A stretch of 50,144 bases of DNA from Planctomycetota bacterium (GTDB lineage Bacteria > Planctomycetota > Phycisphaerae > Phycisphaerales > SM1A02), in contig CABYSN010000003.1 of NCBI GenBank assembly GCA_902521645.1, positions 1-50,144 of the forward strand, read 5' to 3'. Positions 1 to 50,144 of this stretch are shown here, piece after piece. The notes beneath the pieces are model-generated. The model was not told the DNA's origin and did no database searches. It saw only the letters and a list, made by a program, of their open reading frames with translations. The translations under genes and the position numbers were made by a program. The first letter of the stretch is position 1; each line of letters opens with the position of its first letter.

Positions 1-937
1 CTGCGAGTGGGTCGCCCCATGGCACCTCCCAGTACGGTGTCGCTTCGACGCCGCTGCCTGAATTCGACCACCCGGAACCCTCCAGAATGAAGGGGCCCTG
101 GCCGTTGTTTCCCTTCATGAACACGTCATCGAGTTCGATCATGCTCTGTGCTCCGATGGCGGGGCCGATCGAAACGAAGCTGTCATACTGAGGATCAGAC
201 AGGCCCGGTATGGGAAGCGTCCAGAATGGGTCCCATTGCTGATCACCTCCGACGTCGTCATGGTGAAATCCGGCACCATCCGCGGTCGCGATCCTTGCAT
301 TCTCAAGCCCGAGCACCGTGGGGATGGCCGATCCGGTTGCCTGTTCGAACGTGGCATAGACCTCGATCACCATGTACGCGCCCCATGGGGAATCCCTCAG
401 AATCGGATTCAGGTCGAAGCCGGTGAAGGACGTGGGTGGTCCGCAACTCGTGTCGACTCCCCAGCATGGAAGGCCGCAGTCGGTGAAGCATGAGGACTCC
501 TCACCGGATTCGCAGATCCCGTCTCCGCACACGCCGCAGTCGGAGGGGCAGTCGAAGGAGTTTTCATTCGTGGAACACACACCATCGCCACAGGTGCCGC
601 AGTCCTCCGGGCAGGAGTCGACATCCTCATTGAACCAGCAGATCCCGTCCCCGCAGGGCGATCCGCAATCCTGGTAGCACGATTCCCCTTCGTCGTCCCA
701 CGCGCAGTATCCGTCACCGCAGAAGCCGCAGTCGACGTAACAGTTCTCGCCGTCCTCGTCGCCGGCGCAGTATCCGTCGCCGCAGTAGCCGCAGTCGACC
801 GGGCAGATGAACTCATCCTCGGCCGGGTAGTCGCAATAGCCATCCCCGCATTCCGCTTGTGCCAGGACTGGATGGGCCATGGCGACGAGTGCAAGGGCCG
901 TCATTGTCACGAAGAGAACATGGTGCTTGCAGGTCAT
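1..937 (-). CDS. secreted cysteine-rich CGDG-repeat protein, 3' end outside window
   Basis: The reading frame is open on the minus strand from ATG at 937 to the window edge (312 codons seen), so the C terminus is missing. Residues 1-26 form a signal peptide (hydrophobic core, VLA cleavage site). Residues about 29-155 hold six tandem cysteine-rich units of the form CGDGxC...E...CxxDC, a disulfide-rich repeat known from secreted proteins of planctomycetes and myxobacteria. The acidic residues could bind calcium, which is inference. The rest (about 160-312) has Gly, Ser and aromatic residues like a beta-sandwich adhesion domain but matches no family I can name. A GGAG motif lies about 5 nt before the ATG. 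It lies downstream of the hydrolase at 1034-2239 on the same strand and could share its transcript. Function unknown; probably surface or extracellular. Confidence 0.8.
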   Translation of the reverse strand, partial: MTCKHHVLFVTMTALALVAMAHPVLAQAECGDGYCDYPAEDEFICPVDCGYCGDGYCAGDEDGENCYVDCGFCGDGYCAWDDEGESCYQDCGSPCGDGICWFNEDVDSCPEDCGTCGDGVCSTNENSFDCPSDCGVCGDGICESGEESSCFTDCGLPCWGVDTSCGPPTSFTGFDLNPILRDSPWGAYMVIEVYATFEQATGSAIPTVLGLENARIATADGAGFHHDDVGGDQQWDPFWTLPIPGLSDPQYDSFVSIGPAIGAQSMIELDDVFMKGNNGQGPFILEGSGWSNSGSGVEATPYWEVPWGDPLA

Positions 938-1033
938 CCGTACTCCATTCACGTCGGAGGGGTCGATGGTATCAGCAAAGCCGTCGTTCTCTTTTTTCAA
1001 TTCACGATCCCAGTGAAGATCGTCTGCGTCGAA

Positions 1034-2239
1034 TCACCTTTCACTGGGTCCATAGACGGCTTTTCGGAGTTGTGCCGGGATCTCGGCATTGAATTCGCGT
1101 GCCCGCGTCATGAAGACGGCGAAGACATCGTTGGTCGGGTCGATCCAGAAATGGGTGTTGTGATAACCCGACCAGCCGTAGGTCGTCGACGGCGCCATGG
1201 AGCCTTCGGCTGCCGGATCCTTCAGAATGAACACGCTGAAGCCCATGTCCATGCCACGCATCATCTCGGGGAAGATGTCCTTGCTGTGAGGCGTCGTCAT
1301 CGCATCGATGCTGTCCTGGGAGATGATTCGTTTGCCGCGGAAGACGCCGTCGTTGGCCAGCATCTCGCAGAATCTCGCATAGTCGGCGGGGCATGAGACC
1401 AGGCCCTCTCCGCCGAAGTGCGCCTTGCTGTCAGGGTCGTAGTTCATCTCATCCAGCAGGTGCGTGTAGCCCTTGAGGTTGCCGGCGTTGATCCAGAGTG
1501 GTTGAAAACGCGCTCTTCGTTCCTCGTCGAGAACGAAACTCGTCTCCGTCATGCCCAGTGGTTCGAACAGTGCGGTCTCGAGGTACTCGGAAAACGACTT
1601 GCCTGAGAGCACCTCGACCAGCCGTCCGAGGATCGCCTGGTTGATTCCGTAGAGGTACTGGGTTCCCGGATCGAATTCGAGCGGATACTTCGCCGCGACT
1701 TCACAGAACGTCTGGAGATTCTCATGGCGTGTCTGCAGGGTGTGGGGTTCGTTGGAGAGTGGGGGCAGGCCGTCCCATGTGAAGTATCCGAAACCGGAGC
1801 GGTGGGTCATCAGATCGATGATTCGCAGAGGCGTCTTCGCGGGTCGAAGGGTGTCGCCGTCCCGTACCATCAGTTCGGCGAAGCAGGGGATGTATTTCGA
1901 GACCGGATCGTCCCACTTGAAGAGTCCCTGTTCATGCAGGGTCAGCATCGCGACGATGGTGATCGGCTTCGACATCGACCAGATCGGAAAGAGCGTCTCG
2001 TCGGTGATGTCCCGATCGCCCGCTCTGGTTGAATTTCGAATCGAGCGGTGGATCTCCTCGCCGTCCCGCCACACGAGCACGATGTTGCTTCCCGTCAGTT
2101 CGTCCTCGATCAGTCTCTCCTGCACTTCGGTGATCGCATCGGCCATTCCGGGATTGAGGTCTTCGGCGGAGGCCGGCGTGGTGATGCCGAGGGCGCAGGT
2201 GCTGAGAAGGACGCAGATCGTCAGGAGGTGTCTGGGCAT
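1034..2239 (-). CDS. exported serine hydrolase, class C beta-lactamase / EstB-type family
   Basis: A 401-aa protein with a Sec signal peptide (residues 1-25, ending ASA). It belongs to the penicillin-binding-protein-like serine hydrolases (beta-lactamase class C, EstB esterases, D-aminopeptidases). The nucleophile motif SxxK is S88-M-S-K91, followed by a typical helix. A Tyr-containing YGIN segment takes the place of YxN, and a C-terminal GWSG...FWIDP segment matches the conserved third-motif region of esterase-like members. This variant usually acts on esters or peptides rather than clinical beta-lactams; the substrate cannot be told from sequence. An in-frame ATG at 2278 would add 13 residues before the signal peptide, so 2239 is preferred. 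The gene starts 50 bp downstream of the PDZ-protein gene at 2289 and is probably co-transcribed with it. Confidence 0.88.
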   Translation of the reverse strand: MPRHLLTICVLLSTCALGITTPASAEDLNPGMADAITEVQERLIEDELTGSNIVLVWRDGEEIHRSIRNSTRAGDRDITDETLFPIWSMSKPITIVAMLTLHEQGLFKWDDPVSKYIPCFAELMVRDGDTLRPAKTPLRIIDLMTHRSGFGYFTWDGLPPLSNEPHTLQTRHENLQTFCEVAAKYPLEFDPGTQYLYGINQAILGRLVEVLSGKSFSEYLETALFEPLGMTETSFVLDEERRARFQPLWINAGNLKGYTHLLDEMNYDPDSKAHFGGEGLVSCPADYARFCEMLANDGVFRGKRIISQDSIDAMTTPHSKDIFPEMMRGMDMGFSVFILKDPAAEGSMAPSTTYGWSGYHNTHFWIDPTNDVFAVFMTRAREFNAEIPAQLRKAVYGPSER

Positions 2240-2288
2240 GTTTTTTCTCGTCGTGATGTTTCTGTTGGTGGGGTGCAACGGTCGGTGC

Positions 2289-3773
2289 TCACTGTACCGA
2301 GGCTGAACTTGACGATCCAGCGTCGAGCTTCATCATCGCCAGCCTGCGGTCCTTCATGCAGAGGATCAGCGCGGTCGCTGCGGTGGCGGAGAGTCTCGGG
2401 GCGGCCTCGAAATCCTGTGGATTGTTGTCCCGATTCGGCTGGTAGTAGAAGGTCCCGTCGGGGCACTGCGCGAGGGTGAACCACCATCGGTTGGCATCCA
2501 TCGTCCGTCTGTATGATTCCGGGTCGACGGCGGCCCCCAGTGCCGTCCATCCCATGCCGAGGATCGGGGAGCCGTGGGTGTCGGAGAAGGTGTCCGGGTG
2601 CTTGCCGATGCACCGTGCCGATCGAAGCGCGTATTTCGAGTAGCCCTGTCGATCCGATGCCAGGGCGTGCGCCAGAGAAGCCGCTCCGGTCCGTCCCATG
2701 TCCGCATAGCCATCTCCGCCCAGACTGTCGGCGTACCAGACATATCCGATGTCGTTCGTCCCGCGCTTCGCGAACTCGTGTGCAGATTTGAATCCGTCCT
2801 CGTCGACGGGCAGTCCGCATCGGCCGATCAACGCCCAGGTCATCTTGCACTGCATCGCGAGAATGTTGATCGCTCCGTAGCCGTTGCCGCCCGGGCGTTC
2901 AGCAGGTCGGTGTCCCCAGCCTCCGTTTCCCATCTGTGCCTTCGGCAGCCATCGATTGATCTCCTCGAGCTCCGGCAGGACCCATGTTTCACGTGTGGCG
3001 AGATAGTACTCCCCGAGGTAGATCCCGTAGAGGGAGTGCGTCCAGCAGTCGTAGTTCGTGTAGTCGATCACCTCGGAGGTCCTGGCGGCGAACGCCCGCG
3101 CGGCCATGCGGGTGTGTTCGCGGTAGCGCTCGTCTCCACTTGCCAGCAGGGCAAGTGCTGCGAACGCGTTGATGTGCTGTCGATCACCCCACGTGCCGTT
3201 CTCAAGTTGACGACTCGCGATGTAGGGCAGCAGTTCCTCGAGAATCCTGTCGGTCTTGTCACAGTCGAACGGATAGCTCTCGGAGAAGCTTCCGTACGCC
3301 TTGCCGATCTCGAGCACCACGTGTCCCATCTCCCCGTCCCGCATGAAGTCGATTCGCATGCGGCCCGAGCCATCGGTTCCCTGACATGTTTCAAGGGCGG
3401 CGGCGAATTCCATCAACGGACCTTCGTATCCGAACTTGTCCATTCCGTAGCCGAACTTGTGCGCGGTCGAGAATTCTTTGCGAGATCCTGCTCCCACGAT
3501 CACATCGCCGACTTGAATCCGCCCGGAAGCGGGGGAGTCGGGAAAGACATGTCCGACCGTCAGCACCTTCGGTGCGTGGTCTTCCAATCGAACTCGTATG
3601 CCGGTGATTCCGAGGTTGATCATCCAGCCTCCGGCATTCGCGTCCGGGCCCTTGGTGGTTTGCAGGTCGTACTTTGGATTGTCTATGGGGGTGGACGCTC
3701 CGGATTCAGCCATTGGCCCCGCCATCCACAGCATGGCCGTCGTCGAAATGAGTAGTTTTCGCATGGTCATCAT
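2289..3773 (-). CDS. exported PDZ-domain protein with prenyltransferase/squalene-cyclase-like helical repeats
   Basis: A 494-aa protein with an N-terminal signal peptide. Residues about 45-160 form a PDZ-like domain (IRVRLEDHAPKVLTVGHVFPDSPA...GDVIVG), which normally binds peptide ends. Residues about 170-480 contain repeated helical units with G-x-W-G-type motifs (ENGTWGDRQH, MGNGGWGHRP), like the alpha-toroid of terpene cyclases and prenyltransferase subunits. The combination resembles the planctomycete/verrucomicrobial DUF6288-type proteins; that name is from memory and should be checked. No catalytic role is established. Three nearby ATGs (3773, 3770, 3764) are possible starts, and GGAG lies just upstream. 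It sits directly upstream of the beta-lactamase-fold hydrolase on the same strand. Confidence 0.82.
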   Translation of the reverse strand: MMTMRKLLISTTAMLWMAGPMAESGASTPIDNPKYDLQTTKGPDANAGGWMINLGITGIRVRLEDHAPKVLTVGHVFPDSPASGRIQVGDVIVGAGSRKEFSTAHKFGYGMDKFGYEGPLMEFAAALETCQGTDGSGRMRIDFMRDGEMGHVVLEIGKAYGSFSESYPFDCDKTDRILEELLPYIASRQLENGTWGDRQHINAFAALALLASGDERYREHTRMAARAFAARTSEVIDYTNYDCWTHSLYGIYLGEYYLATRETWVLPELEEINRWLPKAQMGNGGWGHRPAERPGGNGYGAINILAMQCKMTWALIGRCGLPVDEDGFKSAHEFAKRGTNDIGYVWYADSLGGDGYADMGRTGAASLAHALASDRQGYSKYALRSARCIGKHPDTFSDTHGSPILGMGWTALGAAVDPESYRRTMDANRWWFTLAQCPDGTFYYQPNRDNNPQDFEAAPRLSATAATALILCMKDRRLAMMKLDAGSSSSASVQ

Positions 3774-3970
3774 GTTCTCCAGAGCGGTCAGACGGGGATT
3801 GTCCGTCCTTATCGGTGTCTCAGAAGGCGAAAATGGTCGTTCTGTCGATGAATTTTAATGGACGCCCGGACTCTGGAATGAAATAATGATTGAAATCGTA
3901 CCCCCACCCTCCTTCACAGGCGATAGATGACCAGATCCAGGCATGCTTGATCGGTCGGAAAAGAGATGAC

Positions 3971-5005
3971 ATGAGACATTCGATCCAGGCTTCTGTTCTT
4001 CTTGCAACGGTTCTGTGCAGTGCCGGGCAGGCCTTCTCCCAGCAACAGTTCACGCGAACGATCAACGTGGACGGATTGAACCGTCAGTATCTGATCTATC
4101 TGCCCACGAACTTCGACACCTCCGAGAACATGCCTGTGATGATGTGGCACCATGGAGGAGGCGGAACCGCCAGCGAGGCGCTGAACTTCGAAATCGACTT
4201 TCGTTCTCTGGCGAACTCGCAGCGATTCATCGCGGTCTATGCCCAGGCCTACCCGGATGTTCTTGAAGGCTGCAATTGCTGGGGATACGAAGAACCCGGC
4301 GGCTACGAGAATGGAAACTACGACATCGATCTCGCCTACACGAGCGCGGTGATCGACGACCTCGCCAAGACCTACAACGCGGACCGTACGCGTATCTACG
4401 CTGGTGGATATTCCATGGGTGCCAGCTACGTCTGGGATCTGGCCTGTGTCAAGAGCGATGAGATCGCCGCGATCGCCCCCGTGGCGGCCAGCTGCTATCC
4501 CTGGACGTTCGATGCCTGTGATTCGGCCGCACCGATCGGTGTCTGCCACATTCTCGGTACCGAGGATTTCTACGCGCCGTACAACGGTGGGTGGGTCCCA
4601 TCCGCCCAGGCGCAGTGGGTGTACTGGGTCGCCAAGAACGGGGCTGAGACGCCTCCCGAGGAGGTCAACCTCGGTAGTGGCGTCACTCGATACACCTGGG
4701 CTGCCGGGGAGAACTGTGAAGCTGCTTATCAGCATTTCCGTCGCCAGGGTGGTGGACACGATGTTCCCGGCTTCGCGGCCGACGCGATCTGGGATTTCGT
4801 CTCTCAGCACGCCCTCGAGACCGTGCTCGACTGCGTCGATGATTCGATCCTCGGAGACATCAACGGTGACGGTTTCGTCAACGGTCAGGATCTGGCTCAG
4901 GTGCTCGCGTTCTGGGGCACGAATAACGCCGGGGCCGATCTCAACGAGGACGGCACCGTCAGTGGTGCGGACATCACGATCGTGCTTTCCGCCTGGACCA
5001 GTTGA
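3971..5005 (+). CDS. secreted PHB-depolymerase-family esterase with C-terminal dockerin-like domain
   Basis: A 344-aa secreted alpha/beta hydrolase. Residues 1-23 are a signal peptide (ending AFS). The oxyanion region is WHHGGGG (59-65). The nucleophile elbow is G-Y-S148-M-G, the acid is probably D199 (GTEDF) and the base H263 (GGGHDVPG). This layout fits the esterase PHB-depolymerase / feruloyl-esterase-like family, which cleaves polyester or carbohydrate ester bonds outside the cell. Residues 294-344 carry two EF-hand-like calcium loops (DINGDGFVNGQD, DLNEDGTVSGAD) ending in LSAW, a dockerin type I-like module. The upstream in-frame ATG at 3890 lies before the signal peptide, so 3971 is chosen. 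Its nearest relative here is the convergent gene at 5119-6165. Confidence 0.9.
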   Translation: MRHSIQASVLLATVLCSAGQAFSQQQFTRTINVDGLNRQYLIYLPTNFDTSENMPVMMWHHGGGGTASEALNFEIDFRSLANSQRFIAVYAQAYPDVLEGCNCWGYEEPGGYENGNYDIDLAYTSAVIDDLAKTYNADRTRIYAGGYSMGASYVWDLACVKSDEIAAIAPVAASCYPWTFDACDSAAPIGVCHILGTEDFYAPYNGGWVPSAQAQWVYWVAKNGAETPPEEVNLGSGVTRYTWAAGENCEAAYQHFRRQGGGHDVPGFAADAIWDFVSQHALETVLDCVDDSILGDINGDGFVNGQDLAQVLAFWGTNNAGADLNEDGTVSGADITIVLSAWTS

Positions 5006-5035
5006 GCGTCGCTTCGATCCCGTGAAAGAACATGT

Positions 5036-5074
5036 GAAACACCGGAACTGCTCGTGAAGCAGCTCCGGTGTTTC
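5036..5074. terminator. bidirectional hairpin between convergent esterase genes
   Basis: Two 17-nt arms (5036-5052 and 5058-5074) are complementary except for one A-C mismatch and enclose a 5-nt loop. The stem begins GAAACACCGG and ends CCGGTGTTTC. It lies in the 113-bp gap between two converging genes, where a shared terminator is expected. There is no strong T tract on either side, so the call rests on position and stem strength. Confidence 0.7.
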
Positions 5075-5118
5075 ATTGTCAGGAATGATCTCGGCGTTTC
5101 GACGGATCGACCGCTCTT

Positions 5119-6165
5119 TCAGTTCGACCACGATGCCAGAATGAATGTGATGTCTGCCGCATCCACGATTCCATCGGAATTGATGTCCGTGTCTTCGTCA
5201 TTCGAACCCCAGTAGGCCAAGACCAGTGTGAGGTCGCTGCCGTCGACGATGCCATCGTTGGTGACGTCGGCTGGATTGGGGACCGGAGCGTTGATCCCGG
5301 AGAAGAACTGCCAGATCTCGTAGGTCGCGTCGATGTCCATGTTTCCCGAGCGTCCCGGCCAGTCATGGCCACCACCCTGAATCAGGTAGTAGTTCAGCTC
5401 CAGGGTGTTGAAAAAGGAGTTGTAGACGTCGAGTCGGACCGTGCTGCCGTCCGAAGGGTCGAAGTCCGGGAGCTGGGTGCTGGTGATGCTGTTGGATTCC
5501 ATCAGTTCGGCCCAGAACTCCATCGTTTCCGGAATGGGTCGATAGGCTCCCCAGCCGCCGGCATTGGTCATGTCGCCACCGAACCATGTCACACTGTCGG
5601 CGGTTCCATTCATGGAGAGCATCGGACGGACCACTGTCGGTGAGCAATTCGTGAACAGCGTGTCCAACATCATTCCGATGATCGGTGCCGTCGCCATGAA
5701 TGTCTCCGATTCACGGCAGGCGAGTTGGAAGCACATTTCGGCGCCATTGGAGAATCCGGTGACGAAGGTCCGGTCGGGATCGAGGTCGTGTTCATTCTGC
5801 AGGTGCAGTGCGAGCTCCCTCAGGAATCCGTCATCGTCGATATCGATGCCCTGGTGGAAGTCGTAACCGACATCCCAGAAGCGTTGGTTGTTCTGATCTC
5901 TCGTGCCGTTTGGGAAGGCGACCACGAAGCCTTCCTCGTTGGCAAGCTGGGTCCAGCCGTAGTTGTTGAGCATGTCGTTGTTGTTGCCGCCATATCCGTG
6001 GAGCACGAGGACCAACGGCATGGATGGCGACACCTGCGGTGGGATGTGGATTCGATACTGTCGGCTCAGCCCGTCGTGTTCGAAACCCAGATTCTGGGCA
6101 TCGACCGCCGTCGTCAGAGACGACCCGATGAGAAGTGCTGCTGTCAATGCGAACGGGTGCGTCAT
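5119..6165 (-). CDS. secreted PHB-depolymerase-family esterase with C-terminal dockerin-like domain
   Basis: A 348-aa paralogue of the esterase at 3971-5005, transcribed towards it. Residues 1-23 are a signal peptide (ending VDA). The fold shows LVLVLHGYGGN (oxyanion region, 51-61), the nucleophile elbow G-F-S139-N-G, acid D190 (NGTADSV) and base H267 (GGGHDWPG). The family hydrolyses polyesters or ester-linked side chains of polysaccharides; the exact substrate is unknown. Residues about 298-348 hold two EF-hand-like loops (DVTNDGIVDGSD, DINSDGIVDAAD) ending LASW. An in-frame ATG at 6255 would add 30 residues before the signal peptide and is rejected. The shared hairpin at 5036-5074 separates the pair. 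Confidence 0.9.
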   Translation of the reverse strand: MTHPFALTAALLIGSSLTTAVDAQNLGFEHDGLSRQYRIHIPPQVSPSMPLVLVLHGYGGNNNDMLNNYGWTQLANEEGFVVAFPNGTRDQNNQRFWDVGYDFHQGIDIDDDGFLRELALHLQNEHDLDPDRTFVTGFSNGAEMCFQLACRESETFMATAPIIGMMLDTLFTNCSPTVVRPMLSMNGTADSVTWFGGDMTNAGGWGAYRPIPETMEFWAELMESNSITSTQLPDFDPSDGSTVRLDVYNSFFNTLELNYYLIQGGGHDWPGRSGNMDIDATYEIWQFFSGINAPVPNPADVTNDGIVDGSDLTLVLAYWGSNDEDTDINSDGIVDAADITFILASWSN

Positions 6166-6371
6166 GTCGTGGTTCTCATCTTTCGGTGTGCCATGTTTCT
6201 TCAGGGTATCTCGAAAGACACCGGAATCCACGTCATCGGTCGCACTTTGGGCCAAATGAGCGACGAATCCTCGCTTTTCAATCCATTGGTCGACTGATTG
6301 GAGTTTCTATCAGCAGGTGCGATTTCGCTTCCGTTTCATCAGCTGGTTTCACGTGACTTCTGTTTCATTGA

Positions 6372-6400
6372 GAAGGCCCTGCGCTTCGCGCAGGGCCTTC
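6372..6400 (-). terminator. hairpin downstream of the CBM2-dockerin gene
   Basis: A perfect 13-bp stem (GAAGGCCCTGCGC pairing with GCGCAGGGCCTTC) with a 3-nt loop, located 28 bp past the stop codon of the minus-strand gene at 6429. The T tract is poor, but position and stem stability fit a transcription terminator. Confidence 0.65.
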
Positions 6401-6428
6401 GTCTCCGGTTCCTATGAAGGTCCGTCCC

Positions 6429-7856
6429 TTACAGGTTGTCGCCGACCGGATCTCCCAGAACGACCATGCTCTGGAAGTACTCGATGACTCCCGAATCCGA
6501 GACGTCCAGAGCGGGCCACTGCGGCCAGTCGAACGTGTCGTTCATGAAGGGATCCATCTGATCCCAGCTGAGGACAGTCAGGTGGTTGATGTCATGGTTG
6601 ATGGCCACGCCTTCGATCGAGCGGAATCCATGGGTTCTGCCATGCATCCAGCCGCCGTAGTGCGGTTCCATCTTGAGGGTGTTGATGAAGGTTTCGACCA
6701 TCTCGTTCTGCTCGAGGTAGTCGGCGTATCCTTCTCGGCCGAATTCACGCACCATGTCCATGACCAGAGCGGTCATCTCGGTCTCGTCCTCGACGAGACG
6801 TGCGGTGCGCTGGATGTCGGCGAGGATCTGCGGGTCGTAGGCATCGTCCGTGATCCAACCGACCTTGGCGCCCTGCATGGCATACCAGAGTCCCACGCCC
6901 TTGAGGTCGTTGCCCCAGGCCTGGCTGTTGTTGGTCAACGCCTCATCGAACGCCCACTGTCCGACTTCCTCCATGATGAGTGAGGAAAGCCCGAAGAACG
7001 CACGCAGGTTGTTGTAGGCGATCATCGCTTCGGTGGTGATCGCGGTCCGGCCGCCGACCAGTTCGTCATCGTGCGAGTTGTGGTTGGAGCCGTGAAAATC
7101 ACCCCAGCATGTGATCGTGATGAACTCGCCCATGCAGGGGTCGTCGTGGCCGTCACCGCCGTCGTGTCCGTCATCATCACCGCCGCCGTGGTCGTCTCCG
7201 TCGCCGTGATCGTCATCACCGTCACCGTGATCGTCGTCACCGTCCCCATGGCCATCGTCGCTCGGGCAGTCGCCCCACATGCTCAGGGCCAGAGTCAGGT
7301 CCGCGCCATCGACGAGATTCGAACCGTCCAGGTCGGCGGTTTCGTCCGCGGTGTTCCAGGCAGAGAGGATCATCGTGATGTCCTTGCCGTCGACTTTGCC
7401 GTTCGCGTCCACGTCGCCCATGCAATGGGATCCGTGATCGCCGTGATCAAGGATCTCGCCCTCGATCATCACCATGATGGATTCGTCGTTGAGCCGTACG
7501 TCCATCGGTGCCGGGGGCCAGGATCCTATCCCGGTGAATCCGAGCGTGACCGAAGCGCCCGGTTGGATCGTTTCGTTGTAGTTGACGTTGTCGAAGAAGT
7601 TCCTGTTTCCCTGCTGCGAGTGCGTGCAGTTCCAGAAGTGTTCGATCTCCGGCGTGCCCATCCAGGACAGGGTCCAGCTGTTCAAGGTGGATCCCCCCGG
7701 ATCCGCCGTCAGGATGATGTCGGCGTTGTATCCGCCCGGCCATTCAGATGTCTTCTGGTAGTTGATTGAATGCTGCCCATGCGCAAGGCCTGAACACAGC
7801 GCGGGTACGGCGACAACGACGGCCCACGACAGTGATCGTTTCGATTCCATTTTCAT
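6429..7856 (-). CDS. secreted protein: CBM2-like domain, dockerin-like module, His/Asp/Gly linker, unknown C-terminal domain
   Basis: A 475-aa exported protein. Residues 1-27 are a signal peptide. Residues about 29-130 resemble a family 2 carbohydrate-binding module: spaced tryptophans, SQQG, NETIQPGASVTLGFTG. Residues about 133-195 carry two EF-hand-like dockerin loops (DVDANGKVDGKD, DLDGSNLVDGAD). Residues about 196-240 are a low-complexity linker of repeated HGDGDDD units, which could bind metal ions (inference). The remaining 230 or so residues form a mostly helical domain I do not recognise, rich in Trp, His and Asp. The dockerin is internal, unlike in the esterases nearby. The start was chosen because AAGGA lies 7 nt before ATG 7856. 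Role: probably polysaccharide attachment or degradation outside the cell. Confidence 0.85.
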   Translation of the reverse strand: MKMESKRSLSWAVVVAVPALCSGLAHGQHSINYQKTSEWPGGYNADIILTADPGGSTLNSWTLSWMGTPEIEHFWNCTHSQQGNRNFFDNVNYNETIQPGASVTLGFTGIGSWPPAPMDVRLNDESIMVMIEGEILDHGDHGSHCMGDVDANGKVDGKDITMILSAWNTADETADLDGSNLVDGADLTLALSMWGDCPSDDGHGDGDDDHGDGDDDHGDGDDHGGGDDDGHDGGDGHDDPCMGEFITITCWGDFHGSNHNSHDDELVGGRTAITTEAMIAYNNLRAFFGLSSLIMEEVGQWAFDEALTNNSQAWGNDLKGVGLWYAMQGAKVGWITDDAYDPQILADIQRTARLVEDETEMTALVMDMVREFGREGYADYLEQNEMVETFINTLKMEPHYGGWMHGRTHGFRSIEGVAINHDINHLTVLSWDQMDPFMNDTFDWPQWPALDVSDSGVIEYFQSMVVLGDPVGDNL

Positions 7857-8034
7857 TTTGATTTCCTTAGAGAGCCCCATCTCTACTTCTCTTGCGAACC
7901 ACCATACGAACCGGGGTTGGGAGCGGTTCCCCGAGGTTGAGAACTAGAATCACAGCCGGTGCGATCTTTTTCGTCTCAACTTCGAAAAGTCTGTTTTTCG
8001 CTTTTCAGAACCACTCGCGCGCTGTTCATGCCTG

Positions 8035-8092
8035 AAAAAAACTGGCGGACGGGGTCATATCGTTCAATTCGTGCTCGGAGCATCCCCGCCAG
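8035..8092 (-). terminator. Rho-independent terminator of the SGNH-like gene
   Basis: On the minus strand, arms CTGGCGGGG and CCGCCAG form the main stem, with a small inner TGCTC/GAGCA hairpin, followed immediately by seven T residues (A7 at 8035-8041 on the plus strand). It begins 19 bp past the stop codon of the gene at 8111. Confidence 0.75.
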
Positions 8093-8110
8093 GGAGCCGG
8101 AATCGCAGGT

Positions 8111-8983
8111 TCATTTCTTCGGTGCGTTCTCGGAATCCTTCATCTTTTCTTCATCGAGTTCGTCGTCTTTGGCGCGGAAGGGGGCGTTGAAGGCCATCAC
8201 TTCGTCCACCATGACGGCGACATCGACTTCATGTCTGGGCAGCTCCAGCGAGTCGATGTTCGCACCGTAGAGTTCGTTGAGCCATGTGGCCGCGCAGAGA
8301 TCAAGAAGCATCGGTCCGGCATGACCGGGTCGTTCGTCCATGAACAGGGCGACGTCTCCCTTGCCGACCATGGTGGTGATGTGGGGAAGTTCCTCGGCTT
8401 CGAATCGTTTCTTCATGATCGGGGCCATCTTCCCGTATCCAAGGAAGTCGATTCGATTCTCCGGGTACATGTCGCGAAGTTTCTCGACGACCTCCGCGCA
8501 CTTGTTCGCGTACAAGGTGACCAGTCCGTCGAGCGCCGGGGTCTCCATTCCAGCGCCATTTCTCGCCCAGGGGGTTCCGATGAAGAACCGGGTGTCGGGA
8601 TTGTGTTCGAGTGCCAGATCGAACCACAGTTTGAAGGTCTTCTCGTTGTCCGAGGGTCCGGGTGTCAGCCCGAAGAGTTCCACCTCGCCGGTGGCGAGCA
8701 CGGCTTCGATCTGCTTGCGAGCCTTCGTCGACGACCAGAGCGCTCCCGCGGTCCCGGCCTGGCCACCCCGAAAGACGAGCTTCATGTCGTGATCCGGAAA
8801 ATCGCTCTTCTTGGCGATGCGATCGAAGCTCAGTGCCACCGGGCAGAAGAAGCTGTGTCCGACGAAGAAGCACGCCATCCCCTTCGAGCGAGGTGCGTCC
8901 TGGGAGGCAGGTGTCGACGTCGCAAGAATGAATGGAAGAAGGACGCCGAGAAGAATGGTCAGAGGGGCCGTGCGATATTTCAT
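8111..8983 (-). CDS. exported SGNH/GDSL-like hydrolase family protein
   Basis: A 290-aa protein with a signal peptide or N-terminal anchor (residues 1-27). The segment FFVGHSFFCPV near residue 39 resembles the GHSF variant of block I in planctomycete SGNH-like proteins, GGQAG (about 73-77) resembles block II, and TPGPS and TPWARNG follow in the expected order. A late GHAGPMLLDLCA may supply the catalytic His. The family usually removes acyl or acetyl groups from carbohydrates, but I cannot see a complete classic triad, so activity is inferred. The C terminus is charged (DDELDEEKMKDSE). It is monocistronic: its own terminator follows, and the K+ channel gene upstream ends 81 bp away. Confidence 0.7.
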   Translation of the reverse strand: MKYRTAPLTILLGVLLPFILATSTPASQDAPRSKGMACFFVGHSFFCPVALSFDRIAKKSDFPDHDMKLVFRGGQAGTAGALWSSTKARKQIEAVLATGEVELFGLTPGPSDNEKTFKLWFDLALEHNPDTRFFIGTPWARNGAGMETPALDGLVTLYANKCAEVVEKLRDMYPENRIDFLGYGKMAPIMKKRFEAEELPHITTMVGKGDVALFMDERPGHAGPMLLDLCAATWLNELYGANIDSLELPRHEVDVAVMVDEVMAFNAPFRAKDDELDEEKMKDSENAPKK

Positions 8984-9064
8984 TCGTGTCGTTCCAGAGG
9001 TGTTCGTGGCTGTGGGGTCTTGAATGATAGCCGGCTGCTGGCGGAAGTCGGAATCAAAATCCCG

Positions 9065-9823
9065 TCAGGGATGATCGTCTCTCCGTTCCGAGAGCATCGA
9101 TTCGATTCGGGCCAGCCGTGATTCGATCGATTCCAGCGTGCTGCCAGCGAAGTCCTCGTTGGGCTGTTCGCCCTGAATGGGTTGTATCCGCTTGAAGAAG
9201 ACTCCAAGCGCGGTGGTTGCCGTCGCGAATGATCCGATGCCCACCACCATGAGGACTGCTGCGAGCGACCGTCCTTGTTCGGTGACCGGGTATTCGTCGC
9301 CGTACCCCACGGTCGAGCAGGTGACGATCGCCCACCAGAGAACGTCATCGGCACTCTTGATCGTGGCGCCGGGTGCATGCTCCTCGTAGTGGAGGACGCC
9401 CATGCAGATGAGGGAGAAGAGGAGAATGCCGGTGAAGATGAGTCCCGAGAAGATCGCTGCCGAGCGATCACGCTTGTAGACGTAGAAGAGCATCTTCAGT
9501 GACCGGATGATCCGAAGGAGGCGAAGGATCCGGGCGAGCCTCAGGTATCTGAACCCCGGGATGACCGGAATCGAGGAAAGCAGATCCAGCCATCCCCAGG
9601 TGCAGAGGTAGCGCCATGTCCTCTTCTCCCGGACCAGAGAGCGAATGAAATCCATGAAGAAGAGCGCGCAGATTCCATAATCGATCTTGTCGAGCAGAAT
9701 CGCCTTCTCATTCGTGTCCTCGAGCATCAGTCGAAACGTCATCAGAATGATGGCTGCGGTCGCCAGCGCGGCGACGAAGAGGTCGTAGGCGGCGGGTACG
9801 TTCTTCGGTGTCGTGTCTTGCAT
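9065..9823 (-). CDS. voltage-gated potassium channel (6-TM, Kv-type)
   Basis: A 252-aa inner-membrane channel. Six transmembrane helices are visible. S4 (residues about 92-110, RYLRLARILRLLRIIRSLK) carries regularly spaced arginines as a voltage sensor. The selectivity filter TVGYGD is at 171-176, between the pore helix and S6 (LAAVLMVVGIGSFATATTALGVFF). The C terminus (about 215-252) is acidic with a short coiled-coil-like stretch (LESIESRLARIESMLSERR) that may drive tetramer assembly. Known family role: K+ flux and membrane potential control. A GTG at 9832 is in frame, but GGAG lies 8 nt before the ATG at 9823, which is therefore chosen. Confidence 0.93.
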   Translation of the reverse strand: MQDTTPKNVPAAYDLFVAALATAAIILMTFRLMLEDTNEKAILLDKIDYGICALFFMDFIRSLVREKRTWRYLCTWGWLDLLSSIPVIPGFRYLRLARILRLLRIIRSLKMLFYVYKRDRSAAIFSGLIFTGILLFSLICMGVLHYEEHAPGATIKSADDVLWWAIVTCSTVGYGDEYPVTEQGRSLAAVLMVVGIGSFATATTALGVFFKRIQPIQGEQPNEDFAGSTLESIESRLARIESMLSERRDDHP

Positions 9824-10208
9824 CCATGTCACTCCGGTCTTGAGTGCAGAATACTCTTTTCATGCGTTCTTCGAGTTTCGCCGTTCATGTGTCCCGAGTT
9901 CGTCGTGGTTCGGACGTCGCCCCTCCTTGGTCGGGTCATCATCCGTCACCGGCGTTCCGCCCTCCTCAGCCTTGGGAGGCGTTCCGTGGGTCTGGTTCCA
10001 AGGGGCTTCATTCCCGGCTCATTCGGGTCAAAGTCCTCACGCTGAATGTGCCGATTGATGAGTACCCGGTGTGGTTTTCACCGCAACCGGTTCCTGGATC
10101 GAGACATGACCAGTCAACGTATGACACCGCCTCTTGAATCGTGGACCGCCGCTTCGTCGGAAGTGCCGGAATTCAGCATGCAGCACCTCCGCAGCCGAGG
10201 TTCGCGAC
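9824..10208. other. 385-bp divergent intergenic region
   Basis: It separates the minus-strand K+ channel gene from the plus-strand DprE1-like gene and must hold both promoters. I see no RNA gene or strong hairpin. A 36-codon ORF (10106-10216, starting MTSQRMTPP) overlaps the start of the next gene and could be a leader peptide, but it has no convincing ribosome site. Other ORFs here have composition typical of noise. Confidence 0.4.
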
Positions 10209-11537
10209 ATGACTGAAGAGCCGCGCTACGGTTCATGGGGCGGGCTTCAGGAGGGGCGGAGCCGCCGGGAGCTTCGGCTCGCCTGGCGAGATGACCGCCT
10301 GCCTGAGGAAGCACTGTCCGATTCGAGCTGTCTCTGTCACGGAAACGGCCGGAGTTACGGGGACTCCTGCCTGAACGACGGTGCGACACTCATGAGCACG
10401 CGTGGGATGGATCGGGTCATCGACTTCGATCCGGCGACGGGTGCGTTCGAATGCGAGCCCGGTCTTCTCATCAAGGAACTGCTCGAGATCACGGTTCCTC
10501 ATGGCTGGTTCTCACCGGTGGTTCCCGGCACGCAGTTCGTCACCATTGGTGGCGCCGTGGCGAACGACATCCACGGAAAGAACCATCATCTGGCAGGTTC
10601 CTTCGGATCGCATGTCCTCTCCTTCGAGTTGCTCAGGTCGGATGGTTCCCGACTCACCTGTTCGGAGTCCGAAAATCCTGAACTGTTCCGTGGCACCATC
10701 GGTGGGCTCGGGCTGACCGGTCTCATCACCCGGATCCGTTTCAGGCTCAAGCACGTGCCCGGTGCTCACATCGAGCAGGAGAAGCATGTCTTTCGCAACC
10801 TGTCTCAGTTCTTCGAAATGACCGAGGAGCTCGAGAACAGATTCGAGCACACCGTGGCCTGGATCGATTGTCTCTCGAAAGGTCGTTCACTCGGTCGCGG
10901 AATCATGATGTGCGGGAATCACGCTTCCGGCTCTTCTCTGAAGGCGCCACGTGCCGGGTTGCTTCGGTCCGTTCCGCTCACGCCTCCGTTCACTCTGGTG
11001 AACGCTCCCATGATTCGAGCGTTCAACGAAGTCTATTTCCAGAAGAACGCGTTGTCGGCAGGTTCTTCCCTGATCCATCATCGGCCGTTCTTCTTTCCCC
11101 TGGACGGGGTTGAGAACTGGAATCGGATCTACGGCCGCAGAGGGTTTCATCAGTATCAGTGTGTCATCCCGCATGGTGCCGCCGAGGATGCGATCGGAGA
11201 CATGTTGAAACGGATCAGGCGTAGTCGGGCGGGTTCCTTTCTCGCCGTGCTCAAGCGAATGGGTTCGCAGAAGCCGGCGGGCATCCTCTCCTTTTCACGA
11301 CCGGGCGTGACCCTCGCGCTCGATTTCTCGAACCATGGTGCGCCTACGCTGGAGCTGCTCGAGGATCTCGATCGCATCACCCGGTCCTCCGGCGGCGTGG
11401 TCTACTGTGCCAAGGACGCTCGCATGAGTCCTGAAAGTTTTCAATCGTATTATCCCCAGTGGCGGGAGCTCGAACGTCTTCGGGATCCGGCTTTCAACTC
11501 ATCCTTCTGGCGTCGCGTCACGAAAGACCTCTCATGA
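10209..11537 (+). CDS. FAD-dependent oxidoreductase, DprE1-like (VAO family)
   Basis: A 442-aa flavoprotein. The N-terminal FAD-binding (PCMH-type) domain shows CHGNGRSYGDSCLNDG, PGTQFVTIGGAVANDIHGKNHH and GTIGGLGLTGLI, all characteristic of DprE1, the decaprenylphosphoryl-ribose 2'-oxidase, and its sugar-lactone-oxidase relatives. The C-terminal half matches the family's substrate cap in length. DprE1 oxidises the 2'-OH of a polyprenyl-phosphoryl sugar, which DprE2 then reduces, giving net epimerisation. The ATG at 10209 is used because the family's conserved sequence starts shortly after. The stop overlaps the start of the SDR gene (ATGA at 11534-11537), strongly suggesting coupled expression as a two-enzyme unit. 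The substrate in this organism is unknown. Confidence 0.87.
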   Translation: MTEEPRYGSWGGLQEGRSRRELRLAWRDDRLPEEALSDSSCLCHGNGRSYGDSCLNDGATLMSTRGMDRVIDFDPATGAFECEPGLLIKELLEITVPHGWFSPVVPGTQFVTIGGAVANDIHGKNHHLAGSFGSHVLSFELLRSDGSRLTCSESENPELFRGTIGGLGLTGLITRIRFRLKHVPGAHIEQEKHVFRNLSQFFEMTEELENRFEHTVAWIDCLSKGRSLGRGIMMCGNHASGSSLKAPRAGLLRSVPLTPPFTLVNAPMIRAFNEVYFQKNALSAGSSLIHHRPFFFPLDGVENWNRIYGRRGFHQYQCVIPHGAAEDAIGDMLKRIRRSRAGSFLAVLKRMGSQKPAGILSFSRPGVTLALDFSNHGAPTLELLEDLDRITRSSGGVVYCAKDARMSPESFQSYYPQWRELERLRDPAFNSSFWRRVTKDLS

Positions 11538-12271
11538 AGAAGATCCTCATCATCGGCGCGACTTCGGCGATCGCGGAAGCGACCGCTCGCCTTCATGCCG
11601 AAGACGGCGACCGTCTGGCACTGATCGCTCGAAACGAATCGCATCTGGAAGCCGTCGCACAGGACCTCCGGCAGCGGGGTGCGGAATCGGTCTCTTCCTT
11701 CGTCATGGATGCAAACGACTTCGCTCGTCACGAAGAGGTCCTCGCCGCGGCCGATGAGTCTCTTGGTGGGATCGACTTCGCACTGATCGCGCATGGGACG
11801 CTTCCCGATCAGGAACTCTGCGAGCGATCCGCGCAGTCGATGCGCGATGAGTTTTCGACCAACTGCACCAGCACCCTGTCTCTGGTGACGGTGCTTGCGA
11901 ACATGCTCGAGCCACGTGGTGCGGGTTCGATCGGGGTGATCACCTCCGTCGCCGGAGATCGTGGCCGTGCGAGCAACTATGTCTACGGTGCCGCGAAGGG
12001 GGCGGTGGGGCTGTTCCTCGGTGGTCTGCGAAACCGACTGCATGGCAGCGGAGTGCATGTTCTCACGATCAAGCCTGGTTTCGTGGACACGCCCATGACC
12101 GCGGATTTCTCCAAGGGGCCGCTGTGGGCGACGCCGTCGGTCATCGCCAAGGGGATCAGATCCGCGCAGAAGCGGCGCCGAGACGTGGTTCATCTGCCAG
12201 GATTCTGGCTCATGATCATGCTGTTGATCCGCCTGATACCTGAGAGAATCTTCAAGCGCCTTTCGATTTAA
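11534..12271 (+). CDS. short-chain dehydrogenase, DprE2-like
   Basis: A 245-aa Rossmann-fold SDR. The NAD(P)-binding motif is GATSAIAE (residues 8-15), a variant of TGxxxGxG seen in DprE2-type enzymes. The catalytic pair is in VYGAAKGAV (YxxxK), with a serine region ITSVAGDRG before it. In the DprE1/DprE2 system this enzyme reduces the keto-sugar intermediate to the epimerised product. It overlaps the DprE1-like gene by 4 bp (ATGA), so the two are translationally coupled. The C terminus (MIMLLIRLIPERIFKRLS) is hydrophobic then basic, suggesting membrane association near a lipid-linked sugar. Function is assigned from family and gene pairing. Confidence 0.88.
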   Translation: MKKILIIGATSAIAEATARLHAEDGDRLALIARNESHLEAVAQDLRQRGAESVSSFVMDANDFARHEEVLAAADESLGGIDFALIAHGTLPDQELCERSAQSMRDEFSTNCTSTLSLVTVLANMLEPRGAGSIGVITSVAGDRGRASNYVYGAAKGAVGLFLGGLRNRLHGSGVHVLTIKPGFVDTPMTADFSKGPLWATPSVIAKGIRSAQKRRRDVVHLPGFWLMIMLLIRLIPERIFKRLSI

Positions 12272-12545
12272 TCCTGCGTCGATTCGGGGTGGCCACTCCA
12301 TTCCTGCCAGGCCCGATCACCTGAGCGCACTCTCGAAGCACGGAGATTGATGCTTTTGAAGACATCCGGTAACCCCTTCTTTTTTCGCTTATCGCGGTTG
12401 GTGGTCGATTGTCAGTGTGGGTCTTCGGTGGGGTTGGTTCGATTCAATGGTTTTTGTCGAGAAGAGTGTATCCGCGGGTACTTTATGAAATGAGCGCGGG
12501 CTCGTTTCGACGTGATTGCACACAACGATATCTGGATGACTTGTC

Positions 12546-13367
12546 ATGGACTCAGCATCAACGAATTCCCTCTGGCCCCTCGAAGGCATCAATCCGATTG
12601 ATCGGACTCTTCTCAAGGCTCAGGTCGATGCATCGCATCCGGTCAAGAATTTCATGATCGAGAACTTTCTCGAGACGTCTTTCGCGGACCAGGTGCACGA
12701 GTGCTTTCCCTCGTTCGATGAGGCCAAGTCGCTCGGCAAGCAGACCGCGGCCACCGTCAACGAGCAGAACAAGTATCAAGTCATGGATTCAAGTTGTTTC
12801 GCGCCACCGCTGCTGAAGCTTCATGAAATGCTCCAGTCTGACTATTTCTGCAATCTGCTCTCCGATGTCTTCGACATTCCGAACATCATGTCCGATCCGG
12901 AACTGATCGGAGGCGGCATTCATCAGACGGGGCCGCGTGGTCACCTCGACGTCCACGTCGACTTCAACTACGTCAAGGATCGAAAGCTGTTTCGAAGGAT
13001 GAACATTCTCATCTACTTCAACAAGGATTGGCGCGACGACTGGGGCGGGAACATCGAGCTCTGGGACCAGGAGGTCAGGAATTGCGTCCATTCATTCACG
13101 CCGATCTTCAACCGCTGCGTAGTCTTCGAGACCAATGAGATCAGCTACCACGGTGTCACCGCGGTGCGTTGTCCGGAATCGACGTCACGCCGATCGTTCG
13201 CGGGCTATTACTACACCAAGGATGAGCCGGATTGGTGGGACGGCAAGGCACACTCGACGATCTTCAAGGCACGTCCGGATGAAAAGCTCAAGGGCAGCGT
13301 GCTCATGCCTGCCGAGAAGATCTTCCGTCTCTTCCGTCGTGCGAGACGGAAGATCTTCGGCTCGTGA
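12546..13367 (+). CDS. 2-oxoglutarate/Fe(II)-dependent oxygenase (prolyl-4-hydroxylase-type)
   Basis: A 273-aa cytoplasmic protein. The double-stranded beta-helix core shows the iron facial triad: H137-V-D139 in HLDVHVDFNY and H202 in EISYHG, with an Arg (RRSF, about 214-215) placed to bind 2-oxoglutarate. NILIYFNKDW and WGGNIELWD are typical of the P4H-like superfamily found in polysaccharide or glycopeptide biosynthesis loci. The substrate is unknown. The C-terminal tail is very basic (FRLFRRARRKIF), perhaps for membrane or nucleic-acid contact, and is encoded inside a 16-bp inverted repeat. It lies 274 bp after the DprE-like pair on the same strand; a shared envelope-glycan role is possible but unproven. 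Confidence 0.82.
   Translation: MDSASTNSLWPLEGINPIDRTLLKAQVDASHPVKNFMIENFLETSFADQVHECFPSFDEAKSLGKQTAATVNEQNKYQVMDSSCFAPPLLKLHEMLQSDYFCNLLSDVFDIPNIMSDPELIGGGIHQTGPRGHLDVHVDFNYVKDRKLFRRMNILIYFNKDWRDDWGGNIELWDQEVRNCVHSFTPIFNRCVVFETNEISYHGVTAVRCPESTSRRSFAGYYYTKDEPDWWDGKAHSTIFKARPDEKLKGSVLMPAEKIFRLFRRARRKIFGS
13316..13358. repeat. perfect 16-bp inverted repeat at the 3' end of the oxygenase gene
   Basis: Arms 13316-13331 (GAAGATCTTCCGTCTC) and 13343-13358 (GAGACGGAAGATCTTC) are exact reverse complements around an 11-nt spacer. The outer part GAAGATCTTC is itself palindromic. The repeat lies within codons of the basic C-terminal tail and ends 9 bp before the stop codon's last base. No T tract follows. 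Confidence 0.85.
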
Positions 13368-13523
13368 GAGATGCGGCGGACCCAATGGGTCAAATCCCTG
13401 GCGCCGGGCCTGGACATGATCGATCCGGAAAATCGAGCGATGAACCTCACATCAGCAGGTGGGCCGTGATTCCGTCGATTGATTTCGATTTTACGTACCA
13501 TGACGAGGAGAATGGAGACCAGC

Positions 13524-13754
13524 ATGCGGGACCACGATTACTCTGCCACCGGAATGGATGAGCCGTCAAAGCCTCTGACCAAGTTCGAGGACGGCGCACT
13601 CTTGTTTCTGCTCCTCATTGCCCTTGGCGTGATCGGCATCGCGGTCTATCTCTTTATTCCAAAGGTTCAGCATTTCACCTACGACCCCGGGACCGGCAAG
13701 GCCTACAGGCAGTGGACCTACGGCACGGTCGACGTTGTCGAACCTGATTCGTGA
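13524..13754 (+). CDS. small single-pass membrane protein
   Basis: A 76-aa protein of unknown function. Residues about 28-52 form one transmembrane helix (ALLFLLLIALGVIGIAVYLFI). The N terminus is polar and the C terminus (about 25 residues, rich in Tyr and Thr) would lie outside. GGAG followed by 7 nt precedes the ATG at 13524; an earlier in-frame ATG at 13479 lacks such a site. It follows the oxygenase by 156 bp. No family recognised. Confidence 0.6.
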   Translation: MRDHDYSATGMDEPSKPLTKFEDGALLFLLLIALGVIGIAVYLFIPKVQHFTYDPGTGKAYRQWTYGTVDVVEPDS

Positions 13755-13767
13755 TCATGACGTGACG

Positions 13768-13787
13768 CACACCACCAGACAGCCTCA
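13768..13787 (+). repeat. 20-bp match to sequence downstream of hppD
   Basis: This segment (CACACCACCAGACAGCCTCA) equals 20804-20823 with one mismatch. In the hppD locus the match lies 44 bp beyond the hppD stop codon; here it lies about 680 bp from the hppD fragment at 14467. It suggests that the duplicated hppD region once extended to here and was later interrupted. Confidence 0.5.
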
Positions 13788-13822
13788 CTTGATCCTGTTA
13801 AAGGTTAGTTATCACAAGGGGC

Positions 13823-14101
13823 TCACTTGAATTCGATGTCTCTTCCCCTTTGATCAACAATCCGCACGACAATGGGCTCTTTATTGCCAAGAAGGTCTTT
13901 TCCTTGTGTGATTCCTACTTCGCCCTTTAATTTGTCAAAGGACGGCCAGCTTTCGATTGCCATCGACTCCGCTCGCTTCGCTTCGACTGCTCCACCCCAG
14001 CTAATCGCCGCCACAAGGAAGCACCCCAGGATCAACGTCGCTCTCTTCTGTTTCGCGAGTGATTTCTCTACCAGTTCAAGACGGTCTTCAGTACTGATCA
14101 T
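13823..14101 (-). CDS. small membrane-anchored protein with short coiled coil
   Basis: A 92-aa protein, no family recognised. Residues 1-20 are charged and heptad-like (STEDRLELVEKSLAKQKR), residues 21-40 form one hydrophobic segment (ATLILGCFLVAAISWGGAVEA) that could be a signal anchor, and the rest is a small soluble domain (VVRIVDQRGRDIEF). A strong ribosome site, AAGGAG, lies 7 nt before the ATG, so it is probably a genuine gene despite its size. Its base composition is lower in GC than its neighbours. It lies in the segment that appears inserted beside the hppD fragment, which hints at acquisition. Confidence 0.65.
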   Translation of the reverse strand: MISTEDRLELVEKSLAKQKRATLILGCFLVAAISWGGAVEAKRAESMAIESWPSFDKLKGEVGITQGKDLLGNKEPIVVRIVDQRGRDIEFK

Positions 14102-14326
14102 GTCGATCTCCTTGGTTAGGTGTTCTTAGACGACACCACGGTAGTCGACACACTGAGCTTTGGGTCGCCCGAGGCTTTCCCTCGACAGTTCTCCTAGGGA
14201 CGCCGTCATGGTCGACAACTCAACCACTCACTAACTCTCAGGTTCAGTCCCTTCGGGGGGAGCTAGCGTGGCTTCGGCCCGCGACGCTTTGGGCCTACCA
14301 CTTTTCGAGCCACCCCTCGGAACGGA
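14102..14326. other. hairpin-rich segment between two small minus-strand ORFs
   Basis: No ORF is convincing here, but the minus strand folds repeatedly. GTGGCT pairs with AGCCAC around an inner GGCCC/GGGCC stem (about 14262-14312). TCCC...GGGA, CGAGG/CCTCG and a long-range GGGAC/GTCCC pair follow. This clustering is unusual for a spacer in this window. It could be a small structured RNA, a recombination site or a long untranslated region; none matches a class I can name. Confidence 0.4.
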
Positions 14327-14431
14327 TTACTTGGGAGGGTAACGGTCGTAGTACCACACCACGGCGCCTGCCCCGAGGATGAAACAGCAGAACCCGAAAA
14401 TGATTATGTCGATGAACTCGAGGTCTTCCAT
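14327..14431 (-). CDS. putative 34-aa single-TM peptide
   Basis: A short ORF encoding MEDLEFIDIIIFG... with one transmembrane helix (about residues 7-27) and a basic/aromatic tail (YYDRYPPK). The composition is that of a genuine small membrane peptide, but no clear ribosome site is seen. It lies between the hairpin-rich segment and the hppD fragment. A longer frame upstream of its ATG runs through the hppD remnant and is not credible as protein. Confidence 0.4.
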   Translation of the reverse strand: MEDLEFIDIIIFGFCCFILGAGAVVWYYDRYPPK

Positions 14432-14466
14432 GGGAGCAGTCCTACTCGAAGGGGCCACTGCCTTCG

Positions 14467-14690
<224 letters not shown>

Positions 14691-14780
14691 TCATGTTCAT
14701 TGTTCAATTTGATTCCAACTAGTCGACATGCCTACAACTGTTCATCGTGATCATTTTTGCCAGTATCGATTGAAAGAATC

Positions 14781-16538
14781 ATGCACAGACATCGAACGAA
14801 CGTATCAAACGTCCTGATCATCGGATCCGGCGGAGCAGGGCTCAGTGCGGCCATCTCCGCGCACGAAGCAGGTGCCGAAGTAGTCATTCTTGGAAAGCGT
14901 CTCCGCAAAGACGCGCACACCGCCCTCGCTGCAGGCGGGATCAACGCCGCGCTTGGAACCGTCGACCCGGAGGACACCTGGGAACAGCACTTCGTCGACA
15001 CCTATGAGGAGGGCTATCATCTCGCCGACCCGCGAACTGTCGAGCTTCTCGTTCAGGAGGCACCGGCGCGCATCCGTGAACTGGAGGAGTGGGGCACGCC
15101 ATTCGCCCGCACCAAGGACGGCAAGCTCGATCAGCGTTTCTTCGGTGCGCATACCTACCGTCGAACCTGTTACGCGGGCGACTACACCGGGCGCGCGATC
15201 CTCAACACCCTGACCGAGCGCGTCGAACAGCTCGACATCCCGATTCTCGACATGCAGTACGTCTCCCGTCTGCTGGTTGACACCACCGGGGGGCAGCGTG
15301 AATGCTTCGGTGCGATGGCCTTTGACGTCGTCTCCGGACAGCGAACCGCTTTTCTCGCCGACTCCGTGGTCCTCGCCGCCGGTGGACACACCAGGATCTG
15401 GCGCATCAGCTCGTCCCGGCGCGACGAAAATACCGGTGATTCCATGAGACTCGCTCTGCAGGCCGGTTGCCAGCTTTCGGACATGGAGCTCGTCCAATTC
15501 CATCCCACCGGGATGGTCTTCCCGGAGGAGCTTGCGGGCACTCTCGTGACCGAGGCGGTCAGGGGCGAAGGTGGGCATCTTCGGAACACCGACGGTGAAC
15601 GGTACATGGCCCGTTACGACCCGGATCGGATGGAGCTCTCAACCCGCGACCGGGTCGCGCTCGCGAACTACACCGAGATACTCGAGGGCCGCGGCACCGA
15701 GAACAACGGCGTCTATCTCGACATCAGTCATCGCGACAAGGAGTACATCCTCGAGAAGCTGCCGCGCATGTACCGCCAGTTCATGGAATCCCAGATGCTC
15801 GACATCTCGAAGCACCCGATGGAGGTCGCTCCCACGGCGCACTACAGCATGGGCGGCGTCATGGTCGAGCCCGACACGCATGCGACCCGTGTGCGCGGTC
15901 TTTTCGCCGCCGGCGAGTGCACCTCCGGGGTTCATGGCGCGAACCGACTTGGTGGGAATTCGCTCGCGGAGATTCTCGTCTTCGGTCGACGCGCCGGCGA
16001 GAGTGCGGCGATTCATTCCAGCGAGTTGGATCTCCAGCGCCGAAGCCGTGTGGTCATCAACGAGGCGGACGATGAACTGGATGAGCTCACCAGCAATGGT
16101 GAGGAGCTGGCGCGCCCCATGCAGCGTGCCGTACGAAACATCATGTGGCAGCATTGCGGTGTGGTTCGCAACGGGCCTTCGATCGACGAAGGATTGGTCA
16201 AGATCGCCGAGCTGCGCGAGGCGGCCAAGGACGTGGACGTCAGGCCCAGCGCGGAAGGCTTCGGGGATCTGACCCTGGCTCTCGATCTGATGGGCGCGAT
16301 CGACAGCGCCGAAGCGACGCTGCGCGGGGCCCGGGAACGTCGCGAGAGTCGTGGTTCCCATCAGCGACTGGATTTCAAATCAACCGACCCGGATCAGCGC
16401 GTGAACTACGTGATCGAGCTCGACAGCCAGGGTGGCCAGCAGATCAGTCGTCAGTCCGTGGAGGCGGTGCCTGATTATCTCGCGGAACGTTTCGAGAGTT
16501 TCGTCGAGCCAGAGATCGAAGGGCGACTGCTCGAGTAG
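14781..16538 (+). CDS. FAD-dependent succinate dehydrogenase/fumarate reductase-family flavoprotein (SdhA/FrdA or NadB type)
   Basis: A 585-aa flavoprotein. The N terminus has the FAD dinucleotide motif GSGGAGLSAA (about 16-25). The family signatures are LAAGGINAALG, FHPTGM, the catalytic-region TEAVRGEGGHLRN, HYSMGGVMVEPDTHATRVRGLFAAGE and HGANRLGGNSLAE, with the C-terminal helical domain motif RRESRGSHQR. HGANRLGGNSLAE is closer to SdhA/FrdA, but no iron-sulfur or membrane subunit gene is adjacent, so an L-aspartate oxidase (NadB) or stand-alone reductase role is possible. TTG at 14757 is an in-frame alternative start; ATG 14781 is preferred, though it has no clear ribosome site. The AT-rich 100 bp upstream probably holds the promoter. 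Confidence 0.85.
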   Translation: MHRHRTNVSNVLIIGSGGAGLSAAISAHEAGAEVVILGKRLRKDAHTALAAGGINAALGTVDPEDTWEQHFVDTYEEGYHLADPRTVELLVQEAPARIRELEEWGTPFARTKDGKLDQRFFGAHTYRRTCYAGDYTGRAILNTLTERVEQLDIPILDMQYVSRLLVDTTGGQRECFGAMAFDVVSGQRTAFLADSVVLAAGGHTRIWRISSSRRDENTGDSMRLALQAGCQLSDMELVQFHPTGMVFPEELAGTLVTEAVRGEGGHLRNTDGERYMARYDPDRMELSTRDRVALANYTEILEGRGTENNGVYLDISHRDKEYILEKLPRMYRQFMESQMLDISKHPMEVAPTAHYSMGGVMVEPDTHATRVRGLFAAGECTSGVHGANRLGGNSLAEILVFGRRAGESAAIHSSELDLQRRSRVVINEADDELDELTSNGEELARPMQRAVRNIMWQHCGVVRNGPSIDEGLVKIAELREAAKDVDVRPSAEGFGDLTLALDLMGAIDSAEATLRGARERRESRGSHQRLDFKSTDPDQRVNYVIELDSQGGQQISRQSVEAVPDYLAERFESFVEPEIEGRLLE

Positions 16539-16577
16539 TTCGGTGCCTCCTGCGACCATCTGGCATGTCGTCCCGGC

Positions 16578-16583
16578 TAGTAT
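16578..16583 (+). promoter_or_regulatory. -10-like TAGTAT 7 nt before an ATG
   Basis: TAGTAT ends 7 nt before the ATG at 16591, and no Shine-Dalgarno site fits in between. This is the spacing of leaderless promoters. No good -35 hexamer was found. Confidence 0.35.
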
Positions 16584-16590
16584 CCTCGGC

Positions 16591-16833
16591 ATGGAAAACG
16601 ACATGATCACCAGCACTCGTCCCACCTCGCACGTGCCAGTGCTCATTCTGGGCTGGCTCGCCCTTCTCCTCATACCGGGTCTGGGGTTCTTCATCGGCTG
16701 GTACTGCTTTCACGTCGCCGACGATCGCCTCAGCACGTCGGTCACCGTCACCTCGATGAAGGTGGCCCGTTTTCTCTCGTATTTCCTCGTCCTGGCGATA
16801 ATGACTTGGATCACCATCGATCTCCTCACCTGA
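16591..16833 (+). CDS. small two-TM membrane protein
   Basis: An 80-aa protein with two transmembrane helices: residues about 15-38 (VLILGWLALLLIPGLGFFIGW) and about 58-78 (ARFLSYFLVLAIMTWITIDLL). No family recognised. It begins 52 bp after the flavoprotein gene but appears to have its own -10-like element 7 nt before the ATG and no ribosome site, suggesting a leaderless transcript. Longer in-frame starts upstream run through the flavoprotein gene in another frame and are rejected. Confidence 0.6.
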   Translation: MENDMITSTRPTSHVPVLILGWLALLLIPGLGFFIGWYCFHVADDRLSTSVTVTSMKVARFLSYFLVLAIMTWITIDLLT

Positions 16834-16916
16834 CGGCTGGACGTGCCTAGTGAGCGTTCGGTCACTGCGTCGGGTATCGCAGGCTCCCCAGCAGTGATCT
16901 TCATCAGAATCCCTCA

Positions 16917-17783
16917 TCAGGTTGATTCGAACCTGCTGGTGATCCAGAGGACACCGAATCCGATCACTCCGGACAGCAGGAACAACAGGGGGGCGCCGTA
17001 CCCCGGGGCATCGATCGCCAGCCGAATCAGAATCGTGGCCAGGACGAATCCCGTGTTGCGGGCCAGACTCCCGAATTCGTTGGTGAAACGGTAGGAAATC
17101 AGCAGGATCGCGATGTCCGCGATGATCAGCAGGGTGAAGAAGCCGGCGAAGAAGATGCCGGCATTCAGTTCGGCGGGGTTCCCGTCGACAACCTCCGCCA
17201 GCCAGCCGGCCAGCGCACTCGTCGCCATCACCACGAAACAGATGAACAGCAGGATGGCGATGATCCGTTTGATGCGCACGTAGTTCGCGACCGGGCCGGT
17301 TGGTTCCACTCCGTCCGCATACCTGTGCTCGTAGCGAGTGAACCCGAGTGTGACCAGCAGCAGCACGAGAAAGGTGAGGCACTTGGCGACAAGCAGCAGG
17401 TACCAGCCGGTTTCGATGGACTGTTCCAGTACATCGGTTCCCGCCACGTAGGCGAGGGCGTCACGCACCACGATCAGAGCGATCACTTCGAACTGCTTGG
17501 TCATGGCAGCCGAAAACGACTGGGGAATCGCCTGGATCAACTGGTAGACCTCGTAGACCAGCAGGATAGAGAATGGCGTGTAGAGCGCGAGCAGGGGCGA
17601 TTTGAGCAGGGACTCGATGCCCGGGGGGGCGAGGATCAGGTCACCCTGGACCAGCGCCCACATCAGCAGGTGCAACGCGAACCCGACGAGCGCGGCGTAC
17701 AGCGCGATGTGTTTGAAGGCGGCATCGGTTCGCGGCCCCATGAGTGCGTCGTACCAGCGCGTCGAAATGTCCTGTCGTTCCAT
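16917..17783 (-). CDS. polytopic membrane protein of unknown function
   Basis: A 288-aa integral membrane protein with about seven hydrophobic helices, for example ALYAALVGFALHLLMWALV, YLLLVAKCLTFLVLLLVTLG, IIAILLFICFVVMATSALAG and GAPLLFLLSGVIGFGVLWI. No signature motif or catalytic residue stands out. An in-frame ATG at 17834 would add a 17-residue extension; ATG 17783 begins MERQDISTRWYDALMG, with the first helix shortly after. The gene lies downstream of the 7-TM gene at 17946 on the same strand, separated by 162 bp and a hairpin. Confidence 0.7.
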   Translation of the reverse strand: MERQDISTRWYDALMGPRTDAAFKHIALYAALVGFALHLLMWALVQGDLILAPPGIESLLKSPLLALYTPFSILLVYEVYQLIQAIPQSFSAAMTKQFEVIALIVVRDALAYVAGTDVLEQSIETGWYLLLVAKCLTFLVLLLVTLGFTRYEHRYADGVEPTGPVANYVRIKRIIAILLFICFVVMATSALAGWLAEVVDGNPAELNAGIFFAGFFTLLIIADIAILLISYRFTNEFGSLARNTGFVLATILIRLAIDAPGYGAPLLFLLSGVIGFGVLWITSRFEST

Positions 17784-17850
17784 TGTGATCACCGGAGATA
17801 CTAGGCATGCTCCAGGCCTCAAGTCGATGGCCATGACCTTGCACCACCAT

Positions 17851-17869
17851 CCCTCGGGAACCCCGAGGG
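17851..17869 (-). terminator. possible hairpin terminator downstream of the 7-TM gene
   Basis: A perfect 8-bp stem (CCCTCGGG/CCCGAGGG) with a 3-nt loop, 77 bp past the stop of the minus-strand gene at 17946. No T tract follows, so its role as terminator is uncertain. Confidence 0.4.
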
Positions 17870-17945
17870 GGTCCGTGGAAAAACACGTTTCGACCGTGGC
17901 GTGTTCGGGGTCGGTCGGGGCATTCCATGGGATCTTTCCGGACGC

Positions 17946-18680
17946 TCAGCCGATCTGCCCCGTGGGTGCTTCCTGGTTCGAGGACGACCAGGATCCCGGA
18001 GCTCTGATGCACGCTGCGTATCCAGCCCAGATCAGGATCAGTCCAACCAGTTCGGCGACGTAGAGGGCCTCGACCGTGCCTGCCTTTGCCATCGAGCCTC
18101 CGATGCCCGGGAGAATTCCACCCACCGCGATCAGGGCGGTCCCGAGTGTTCTCGATCGTTGACCGGGCACCCCCCAGAAGCGGTGACAGCTCCAGACGGC
18201 CCCTCCCACGAGGAACAGTGCCGCATAGGCGTTGATGAAGGGCGTCAACACCCTGATCCACTGCCAGCCGATCACCGCTCCAGTGGGGCGATGGGCTTCG
18301 AGCTGGCTCGGATCCATCGGGCCGATCGCCACGGCGACGGCCGCCACCAGCACTGGAATCGCGCTGAGTACGGTCAGTCGATTGGCCGTCCGCCTCGTGA
18401 GAACGAGGTAGACGCTGCCCGTCGCGAGCGGCCATGCACCAAGAATCGCGCCCGCCAGATACCACCATCGGTTGAGTGTGATCGAGTTGCCTTCGAGCGT
18501 GATGATCGATTCAATGATCGTTCCCGACCCGTAGCAGACGACGCCGAGCGCCCACCATGTCAGGTAGGGAGGCCATCCGCGAAGTCGACATCGTGACACC
18601 AGTGCCGCCACGAATCCAACCGCGATCAGGCTGGTCGCGATCGGAAGATAATGAACCGCGCTGGTCTGGGCTTCGATCAT
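17946..18680 (-). CDS. seven-TM membrane protein coupled to M1-like peptidase gene
   Basis: A 244-aa integral membrane protein with about seven predicted helices (HYLPIATSLIAVGFVAALV, YLTWWALGVVCYGSGTII, YLAGAILGAWPLATGSVYLVL, LTVLSAIPVLVAAVAVAIG and others). The C terminus is polar. No conserved motif identifies a family. Its ATG overlaps the stop of the upstream metallopeptidase gene (TCAT on the plus strand at 18677-18680), so the two are translationally coupled and probably act together. A role as membrane partner or sensor is inference. Confidence 0.7.
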   Translation of the reverse strand: MIEAQTSAVHYLPIATSLIAVGFVAALVSRCRLRGWPPYLTWWALGVVCYGSGTIIESIITLEGNSITLNRWWYLAGAILGAWPLATGSVYLVLTRRTANRLTVLSAIPVLVAAVAVAIGPMDPSQLEAHRPTGAVIGWQWIRVLTPFINAYAALFLVGGAVWSCHRFWGVPGQRSRTLGTALIAVGGILPGIGGSMAKAGTVEALYVAELVGLILIWAGYAACIRAPGSWSSSNQEAPTGQIG

Positions 18681-20605
18681 CGGGTGAGGTTCCTTCCGTT
18701 CGATTTCTGCGACGGGGTGTTCGTGGTTCGCATCCAGGCATCCGGCTCGAAGACCGAACGATCACTCGTTGCTTCGCCGTCCCACACCACCGTCGTGTCC
18801 TTGCGGTAGTACCAGGCCAGCCGAAGGCGACGCCATCCAATCTTGCCGTTGCTGTGAAAGACCGTGATGTAACGACCTGGCAGGTCCGGATGATGCATGG
18901 TGTGCAGCACGGATTGAGAGTCGCCGGTCCAGATGGACGACCCGATCGAGAATCCATCGTCATCGACGGCGATCGGGTTCGCGGCCCGTGCGATCACTTC
19001 CGCATGACTGTCGATGGCTTCGCGTCCGATGAGCAGCATGTTCGCTCCGGGTTCGAGTCGTGAGGTCCATCCGAATTCTGCGGGGGATGCCATGCCGTCG
19101 CCGTTACCCACCACGGTCGTACCGTCCGCGAGTGTTCCCGCGATTGTCGGACTCGTGAATGCCGTGTCGATGAGTCGGTAGTGTCGACATTCCGGATCCA
19201 CCAGAACCATGCTGCCGTCGTCACTTCGAATCCGCTCGAGGCGCTGCGGTGGCGACGCCGTCATCTCCGGCGTGGTTCGAGGTCGCGTGTGCTTTCGGAC
19301 CCATCGATCAAAGAATGGGTCGAGCCATCCCTCCGGGTGATCCGGTCGAGTCGCCTCGGCGGCATCCTGGATCACTCCCCAGTCGATTCGTTCGCCCATG
19401 TGCGTCGTCGCCAGCGAACGCATCATGTCCCAGATCCTGCTTTCCTCGAATCGAGTGGGGGAGATGTGATCGTCCAGCACGTCCTGCAACATCATGATGA
19501 CGAACGACCCCTTCTGGTATCCGACGAATCGATTCACCCCGAGGCCTCCGCGGCCGAACTCACCCAGCGGGCCGTCATCCAGGTCGGGATCCAGCGAGAC
19601 CTGGTTGATGATGCCTCGTCGATACGTGCGTGCGGCGCCGGGACCTTCCTCCAGCCACCTGCGGCCGTAGTTGGTGCAGAAGCTGGTCAGTGCCTCGCAC
19701 CAGTTGCCGTCGGTCGGATCGACGTAGACCCCGTTGCCCCACCAGGCATGCACCAGTTCGTGATCGAGGTAGCCGGGTTTCAGGGATCGAGGCGCCATGG
19801 CGACGACCCGTGGACCGAGAAGTGTGAATCCCGGGAAGGCGAAACCCGATGAGAAGAAGTTCTCGACGATCGTGAACCGTTCGAAGGGATAGGGTCCGAG
19901 CAGGCGGCAGTAGGTCTTGAGATACCGTTCAGCGGCGTTCAGATAGTCACCGCTCTTGTCGAGATTCGAAGCCGCGACTTGAAGGACCACCGTGACCGGA
20001 CCATGGACTGTGTCGACATTTCGCGTGGTCCGTTGGTGGCGGTTTCCAGCCAGACTCATTCCGGAGATCGGTCTTGGGGTCTGCCAGTTCCAGACTGGTT
20101 CGAGAGGATCTTGTTCGGCCGACGGGTTGCCCGAGGCAATCAGCGACCAGCCTTCGAATGGTTCGATTTCAAGGGACATCATCCTGAGTTGGGGTACGCC
20201 CCGGTCATCGAGAGGCTGCGGGTGCCACGAACTGCCTGATGAGAGAAACACGCCATCCTCCGCCGCATGGGCGCGAACCGAGAGATTGTGGATCGCCCCC
20301 TCGACCTCACCGGCCTCGACATCCTCGACGTGCCTGCCCCGCCAGCGCATCACGACGGAGGCGTTCTTCGGAAGTTCCTCGAGCAGACCCGGTCGCGAGG
20401 GTGTCACCGTGAGTCCATCGACCATCACTTCCTCGATCGTGGCCTCGGGGTGCAGGCTGTAGCGGAGGTCCCCACCCCCGGCGAGGAGCATGTGGGAGGA
20501 TCCCGTGATGCGATTGTCGATCGGATCGACCTTGACGACCAGGTCCTGACGGTCGACCACCGCGGGGTCCACCAGGCAGCAAGTGGCCAGGATGGTGATG
20601 AGCAT
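18677..20605 (-). CDS. M1-like (gluzincin) metallopeptidase family protein
   Basis: A 642-aa protein with a short hydrophobic leader (residues 1-15). The zinc site is H282-E283-L-V-H286, with E304 as third ligand (HELVH...WCEAL), one residue closer than the usual M1 spacing. The helix YQKGSFVIMMLQDVL follows, as in M1 enzymes. The exopeptidase GxMEN motif expected about 30 residues before HExxH is absent; the equivalent place reads SSGFAFPGF. This suggests a non-canonical specificity. A C-terminal extension of about 190 residues is beta-rich. AGGAG lies about 10 nt before the ATG. The stop overlaps the start of the 7-TM gene. It probably acts in the periplasm. Confidence 0.8.
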   Translation of the reverse strand: MLITILATCCLVDPAVVDRQDLVVKVDPIDNRITGSSHMLLAGGGDLRYSLHPEATIEEVMVDGLTVTPSRPGLLEELPKNASVVMRWRGRHVEDVEAGEVEGAIHNLSVRAHAAEDGVFLSSGSSWHPQPLDDRGVPQLRMMSLEIEPFEGWSLIASGNPSAEQDPLEPVWNWQTPRPISGMSLAGNRHQRTTRNVDTVHGPVTVVLQVAASNLDKSGDYLNAAERYLKTYCRLLGPYPFERFTIVENFFSSGFAFPGFTLLGPRVVAMAPRSLKPGYLDHELVHAWWGNGVYVDPTDGNWCEALTSFCTNYGRRWLEEGPGAARTYRRGIINQVSLDPDLDDGPLGEFGRGGLGVNRFVGYQKGSFVIMMLQDVLDDHISPTRFEESRIWDMMRSLATTHMGERIDWGVIQDAAEATRPDHPEGWLDPFFDRWVRKHTRPRTTPEMTASPPQRLERIRSDDGSMVLVDPECRHYRLIDTAFTSPTIAGTLADGTTVVGNGDGMASPAEFGWTSRLEPGANMLLIGREAIDSHAEVIARAANPIAVDDDGFSIGSSIWTGDSQSVLHTMHHPDLPGRYITVFHSNGKIGWRRLRLAWYYRKDTTVVWDGEATSDRSVFEPDAWMRTTNTPSQKSNGRNLTR

Positions 20606-20867
20606 TCGTGTGCACTCCTGTGGTGTTCAGCATCCTAGGCGCTCTCTGATCTCGCAGGTGCTCCCGAATCCCGATCCCGGCTCGTCGCCGGCCTCCATGC
20701 GATGGTTGAATCCTTGATCGATCCAGCACGCGTCCACGCCAGCCGTGAACACCTGAACGCACCCTCAGCCGACCGATCCGTGGCAACCTCAACGGGTCCA
20801 TGCCACACCACCAGCCAGCCTCAGACTGTCCGTGTCCTCTTCATGAAACTCAATAGAGTTCAACCGC

Positions 20868-22070
20868 TTACAGGTTGCCGCGACGTTCCTGTTCGAGTTC
20901 GAGGGCTTCGAAGAGGGCCTTGAAGTTCCCCTTGCCGAAGCTCTGACTTCCCTGGCGGGAGATGATCTCGAAGAACAGGGTGGGGCGGTCCTGCAACGGC
21001 TTGGTGAAGAGCTGCAGCAGGTAGCCTTCGTCATCGGCGTCGACGAGGATGCCGAGGTTCTTGATCGCCTCGTGGTCCTCCTTCACCGGGTTGTGTCCGT
21101 GCTCGGTGAGCATGGTGTTCACTCGGTCCCAGACCTTCTCGTAGTAGGTGTCCGGAAGCTGGAGGAAGTCGACGCCGCGACGACGCAGTTCCGCGACCGA
21201 GGCGAGTTCGTCGTCGGTGCGCAACGCGAGGTGCTGGATGCCGGGGGTGTTCGAGTGCCACTCGAGGTACTCGAGGATCTGGCTCTTCTTCTTGCCATCG
21301 GCGGGTTCGTTGATCGGCATCTTGATGAGGTTGTTGCCGGAGGCCATCACCTTCGACATCAGCGCCGAGTGTTCGGTGGAGATGTCGGCGTCGTCGAAGT
21401 GCTTGAACATCTTGAACTCGAGGACGTTCTCGTACCAGTCGACCCAGTGGTTCATCTTGCCCTCTTCGACGTTGCCCACGCAGTGGTCGACGTACCTGAG
21501 GCCGCAGGGGTTGTCCTTGTTGTACTGGTTCAGGACGAAATCCATTCTCTTCCAGCCGGGGAGGAAGAGGCCGCCGTGCTTGAGCTCGCGCAGCGAATAG
21601 GCGCCGGTGCGGCTCACGAAGGTGTGGACCGCGCGCCCGTAGGTGCGGATCGATGCTGTGCTGACCGTGCCGTTCTCGTCGGAGAAGGTCTCCGGTTTGT
21701 GGGCCGAGACCGCGCCGTTCTTGATGGCGCGCTCGTACGCCTTCTCCGCATCGTGCACGGTGTAGGCGATGTCCTTGATGCCGTCGCCGAACTTCTGCAG
21801 CTCGGAGTTGGCCGGATGATCGGGTTGCAGTGGGGTCTCGAGGATGAAGCGGATGTTGCCCTGCTCGAGGAAGTACCGCGCCATCTGGCGGTCGCCGGTG
21901 GTGAGGTCGCTGAACTGGGTCACCTGGAAGCCGAAGGTCATCGCGTAGAAGAACGCGGCCTGCTTGGCGTTGCCCACGCAGAAACGGACGTGGTCGACGT
22001 CGATCAGTCGAAGCGGGTCGGCATTGTTGGCGGCCTGGGTGGGGTCGTTCGAGGTGGCGATTGAGCTCAT
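20868..22070 (-). CDS. hppD: 4-hydroxyphenylpyruvate dioxygenase
   Basis: A 400-aa enzyme that converts 4-hydroxyphenylpyruvate to homogentisate in tyrosine breakdown. Two VOC (glyoxalase-like) domains are visible: residues about 22-160 (DVDHVRFCVGNAKQAAFFY) and about 190-375. The iron ligands are H196 (YVDHCVGN), H280 (GIQHLALRT) and E368 (FFEIISRQG), with the usual C-terminal helix [13 protein letters not shown]. The length is close to that of bacterial and plant homologues. A ribosome site AGGAAGGA lies just before the ATG. No homogentisate dioxygenase gene lies nearby, so the pathway partners are elsewhere. A decayed partial copy of its 3' part lies at 14467-14667. Confidence 0.96.
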   Translation of the reverse strand: MSSIATSNDPTQAANNADPLRLIDVDHVRFCVGNAKQAAFFYAMTFGFQVTQFSDLTTGDRQMARYFLEQGNIRFILETPLQPDHPANSELQKFGDGIKDIAYTVHDAEKAYERAIKNGAVSAHKPETFSDENGTVSTASIRTYGRAVHTFVSRTGAYSLRELKHGGLFLPGWKRMDFVLNQYNKDNPCGLRYVDHCVGNVEEGKMNHWVDWYENVLEFKMFKHFDDADISTEHSALMSKVMASGNNLIKMPINEPADGKKKSQILEYLEWHSNTPGIQHLALRTDDELASVAELRRRGVDFLQLPDTYYEKVWDRVNTMLTEHGHNPVKEDHEAIKNLGILVDADDEGYLLQLFTKPLQDRPTLFFEIISRQGSQSFGKGNFKALFEALELEQERRGNL

Positions 22071-22111
22071 TGGAGTCCTTCCTGAGATGCCCTGGGAGGG
22101 CGTATCATCAT

Positions 22112-22130
22112 CCTTTAGTGTACCTTTAGT
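22112..22130. promoter_or_regulatory. tandem CCTTTAGT repeat upstream of hppD
   Basis: Two exact copies of CCTTTAGT (22112-22119 and 22123-22130) lie one helical turn apart (11-bp period), 42-60 bp upstream of the hppD start codon in the divergent region. The spacing fits a regulator binding one face of DNA, or part of a promoter. No known factor is implied. Confidence 0.35.
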
Positions 22131-22237
22131 TTCGCATCATTCCAATGAAGGATGCCGAGACCACGCGGTTCCACACCAGAAACTCCTCAGGCACGCATCC
22201 CTGTCCCTTTGACGCTCTCAAATCGGAGATAAAGATC

Positions 22238-22555
22238 ATGACCAGTGAAGATCAATCGTCCGGAAACATCGCTCCTCATCGTGGTGTGCTGGTCTGTCTG
22301 TGCGGGATTCTCGGCTTCGGTTGCCCGGTCTTCGGCATCGTCGCCTGGGTCCTCGCCAGCAACGACCTCGCAGGCATGGCCAGTGGATCGGTCGATGCTG
22401 CGGGAGCCGGTCTGACCAGGCTGGGAAAGACGATCGCGATCATCGGAATCGTCTTCTTCGCGATCATGCTGCTCTATGCGCTGCTCTGGGGTGATGGCTC
22501 GATGCTGACCAGCACCGGCATCAATGGTCCGGAAGACGCCGGCACCTTGCCCTGA
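22238..22555 (+). CDS. small two-TM membrane protein
   Basis: A 105-aa protein with two hydrophobic helices: residues about 15-38 (VLVCLCGILGFGCPVFGIVAWVLA) and about 65-88 (TIAIIGIVFFAIMLLYALLW). Between them, ASNDLAGMASGSVDAAGAGLTRLGK is typical of DUF4190-like proteins, which have this two-helix layout; the assignment is tentative. GGAG lies about 10 nt before the ATG at 22238. It is followed after 12 bp by a DUF2752 gene, and the two pair up often in planctomycetes and Bacteroidetes (recalled, not checked). Confidence 0.68.
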   Translation: MTSEDQSSGNIAPHRGVLVCLCGILGFGCPVFGIVAWVLASNDLAGMASGSVDAAGAGLTRLGKTIAIIGIVFFAIMLLYALLWGDGSMLTSTGINGPEDAGTLP

Positions 22556-22567
22556 GGTACGCTCGCC

Positions 22568-23044
22568 ATGGGTGCGTTTCGACTGGAGAGAGCCCCGAGA
22601 ATCCCACCCGTCTCCGCCGTCCTGGTGACGGTGGTCATCGCGATCGCGTTGATCGTCATCGGCTTCGAATTCTTCGCCACGCAGCTGTTCACGACGCCGC
22701 CAGAGACCCTGTGTCCGCTGCGTGCGAACACCGGTCTTCCGTGTCCCGGTTGCGGAGGCACTCGTGCCGCCCGCGCCATGCTTCGACTCGATCTGGTGGA
22801 CGCTCTGGCGCACAACCCATTGCTCGCACTGGGAGGTTGTCTCCTGCTCGCGGCGTTTGTCGTGCGACTCGTCTTCGGGCGCACGGTCCGAGTCTCGCCG
22901 ACACAACGGCAGTGGACCACGATCGGGGTCGCGTTCGGGGTCCTGATTCTTCTGAACTGGATCTGGGTGCTGGGACGCCATGGTGTGCTGCCACTTGGCA
23001 ACGCACCCGTCGAGGCATCGGCCCTGTCATCCGACACTCAGTAG
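22568..23044 (+). CDS. DUF2752 membrane protein
   Basis: A 158-aa membrane protein with three hydrophobic segments. The signature CPGCGGTRA (about residues 59-67) following an external CPLR is diagnostic of DUF2752; the paired cysteines may form a redox or metal site, but no function is known. The first helix is at about 16-40, and the others flank the sequence after the motif. It sits 12 bp after the DUF4190-like gene, forming a likely two-gene operon. Its 3' end overlaps that of the convergent apt gene by 7 bp. Confidence 0.82.
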   Translation: MGAFRLERAPRIPPVSAVLVTVVIAIALIVIGFEFFATQLFTTPPETLCPLRANTGLPCPGCGGTRAARAMLRLDLVDALAHNPLLALGGCLLLAAFVVRLVFGRTVRVSPTQRQWTTIGVAFGVLILLNWIWVLGRHGVLPLGNAPVEASALSSDTQ

Positions 23045-23562
23045 CGAAGCAGTGAGTGGACCTCGACCGGCTCGAGCAGGTCGCGACCTTTCAGAGCTTC
23101 CAGCTCGATCAACACCACGAGTCCGAGCACGTCGCCTCCGAGATCCTTGATCAGATCGCAGGCGGCCTTGGCCGTTCCGCCGGTGGCGATCAGATCATCC
23201 ACCAGCAGGACCTTCTGTCCCGGCTTGATCGCGTCCTTGTGCATCTCGAGCGTATCGGTGCCGTATTCGAGTTCATATTCGATCGAGACGGTCTCGTAGG
23301 GGAGCTTGCCCGGTTTTCGAACCGGGACGAAGCCGCAACTCAATGACTGCGCCAGTGCGGTTCCGAAGATGAACCCACGGCTTTCCGCACCGACGACCAG
23401 ATCCGGGCGATCGTCACGCCAGGGGTTCGCCATCAGTTCGACCGCCAGTGACAGTCCTGAAGGATCCGACAACAGGGGGGTGATGTCCTTGAAGCGGATG
23501 CCGGGCTTGGGAAAGTCTGGGATGTCGCGAATGAGCGCGGTGAGTGATTCGTGCATGATCAT
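23038..23562 (-). CDS. apt: adenine phosphoribosyltransferase
   Basis: A 174-aa purine salvage enzyme converting adenine and PRPP to AMP. The PRPP-binding motif VLLVDDLIATGGTA is at about residues 119-132. The N-terminal hood region IRDIPDFPKPGIRFKDITPLL and the VVGAESRGFIFG segment are typical of Apt. The length matches the family. A start two codons later (23556) is equally possible; much longer in-frame starts upstream cross into the divergent gene and are rejected. It is divergent from the GroES-like gene and overlaps DUF2752 by 7 bp at its 3' end. A G7 run lies in the spacer. Confidence 0.94.
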   Translation of the reverse strand: MIMHESLTALIRDIPDFPKPGIRFKDITPLLSDPSGLSLAVELMANPWRDDRPDLVVGAESRGFIFGTALAQSLSCGFVPVRKPGKLPYETVSIEYELEYGTDTLEMHKDAIKPGQKVLLVDDLIATGGTAKAACDLIKDLGGDVLGLVVLIELEALKGRDLLEPVEVHSLLRY

Positions 23563-23590
23563 GTTGTAGCAGCGCGAGGGGGGGCCGTGG

Positions 23591-23619
23591 TTTTCATGTC
23601 GGCTCGGAACCTCTAGAAT
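23591..23619 (+). promoter_or_regulatory. candidate promoter of the GroES-like gene
   Basis: TTTTCA (23591-23596) and TAGAAT (23614-23619) are spaced by 17 bp, close to the sigma-70 consensus. The -10 element ends 7 nt before ATG 23627, which would make the transcript leaderless or nearly so. Confidence 0.45.
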
Positions 23620-23626
23620 GCTCCAT

Positions 23627-23947
23627 ATGGCACGTTCTTCAACCAACAAGCAGGGCATCGAAATCGTCGAGCCGATCGGAACCCGGGTTCTCATCCGAAA
23701 GGACGAGGACAAGAAGGTCACCAAGGTCGGGATTCACCTTCCCGACAAGATCGAGATTCCGACCCTCACCGGACGCATCGTGGCGATCAGCATGCAGATC
23801 GATCGTGACGAGGACTATCCCATCAAGCAGTACGATCGGATCCTCTTCAATCCGAAGAACGGCGTGCCGGTCGATTTCGAAGGTGACAACCGTCTCTTCG
23901 TGATTCCCGTCGAAGACGTCGTCGCGGTCTTTCGCAAGGAAGAGTGA
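23627..23947 (+). CDS. GroES-like (chaperonin 10 family) protein
   Basis: A 106-aa protein of the Cpn10 fold: IEPIGTRVLIRKDED near the N terminus matches the family's first strands, then GIHLPDK, GRIVAIS, YDRILFNPKNG and VIPVEDVVAVF. It is slightly longer than typical GroES (about 97 aa), has an extended N terminus, and its mobile loop region (KKVTKVGIHLPDKIEI) lacks the usual glycine-rich hydrophobic tip, so interaction with GroEL is uncertain. No groEL is adjacent. It starts 4 bp upstream of aroA in the same direction and probably shares its transcript. An ATG at 23618 is an alternative start but would lie within the -10-like element. Confidence 0.8.
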   Translation: MARSSTNKQGIEIVEPIGTRVLIRKDEDKKVTKVGIHLPDKIEIPTLTGRIVAISMQIDRDEDYPIKQYDRILFNPKNGVPVDFEGDNRLFVIPVEDVVAVFRKEE

Positions 23948-23951
23948 CTCG

Positions 23952-25259
23952 ATGAACGAACGCGACGCAGAACTCGACCCGGCTCGAGCCATGGATGTTG
24001 CCGAGCGTGCGTTCGATCGCGTCATGTCACCTCCGGGTTCGAAGAGCCTCACCAACCGAGCCTTGATTCTGGCGGCGTTGTCACGCGGCGAGTCGTTGCT
24101 CCGTGCGCCACTCGTCTCGGAGGACACCTGTGGCCTTCGTGATGCGCTGGCTTCGCTCGGTGCCTCCGTTCGGGTCTCGAACTCGTCCGTCGAGGTCTGG
24201 CACATGCAAGGTTGTGATGGCGTGTTGCCCGGAGGCGGACGCGTCGATCTCGGCGATGGCGGCACGCCGAGCCGATTCATGCTGGCGGCCGCAGCCCTCG
24301 CAGCGCGCGACGTGGTGGTCGATGGCAGTCCTCGCATGCGGGAGCGTCCCGTGGCAGAGGGGATCGAACTGCTCCGTCGACTTGGCGTGACAGTGCAGGG
24401 GACCGGTCAGCCCGAGCATCTTCCGGTGACGATCCAGGGTGATTCAGGCTGTGCGGGGGGCGTTCTGGAGGTCGGGCGGACCGCATCGAGCCAGTTCATC
24501 TCGGCGCTTCTTCTCATCGCGCCCTGGACCGCCGGGGGCATCACCGTCCGTTTCACCGAGCCGCCGACCAGTCGAACCTACCTCGAGCTCACCGTCGATC
24601 TTCTTCGGCGTCTCGGTGCCACGGTCGAGATGCCCCACGCGGACATGATCCGCGTCATGGGAACACCTCTCGAGTCGTTCGAACTTGGAATCGAGCCTGA
24701 CGCGAGTTCCGCCGTCTACTGGTGGGCCGCCGCCGCGATGGTGCCGGGTGCGAGGGTGCATGTTCCGATTCCGGACGACAGCATGCAACCGGACCTTCGT
24801 GCCGTCGATCTGCTTGAGACGATGGGCGCGCGGGTCGAGCGCTCGGCTGATGGCATCGCCGTCACCGGTCCGGACGAACTTCATGCGGCACGGCTCGATG
24901 CCGAAGGGTGTCCGGATGCGGCGGTCATGCTTGCCGTGGTGGCGGCAGCTGCCAGAGGCGTCACCAGAATCGATGGCCTGCACACCCTGCGCGTGAAGGA
25001 AACCGATCGAATACACGCGCTGGCCTGCGAGCTTGCCAAGACCGGCTGCACCGTCCGTGCATTGTCCGATGCGATCGAGATCGATCCTTCGACCATGTCC
25101 GCCGGCCAGGTCTCGATCAGGACCTGGAACGATCACCGGATGGCGATGGCCTTCGGGGTGCTCGGGCTGGTCCGAGCCGGGGTGTCGATCGAGAATCCAT
25201 CCTGCGTGAACAAGAGCTATCCCGGTTTCTGGGACGATCGCGCCGCTCTTCTCGACTGA
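23952..25259 (+). CDS. aroA: 3-phosphoshikimate 1-carboxyvinyltransferase (EPSP synthase)
   Basis: A 435-aa enzyme transferring enolpyruvate from PEP to shikimate-3-phosphate in aromatic amino-acid synthesis. Signatures: PPGSKSLTNRALILAAL (phosphate/PEP site, about 27-43), LGDGGTPSRFM, LRVKETDRIHAL and WNDHRMAMAF. The C terminus NPSCVNKSYPGFWDDRAAL is typical. The length matches class I enzymes, and the LGDGGTPSRF loop stands where many bacterial enzymes have G-N-A-G-T. It begins 4 bp after the GroES-like stop, so the two are probably co-transcribed. The ABC exporter gene starts 42 bp downstream. Confidence 0.96.
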   Translation: MNERDAELDPARAMDVAERAFDRVMSPPGSKSLTNRALILAALSRGESLLRAPLVSEDTCGLRDALASLGASVRVSNSSVEVWHMQGCDGVLPGGGRVDLGDGGTPSRFMLAAAALAARDVVVDGSPRMRERPVAEGIELLRRLGVTVQGTGQPEHLPVTIQGDSGCAGGVLEVGRTASSQFISALLLIAPWTAGGITVRFTEPPTSRTYLELTVDLLRRLGATVEMPHADMIRVMGTPLESFELGIEPDASSAVYWWAAAAMVPGARVHVPIPDDSMQPDLRAVDLLETMGARVERSADGIAVTGPDELHAARLDAEGCPDAAVMLAVVAAAARGVTRIDGLHTLRVKETDRIHALACELAKTGCTVRALSDAIEIDPSTMSAGQVSIRTWNDHRMAMAFGVLGLVRAGVSIENPSCVNKSYPGFWDDRAALLD

Positions 25260-25301
25260 ACCTGAACATGGTGGCGTGGAATCGTCGATACTGAAGGTCA
25301 T

Positions 25302-27119
25302 ATGAACGCTTTCTGGACATTCGCACGAAAGATGCTGCGCGCCCGGCTGATGCTGGTGCTGGCGATGGTGTTCGCGGTGCTTTCCGCAGGTGGACTGGGT
25401 GCGGGCCTGCTGAGTCTGGCACCGATGCTGCAGGTCATCCTCGGTGAGGATGGTGGTTCGCTTCGTTCGGTGGCGGAGGCCCACAATCTCGCCGGTTCCT
25501 TTCCCGAGCTGCCCGCGGGTCTGGTCGAAAGTCTGCCCACCGATCCCATGGAGGGCGTGGTGCTGCTTCTGATCGGAATCGGCGTACTCACCATTCTCGG
25601 GGCGACCGCGAATTTCGGTCATCAATTCTGTTCCCAGACGGTGTCGATCTCGACCGTGGCGCGGATCCGACTCGATGCCTTCAGGCACGCCGTCGAGATG
25701 CCGCTCTCCGATGTGTTCCGCTTCGGGCCTTCCGAGATCGTGAGTCGGATCAACAAGGATGCGCAGGCGTTGCAGCAGGGATTCAACACCTTGCTCGGCA
25801 AGACCGTCGCCCAGCTGACCAAGGGGCTCGCAGCCTTCGCGGTGGCGATCTACATCGACTGGCGCCTCACCCTGGTCGCGGTGGTGCTCGGGCCGTTGAT
25901 CGGATTGGTGCTGCGCAAGTTCGGAAAACGAATCAAGCGAGGTGCACGAGGAAGTCTCGATGCGCAGGCCAGTCTGCTGCGCATCTCGAACGAGGCGATC
26001 CAGGGTCTTCGCGCGATCAAGGCGGGAACCGCGGAGCGTGAATCATTCCGACGTTTCTCCGCCGAGAATCGCGAGGTGCTCAAGCAGGATCTTCGAATCA
26101 GAACGGCGCGCGCGATCTCCTCTCCGCTGGTCGAGGCGCTCGCGGTGTGCACCGCACTGGTTCTGGTCGGGGTCGCCTCCAAGCAGATTCTCGATGGCAA
26201 CCTTCAGTTCGATCAGTTCATTCTCGCACTGGCGGCTCTCGGCGTCGCCGGCGGCTCCCTGCGTCCGCTCGCGAATCTCGTCAACGACATTCAGGCGGCC
26301 TCCGCTCCGGCGGATCGCCTTTTCGAGATCCTCGACTGCGAGCGTGAGCGGCATCTCGTCTCCGACCCGGTGCGGATCGGGCGACACGTCGATTCAGTGA
26401 CCTTCGAGAACGTCGTGGTCCGCTACGACGGCGCGAAGAGCAATGCCGTCGACGGCGTCTCCTTGACGGTCAGGCATGGTGAGACGGTCGCGTTCGTCGG
26501 GCCCAACGGATGCGGCAAGACCACGTTGCTCTCCACGGTTTCAGGACTTCTTCGACCGCTTGAGGGTCGGGTGCTTCTTGATGGCGTCGATCTCGCCGGC
26601 GTCGACCTCAGAAGTCTGCGACGGCAGATCGGGGTGGTCACGCAGGAGCCTCTGATCGTTCGGGACACCATTCTGGGCAACATCCTCCTCGGGATGCGAT
26701 CACGTGACGAAGACGCCGCCAGAGCCGCTGCGGGCCTGGCCCTCGCCGATGAATTCATTGAAGAGCTGCCGAACGGCTACCAGACCGAAGTCGGCGAGTT
26801 CGGTTCGACGCTCTCGGGTGGCCAGCGACAGCGTCTGGCGATCGCGCGCGCGATCCTCCGTGATCCGAGTCTCCTGGTGCTCGACGAGGCCACCAGTGCC
26901 ATCGATGCCGAAAGCGAGGATCGGATCAACGATGCCGTCCTCGAATTCGGCCGTGGGAGAACGGTCCTGGTGATCGCGCACCGAATGGCGACGATTCTCG
27001 CCGCGGATCGGATCGTCGTCATGGATGAAGGTCGGATCGTGGATGACGGAACGCATGCGGAGCTGCTCGAACGATGCCCGTTGTACGAACGGCTGGCACG
27101 TCCCGTTCCTATGTCCTGA
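25302..27119 (+). CDS. ABC transporter, fused permease and ATPase (MsbA-like exporter)
   Basis: A 605-aa half-transporter. The N-terminal six-helix membrane domain covers about residues 1-340. The ATPase domain covers about 355-600 with Walker A GPNGCGKTT, Q-loop (VVTQEPLIV), signature LSGGQRQRLAIARAI, Walker B LLVLDEATSAID and the H-loop IAHRMATI. As a type IV exporter it would work as a homodimer in the inner membrane, moving lipids, lipid A or other hydrophobic compounds; the substrate cannot be read from sequence. AAGG lies about 6 nt before the ATG. It follows aroA closely and converges with the coiled-coil gene at 27136, with only 16 bp between stops. Confidence 0.93.
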   Translation: MNAFWTFARKMLRARLMLVLAMVFAVLSAGGLGAGLLSLAPMLQVILGEDGGSLRSVAEAHNLAGSFPELPAGLVESLPTDPMEGVVLLLIGIGVLTILGATANFGHQFCSQTVSISTVARIRLDAFRHAVEMPLSDVFRFGPSEIVSRINKDAQALQQGFNTLLGKTVAQLTKGLAAFAVAIYIDWRLTLVAVVLGPLIGLVLRKFGKRIKRGARGSLDAQASLLRISNEAIQGLRAIKAGTAERESFRRFSAENREVLKQDLRIRTARAISSPLVEALAVCTALVLVGVASKQILDGNLQFDQFILALAALGVAGGSLRPLANLVNDIQAASAPADRLFEILDCERERHLVSDPVRIGRHVDSVTFENVVVRYDGAKSNAVDGVSLTVRHGETVAFVGPNGCGKTTLLSTVSGLLRPLEGRVLLDGVDLAGVDLRSLRRQIGVVTQEPLIVRDTILGNILLGMRSRDEDAARAAAGLALADEFIEELPNGYQTEVGEFGSTLSGGQRQRLAIARAILRDPSLLVLDEATSAIDAESEDRINDAVLEFGRGRTVLVIAHRMATILAADRIVVMDEGRIVDDGTHAELLERCPLYERLARPVPMS

Positions 27120-27135
27120 GTCCGGCGAGAGGGCT

Positions 27136-27768
27136 TCACCCGGCTCGCATGACGATCCACACCGCGGTGACGAGCGTGAGCCCCGCGACCACGCAGGTCA
27201 CGATGGTGGCTGTACCGAGTCGTTTCTGCTGTTCGGCGAGTCTGGTGTTCTGACGGTTCATGGAATCGACCATCTCCCTGGAACGTTCGTTCGTCGTTCT
27301 CTGTTGATCGGAGATCGCCTCGAGGCAGGTCTGGAGATCCTGGAGTCGAGTGACCAGAGTTTCCGTCGTTCCCTGTGATGCGAGCAGCTGATCGCTGAGG
27401 GCCGTCAGGGTCCGTGCCTGTCGGTCGCCGGAGGCGGTCAGGGCCTCGATCGAACCACCAAGCACTCGTTCGCGATCGGTGAGATCGGCTTTGAGCGTCT
27501 CGATCAGTCCGGCGATGTCGCGCTCTCCGGATCCGATCGCATCGAGTCTTTGGACCGCCTGGCGTGCGAGGGGCGTGAGCGCCTCGAGCTGTCCTTCGAT
27601 CCTGGTCTGCGCGGCGGCCTGTCTGGTCGCGACCAGGGTCACTCTTTCCAGCGCTTCCATCGGAACCACGTCGGGCAGCTCCGGGGTGCTTGAATCGGAT
27701 TCTCCTCGAGCGACGTCGAGTTCCAGTGGTGACTTCGACGAGAACATCCTGCGAAAGGTCTTGAGCAT
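27136..27768 (-). CDS. coiled-coil protein with C-terminal membrane anchor
   Basis: A 210-aa protein of unknown function. Residues 1-40 are polar. Residues about 40-180 are a near-continuous helical, coiled-coil-like stretch rich in Leu, Ala, Gln and Arg. Residues about 185-207 form one transmembrane helix (ATIVTCVVAGLTLVTAVWIVM), so it is a tail-anchored type with a long cytoplasmic rod. The layout recalls methyl-accepting or scaffold proteins but has no known signalling motif. A strong AAGGAGG ribosome site precedes the ATG. It is divergent from the BtuF-like gene, with 68 bp between starts. Confidence 0.75.
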   Translation of the reverse strand: MLKTFRRMFSSKSPLELDVARGESDSSTPELPDVVPMEALERVTLVATRQAAAQTRIEGQLEALTPLARQAVQRLDAIGSGERDIAGLIETLKADLTDRERVLGGSIEALTASGDRQARTLTALSDQLLASQGTTETLVTRLQDLQTCLEAISDQQRTTNERSREMVDSMNRQNTRLAEQQKRLGTATIVTCVVAGLTLVTAVWIVMRAG

Positions 27769-27836
27769 GGGGCCTCCTTGCCTGCGGGGTCAGTGTACAT
27801 GCAGCGGCGGGACCGGGCGCATAGGATCGCAGACCA

Positions 27837-28742
27837 ATGCAGCCCTCACATGGCACATCCTGGTTGGGTGTTCTGTTGATGGGGTTCCTTGCGGGGCTCT
27901 TCACCGGGTGCGATCGCACCCCTGTGACCTCCTCAAAGGTGGCCCCATCCGCACCTCGAATCGTGTCCCTCTCGCCTGCTCTGACGCAGGCTTTGATCGA
28001 TTTCGACTGTCAGGCGCTTCTGGTCGGACGAACGCCCTTCGCACCCGGGGAGGTCGAAGCGGTTCCCGTCGTCGGTGATCTGCTCGCCCCCGATCTCGAA
28101 CGACTTCTGGTGGTGTCGCCGACTCTGCTGCTGGTTCAGCCGGCTTCCTCGGGGATCGATCCCGATCTGCTCGCACTTGCGAAGACCCGTGGCTGGCGCC
28201 TCGCAAGCTGGCGCATCGATCGCATCTCCGACATCGATCGAATCGTGGAGGAGCTTCCCGCTCTGTTGATCGAGGAAGGTGTCGCGCCGGAACCGGTCCG
28301 CACGAAGGTGGCCGCCTGGCGTCGACGAAGTCTCGAGCTGCTCGTGCCCGTTCCCGCGTTCTCCGAGCTTGGTGACGTCGTCGTTCTCTATGGAGTCGAT
28401 CCACCCTCCGCTTTCGGTCGGGACACCTATGTCGATGATGTGCTCTCCGCACTGGGTCTTGAGAATGCCTTGCAGCGCTCGGGGTATCCCGAGCTTTCGC
28501 TCGAGGATCTTCTGGTGCTTGCGCCTAGAACGGTGGTCGTCCTCGGTCGCGATGAACACACCGCGCAGACGAATGCCGATGAACTCGCGCTGCGTCTGGA
28601 ATCACTCGGTGGCACCACGACGTTCATCGGTGCGGACGGTTCCAAGCTGTTGATCCCCGGGACCGGTGTGCTTGATGGTGTCGAGGCTCTGCGTGCGAGG
28701 CTTCAAGGTGTTCTCGAGATGGCATCGGGGGGTGACTCGTGA
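27837..28742 (+). CDS. ABC transporter substrate-binding lipoprotein, BtuF/FecB type
   Basis: A 301-aa periplasmic binding protein. The N terminus is a lipoprotein signal with lipobox LFTGC (Cys 25). The two-lobed TroA/BtuF fold is seen in IVSLSPALTQALIDF, VVGDLLAPDLERLLVVSPTLLL and the later YVDDVLSALGLENAL, SLEDLLVLAPRTVVVLG. It captures cobalamin or a ferric chelate and passes it to the permease. It is the first of three genes in an operon, overlapping the permease start (GTGA). No cobalamin riboswitch fits in the 68-bp spacer upstream. A TAGGAT -10-like element ends 9 nt before the ATG. Confidence 0.88.
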   Translation: MQPSHGTSWLGVLLMGFLAGLFTGCDRTPVTSSKVAPSAPRIVSLSPALTQALIDFDCQALLVGRTPFAPGEVEAVPVVGDLLAPDLERLLVVSPTLLLVQPASSGIDPDLLALAKTRGWRLASWRIDRISDIDRIVEELPALLIEEGVAPEPVRTKVAAWRRRSLELLVPVPAFSELGDVVVLYGVDPPSAFGRDTYVDDVLSALGLENALQRSGYPELSLEDLLVLAPRTVVVLGRDEHTAQTNADELALRLESLGGTTTFIGADGSKLLIPGTGVLDGVEALRARLQGVLEMASGGDS

Positions 28743-29740
28743 CCGCTCGTCGTCTTTCAGGCTTCCTGATTCTGCTTGGCATCGTGCTGATGGCTCTGGC
28801 GGTCCGGCTCTTCTTCGGACCGGTCGTTGATGCGCAAGGCGACTGGACCTACGAGTTCGGATGGCCTGCGTCCGATCGAGTGTCGCTCAGACTCGGGGCG
28901 GCCTGTTCGGCCATCGCCGCGGGTTGGGCTCTGGGCCTGGCTGGTCTTCTGTTGCAGGTGCTGTTGCGAAATCCACTGGCCTCTCCCTGGATACTCGGGC
29001 TGTCGAGCGGAGCCGGGCTGGGTGTGATGATCGTGCTCGCCGCCTCCGCATTCGCCGGGATCGCCGCGCCCTCGGGTGGTGCTCTGGTGATTCCGGCATC
29101 ACTGGGTGCGCTTGGTGCGTTGTTGATCACCTGGTTGCTCGGTCGCGAGAACGGGGTGCTCGAACCTCTTCGTCTGCTGCTGGTCGGGGTGATCGTCGCC
29201 GCTCTGGCAGGATCTCTCTCGATGGCGTTGCAGGATGTCGTGCCACATGGTCTGCGCGGTGATTTCATCGACTGGATGATGGGGCGCATCCCGGAGGCGC
29301 CTGCCCGCAGCGTGCTTTCGATCACGTTGGTGGTCTCCCTGCTCTGCACCATCGTGGCGGTCAGAGGGGCCGACCTCATCGACCTCTCCTGTCTCGGAGA
29401 TGATGAAGCGCGCTCGAGCGGTCTGTCGATCGTACGCCTTCGTACCTTGCTCTTTCTGGGAGCGGGCGCGTTGACCGCGGCCGCGGTGGCGCTGGTCGGT
29501 CCGATCGGTTTCGTGGGACTTCTCGCACCGCATCTGGCGCGAATCCTCGTCGGTCCGGAGCACCGTGCGCTCGTGCCGGCGACCTGCCTGGCGGGTGCTG
29601 CGATGCTGCTCGGTGCCGAAGCCATCCGCCAGTTCATCGATCTGGGCGGTGGTCGCCTGCATGTGGGTGTGATCACGGCACTTCTCGGTGGCCCGTTCTT
29701 TCTGTGGTTGCTCTGCTCGGGACGGGGGTGGGGTCGATGA
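28739..29740 (+). CDS. FecCD/BtuC-family ABC importer permease
   Basis: A 333-aa inner-membrane permease with about nine to ten helices. Family features: LLLQVLLRNPLASPWILGLSSGAGLGV near residue 80, LRLLLVGVIVAALAGSLSMAL, the GLSIVRLRTLLFLGAGALTAAAVALVGPIGFVGLLAPH coupling region, and a C-terminal LHVGVITALLGGPFFLWLL. As in BtuCD, two copies would form the pore. The start codon is GTG, overlapping the binding-protein stop (GTGA). The stop overlaps the ATPase start (ATGA at 29737-29740). Substrate: vitamin B12 or iron-siderophore; not decidable here. Confidence 0.93.
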   Translation: MTARRLSGFLILLGIVLMALAVRLFFGPVVDAQGDWTYEFGWPASDRVSLRLGAACSAIAAGWALGLAGLLLQVLLRNPLASPWILGLSSGAGLGVMIVLAASAFAGIAAPSGGALVIPASLGALGALLITWLLGRENGVLEPLRLLLVGVIVAALAGSLSMALQDVVPHGLRGDFIDWMMGRIPEAPARSVLSITLVVSLLCTIVAVRGADLIDLSCLGDDEARSSGLSIVRLRTLLFLGAGALTAAAVALVGPIGFVGLLAPHLARILVGPEHRALVPATCLAGAAMLLGAEAIRQFIDLGGGRLHVGVITALLGGPFFLWLLCSGRGWGR

Positions 29741-30492
29741 TCACGCTTCGTTCGGTCGGTCATGACTACGGTCGGGGACCCGTCCTCAAGGACGTCTCGC
29801 TCGAACTCGCACCGGGACGTGTCACGGTTCTGTGCGGTCCGAACGCGGTGGGGAAGACCACCTTGCTTCGCATCATGGCCGGCGTGCTCTCGCCCACTCG
29901 GGGTGACCTCCTGCTCGGGGAACGTCCTTTCGAGACTCTGGGAGCACGTGGTCGCGCGCGAAGTCTCGCCTTCATGTCACAGCGATTCGAATGTTCCTCC
30001 GGTTTCACGGTCCGGCGAATACTCGAACTGGCGCGCGTGATGATCGGTCGCGATCAGACGGCGATCGACGTCGTCGTCGAGTCGCTTGATCTGGAAGGCC
30101 TCCTGTCGCGGACGTTGGCGACGCTTTCGACCGGGCAGGCGCAACGTGTGGCCTGTGCGCGGGCATTGATTCAGGCGCCTCTCGATGGAGTGGTGCTTCT
30201 CGATGAACCTCTTGCGGCCCTCGATCCGGCGTGGTCCGAGCGAGTGAGCGCGTTGCTGGTCGGTCGCGCGCGGCAGGGGACCACCGTGGTGGTCAGCGTT
30301 CATGAGCTGCCCGTGGCCGCTCGGCTTGCCGAGGATGCGATGCTGCTCTCGACGGGATGTGCGCTCAGGCATGGTCCGGCGGCGAGCGTTCTGACGCCTT
30401 CCGAACTCGAGGAGGCCTTCGGTGTGCCGTTCGAGATGGTCCGGACCGGCGATGGACGGGATGTGCCGCTGCCGGTGAACGGGCGATCCTGA
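29737..30492 (+). CDS. ABC importer ATP-binding protein, BtuD/FecE type
   Basis: A 251-aa cytoplasmic ATPase driving the permease encoded just upstream. Walker A is GPNAVGKTT (about 33-41), the signature is LSTGQAQRVACARAL (the usual Gly after LS is Thr), Walker B is VVLLDEPLAALD, and the H-loop His lies in VVSVHELP. ATG 29737 overlaps the permease stop (ATGA), so the frame starting at 29704 inside the permease is rejected. The three genes 27837-30492 form a complete B12/iron-chelate importer apart from an outer-membrane receptor, which is not in the window. Confidence 0.92.
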   Translation: MITLRSVGHDYGRGPVLKDVSLELAPGRVTVLCGPNAVGKTTLLRIMAGVLSPTRGDLLLGERPFETLGARGRARSLAFMSQRFECSSGFTVRRILELARVMIGRDQTAIDVVVESLDLEGLLSRTLATLSTGQAQRVACARALIQAPLDGVVLLDEPLAALDPAWSERVSALLVGRARQGTTVVVSVHELPVAARLAEDAMLLSTGCALRHGPAASVLTPSELEEAFGVPFEMVRTGDGRDVPLPVNGRS

Positions 30493-30518
30493 CGCTCCCG
30501 CCGCGGCATTGGTAGACT
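30489..30518 (+). promoter_or_regulatory. candidate leaderless-type promoter
   Basis: CTGACG (30489-30494) and TAGACT (30513-30518) are spaced by 18 bp. The -10 ends 6 nt before ATG 30525, and no Shine-Dalgarno site is present, so the start codon probably lies at or near the 5' end of the mRNA. The -35 overlaps the stop of the ABC ATPase gene. Confidence 0.45.
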
Positions 30519-30524
30519 GTGGGC

Positions 30525-31241
30525 ATGCTTGGTCTGGGTGAACTCATCTTCGTTCTGGTGATCGTGGTGCAAGGTGTCGCCGCCATTGCCGCCGCCGCCC
30601 ACAAGAAGAAGCAGCGAGCCGCCGCCCGTGCGAAGGAGATCGAAGCGCTCGAGGGTCCCGGCGCGGCTCCAGCGCGATCCTTCGATGATGCGGGGGATCT
30701 CGCGAGAGAGCGAGAGCTGAAGACCGAGCAGAAGCGTCTCGAAAAGCAACGGAAACGAGAGGCCCGTCAGGCCCAGGTGAAGCAACTGCGCGAGGCGATG
30801 GAACAGTCCTCCGGGATGAGCATGAAGGATGCGATGTCGATGATGGGTCTTCCCGTCGCGACCGAACAGCCCCCGGCAGCCCCGACCAGGGCATCCGTCT
30901 CCGTCGACCCCGCTCCAGGTGCTCCGGATCTTTCAGGAATGAGAGCCGTTCCTCCAATGCCACCGCCAGCTGCGCGGCCTGCCATGAGCCGCCCGGTCGC
31001 CAATGACGAGGCTGGATCCGCTCAGTCCTCCGGTCGGAAAGCCAAGCGTTCTCCCTTCGCCTCCTCGGGGGCCGGAAGCGAAAACGCCAGCGGGCTTCGC
31101 AGCGGGCGAGGCGTACAGCCCTCCGGTCTGGGTCTGAGGAAGACCTTGCGCAACCGCCGCGCCCTTCGACAGGCATTCGTGCTCAAGACCCTGCTTGAGC
31201 CACCGGTCGCCCTTCAGGATGATCCTGAAACGCTCCGCTGA
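30525..31241 (+). CDS. membrane-anchored, charged/low-complexity protein
   Basis: A 238-aa protein, no family recognised. Residues 1-25 are one N-terminal transmembrane helix (GLGELIFVLVIVVQGVAAIAAAA), followed by a basic and coiled-coil-like region to about residue 95 (HKKKQRAAARAKEIEALE... KRLEKQRKREARQAQVKQ). A Pro/Ala-rich linker follows (PPAAPTRASV, PPMPPPAARPAM). A conserved-looking basic segment near the C terminus (RKTLRNRRALRQAFVLKTLLEPPVAL) is typical of planctomycete proteins that keep a short terminal motif. The ATG at 30525 lies 6 nt after a -10-like TAGACT. It follows the importer operon by 32 bp but may have its own promoter. Confidence 0.65.
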   Translation: MLGLGELIFVLVIVVQGVAAIAAAAHKKKQRAAARAKEIEALEGPGAAPARSFDDAGDLARERELKTEQKRLEKQRKREARQAQVKQLREAMEQSSGMSMKDAMSMMGLPVATEQPPAAPTRASVSVDPAPGAPDLSGMRAVPPMPPPAARPAMSRPVANDEAGSAQSSGRKAKRSPFASSGAGSENASGLRSGRGVQPSGLGLRKTLRNRRALRQAFVLKTLLEPPVALQDDPETLR

Positions 31242-31377
31242 GCACTCACGTTCGGGCAAGATCGGAGCATGATCGAGGCATTTCGGCCTACATCATCGCG
31301 GCTTCTTGGTACACTTTCGCCCAGATCTCCGTGAGACCGTTTCACTGGAGTGTCTTTTCGCCTTTCAAGGAACGCAC

Positions 31378-31866
31378 ATGATTGATATTCGAAAGCTCAA
31401 GGAACTGGTCCGGCTGATGGTCGCCAACGACCTGTCCGAACTTGATCTCCGCGATGAGCAGGAGACAGTGACATTGCGCCGCCCTGGTCCGCAGCAAGCG
31501 CCCGTGATGATGGCTCCGCAGCAGGCGGTCATGGCTGCCGCACCTGCCGCACCCGCCGCGGCACCCGCCGCCGGTGCTCCGGCTCCACCAGCCGAGGCCG
31601 CTCCTGAGGCGGATCCGATGGAAGGGCTCACTCCAATCGAAAGTCCGATGGTCGGAACCTTCTACGCCTCGCCTTCGCCGGACAAGCCCGCCTTCGTCAA
31701 GGTCGGTGACACCGTCGATGCCAACACCGTGGTCTGTCTGGTCGAGGCCATGAAGATCTTCAACGAGATCAAGGCGGAAGTCTCAGGCACGGTCGAGAAG
31801 ATCCTTCCTGCAAGCGGCGACTCCGTTGAATTCGGACAGCCACTCTTTCTCATTCGTCCCAGCTGA
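31378..31866 (+). CDS. accB: acetyl-CoA carboxylase biotin carboxyl carrier protein
   Basis: A 162-aa BCCP carrying biotin between the carboxylase and carboxyltransferase reactions in fatty-acid synthesis. The N-terminal helix region IDIRKLKELVRLM is typical. A long Ala/Pro linker covers about residues 38-80. The biotinyl domain ends in VEAMKIFNEI, with biotin on K126. AAGGA lies 7 nt before ATG 31378; an upstream in-frame start at 31306 is rejected. A TACACT -10-like element at 31310-31315 may be its promoter. accC follows after 74 bp. The carboxyltransferase genes (accA/accD) are not in the window. Confidence 0.95.
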   Translation: MIDIRKLKELVRLMVANDLSELDLRDEQETVTLRRPGPQQAPVMMAPQQAVMAAAPAAPAAAPAAGAPAPPAEAAPEADPMEGLTPIESPMVGTFYASPSPDKPAFVKVGDTVDANTVVCLVEAMKIFNEIKAEVSGTVEKILPASGDSVEFGQPLFLIRPS

Positions 31867-31940
31867 CAAGTCACGCGCCGTGCGGGTGGTTCGTTCGATG
31901 AACGCCGCCGCTCCACTGCCAAACGATGGAGTCGAACACG

Positions 31941-33299
31941 ATGTTTTCGAGGATTCTCATCGCCAACCGTGGCGAGATCGCACTCAGGATCATTCGTGCA
32001 GCCCGAGTCATGGGCGTCGAATCGGTCTGTGTCTATTCCAAGGCCGATGCCGACGGGCCATGGTTGCAGCATGCCGACGAGACCGTCTGCATCGGCGAAC
32101 CCCCGGCTGCGGAAAGCTATCTCCGCAGTGATCGGATCATCTCCGCGGCGGAGGTCACCGGTGCCGAAGCCATTCACCCCGGATACGGCTTCCTCGCTGA
32201 AAACGCGAATTTCGCCGAAGCCTGTCTCGACAGTGGGTTCGCCTTCATCGGTCCCAGCCCGAAGGCGATGGCGCTGCTCGGTGACAAGGTGTCCTGCAAG
32301 AACCTCGCACGCAAGGCCGGCACGCCGATCTTTCCCGGTACCGAGGATGCCATCGAGGAGATCGATGAAGCGCTCGAGATGGCGCAGCTCATCGGCTATC
32401 CGGTGATCGTCAAGGCTGCCGCCGGTGGTGGCGGTCGTGGCATGCGCATCGCACGAAACGACGACGAACTGAGGGCGGGTGTCGAGTCCGCGCAGCAGGA
32501 AGCCGAGGCCGCCTTCGGTGACGGCCGTGTCTACGTCGAGAAGTTCCTCGAACATGCGCGGCACTTCGAGATCCAGTGCATCGGTGATGATCATGGGAAC
32601 GCAGTCCATCTCTTCGAGCGTGATTGCACCACCCAGCGTCGGCATCAGAAGCTGATCGAGGAAGCGCCCGCGCCCAACGTCGATCCGGAGAAACGCGACG
32701 AGGTCGCTCGCACCGCCGCGGCACTCATTCGTGAGGCGAACTACAGCGGCGCCGCCACCGTCGAATTCCTGATGGATGGCGATCAGAACTTCTTCATGCT
32801 CGAAGTGAACACCCGTGTCCAGGTCGAGCATCCCGTCTCGGAACTGATCAGCGGCGTCGACATCGTCGGCGAGCAGATCCGCGTCGCGGCGGGTGAACCG
32901 CTCTCGATCAAGCAGGAGGACATCTCCGTCAACGGCCACGCGATCGAGTGTCGCATCAACGCCGAGGATCCGGATCGAGGCTTCATGCCGCAGGCCGGAT
33001 TGATCGAGACCTGGTGCCCTCCCGGTGGGCTCGGGGTCCGGCTGGATTCCCATGCGACCGCCGGCTATCGGATTCCGCCCAATTACGACTCGATGATCGG
33101 CAAGCTGATCGTTCATGGGCCCGATCGCGAGACCGCGATCGCCCGCATGCGGGTCGCCCTCGACGAGTTCAAGGTCGGGCCGATCAAGACCACCATTCCG
33201 CTGCACCGTCGATTGATGGATCATCCCAGCTTCAACACCGCCGACTTCGACATTCATTACGTCGAGCGATGGCTGGAGGAGGCCGAAGCCTCCGGTTGA
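31941..33299 (+). CDS. accC: acetyl-CoA carboxylase biotin carboxylase subunit
   Basis: A 452-aa ATP-grasp enzyme carboxylating biotin on AccB. Signatures: FSRILIANRGEIALRIIRA at the N terminus, HPGYGFLAENANFAE, KAAAGGGGRGMR (glycine-rich ATP loop), FLEHARHFEIQ, RDCTTQRRHQK, EVNTRVQVEHPVSE with the catalytic Glu/Arg, and a typical C-terminal domain. GGAG lies about 9 nt before ATG 31941; ATG 31926 would precede that site. It forms an operon with accB and ends at a strong terminator. Confidence 0.97.
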   Translation: MFSRILIANRGEIALRIIRAARVMGVESVCVYSKADADGPWLQHADETVCIGEPPAAESYLRSDRIISAAEVTGAEAIHPGYGFLAENANFAEACLDSGFAFIGPSPKAMALLGDKVSCKNLARKAGTPIFPGTEDAIEEIDEALEMAQLIGYPVIVKAAAGGGGRGMRIARNDDELRAGVESAQQEAEAAFGDGRVYVEKFLEHARHFEIQCIGDDHGNAVHLFERDCTTQRRHQKLIEEAPAPNVDPEKRDEVARTAAALIREANYSGAATVEFLMDGDQNFFMLEVNTRVQVEHPVSELISGVDIVGEQIRVAAGEPLSIKQEDISVNGHAIECRINAEDPDRGFMPQAGLIETWCPPGGLGVRLDSHATAGYRIPPNYDSMIGKLIVHGPDRETAIARMRVALDEFKVGPIKTTIPLHRRLMDHPSFNTADFDIHYVERWLEEAEASG

Positions 33300-33334
33300 T
33301 CCGACGCAGAGAATCCAACAGGACCGACATGACA

Positions 33335-33364
33335 ACGCCCGGCCTCTTCAGGCCGGGCGTTTTC
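33335..33364 (+). terminator. Rho-independent terminator of accBC
   Basis: A perfect 11-bp stem (ACGCCCGGCCT/AGGCCGGGCGT) with a CTTC tetraloop runs straight into TTTC, 35 bp past the accC stop. It also stands at the 3' end of the minus-strand gene ending at 33410. Confidence 0.85.
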
Positions 33365-33409
33365 GTCAATGGTTCGCATTGTCTCCAACGGCGACGTCCG
33401 GTGATCGAC

Positions 33410-35068
33410 TCAGTCGTCGTATCCCACCGTCACGTTCGAGGAGCCGATGGGGATGCTGCCGCAACGCACTTCCTGGATGGTCACCCCGATGGGGACGCGA
33501 TAGAGGACGAACAGTTCGGTGTTGCCTGAGGAGGGGAGCGAAGGCAGCCCCGCCACGGTCTCGATCGGTGAGAGCGGGTTGTAGAGGATCGTGGTCTTCT
33601 CCCGTCCCATTCTGATGTATCCGTAGGGAAGGTAGGTGTTGCCGTTCTCGTCGATCAGCAGGAGGGGTTGGTCCGCGTAGCCTTCCTGGCGAAGCGAGTC
33701 GAGATCGATGGGCTTGCGTCTGCCGACGGTCAGCTGGGCGATTCGCGTTCCTTCAGGTTCGAAGAAGTTGGTGACCCGATTCGCCTTGGAGACGTTGTTG
33801 CCAGGGCCGCCGGTGTTGAACTGTCCGGAGCCGCCCTCGATCAGATTCTTGTCGTTGAGCCTGAGGCCGCCCTTGGCGTTGTAGGAGATTCGAATCGGAA
33901 TCTCGCTGTTGACCTTGAGGTCGTTGCCGGTGAGTGCCTTGCCTTCGCCGGTCGGAAGCTGGCGTTCCTGTCCGCCGCCCATGGCCGCGAGGATCGCCAT
34001 GCCGTCGTCTTCGATGCTGACTTCGGGAAGGGCGAGTCTCAGTCCCTTGATCTGAAGGTGGTAGTCGCCTGCCAGTGGCGGTCCGAGTTCGTCGCCCGGG
34101 AAGATCAGGATGAAGTCGAGGGCCTGAGTGCCGGCCTTGTTCGAGACGAAGTTGCTTCCATCATCGAATGCGTAGGGCTTTGGAGCACCTGATTTCGACG
34201 GCTGGACGTAGAGCACGGGGAATGCCGTCTCTGGGCTGCCGGTGCTGGTGCCCGAAGGTGCGACCAGGCGTGCCTGGGCGTTCGACAGCGTGAACTGGCT
34301 TCCGTTGTCGAAGGAGGACACGTTCACCTTCAAGGGGATGATGTACGCACCCGTGAATCTCGGGAAGTCCGGATTGATCGATCCGGAGGCGAAATTCGGA
34401 AGGTAGGTGAACTGGTCTTCGACGATCTGGATCGACTTGGGCTGCAGCCAGGCGCGCCCGCTGCCGTCTTCCCCCACGAATCCGTCGCGCAGCATCGACC
34501 AGCTCATCTTGTCGATCTCTGGGTAGAGCTGCTTGAGCGCGCCTCCGTTCATCATCGGGGAGAGGCTTCCGACGCTGAGCATCTCATAGAAGCGTGCGGT
34601 GTAGACCGCGGTGAACATCGGGGTCGATGAGACCGCTCCGGGTTGAGCGGTCGCCCGATCCCGTGCCCAGCCGGTGTATCCGAAGAAGTCCGACTTGAAC
34701 TGGAGCATGCCCGCGCCGAGGGTGAGGATGCCCACCGAGATGAACGCGCCCACGAAACCGAAGATCGAGGAACCGGCCCAGTTGACGCCGGATTCGAAGT
34801 TCATGTTCTCGGGGACCAGCTTGTCCATGCTGAGTCTCAGAATGACCAGTGCGACGAGAAAAGTGAGGACCAGCGTGCTTCCCATGGTGTAGGCGCCGAA
34901 GCTGCCCATGGAATCGAGCAGTGCGAAGCCGATCGGTTCCCACAGCGCGAAGGCGATGGCACCCGCGGCGATGACGCAGATCATGTGAAGGAAGGCACTC
35001 AGCATCCCCTGGCGTGCGATCACGCCGCTGATGATGAGAACGAGTACGAGCAGGAGAATCGGGAGCAT
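33410..35068 (-). CDS. CvpA-like membrane protein with large C-terminal exported domain
   Basis: A 552-aa protein. Residues 1-130 hold four hydrophobic helices laid out like the CvpA family (colicin V production-type), including GVNWAGSSIFGFVGAFISVGILTLGAG. The remaining 420 residues are a soluble, beta-rich region without recognised domains, containing segments such as FPRFTGAYIIPLKVNVSSF, DFILIFPGDELGPP and NVTVGYDD at the very end. It is presumably outside the membrane. GAGGA lies about 10 nt before ATG 35068; a longer frame upstream has shadow-like composition and is rejected. It is the last gene of a minus-strand cluster with PilT- and PilB-like genes, 43 bp after the latter, suggesting a joint role at the envelope. 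Confidence 0.78.
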   Translation of the reverse strand: MLPILLLVLVLIISGVIARQGMLSAFLHMICVIAAGAIAFALWEPIGFALLDSMGSFGAYTMGSTLVLTFLVALVILRLSMDKLVPENMNFESGVNWAGSSIFGFVGAFISVGILTLGAGMLQFKSDFFGYTGWARDRATAQPGAVSSTPMFTAVYTARFYEMLSVGSLSPMMNGGALKQLYPEIDKMSWSMLRDGFVGEDGSGRAWLQPKSIQIVEDQFTYLPNFASGSINPDFPRFTGAYIIPLKVNVSSFDNGSQFTLSNAQARLVAPSGTSTGSPETAFPVLYVQPSKSGAPKPYAFDDGSNFVSNKAGTQALDFILIFPGDELGPPLAGDYHLQIKGLRLALPEVSIEDDGMAILAAMGGGQERQLPTGEGKALTGNDLKVNSEIPIRISYNAKGGLRLNDKNLIEGGSGQFNTGGPGNNVSKANRVTNFFEPEGTRIAQLTVGRRKPIDLDSLRQEGYADQPLLLIDENGNTYLPYGYIRMGREKTTILYNPLSPIETVAGLPSLPSSGNTELFVLYRVPIGVTIQEVRCGSIPIGSSNVTVGYDD

Positions 35069-35111
35069 CTGATTCGTTTCCTCTAGTCGTCTCCGGATGG
35101 AGACCTGTGGG

Positions 35112-36818
35112 TCAGTTGGCGGCCTTTTCGGTGGCCGGTTTCTTCTGAGCGGGTGCTGGTTTCTTGGAGACCAGGACGCGCAGGACTTCGTCGATCGAGG
35201 TTTCGCCGCTTCGCACCTTGGAAAGCGCGACCTCCTGCATGGTGGGCAGGCGGTATTCGCGGCGGACATGGTTGGCGGCACCCTTCATGTCGTTGGCTGC
35301 GAGCAGCTTTCTGGTGGTGCCGTCCACCGGGAAGACTTCGAAGGCGGCGATGGTGCCGGTGTACCCGACTCCGTCGCAGGTGTCGCAGGTCTCGATCTTG
35401 TTCTTCACGTTGACCTTGCCGGTGGGGCGGTAGAGCTGGATCTCGGAGTCAGCCGGGAGGCCCATCTGCTTGAGCTGATCCGGGGTGGGCTGGTATGCCT
35501 GCTTGCAGACCGGGCAGAGTCGTCTGAGCATTCGCGAAGCCACGATCATCTTCAGATTCGCGCATGCCTTCTCGAGATCGCCGACCGCCCGGGACCATTC
35601 CTGAATGGCTTCCGTCACGGTGCGTGCACGGACGGTCGCGATGATGAGCGGTCCGTCCTTCCCCTGCTTGGCAAGGAGTTCCGCGGTGCCCGGATCCTCG
35701 ATGCTGTCGACGAGGACGACATCGGGGTCGCGTCTGAGAATGGTGCGGACCGTGGTGGGGTAGTCGGCTTCGTCGGTGGAGGGGTGCCATCGTTTCTGGT
35801 CCACGCCCATCACTTCAAGATCGATTCGCTTCTCGCAGCTCTTGACGACGGAGGTGAAGGCGTCGTGCTGCCCGAGCATGGCATAGGACGTCGTCGAAAG
35901 CCCCTGTCCGGGTGGTGCGACGACGAGGATCACGCCATGTCGCTCCTCTTCGTTCTCAAGTGCCTTCAGCAACTCCGCCTGCTTGGGCATGAGTCCGAGG
36001 TCTTCGAACTTGACGGCGAGGCGCTTGGCTCTGTCGAAGCAGAATCTCGCACGCTGTCCGTTGGACGAGCCCGACACGGTGATGTCGACGAGGATCGAAC
36101 CGCTTGGAGTGACCATGCGGATGGAGCTTTCCTGGATCCTGCGGCGGTCTTCCATGTCGAGGGCCGCGATCATCTTCATGTAGTCGATGACCGCGTTGGC
36201 GGTCTCGGGAGCGAGCACCTCCTGGCGACTGGGGACCGTGTCCAGGATGCTGATCACGGCGGTGCCCTGCTTGCCCGGAACGAGATTCAGTTCGGCGGCG
36301 TTGGCGGCGATCGCGGGGCCGAGGATCGTCTCAAGTTCCTTGTGCACGACGTGGAGCGGGTCCTCGACGAGGGGGACCGACTTCTCCTTGCCGTTCGGGT
36401 CGATGAACTTGAGCTCCACCGCATTCTGGGCCCGCTTGGCGAGTTTGGCGTCGCGACGTTGTTCCAGCCTGTCTCCGACCAGCTCGAATTTCTGATCTTC
36501 ACCGACCTTGCCGTTGCGCCACTTCATGTAGCCCAGAAGCCATCCGCCCAGAACGAGGATCGAGACCGGCCAGCCGACCCAGAAGATCGGAATGATCAGG
36601 ACGGCGATGATCGCGAGGACGGCGCCGATCATCATCATTGAGTTGACCTTGTTGACACCGAAGTTGTGGTACCGGGCGTCCTTCTCGATGTGAGAACTCG
36701 TGACCCTGAAGTAGGCGACGAATGCAGGAAGCAGCAGCAGCGGCTTGATCAGGTCGACCAGCATGTAGTCGGCCGCGGCTGCGATCGTCGTGGTGTGCAT
36801 TGTGGCAAGTTCGAACAT
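35112..36818 (-). CDS. membrane-anchored GspE/PilB-like protein with degenerate ATPase motifs
   Basis: A 568-aa protein. Two N-terminal hydrophobic segments (about 18-37 and 62-97) are unusual for this family, whose members are normally soluble. Residues about 120-500 follow the GspE/PilB core. The Walker A position reads A-P-P-G-Q-G-L307-S-T-T where G-x-x-G-x-G-K-S/T is expected, so the phosphate-binding lysine is Leu. The Walker B region is DPDVVLVDSIED instead of DPDxxxVGExRD, and the His-box is ATVRAR without His. The four zinc cysteines are kept (C435, C438, C478, C481). It is therefore probably a non-hydrolysing paralogue. It sits 24 bp downstream of the pilT-like gene, in the same operon. 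Confidence 0.85.
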   Translation of the reverse strand: MFELATMHTTTIAAAADYMLVDLIKPLLLLPAFVAYFRVTSSHIEKDARYHNFGVNKVNSMMMIGAVLAIIAVLIIPIFWVGWPVSILVLGGWLLGYMKWRNGKVGEDQKFELVGDRLEQRRDAKLAKRAQNAVELKFIDPNGKEKSVPLVEDPLHVVHKELETILGPAIAANAAELNLVPGKQGTAVISILDTVPSRQEVLAPETANAVIDYMKMIAALDMEDRRRIQESSIRMVTPSGSILVDITVSGSSNGQRARFCFDRAKRLAVKFEDLGLMPKQAELLKALENEEERHGVILVVAPPGQGLSTTSYAMLGQHDAFTSVVKSCEKRIDLEVMGVDQKRWHPSTDEADYPTTVRTILRRDPDVVLVDSIEDPGTAELLAKQGKDGPLIIATVRARTVTEAIQEWSRAVGDLEKACANLKMIVASRMLRRLCPVCKQAYQPTPDQLKQMGLPADSEIQLYRPTGKVNVKNKIETCDTCDGVGYTGTIAAFEVFPVDGTTRKLLAANDMKGAANHVRREYRLPTMQEVALSKVRSGETSIDEVLRVLVSKKPAPAQKKPATEKAAN

Positions 36819-36842
36819 GTCTCTCCAACGGTGAGGCGGTTG

Positions 36843-37979
36843 CTACTTGATGCCCTTGAGGCGCATCTTCAGTTCTTCTGGTTTCGGCGTCGATTCGAGT
36901 GCGACTCGGCTGTTGATGTACTCCTCCTCGACGAGATTCACGAGCGAGGTGGTGAAGTCGACCATGCCTTCACTGTGGCTGTCCTTGATGACCTCCAGCA
37001 GTTCGCCTTCTCGTCCTTCGATGATGTACTTCTGGACGATCGGGGTGTTGAGAAGGATCTCGAGGGCCGGGATTCGGGCGATGTTCTCATGCAGCGTGGG
37101 CAGGAGCTTCTGATAGACGATGGCGCGCAGGTTGTATCCCAGAAGCTTGCGGATCTGATCACGCTCCTCCTCCGGGAAGAGGTCGTAGATTCGGCCGAAG
37201 GTCTGCCAGGCGGAACTGGCATGGATGGTTCCGAAGACCAGGTGACCGGTTTCGGCGGCGCGGATCGCGGCCTCGAAGGTCTCGTAGTCACGCATCTCAC
37301 CGACCAGGACCACGTCTGGGTTTTCACGAACGAGGGCACGGAGCGCTTCGTTGAAATCGACGCAGTCGATGCCGATCTCTCGCTGGTTGATGGTGGCCTT
37401 GTCGTCCTTGAAGATGTATTCGATCGGATCCTCGATCGTCACGATGTGAACCCGCTTGCGTTCGTTGATGTACTGGAGCATCGTCGCGATCGAAGTGGAC
37501 TTGCCGGAGCCGGTGACGCCCGAGAAGAGGATCAGCCCCTGGGAGCTCATGGCCACGTCGCCGAGGATCTCGGGAAGATAGAGATCCTCGAATCGCATCA
37601 CGGCTGCGGTGATCAGACGAGCTGCGATCGCAGGCTTGCCTCGGGCCATGAACAGATTGACACGGAAACGCCGGTTCTCGTCGAAGTCGTAGGCGAAGTC
37701 GACCGAGCCGTGGTTTCGAAAGAAGTCCCACTGGCCGGTGCTGAGCACGTCCTTGGCGATCTGGAACATCAGCTCGGCGCTGCAGATTTCCGTCTTCAGG
37801 TCCTTGAGCGTTCCGCGGACTCTGACGCGAGGCGGCAGGTCGGTCTTGACGATCAGGTCCGAGGCTTCCACCGCGATGGTCGATTTGAGGAACATCCTCC
37901 AGGCCTTCATGCCCTCGCCTGGTGTGGTTCCGCGGTCATCATCGACCGCTTTGATCAAAGTCTTGGTTGGTGCTGACAA
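36843..37979 (-). CDS. type IV pilus retraction ATPase, PilT/PilU family
   Basis: A 378-aa hexameric motor ATPase. The N-terminal segment ASDLIVKTDLPPRVRVRG is typical of PilT/PilU. Walker A is GVTGSGKST (154-162), the Asp box TIEDPIEYIF (181-190), Walker B NPDVVLVGEMRD (220-231), and the His box TGHLVFGTIHASSA (244-257), all intact. It powers pilus retraction, twitching or DNA uptake at the inner membrane. The start codon as read is TTG at 37979 with GAGAGG 7 nt upstream; an ATG at 37910 (MKAWRMF) is an alternative that keeps all conserved sequence. No pilin or secretin genes are in the window. It heads the operon with the degenerate PilB-like and CvpA-like genes. Confidence 0.93.
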   Translation of the reverse strand: MSAPTKTLIKAVDDDRGTTPGEGMKAWRMFLKSTIAVEASDLIVKTDLPPRVRVRGTLKDLKTEICSAELMFQIAKDVLSTGQWDFFRNHGSVDFAYDFDENRRFRVNLFMARGKPAIAARLITAAVMRFEDLYLPEILGDVAMSSQGLILFSGVTGSGKSTSIATMLQYINERKRVHIVTIEDPIEYIFKDDKATINQREIGIDCVDFNEALRALVRENPDVVLVGEMRDYETFEAAIRAAETGHLVFGTIHASSAWQTFGRIYDLFPEEERDQIRKLLGYNLRAIVYQKLLPTLHENIARIPALEILLNTPIVQKYIIEGREGELLEVIKDSHSEGMVDFTTSLVNLVEEEYINSRVALESTPKPEELKMRLKGIK

Positions 37980-38285
37980 GGGACTACCTCTCGGAGCGGA
38001 CTTCTGATATTCGTGCTGAGTGACATGGAGCCCTCAGCAGATTCGTGGAGTGAGAAAGAGCGGTTGCCTGATCTTCCTCGGAGAACAGCATTCATTCCTT
38101 CTGGCTGCCGATCTCCGCCATCTTTGACCTTTCCATGCTGGCTGGAAATGTGACGGTGGAGGGGGCCCGCCGGAGGTGGGGCTCCGGGGAGTCGGGATGA
38201 ACCGTAGAGGCTACCACAGTCCCCCTGAGTGAGGGAAGTCCGGAGTGGTGTTGACAGCGTGCCCAAAGAGCCGCATCATCATCAA
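37980..38285. other. 306-bp divergent region between pilT-like gene and guaB
   Basis: It must hold promoters for both directions. It contains a GC-rich self-complementary stretch (CCGGAG/CTCCGG, 38170-38187) and no convincing ORF. No purine riboswitch or other known regulatory RNA was recognised upstream of guaB. Confidence 0.4.
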
Positions 38286-39785
38286 ATGGAACAGTCAGAT
38301 AACAAGGTCCTCAAGGACGGAATCACCTTTGATGACGTCCTCATCGCCCCCGCCTACAGCGAATTCACGCCTGAAAATGCTGAAACAGGCACGCAGCTGA
38401 CGCGCAACATCACGCTCAACATTCCACTGATCTCGGCTCCCATGGACACCGTGACGGAATCCGGGCTGGCTCGTGCGCTCGCACAGGAGGGTGGAATCGG
38501 GATCATTCACAAGAATCTCCCTGCAGAACGCCAGGCACGAGAGGTTGCCAGGGTCAAACGCAGCGAGAACGGCGTGATCGCCGATCCAGTGATCCTCGGT
38601 CCCGACGCCTCCGTCGCAGAGGCCTCGGCTCTGATGGCCGAGCAGGGGGTCTCCGGTTTTCCGGTCACCGAAGATGGCACCAGCGAGGGCAAGCTCGTCG
38701 GCATCCTCACCCGACGTGACATGACCTTTCTCTCCGGAGAGGACGGAACCGCCCGCGTGGGTCAGGTGATGACCCATGAAAATCTCGTGACGGCTCCTTC
38801 GGGCATCAGCCCGGTCGAGGCCGAATCCATCATGACTCGTGCGCGCGTCGAGAAGCTTCCCCTCTTGTCGGAGGGTGGGATGCTCGCGGGTCTCATGACC
38901 ATGCGTGATCTCGAGAACGTTCGAAACCATCCACTGGCCTGCCGTGATGAGCGCGGCCGCCTTCGAGTGGGTGCGGCGATCGGGCCGCATCAGTTCGACC
39001 GTGCACGCGCGTTGATCGATGCCGAAGTGGACCTCCTCGTGGTCGATACCGCCCATGGGCACAGTCGCAACGTGATCGAGACCGTGCGGGAATTGAAGAA
39101 GCAATACGACATCGACGTGATCGCCGGAAACGTGGCCACTCGTGAAGGGGCTCTCGCTCTGGCCGATGCCGGGGCCGATGCGGTGAAGGTCGGGATCGGT
39201 CCGGGGTCCATCTGCACCACCCGTGTCGTCACCGGAATCGGGGTGCCTCAGGTCACCGCGATCCTCGATGCCGTCGAGGCCCTCGACGGGCGAGGCATTC
39301 CAGTCATCGCCGACGGTGGGATCAGAATGTCCGGTGACATCGCCAAGGCGATGGCTGCGGGCGCTTCGGCCGTGATGCTGGGAAGCATGTTCGCCGGTCT
39401 CGAAGAGAGCCCGGGCGAATTGATCCTGCATCAGGGTCGACGTTTCAAGAGTTATCGCGGGATGGGTTCGAGTGGTGCGATGGTGGCAGGCAGTGCCGAT
39501 CGATACGGCCAGGCCGGGATCGCCGAGACTCGCAAGTTCGTCCCAGAAGGCGTTGAGGGCATGGTTCCCTATCGAGGCGTGCTGGCCGATGTCGTGTATC
39601 AGATGGTCGGCGGGTTGCGAGCGGCCATGGGCTATTGCGGAACCCCCGATCTGGTCTCGTTCCGCCGCGATGCCAGATTCATTCGCATCAGTTCCGCCGC
39701 GATGGTGGAAAGTCATCCCCACGACATCACGATCACCAAGGAAGCTGCCAACTACAGCACGTCCTCTGGAAGTTCGACGAACTGA
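38286..39785 (+). CDS. guaB: inosine-5'-monophosphate dehydrogenase
   Basis: A 499-aa enzyme oxidising IMP to XMP, the first committed step of GMP synthesis. The TIM barrel begins [18 protein letters not shown]; the catalytic loop is [15 protein letters not shown] with Cys310. The two CBS domains occupy about residues 95-215 ([19 protein letters not shown]) and usually bind ATP or GTP to regulate. [11 protein letters not shown] and [10 protein letters not shown] (flap) are intact. ATG 38286 is chosen because conserved sequence follows; the frame is open back to 38229 but that extension is not family-like. It is a single gene with no attached guaA. Confidence 0.97.
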
Positions 39786-39873
39786 TCAATCGCATCAATC
39801 GTCTGTTTCATGACCGATGAAGCTGTCGCATGCCGGCGTCAGACTCAGAGTGCGTCCATGTCGATTTTTCTAA

Positions 39874-39911
39874 TTGTGATTGCGTCTCAATCCCAACGAA
39901 TCTGATATGAT
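39874..39911 (+). promoter_or_regulatory. inverted-repeat operator and -10 element upstream of the TetR gene
   Basis: TTGTGATTG (39874-39882) and CAATCCCAA (39888-39896) form 9-nt arms with one mismatch around 5 nt, the size of a TetR-type operator. A TATGAT -10-like hexamer follows at 39906-39911. Binding here would block the promoter of the regulator gene at 40039, fitting autoregulation; this is inference. Confidence 0.45.
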
Positions 39912-40038
39912 CTGATTCCTTCTGGAAAGTCTTTCCCTTTCATGTACTGGGCGTACCCTCACTGCATGGCTGGGACTTCTTTTCAGCCCCCCCCCACACC
40001 CCACGACACGCTGTCGAACAGCGTTTTAAGCGATCCCC

Positions 40039-40731
40039 ATGACCAAGATGATCGAAAAAGAAAAGAAGTCCGCAAAGCACACCAAGAACACCAAGGACCG
40101 CATTCTTGCCGCTGCCGTCGTTCTCTTTGAAAACAATGGATTTGAAGGGGCTTCGGTGCGTGCCATCTGTGCGGAGGCCGGTGCCAACATCGCCGCGATC
40201 AATTACTACTTCGGCAGCAAGGAATCCCTGTACGGAGAAGTGGTGAAGTCGGTCTTTCACTCGGCAGACGGCTCGGACTCCATGCCACTGCTCTCCGAGA
40301 ACCCCACGGACCCCGTCACCCAGCTGTGCGCCTGGATCGAATGGCACGTCGGTCGATACCTTCCCGAGCGAAACTCGACCCTTTCAACCTTCATACGGCG
40401 TGAGATCGCAAATCCGTCGCCTTTGCTTCAGGAAATCGTCGACGTCACGATTCTGCCTTCATTCAAGGCTTTGAAGGAGATGGTCACCGCGATTCTTCCA
40501 GCCGATGCGACCGATGATCGCATCAGTCTTCAGTGCCTGCAGATCAACGGTCCGACCATGCTGGCGTCCGTGCTCCAGCCGATCAATTCTCGCATGCCCG
40601 GATTTCAGACCAGCGGCATCTCCACGGAGATGGTCATCCGTCAGGCCCAGGTCTGGGCGCTGGCCGGACTGAGAGCCAGTGGCGCCGAGATATCCGAAGA
40701 TAGGTTCCCATCGGACTCGTTCGAGTCCTGA
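40039..40731 (+). CDS. TetR/AcrR-family transcriptional regulator
   Basis: A 230-aa regulator. The N-terminal helix-turn-helix domain is at residues about 17-65 (TKDRILAAAVVLFENNGFEGASVRAICAEAGANIAAINYYFGSKE in parts), with the family's typical helix-3 NYYFGSKESLY. The C-terminal ligand domain (IRREIANPSPLLQEIVD, about 115-131) resembles the CecR/YbiH branch, which controls drug or heavy-metal efflux genes; no efflux gene is adjacent. A candidate operator lies about 145 bp upstream, and the 5' leader contains a C9 run (39987-39995). The gene is followed by its own terminator. Confidence 0.9.
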   Translation: MTKMIEKEKKSAKHTKNTKDRILAAAVVLFENNGFEGASVRAICAEAGANIAAINYYFGSKESLYGEVVKSVFHSADGSDSMPLLSENPTDPVTQLCAWIEWHVGRYLPERNSTLSTFIRREIANPSPLLQEIVDVTILPSFKALKEMVTAILPADATDDRISLQCLQINGPTMLASVLQPINSRMPGFQTSGISTEMVIRQAQVWALAGLRASGAEISEDRFPSDSFES

Positions 40732-40763
40732 TGGCATGACCTCATGAGATGCTCCACGTGCTC

Positions 40764-40786
40764 AACCGCATTTATGCGGTTTTTTT
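40764..40786 (+). terminator. Rho-independent terminator of the TetR gene
   Basis: A 7-bp stem (AACCGCA/TGCGGTT) with a TTTA loop followed by five more T residues, 33 bp past the stop codon. Confidence 0.85.
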
Positions 40787-40890
40787 CTCGTGTGCTGAGA
40801 GATCCTCTCAACGGCTCCGGAATTCCGGTGTTCAGGGGGCCCATTCCGGGAACCCACGACACTCAGGAAAATGCACAAGGAGCACTAGAA

Positions 40891-43593
40891 ATGACTTTCA
40901 AGAGTACGAAAAAAGCAATCGCAGCCGGTTGCCTGTTCTTGTTCGGGGCCGCCGGTGCGGTTCACGGGCAGGTCGCAGGCGATGTCTGTGCCACGGCGAT
41001 TCAGGCATCCGGTGATGCCTCGATCAATCTCGACATGGCGCAGATGACTCAGACGGATGGTTTCGGTTGGATCGGGAGCGACTGCTTCGAGACCAACGTG
41101 GGTCATGAAATCGACGCCTACATCTGCTGGTCGCCAACCTTCGACGGTGTGGTGGAGATCTCGACCTGCGGCGCCACTCAGATGGACACGCAGATCGCCT
41201 TCTTCGAAGGGTGCATCTGTCCCGATGAGTTGTCGGTTCCACTCTGTTGTGACGACAACGTCTGCGGCAAGCAGACCAGCATCCTCTGTGATGTGCAATG
41301 TGGCATGCGATACACGATTCTGGTGAGTGTGGCCGGAGTGACCCAGCCCAGTGACTTTGATCTTTCGATCGTCCAGATCGGAGATCCATGTGATTCCCCC
41401 GTTCAAGGCGAGGACATCACCTGCGAGGATTGTTGCGGTGGTGTTCCTGAAGTGACCGGGTTCACCGGCCTTCAGGCGATCTCCACGCAGTGGCGTGATG
41501 TTCCCAACGATTACGTGGTGAACGTCTACGACCTCAATCCTGCCGGCCTTTCCGCGCCAGGAAGCAACAGCACACCGCCTGTCTATCAGCATCCTGATTG
41601 GACGCGTGATCAGCTGGGCACGGTCTTCGGCTGTGCGATCGGTGGTGACGGCACGATGTACGTCTCCGCCACCTCGATCTTCTTCCTTGATGATGTCGGT
41701 TCTCTTGGTTCGGCCGGGTCCATCTACCGTCTCGATGGCGTGACCGGTGCGCCCAGCGAATTGATCGCCCTTCCAAACCAGTTCTCGAATGGCTACCCAT
41801 CACTCGGCAACATCGCTTTCGACTGCGAGAAGAACGCTCTTTACGCCTCGAACTTCGACGATGGACTGATCTGGTCGGTGGATCCCTCCTCGGGCGCCCC
41901 GATCGACACCTATCGACATGCCAGCCAGTCCGTGCTCGGACCTGCCGGTGATCCCAACGATGCGCCGGGGTACGCGCCTCTCGGGGAACGTGTCTGGGCG
42001 GTTCAGCCCGTGGGTGATCGTCTCTACTACTCGGTCTGGGTCGAAGACCAGGGCAGGCCGAACGTCAACCGCAACAACGAGGTCTGGTCCGTCGGGCTCA
42101 ACGCGTTCGGTGGGTTCGTCGCCGGTACCACGCAGTTCGAGTTCTCCACTCCGGACTACATCGCGAATGAAGGCAACAACGCTTCAAGTCCGGTGTCGGA
42201 CCTCACCCAGGGGCCAGACTGCTGTCTCTATCTCGCGGAACGTTCGATGACCAGTGATTCCAACGGTGGCTCCCACGAGAGTCGATTGATCGTCGCCTGT
42301 CAGGATGAGAATGGTGCCTGGTCGCTCGACGAGGATGCCTATCAGGTCGGTGAAATCCCCGACTCCTCCACCGGTGGCGTGGCGGTCGATTTCATCGATG
42401 GTGGAAACGTCTGGGTCACGGCCGATGCCGCGCTGTTCTCCGGTGGTGCCTACGCCTATGGCATCCAGGGGACGCCTCGTCCCGGAGGTGACTACACCAC
42501 GTCCGTCCAGATCGACCTCGATCAGGACGTGATCAGTCAGGACAAGGGTCAGATCGGTTCGCTCGAGATCACGTGCATCATGGAAGCCACGGGGCCATGC
42601 ATGACTTCGAGCCTGGTCGGTGGTGTCGAATGCATCGTCGACGAGAACGGGCTCACCGGTGAGTACGCGATCCAGGTCGAAGTGATCAACTGGAGCAGCA
42701 ATGACGTCCATTACCTGATGATTCCCGATGCATCGGTCAGTCCCAACATGATCCCGTTCTCGCCGATGCTTTCGAGCGGACAGTCGATGATCGTCGATCT
42801 TGTGGTGACCGGTTCGCCGTACGAATGGGTCTGCGTCCCTCTCGTCTTCTTCGACGTCGAAGGTGAGGAGTGCTGCACGTCCGAGGTCTGCTTCGAACTT
42901 CCCGAGTGTGACTGTGCGATTCTGAACGAGGTCTCCGTCGAATGCTCGTCAAGTGTCGCGGGTGTCCTCGAAGTCAGTTTTACCTTGACGAATCTGACGG
43001 CTGACGTCATCGAGCATGTCTTCGTGCTGCCCGATCCCGGAAGCGGAACGATCATCACACCGAGTCACATCGATGTTCCCTCGCTTCCTCCTTTCGGGAC
43101 GATCGCGATCGGTCCGGTCGAGATTCAGACCGCGGCAGCGCCCGGTGATCTGGAGACCCTCTTCATCGGTCTTCACAACGCTCAATTCAACGAGTGCTGT
43201 GCCGAGCCGCTGGTCTTCGATGTCCCCGATTGCGGCGCCGGCATGGTGCTCGGAGATCTGAACTCCGACGGCCTGGTCGACGGCATGGACATGGCCGTGC
43301 TCATCGGATCCTGGGGTACGTCAGGTCCCGGCGACCTGAATGGTGATGGCGTGGTGGATGGTCAGGATCTGGCGATTCTGCTCTCGGTCTGGGGGGGGGT
43401 GACCACCTCGTTCACATCATGTCGTACAATCCGCGCGCCCGGCTTCCGCCGGGCCCGCGGCGACGTGGCGGAATTGGCATACGCGGCGGATTCAAAATCC
43501 GCTTCCGGAAACGGAGTGAGGGTTCGAGTCCCTCCGTCGCTATTGAACTCAGAGGAATCCTCGCGGACTGATTTTTTAGCATCCAGACTTTGA
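40891..43593 (+). CDS. large secreted Cys-rich protein with dockerin-like C terminus; 3' end probably misread
   Basis: As read, the frame encodes 900 aa. Residues 1-25 are a signal peptide. The first 160 residues are Cys-rich, then a beta-propeller-like region (IYRLDGVTGAPSELIALP, NIAFDCEKNALYASNFDDGLIWSVD) and CARDB/DUF11-like beta repeats. Residues about 786-836 hold two EF-hand dockerin loops (DLNSDGLVDGMD, DLNGDGVVDGQD) ending LLSVWGG. After a G9 run (43391-43399) the frame continues through the tRNA-Leu gene, giving an implausible tail. With eight Gs the protein would end at TGA 43400-43402, exactly after the dockerin like its relatives here. AAGGAG lies 9 nt before the ATG. The real coding end is thus probably 43402. 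Confidence 0.8.
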   Translation: MTFKSTKKAIAAGCLFLFGAAGAVHGQVAGDVCATAIQASGDASINLDMAQMTQTDGFGWIGSDCFETNVGHEIDAYICWSPTFDGVVEISTCGATQMDTQIAFFEGCICPDELSVPLCCDDNVCGKQTSILCDVQCGMRYTILVSVAGVTQPSDFDLSIVQIGDPCDSPVQGEDITCEDCCGGVPEVTGFTGLQAISTQWRDVPNDYVVNVYDLNPAGLSAPGSNSTPPVYQHPDWTRDQLGTVFGCAIGGDGTMYVSATSIFFLDDVGSLGSAGSIYRLDGVTGAPSELIALPNQFSNGYPSLGNIAFDCEKNALYASNFDDGLIWSVDPSSGAPIDTYRHASQSVLGPAGDPNDAPGYAPLGERVWAVQPVGDRLYYSVWVEDQGRPNVNRNNEVWSVGLNAFGGFVAGTTQFEFSTPDYIANEGNNASSPVSDLTQGPDCCLYLAERSMTSDSNGGSHESRLIVACQDENGAWSLDEDAYQVGEIPDSSTGGVAVDFIDGGNVWVTADAALFSGGAYAYGIQGTPRPGGDYTTSVQIDLDQDVISQDKGQIGSLEITCIMEATGPCMTSSLVGGVECIVDENGLTGEYAIQVEVINWSSNDVHYLMIPDASVSPNMIPFSPMLSSGQSMIVDLVVTGSPYEWVCVPLVFFDVEGEECCTSEVCFELPECDCAILNEVSVECSSSVAGVLEVSFTLTNLTADVIEHVFVLPDPGSGTIITPSHIDVPSLPPFGTIAIGPVEIQTAAAPGDLETLFIGLHNAQFNECCAEPLVFDVPDCGAGMVLGDLNSDGLVDGMDMAVLIGSWGTSGPGDLNGDGVVDGQDLAILLSVWGGVTTSFTSCRTIRAPGFRRARGDVAELAYAADSKSASGNGVRVRVPPSLLNSEESSRTDFLASRL
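43459..43542 (+). tRNA. tRNA-Leu (anticodon CAA)
   Basis: An 84-nt tRNA. The acceptor stem GGCGACG pairs with CGTCGCT (with a terminal G-U), followed by discriminator A as expected for Leu. The D-arm begins TGGCGGAATTGG, typical for tRNA-Leu. The anticodon stem GCGGA/TCCGC has loop TTCAAAA, with anticodon CAA at 43493-43495 reading UUG. A long variable arm (class II) precedes the T arm GAGGG-TTCGAGT-CCCTC. CCA is not encoded. A strong GC hairpin (43432-43459) and a TACAAT -10-like element (43425-43430) lie directly upstream. Confidence 0.95.
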
Positions 43594-43663
43594 TTTTTTT
43601 TGACTTGGCCTCGGCTTCAAACGGTGCAAGCCTGGGAAAAAATGAATTCAGAAGGGCAAGTTA

Positions 43664-45394
43664 ATGATCGAACTGCTTACAGACATCGAAGTCATGTCTC
43701 GTATCCAGTTTGCAATGACGATCTCCTTCCACTATCTCTTCCCGCCCCTCACCATCGGGCTGGGGTTCATTCTCGTCGCCATGGAGTGGAAGTGGCTGCG
43801 TACGCGCGACCCAGTCTGGGAACGCACCGCACGATTCTGGACCTCGATGTTCGCGATCAACTTCGCTTTGGGTGTGGCCACGGGCATCGTCATGGAGTTC
43901 GAGTTTGGGACGAACTGGTCGGAATACTCCAGATTCGTCGGTGACGTGTTCGGTTCTATGCTTGCCGCGGAAGGTCTGTGGGCATTCTTTCTCGAATCGG
44001 GATTTCTCGCGGTCCTGGTGTTCGGATGGGATCGGGTCACCCCTCGATTCCATTTCTTCGCGACCCTCATGGTCTGTCTCGGTTCGACGTTCAGCTCTAT
44101 CTGGATCGTCATGGCGAACAGCTGGATGCAGACTCCCACGGGCTTCGCTGTCGAACCGATGCTCAGAGACGGCATTCCGTGGGTCGTTGATGGCGTTGTT
44201 GTCAATCGAGCCGTGCTCACTGATTTCTTCGGAGCACTCCTGAATCCGTCCTCCGCGAATCGAATCACCCACGTCTGGGTCGGCGCCGCCACGATGGGTT
44301 CCTTCTTCGTTCTTTCGATCTCCTCCTACTGGATTCTGCGTGGTCGCCACATGGCCGTCGCGACGCGGTCGTTCGCGTTCGCTCTGGTGCTGGGTGCGAT
44401 CGGGACGGTGGGTGCGATGTTGACTGGTGATGCCAATGCGCGCATGGTGGCCGTTCATCAACCGGTGAAGCTTGCTGCGATGGAAGGCGTCTACGAGACC
44501 CGGGATGCGCTCACTCCCATCACCATCATGGGCGTGCCCGAGGATTCGAAATCGCGACTGGCTTACGAAGTGCCGATTCCTGCAGGACTCACGGCACTCG
44601 TCTATCGACGTCTGCACGACGAACAGGGGCGCCCGCTCGCCGTTCCCGGACTCGATTTCGCACCGCCGGAAAGTCGACCCAAGACCATGCTGGTCTATGC
44701 ATCTTTTCACATCATGGTGGGATGCGGGACCTTGCTGGTGGGGCTCGCTGGTCTTGGTGTGTACTTCTGGATCCGAGGAACGCTGTGGAATCAGCGGTGG
44801 CTTCTCATGCTTTTCGTGATTGCCGTGGTCCCTGCGGCGATCGCGAATCAGGTCGGGTGGTACACCGCGGAAACTGGTCGTCAGCCCTGGATCGTGCATC
44901 CAGCAAGTCCCCGTGTCGATGCGTCCCAAGGCGTGATGAGTCCGCTCTGGCTGGTGAATCCCGAAGCGGAGGGCGACAGCAGGGTGCGGCAATGGACTCC
45001 CGGTGATCCTGTGGCAGGTTTGGAAGGCTGGTACTACCCGTATGGATACAGAATCTCCAGCAACTCGGATGGAGGACATCGCCTGCTTGGTCTGGCCGAG
45101 GATCTTCCCGACGGCGAAGCCCTCGTCTACGACGGTACGCGATCGATGAGAACCAGCGAAGGAGTCTCGCGCTCACTTCGAAGCAGTGCGATTCTCTGGG
45201 CATGTCTGATGTTCCTCCTGATCTACGTGCTGCTGGCCGTGTTGTGGACCGTGGTGCTCAATCACAAGATTCACACCGGTCCTGATGACGATATTCCCGA
45301 AGATGATCAGGGCGGCATAGTCGTCGCGATGCGCCGCGCAGTCGGTGAGATCACGTCCATGACAGGGCTCAGAAGACGAGGTGATTCCCCATGA
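43664..45394 (+). CDS. cydA: cytochrome bd-type ubiquinol oxidase subunit I
   Basis: A 576-aa inner-membrane haem protein oxidising quinol and reducing O2. Conserved residues are in place: H23 (SFHYLFPPL, haem at the O2 site), E103 and E111, H203 and M351 (b558 ligands, FHIMVGCG), the quinol site K269/E274 (HQPVKLAAMEG), and GWYTAETGRQPW (398-409). An insertion of about 80 residues (about 412-495, Trp/Tyr/Asp-rich) lies between GRQPWIV and the last helix, where family members have only a short loop; it would be periplasmic. AAGGG lies 9 nt before the ATG. The stop overlaps the cydB start (ATGA). Confidence 0.95.
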   Translation: MIELLTDIEVMSRIQFAMTISFHYLFPPLTIGLGFILVAMEWKWLRTRDPVWERTARFWTSMFAINFALGVATGIVMEFEFGTNWSEYSRFVGDVFGSMLAAEGLWAFFLESGFLAVLVFGWDRVTPRFHFFATLMVCLGSTFSSIWIVMANSWMQTPTGFAVEPMLRDGIPWVVDGVVVNRAVLTDFFGALLNPSSANRITHVWVGAATMGSFFVLSISSYWILRGRHMAVATRSFAFALVLGAIGTVGAMLTGDANARMVAVHQPVKLAAMEGVYETRDALTPITIMGVPEDSKSRLAYEVPIPAGLTALVYRRLHDEQGRPLAVPGLDFAPPESRPKTMLVYASFHIMVGCGTLLVGLAGLGVYFWIRGTLWNQRWLLMLFVIAVVPAAIANQVGWYTAETGRQPWIVHPASPRVDASQGVMSPLWLVNPEAEGDSRVRQWTPGDPVAGLEGWYYPYGYRISSNSDGGHRLLGLAEDLPDGEALVYDGTRSMRTSEGVSRSLRSSAILWACLMFLLIYVLLAVLWTVVLNHKIHTGPDDDIPEDDQGGIVVAMRRAVGEITSMTGLRRRGDSP

Positions 45395-46524
45395 ATCCGG
45401 ATCTCCTGACGCTCGTCGAAACCGGGCTTCAAAGTGCGGTGCAGACGCCTCGGGTCGCTGAAATCATGTCTCCCGACTGGTTGTGCCACCTGTGGTTCGT
45501 GATTCTCTGCTTCCTTCTGACGGGATATGCGATTCTGGACGGCTTCGACCTCGGCGTGGGGATCATCCACTTTCTCGTCGCTCGCAACGACCGGGAGCGG
45601 GCGGCTCAGGCCGGCGTGATCGGTCCCTTCTGGGATGGCAACGAAGTCTGGCTGGTGACCTTCGGGGGTGCGCTCTTCGCGTCCTTCCCTCTCGCGTACG
45701 GTTCGATCTTCAGTGCGTTCATGGTCCCGGTCATGATCGTGCTCTTCTGTCTCATTCTGCGTGCAACCAGCCTCGAATTTCGTTCGAAGGCCGGCAGTCG
45801 ATTCATGAAATTCGTGTGGGATCTCGCATTTTCAGTGTCATCCCTGCTGGCCACGTTCCTCTTTGGAGCTTCCGTCGGTGCCGTCATGGGTGGCATTCCG
45901 ATCGATGATTCCGGGGCTCTGAAGCTCGGCGATTCCGCGGGCATGTTGGCAGAGATCACATTCGCCATCACTCCGCTTTCAGTCGCGAGTGGCATGCTGG
46001 CGGTCACACTCTTCTCCTTGCATGGGCTGCTTTTCCTGAATCTTCGAACCACAGGTGACTATCAATCTCGAGTTCGCAAGGCGTTTCCTCCACTCTATGC
46101 CGCCTTCGTCGTGGTCTTCGTGGTCACGACCATTCTCGCCTTGCGTGACCTGCCACCGGTCGGTCGGTCTGCCATCTGGATCGCCATCGTCGCCACGCTC
46201 AATGTGCTTGCGGTTCTAAATCTTCCTCGCGCGATGTACTACGGACGTCCCTGGGGTGCATTCATGTCCAGCTCGCTGGTGATCGCTGCTCTGGTGTTCC
46301 TCTTCGGTCGTACGGTGCATCCCAATCTTCTTACAAGCAGTCTCGATCCGTCATGGAATATCGACATATTCGAGGCGGCAAGCACGAAGGCGACCATGTT
46401 GACCATGCTTGTAGTGGTCTGCTTCGGTGTTCCGTTCGTGATGCTGTACACCGCGATCACCTATTGGACATTCAGAGGGACGCTCGATCTTTCCGACGAT
46501 GATGCCCAGGAGGACCTGCATTGA
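45391..46524 (+). CDS. cydB: cytochrome bd-type ubiquinol oxidase subunit II
   Basis: A 377-aa membrane subunit with about eight helices that forms the oxidase heterodimer with CydA. Typical elements are WFVILCFLLTGYAILDGFDLGVGIIH, GPFWDGNEVWLVTFGGALFASFPLAY, FRSKAGSRFMKFVWD and a C-terminal LTMLVVVCFGVPFVMLYTAITYWTFRG. It overlaps cydA by 4 bp (ATGA), and its stop overlaps the start of a third membrane gene (TTGA at 46521-46524), so the three are expressed as one unit. It allows respiration at low oxygen. Confidence 0.96.
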   Translation: MNPDLLTLVETGLQSAVQTPRVAEIMSPDWLCHLWFVILCFLLTGYAILDGFDLGVGIIHFLVARNDRERAAQAGVIGPFWDGNEVWLVTFGGALFASFPLAYGSIFSAFMVPVMIVLFCLILRATSLEFRSKAGSRFMKFVWDLAFSVSSLLATFLFGASVGAVMGGIPIDDSGALKLGDSAGMLAEITFAITPLSVASGMLAVTLFSLHGLLFLNLRTTGDYQSRVRKAFPPLYAAFVVVFVVTTILALRDLPPVGRSAIWIAIVATLNVLAVLNLPRAMYYGRPWGAFMSSSLVIAALVFLFGRTVHPNLLTSSLDPSWNIDIFEAASTKATMLTMLVVVCFGVPFVMLYTAITYWTFRGTLDLSDDDAQEDLH

Positions 46525-46943
46525 CCAGGACACGAAATGAATCATCGGTTGGCGACGATCATCCCATCGAGCTCACTGCGAGGAGCAGGACTCGTGCGAT
46601 GCTCGGTTCCGCCGGGCTCTTCGGGGGTATCGGGGTCATCTGGGTTCTGATCACGATGCTCGCTCCCGACTTCTACGCGTCGAGTGGAAGTCCGATTGCA
46701 TATCTCATCACGGTCGGAGCCGTGCTTCTTCTGTTCGGCGGTCTGGTGATCGGTCAGGTCAGTTCCATCAGGGCATGGTTTGGTTCCCTGTCTGAAGTCG
46801 ATGGTATCGACAAGCGGCGCCTTCGATGGTTCGCAGTACTCGTGTTCGTCTGCGTCGGTGTCGGAATGTTGGCAGCGATCTCGATCTTTCTGTTCAATCA
46901 GTTCGTGTGGATGCCCGAGGTGCGCGAAATCATCGATCGATGA
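46521..46943 (+). CDS. three-TM membrane protein encoded with cydAB
   Basis: A 140-aa protein of unknown family with three hydrophobic helices: about 28-48 (GSAGLFGGIGVIWVLITML), 58-80 (PIAYLITVGAVLLLFGGLVIG) and 105-128 (WFAVLVFVCVGVGMLAAISIFLF). The start codon is TTG overlapping the cydB stop (TTGA), and a strong AGGAGG lies 8 nt upstream, so the start is secure despite the rare codon. It is far longer than CydX (about 37 aa). Its position suggests an accessory or assembly role for the bd oxidase; this is inference. Confidence 0.78.
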   Translation: MTRTRNESSVGDDHPIELTARSRTRAMLGSAGLFGGIGVIWVLITMLAPDFYASSGSPIAYLITVGAVLLLFGGLVIGQVSSIRAWFGSLSEVDGIDKRRLRWFAVLVFVCVGVGMLAAISIFLFNQFVWMPEVREIIDR

Positions 46944-47044
46944 TCTCGGTCGAAATTCGAGCGCCATGCGTCGCCTGCGGCAGATTCATCTGACGTGAAC
47001 TAGGATTTTCATAGGTCGCATGTCGAGTTGGGCCTGTGTCGACG

Positions 47045-48445
47045 CTAAAACGAAGTCAGGATGCGAAGCCCGAATGCGAACACAGCACCTGATTCAGCGG
47101 CCGGGTCTGAGGGCCTGACGATCTGAAAGTCCGGCGAGATCTGGATGCTGTGCGTGAGCTGGAGGCGGTAGTAGGTCTCGAACTGAAGATTCTGCCTCCA
47201 GCCGACGTAGTATCGCTCCGAAGGCTGGCTCCATCCGATGGCGGCTCCGAACCCGTCGTTGGTCCGCGAGAAGCAGTTTTCAATCGAGAAGCCCAGAGTG
47301 AACTCCTGACTTGCCGGCCCGATGTTCTCCGAACTGAGCAGGTACTGGGACCAGATCGCCATGTCCTTCGCGATTTCCTGCTGCGCCACGAGAGCGATCG
47401 CGTTGCCGCTGGTGCGATCATCCCGTCCCGTCGTTTCAGGTCCGACATTCGAATTCATCAGCGAGATCGAATATCGACCCTGCCGTTTCTCCTCGCCGAT
47501 CTGCAGGACCACTCCGGTCTCCGCCGCGGCGAAGTACAGGCCGTCATCGACCCCGGGAAAGAGCTTTCTCGGATCGCCGACACCGGTGTTGATCAGGCCG
47601 CTGACATAGATCCCATCCACCGGGATGATCTGCAAGCCGACCATCGGAAAATACCCGCCGTATCCCGCGGGATAGTTCCCCCCGTCGAAAGTGACCGACA
47701 TGAACTGACGGTCCTCGTCCCATGCGAAGAGATTCGCCGCGATGATGTCGTTCGGATTGGCCTTGCCGATGGTGAGACTGACTCTCTTGTCGAGAAACTC
47801 CTGCTGGAATTCGAATCGATTGATCAGAAATCCGGTGTTGCTGGCGATGTCGTCGAGAGGGCTGAAGCTTCCACTTGCTTCGCCGGGGGTCGGGGTGTCG
47901 AGAAGATTGTTGTTCGCTCTGATCAGTGCCGTGAAGATGCCGTCTCCCTGGCCTTGAAGGCTCCAGGTCCGGATGCTGGCCATCACGTCGAAGCGGTTGT
48001 AGAGCGAGTTCGGTGCGGCGCCGTCGAAGGTTCTGGACACGTTCTGATACACGAGTGCATCCGAGATGCTGACACGGATGTCATCCTCGTAGAGGAGTTG
48101 CATCAGGTTTCGGACCGGTCGAAGCAAGGGCTCGCTCCAGTCCGCGGTCAGCAGGGGGTCCTGTCCGCTTCCATCCACGGGAAGGGGATGCGGTGTCTGG
48201 AAGAGATCGATGTCACTCTGTTCCGAATCATGGCCCATCTGAGGATGGCTCCATGAGGGGGTCGCGGCCCAGTGTCTGGTCTGATCGAAATTTCCCAGTC
48301 CGATCATCGCTCGTGCCTGATTCGGAGATTGCCAGGGGCGGAAATTGTATCTCGTGCCACTCGGACTTTGCGCCTGGCACTCCGATGAGATGTTGACAGC
48401 CAGAAACACGAGAAGGGTGGTCAATGTCAGATGCGTGCGCTGCAT
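47045..48445 (-). CDS. OprB-like carbohydrate-selective porin
   Basis: A 466-aa outer-membrane beta-barrel. Residues 1-25 are a signal peptide (ending CQA). The barrel part shows alternating amphipathic strands (for example NTGFLINRFEFQQEFLDKRVSLTIGKANP, read in pieces, and YYVGWRQNLQFETYYRLQLTHSIQIS), with the family's GKANPND... segment and a C-terminal Phe (RILTSF) required for barrel insertion. OprB-type porins pass sugars or other small organics. ATG 48445 is used: a longer frame to 48472 precedes the signal peptide, and a TATGAT -10-like element lies 6 nt upstream. It is divergent from the S9 peptidase gene. Confidence 0.85.
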   Translation of the reverse strand: MQRTHLTLTTLLVFLAVNISSECQAQSPSGTRYNFRPWQSPNQARAMIGLGNFDQTRHWAATPSWSHPQMGHDSEQSDIDLFQTPHPLPVDGSGQDPLLTADWSEPLLRPVRNLMQLLYEDDIRVSISDALVYQNVSRTFDGAAPNSLYNRFDVMASIRTWSLQGQGDGIFTALIRANNNLLDTPTPGEASGSFSPLDDIASNTGFLINRFEFQQEFLDKRVSLTIGKANPNDIIAANLFAWDEDRQFMSVTFDGGNYPAGYGGYFPMVGLQIIPVDGIYVSGLINTGVGDPRKLFPGVDDGLYFAAAETGVVLQIGEEKRQGRYSISLMNSNVGPETTGRDDRTSGNAIALVAQQEIAKDMAIWSQYLLSSENIGPASQEFTLGFSIENCFSRTNDGFGAAIGWSQPSERYYVGWRQNLQFETYYRLQLTHSIQISPDFQIVRPSDPAAESGAVFAFGLRILTSF

Positions 48446-48451
48446 ACCCGA

Positions 48452-48457
48452 ATCATA
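48452..48457 (-). promoter_or_regulatory. -10-like TATGAT 6 nt before the porin ATG
   Basis: TATGAT on the minus strand ends 6 nt before the ATG at 48445, with no Shine-Dalgarno site between. The spacing suggests a leaderless transcript. No good -35 hexamer was found at 17-18 bp. Confidence 0.35.
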
Positions 48458-48560
48458 CTGGTAGAATGTCATGCTTCATGGACGGGTGGTCTTTTCTTCG
48501 GAATACCGCACCGATTGCCCTCTCATCCCAGTTCCATCCCTTTCGTCGGAGTCGACACTC

Positions 48561-50144
48561 ATGGATCTTGCAACACTCTTCTGTCTCGCGCTTGCGCACG
48601 TCCAGTCCCAGGAGACCTCGGCGTCAGCTCCTGATGTCCGTCCATTGATCTCCAGGGAGATTCTCTTCGGCAATCCTGAGCGCACCGGAGTGAAGGTCTC
48701 GCCTGACGGGGTGTATCTGTCCTATGTCGCTCCGCTCGATGGCGTGCTCAATGTCTGGGTCAAGCCGATCTCGGGCGGGCAAGCCCGGTCCTTGACCAAT
48801 TCCACCGATCGGCCCATCCGAAACTACGCCTGGGCCGAGAACAGTGAACAGATCCTCTATTCACAGGATGAAGGTGGCAACGAGAACACCCATGTCTACG
48901 TCGTGGATCTGGGCGGTGGTGCGGCTCGAGATCTGACTCCGGGGGATGACGTGCGGGCGTCGATCTCCGCGTCAAAGCCGGAGCGGCCGGATGAGATTCT
49001 GATCTCATCGAACGCTCGTCAGTCGGAGGTCTCCGATCTGCTTCTGGTGAACACGCGGACCGGTGAATCCTCCATGCACTTTGAAAATGATGGTGGGTAC
49101 GTCTCGATGATCACGGATCCCGACTGGTCCGTCCGCGTGCGCGGGCGCATGACTCCGGACGGCGGATCCAGTTACGAATATCGGGCCGGTGACGGCTCCG
49201 AATGGATGCCGTTCGCGACGGTCGGTTCGGATGATTCCTTGACCACTCAGCCGATCGGTTTCAATCGTGATGGTTCGCGATTCTGGATGATCGATTCTCG
49301 CGGTCGTGACACAGCCGCTCTGGTTTCGATGACACCGGGTCCCGACGGCATGTCGGATTCGCAGGTCGTCTTCGAATCCGAGGTTTCTGATGTGGCCGAT
49401 TCGATCATCGATCCGAACACCTACGAACCACAGGCACTTGCCACCAATCGCCTTCGTCGGGAATGGCACATTCTCGATGACTCCATCAAGCCCGATCTCG
49501 ATGCGCTCGGAGAGATGAGCGAAGGCGAGTTGCAGATCATTTCAAGGACCGGGGATGACCGGTTGTGGGTCGTGGCCTATCTCCATGACGACGGACCTGT
49601 CCGCTACTGGGTCTGGAGCAGGGACGCGCAGGCTGGTCGTTACCTCTTCAGTCATCAGCCCGATCTCGAGGATGTCTCGCTTTCAAGCATGAAGGGAATC
49701 GAGATACCGACCCGAGACGGTCTTTCGATGCCAAGCTACCTGACGATTCCCCATTACACCGATGGTGAAAAGCTGCCGATGGTGCTCATGGTCCATGGTG
49801 GTCCCTGGGCTCGAGACAGCTGGGGCTACAACCCGTACCACCAATGGCTCGCCGACCGGGGCTATGCGGTGCTTTCGGTCAACTTCAGAGGGTCCACCGG
49901 ATTCGGAAAAGCCTTCCTCAATGCAGGCAACCGTGAGTGGTATGGAAAGATGCAGGACGACCTGGTCGATGCAGTCGACTGGGCGGTGAAGGAAGGAGTG
50001 GCTGATCCCGATCGTGTCGCCATCATGGGCGGTTCCTACGGAGGCTACGCGACGCTCGCCGCGCTCACTCGTGATCCGGAACTCTTCGCCTGCGGCGTGG
50101 ACATCGTGGGCCCGTCCCACGTTCGAACGCTTCTTGACACCATT
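48561..50144 (+). CDS. S9-family prolyl oligopeptidase-type serine peptidase, 3' end outside window
   Basis: 528 codons are seen and the C terminus is cut by the window edge. A short N-terminal leader (residues 1-16) may be a signal peptide. Residues about 40-360 form the beta-propeller domain (VKVSPDGVYLSYVAP, YAWAENSEQILYSQDE, GFNRDGSRFWMID). Residues from about 385 form the alpha/beta hydrolase: LPMVLMVHGGPWARD, VNFRGSTGFGK, and the nucleophile motif G-G-S492-Y-G-G-Y. The Asp and His of the triad would lie beyond the edge. Members cleave peptides or acylaminoacyl peptides. GGAG lies about 9 nt before the ATG. It is divergent from the porin gene, with 115 bp between starts. Confidence 0.9.
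   Translation, partial: MDLATLFCLALAHVQSQETSASAPDVRPLISREILFGNPERTGVKVSPDGVYLSYVAPLDGVLNVWVKPISGGQARSLTNSTDRPIRNYAWAENSEQILYSQDEGGNENTHVYVVDLGGGAARDLTPGDDVRASISASKPERPDEILISSNARQSEVSDLLLVNTRTGESSMHFENDGGYVSMITDPDWSVRVRGRMTPDGGSSYEYRAGDGSEWMPFATVGSDDSLTTQPIGFNRDGSRFWMIDSRGRDTAALVSMTPGPDGMSDSQVVFESEVSDVADSIIDPNTYEPQALATNRLRREWHILDDSIKPDLDALGEMSEGELQIISRTGDDRLWVVAYLHDDGPVRYWVWSRDAQAGRYLFSHQPDLEDVSLSSMKGIEIPTRDGLSMPSYLTIPHYTDGEKLPMVLMVHGGPWARDSWGYNPYHQWLADRGYAVLSVNFRGSTGFGKAFLNAGNREWYGKMQDDLVDAVDWAVKEGVADPDRVAIMGGSYGGYATLAALTRDPELFACGVDIVGPSHVRTLLDTI

Follow-up and report, generated by a model that had tools for sequence, protein, structure and literature searches.

The window discussed here, i.e., the whole stretch of 50,144 nucleotides that was analysed from a Planctomycetota bacterium (contig CABYSN010000003.1), carries an intact hppD gene as well as a copy of the end of that gene, and next to this copy stands a segment of 679 bp in the place of the native flank of hppD. 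A first-pass annotation had regarded this segment as a foreign-looking insertion, of a mobile or cassette-like kind, beside a duplicated gene end. The question that the locus raises is where such DNA came from and how it came to be placed at the end of a metabolic gene. The source genome is 54% complete, in a fragmented assembly of 108 contigs, and the genomes with which it was compared are draft assemblies. The features of the locus are collected in Table 1.

Table 1. Features at the hppD locus and around the acquired segment (window coordinates)
Feature	Position	Strand	Remarks
TM-ORF1, 76 aa, small membrane protein	13524..13754	+	79-87% aa in G001, G003, G076; across spacer from hppD/tail copy in G003, G076
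20-bp remnant of hppD 3′ spacer	13768..13787	.	match to 20804-20823
Acquired block, 679 bp, replacing 42 bp of hppD 3′ spacer	13788..14466	.	spacer present here in G003:C40, G076:C56; single in own genome
ORF92, 92 aa: coiled-coil-like at the N-terminus, with one hydrophobic segment; C-terminal half variable	13823..14101	-	ortholog in G004; strong Shine-Dalgarno
Non-coding stretch between the two ORFs	14102..14326	.	no exceptional fold; Rfam nothing credible
ORF34, 34 aa, one hydrophobic segment	14327..14431	-	weak PHROG membrane-protein match only
hppD tail copy: last 50 codons and stop codon	14467..14621	-	98% to 20866-21020
Second part of hppD copy, past 186-bp internal deletion	14627..14667	-	95% to 21207-21247
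Block from sdhA-like gene to M1-peptidase-like gene, between tail copy and real hppD	14683..20695	.	ends joined in other order in G002
Spacer S beyond hppD stop; 20824-20865 absent beside the fragment	20716..20866	.	comparison with fragment
Intact hppD, 4-hydroxyphenylpyruvate dioxygenase-like, 400 aa	20868..22070	-	Pfam glyoxalase and HPPD N-terminal models

The Segment and Its Boundaries

The 20-mer just beyond hppD recurs beside the fragment with one mismatch, as had been noticed in the annotation. These are the sole two sites in the window when up to three mismatches are allowed, and the same threshold gave 0 matches in 100 shuffles; the spacer of which the 20-mer is part has few copies, and the match is not a common one in the genome. 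From the 20-mer to the end point of the hppD tail copy, the distance is 42 bp at the real locus versus 679 bp at the fragment, in agreement with the 42 and ~680 bp first given. The fragment starts 2 nt past the hppD stop codon, and the segment replaces the 42 bp of spacer rather than being set inside an intact one.

The segment is indeed low in GC (53.8% versus 60.1% for the window, a value equally low in only 1.9% of 679-bp windows). The claim that a hairpin-rich stretch accounts for this did not hold: the low portion is the ORF92 gene (about 50%), whereas the stretch in question, at 14110-14330, has 54-58% GC, shows no exceptional fold as DNA (z +0.38) and, as minus-strand RNA, only a weak one (z -1.96). 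Since these z-scores are weak and Rfam gave no credible match on the segment, a structured RNA was rejected. Near the segment ends neither terminal inverted repeats nor a target duplication of 6 bp or more was found, no recombinase lies within the segment or close to it, and no second copy occurs in its own genome as far as that is complete. A transposon, MITE or insertion sequence was rejected for want of terminal repeats and target duplication and for the single copy, and the notion of a defined mobile element or cassette is not supported. Two other repeats were seen in the window, namely a near-perfect long inverted repeat at 13316-13358, within the 3′ end of a 2OG-oxygenase gene (an opposite-strand self match), and a direct repeat at 645-799, which is imperfect (75%), about 90 bp long and spaced at 66 bp.

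The Genes Carried by the Segment

Both small minus-strand ORFs are present as first described, and the strong ribosome site is an AAGGAG six bases before the ATG of ORF92. A search for copies with other flanks yielded a sole counterpart, the ORF92 ortholog of G004 (C31:39211-39489, equivalent to L010:15012-15290; 75% at the amino acid level), which sits in unrelated surroundings among small ORFs near a tRNA-Val gene. The similarity between the window and G004 is confined to 13818-14113, from just upstream of the start codon of ORF92 to just past its stop, i.e., the two have this gene in common and no larger mobile unit. Between them, codons 1-45 of ORF92 show 7 synonymous and 0 nonsynonymous changes; beyond codon 45, dS is about 1.4 and dN 0.45 (dN/dS about 0.3). 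The combination of an unchanged N-terminal part and a strongly diverged remainder implies that the gene is both selected and mosaic. Judged from its sequence, ORF92 is a real gene for a conserved, predicted small membrane protein, and its near-identical 5′ half and diverged 3′ half look as if C-terminal halves had been exchanged between species. ORF92 had no match in Pfam, no confident relative elsewhere in 181 family genomes and no relative in viral contigs, and ORF34 had none in the fetched loci. On the G004 contig, small membrane-protein ORFs stand in a row beyond the tRNA-Val gene (L010:13702-19922), and among them is a second relative of ORF92, 27% identical, at L010:19052-19318.

The Locus without the Segment

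The state without the segment was found in two relatives. In G003 (C40), which belongs to the same genus, TM-ORF1 and the 20-mer adjoin a 43-bp spacer, which leads straight into an hppD tail, and in G076 (C56), of another genus, the same spacer and then the same TM-ORF1 come after an intact hppD. It follows from these arrangements that hppD ancestrally had as its 3′ flank the spacer adjoining TM-ORF1, and that 42 bp of this spacer gave way to the segment in the window. A further arrangement is seen in G002 (C54), where the M1, sdhA and hppD genes are in a different order and a gene with a nuclease-related domain adjoins hppD. The segment, far from being conserved in place in relatives, was absent from the other genomes searched, save for the ORF92 gene in G004. 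Being absent from G003 and G076, and with its main ORF in unrelated surroundings in G004, it is an acquired block, which bears out the annotation as far as a foreign insertion beside a duplicated gene end is concerned.

Tail Stubs of hppD in Other Genomes

The last 50 residues of hppD were used as a query against 101 genomes, with 50 residues from the middle of the protein serving as a control on the same set. Extra partial tails were found in six of the genomes (G000, G001, G003, G010, G076 and G034), which belong to three genera; the count leaves out additional tails in G073, G116, G141 and G191, where they lie at the ends of contigs. A seventh, weak stub occurs in a fourth genus (G007), 1 kb beyond hppD with one hydrolase gene between. 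The control query revealed no partial extra copies, only full second genes in three genomes. A single gene fills the interval between hppD and stub in G001, G007, G034 and G076 (TM-ORF1 in the last), the placement of hppD beside the insert in G001 having been deduced because the real hppD is split between two contigs there. Beyond the insert, the stub and the native spacer are retained in G001 and G010.

The stubs are not all independent of one another. Those of G001, G003, G010 and G076 have in common a +2 frameshift variant, GGCAAGCGnCCCCC for GGCAAGGGCAAC, as well as parts of the flanks M and S, and they thus descend from one older event; a fresh tail duplication in each of these four genomes was rejected because of the common variant. 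The exact variant was found on two contigs only among 84,980 species genomes. One stub junction is common to G001, G003 and G076 by descent, and between genera the 5′ ends of the stubs vary (about 69, 85, 130 and 145 bp before the stop). The stub in the window, which is without the common variant, was copied more recently from its own hppD and diverges from it by 2-3%. A widespread genomic repeat was rejected as well, the spacer and flank blocks being present at few copies per genome. Spacer S is followed at three loci (L030:4943-5161, L032:7928-8139 and L063:16548-16747) by a block A, in which TGCTGACAG is repeated after 3-4 bases, and block M (L031:8042-8205) contains a repeat similar to that of block A. 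In the hppD-linked contig of G001 (C86, PKCS01000020.1), TM-ORF1 adjoins a gene for a PD-Lambda-1 type anti-phage protein (L030:1015-2427) with a T5orf172 domain (PADLOC E 1.8e-88).

Synonymous Divergence around hppD

Synonymous divergence was computed by the Nei-Gojobori method with a script of our own. When the window is compared with G002, dS is 0.22 for hppD, 0.29 for M1 and 0.13 for the neighbour of M1, versus 0.62-1.06 for the genes 5′ of hppD. Within hppD itself it drops from 0.34-0.43 in codons 1-200 to 0.05-0.19 in codons 201-400, and the same comparison with G076 gives 0.70-0.75 and 0.29-0.39, respectively; most other genera show no such gradient within the gene. TM-ORF1 has a dS of 0.22-0.27 to G003 and G076, versus 0.5-1.6 for other genes; to G003 it is 0.22, versus 0.64-1.6 for the other full genes. 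These values point to repeated homologous exchange that reached into the 3′ end of hppD and its flank, and codon bias may contribute to the low dS of hppD.

Proposed Anchored Uptake at the 3′ End of hppD

The explanation that we favor, at about an even chance of being right, is that hppD has, at its 3′ end and in the flank downstream of it, a hotspot of DNA acquisition from related bacteria, by a homology-anchored uptake that leaves tail stubs behind. An incoming fragment with an hppD end and its own downstream gene would pair with the resident hppD on the homologous side, and its far end would join by illegitimate recombination, either within the resident hppD tail, giving rise to a stub, or in the spacer. 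A functional hppD would thereby be retained, one or a few accessory genes would be gained and the hppD stub would be left as a scar. In the window, ORF92 and ORF34 would have entered first, at the hppD stop codon, displacing the 42 bp of spacer, when that copy of hppD was probably still whole (the junction lies 2 nt past the stop). In a more recent step, dated by a divergence of about 2.5%, the sdhA-M1 block and an intact hppD would have been placed alongside, and the older hppD end would have become the present stub. We infer the uptake mechanism and this order of events, the latter from the position of the junction beyond the stop codon and from the 2-3% divergence of the stub.

This explanation is supported by the stubs, by their restriction to the tail of the gene, by the relatives that lack the segment, by the single genes between hppD and stub, by the low dS in the 3′ half of hppD and its flank, and by a genus that showed no serine recombinase and tyrosine recombinases only in Xer-type numbers. 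One-sided homology with a resident remnant beyond the insert, by which homology-facilitated illegitimate recombination is recognized, is what the locus displays in G001 and G010, and uptake of this kind accounts for an intact hppD, the added genes and a resident stub that ends at the native stop and spacer. It counts against it that neither junction microhomology nor a donor sequence has been demonstrated, and the single older event behind four of the stubs means that the independent events are fewer than the stubs and uncertain in number.

Other Explanations

The main rivals are site-specific integration and tandem duplication followed by deletion. Under the former, an element brings a replacement end for hppD and the old end becomes the stub, as with prophage e14 at icd, and the inserts seen today would be elements that have worn out or lack an integrase. 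The length of the stubs (about 70-150 bp, to the stop codon) and their position are similar to those at icd, a duplicated 3′ end of the target gene does lie at the far side of the insert, a block of flank M, hppD tail variant and spacer recurs in G001, G003 and G076, and a motif TGCTGACAG-N-TGCTGACAG flanks the tail on both sides in G001. However, the search of the genus turned up no serine recombinase, and its tyrosine recombinases are Xer-like only, one or two per genome, and presumably XerC/XerD from their number and length. Neither the window nor its relatives encode an integrase in the interval from tail copy to hppD, the inserts have no gene in common, and the tail copy in the window lacks the common variant, all of which makes such integration unlikely. 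The hppD tail occurs in no virus contig either, and a phage origin was rejected, the viral contigs containing no hppD tail, tail-variant pattern or ORF92.

A similarly low likelihood attaches to a history with no import of DNA, in which the hppD end and its neighbour were duplicated in tandem and each genome then underwent deletions and local rearrangement. The G001 array hppD-S-gene-M-tail-S would fit a tandem repeat that has decayed, the tail copy in the window is 98% identical to its own hppD, and the G034 stub (C2, L066:6740-6847) is joined to a 40-bp piece like the start of a neighbouring acetyltransferase gene, possibly a scar of duplication and deletion. Such a history would, however, leave unexplained how new genes came to stand between the copies, why species and genera differ so little at synonymous sites here, and why the middle of hppD yielded no partial copies.

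A more speculative idea, to which we attach little probability, is that the block of M, frameshifted hppD tail, spacer S and motif A, which occurs in two genera, is a dedicated recombination site. The 3′ end of hppD would then dock single genes, some of them for defence (PD-Lambda-1 stands beside the block in G001), in a cassette system free of integron integrase and driven in trans by the host Xer proteins or another enzyme. An assembly artefact, with contigs misjoined at the repeated hppD tail, might be suspected in a contig from so fragmented an assembly, and several hppD-tail contigs in relatives do stop at the tail (these were not counted as evidence); it is very improbable, given that the tail copies differ at several sites, that an internal deletion and a unique right border set the fragment apart, and that related arrangements recur in the independent assemblies of G001, G003 and G076. 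A chromosomal integron cassette, which a small single-ORF block with variable neighbours could bring to mind, is largely refuted by the lack, in the available part of the genome, of a third tyrosine recombinase (IntI) beyond the Xer types, by the lack of an attC-like fold, and by a GTTRRRY-like motif at the spacer that is not conserved between species.

Comparison with Known Systems

Prophage e14 of E. coli replaces the 3′ end of icd by site-specific integration and leaves a 163-bp icd′ stub (PMC6379469). In both cases inserted DNA separates an intact protein-coding gene from a stub of its 3′ end further downstream, but at hppD there is no integrase or phage gene, the inserts consist of one or a few small genes and the stub ends vary between genera. 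In the T6SS orphan immunity arrays of Vibrio cholerae, for which homology-facilitated illegitimate recombination has been proposed, there are strings of orphaned 3′ ends (PMC5361080). There, too, a conserved gene anchors one side of successive additions and the older 3′ ends are shifted downstream; the anchor here, in contrast, is a metabolic gene that stays intact, the cargo is not made up of effector-immunity pairs, and the recombination is deduced from sequence comparison. With integron gene cassettes the locus has in common a variable site with small single-gene blocks, but not an integrase, attC or common boundaries. Marine tycheposons and flexible genomic islands are comparable in that reduced marine genomes carry small cargo islands. 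Unlike what is seen at hppD, their integration takes place at tRNA genes and uses a tyrosine recombinase.

Implications

Uptake anchored at hppD would mean that accessory genes land again and again at one end of a core metabolic gene, in a planctomycete family that has been little studied and seemingly lacks ordinary integrases. The hppD stubs would then be readable scars, and a simple comparison of strains could test how fast, in which direction and by what mechanism genes are gained.
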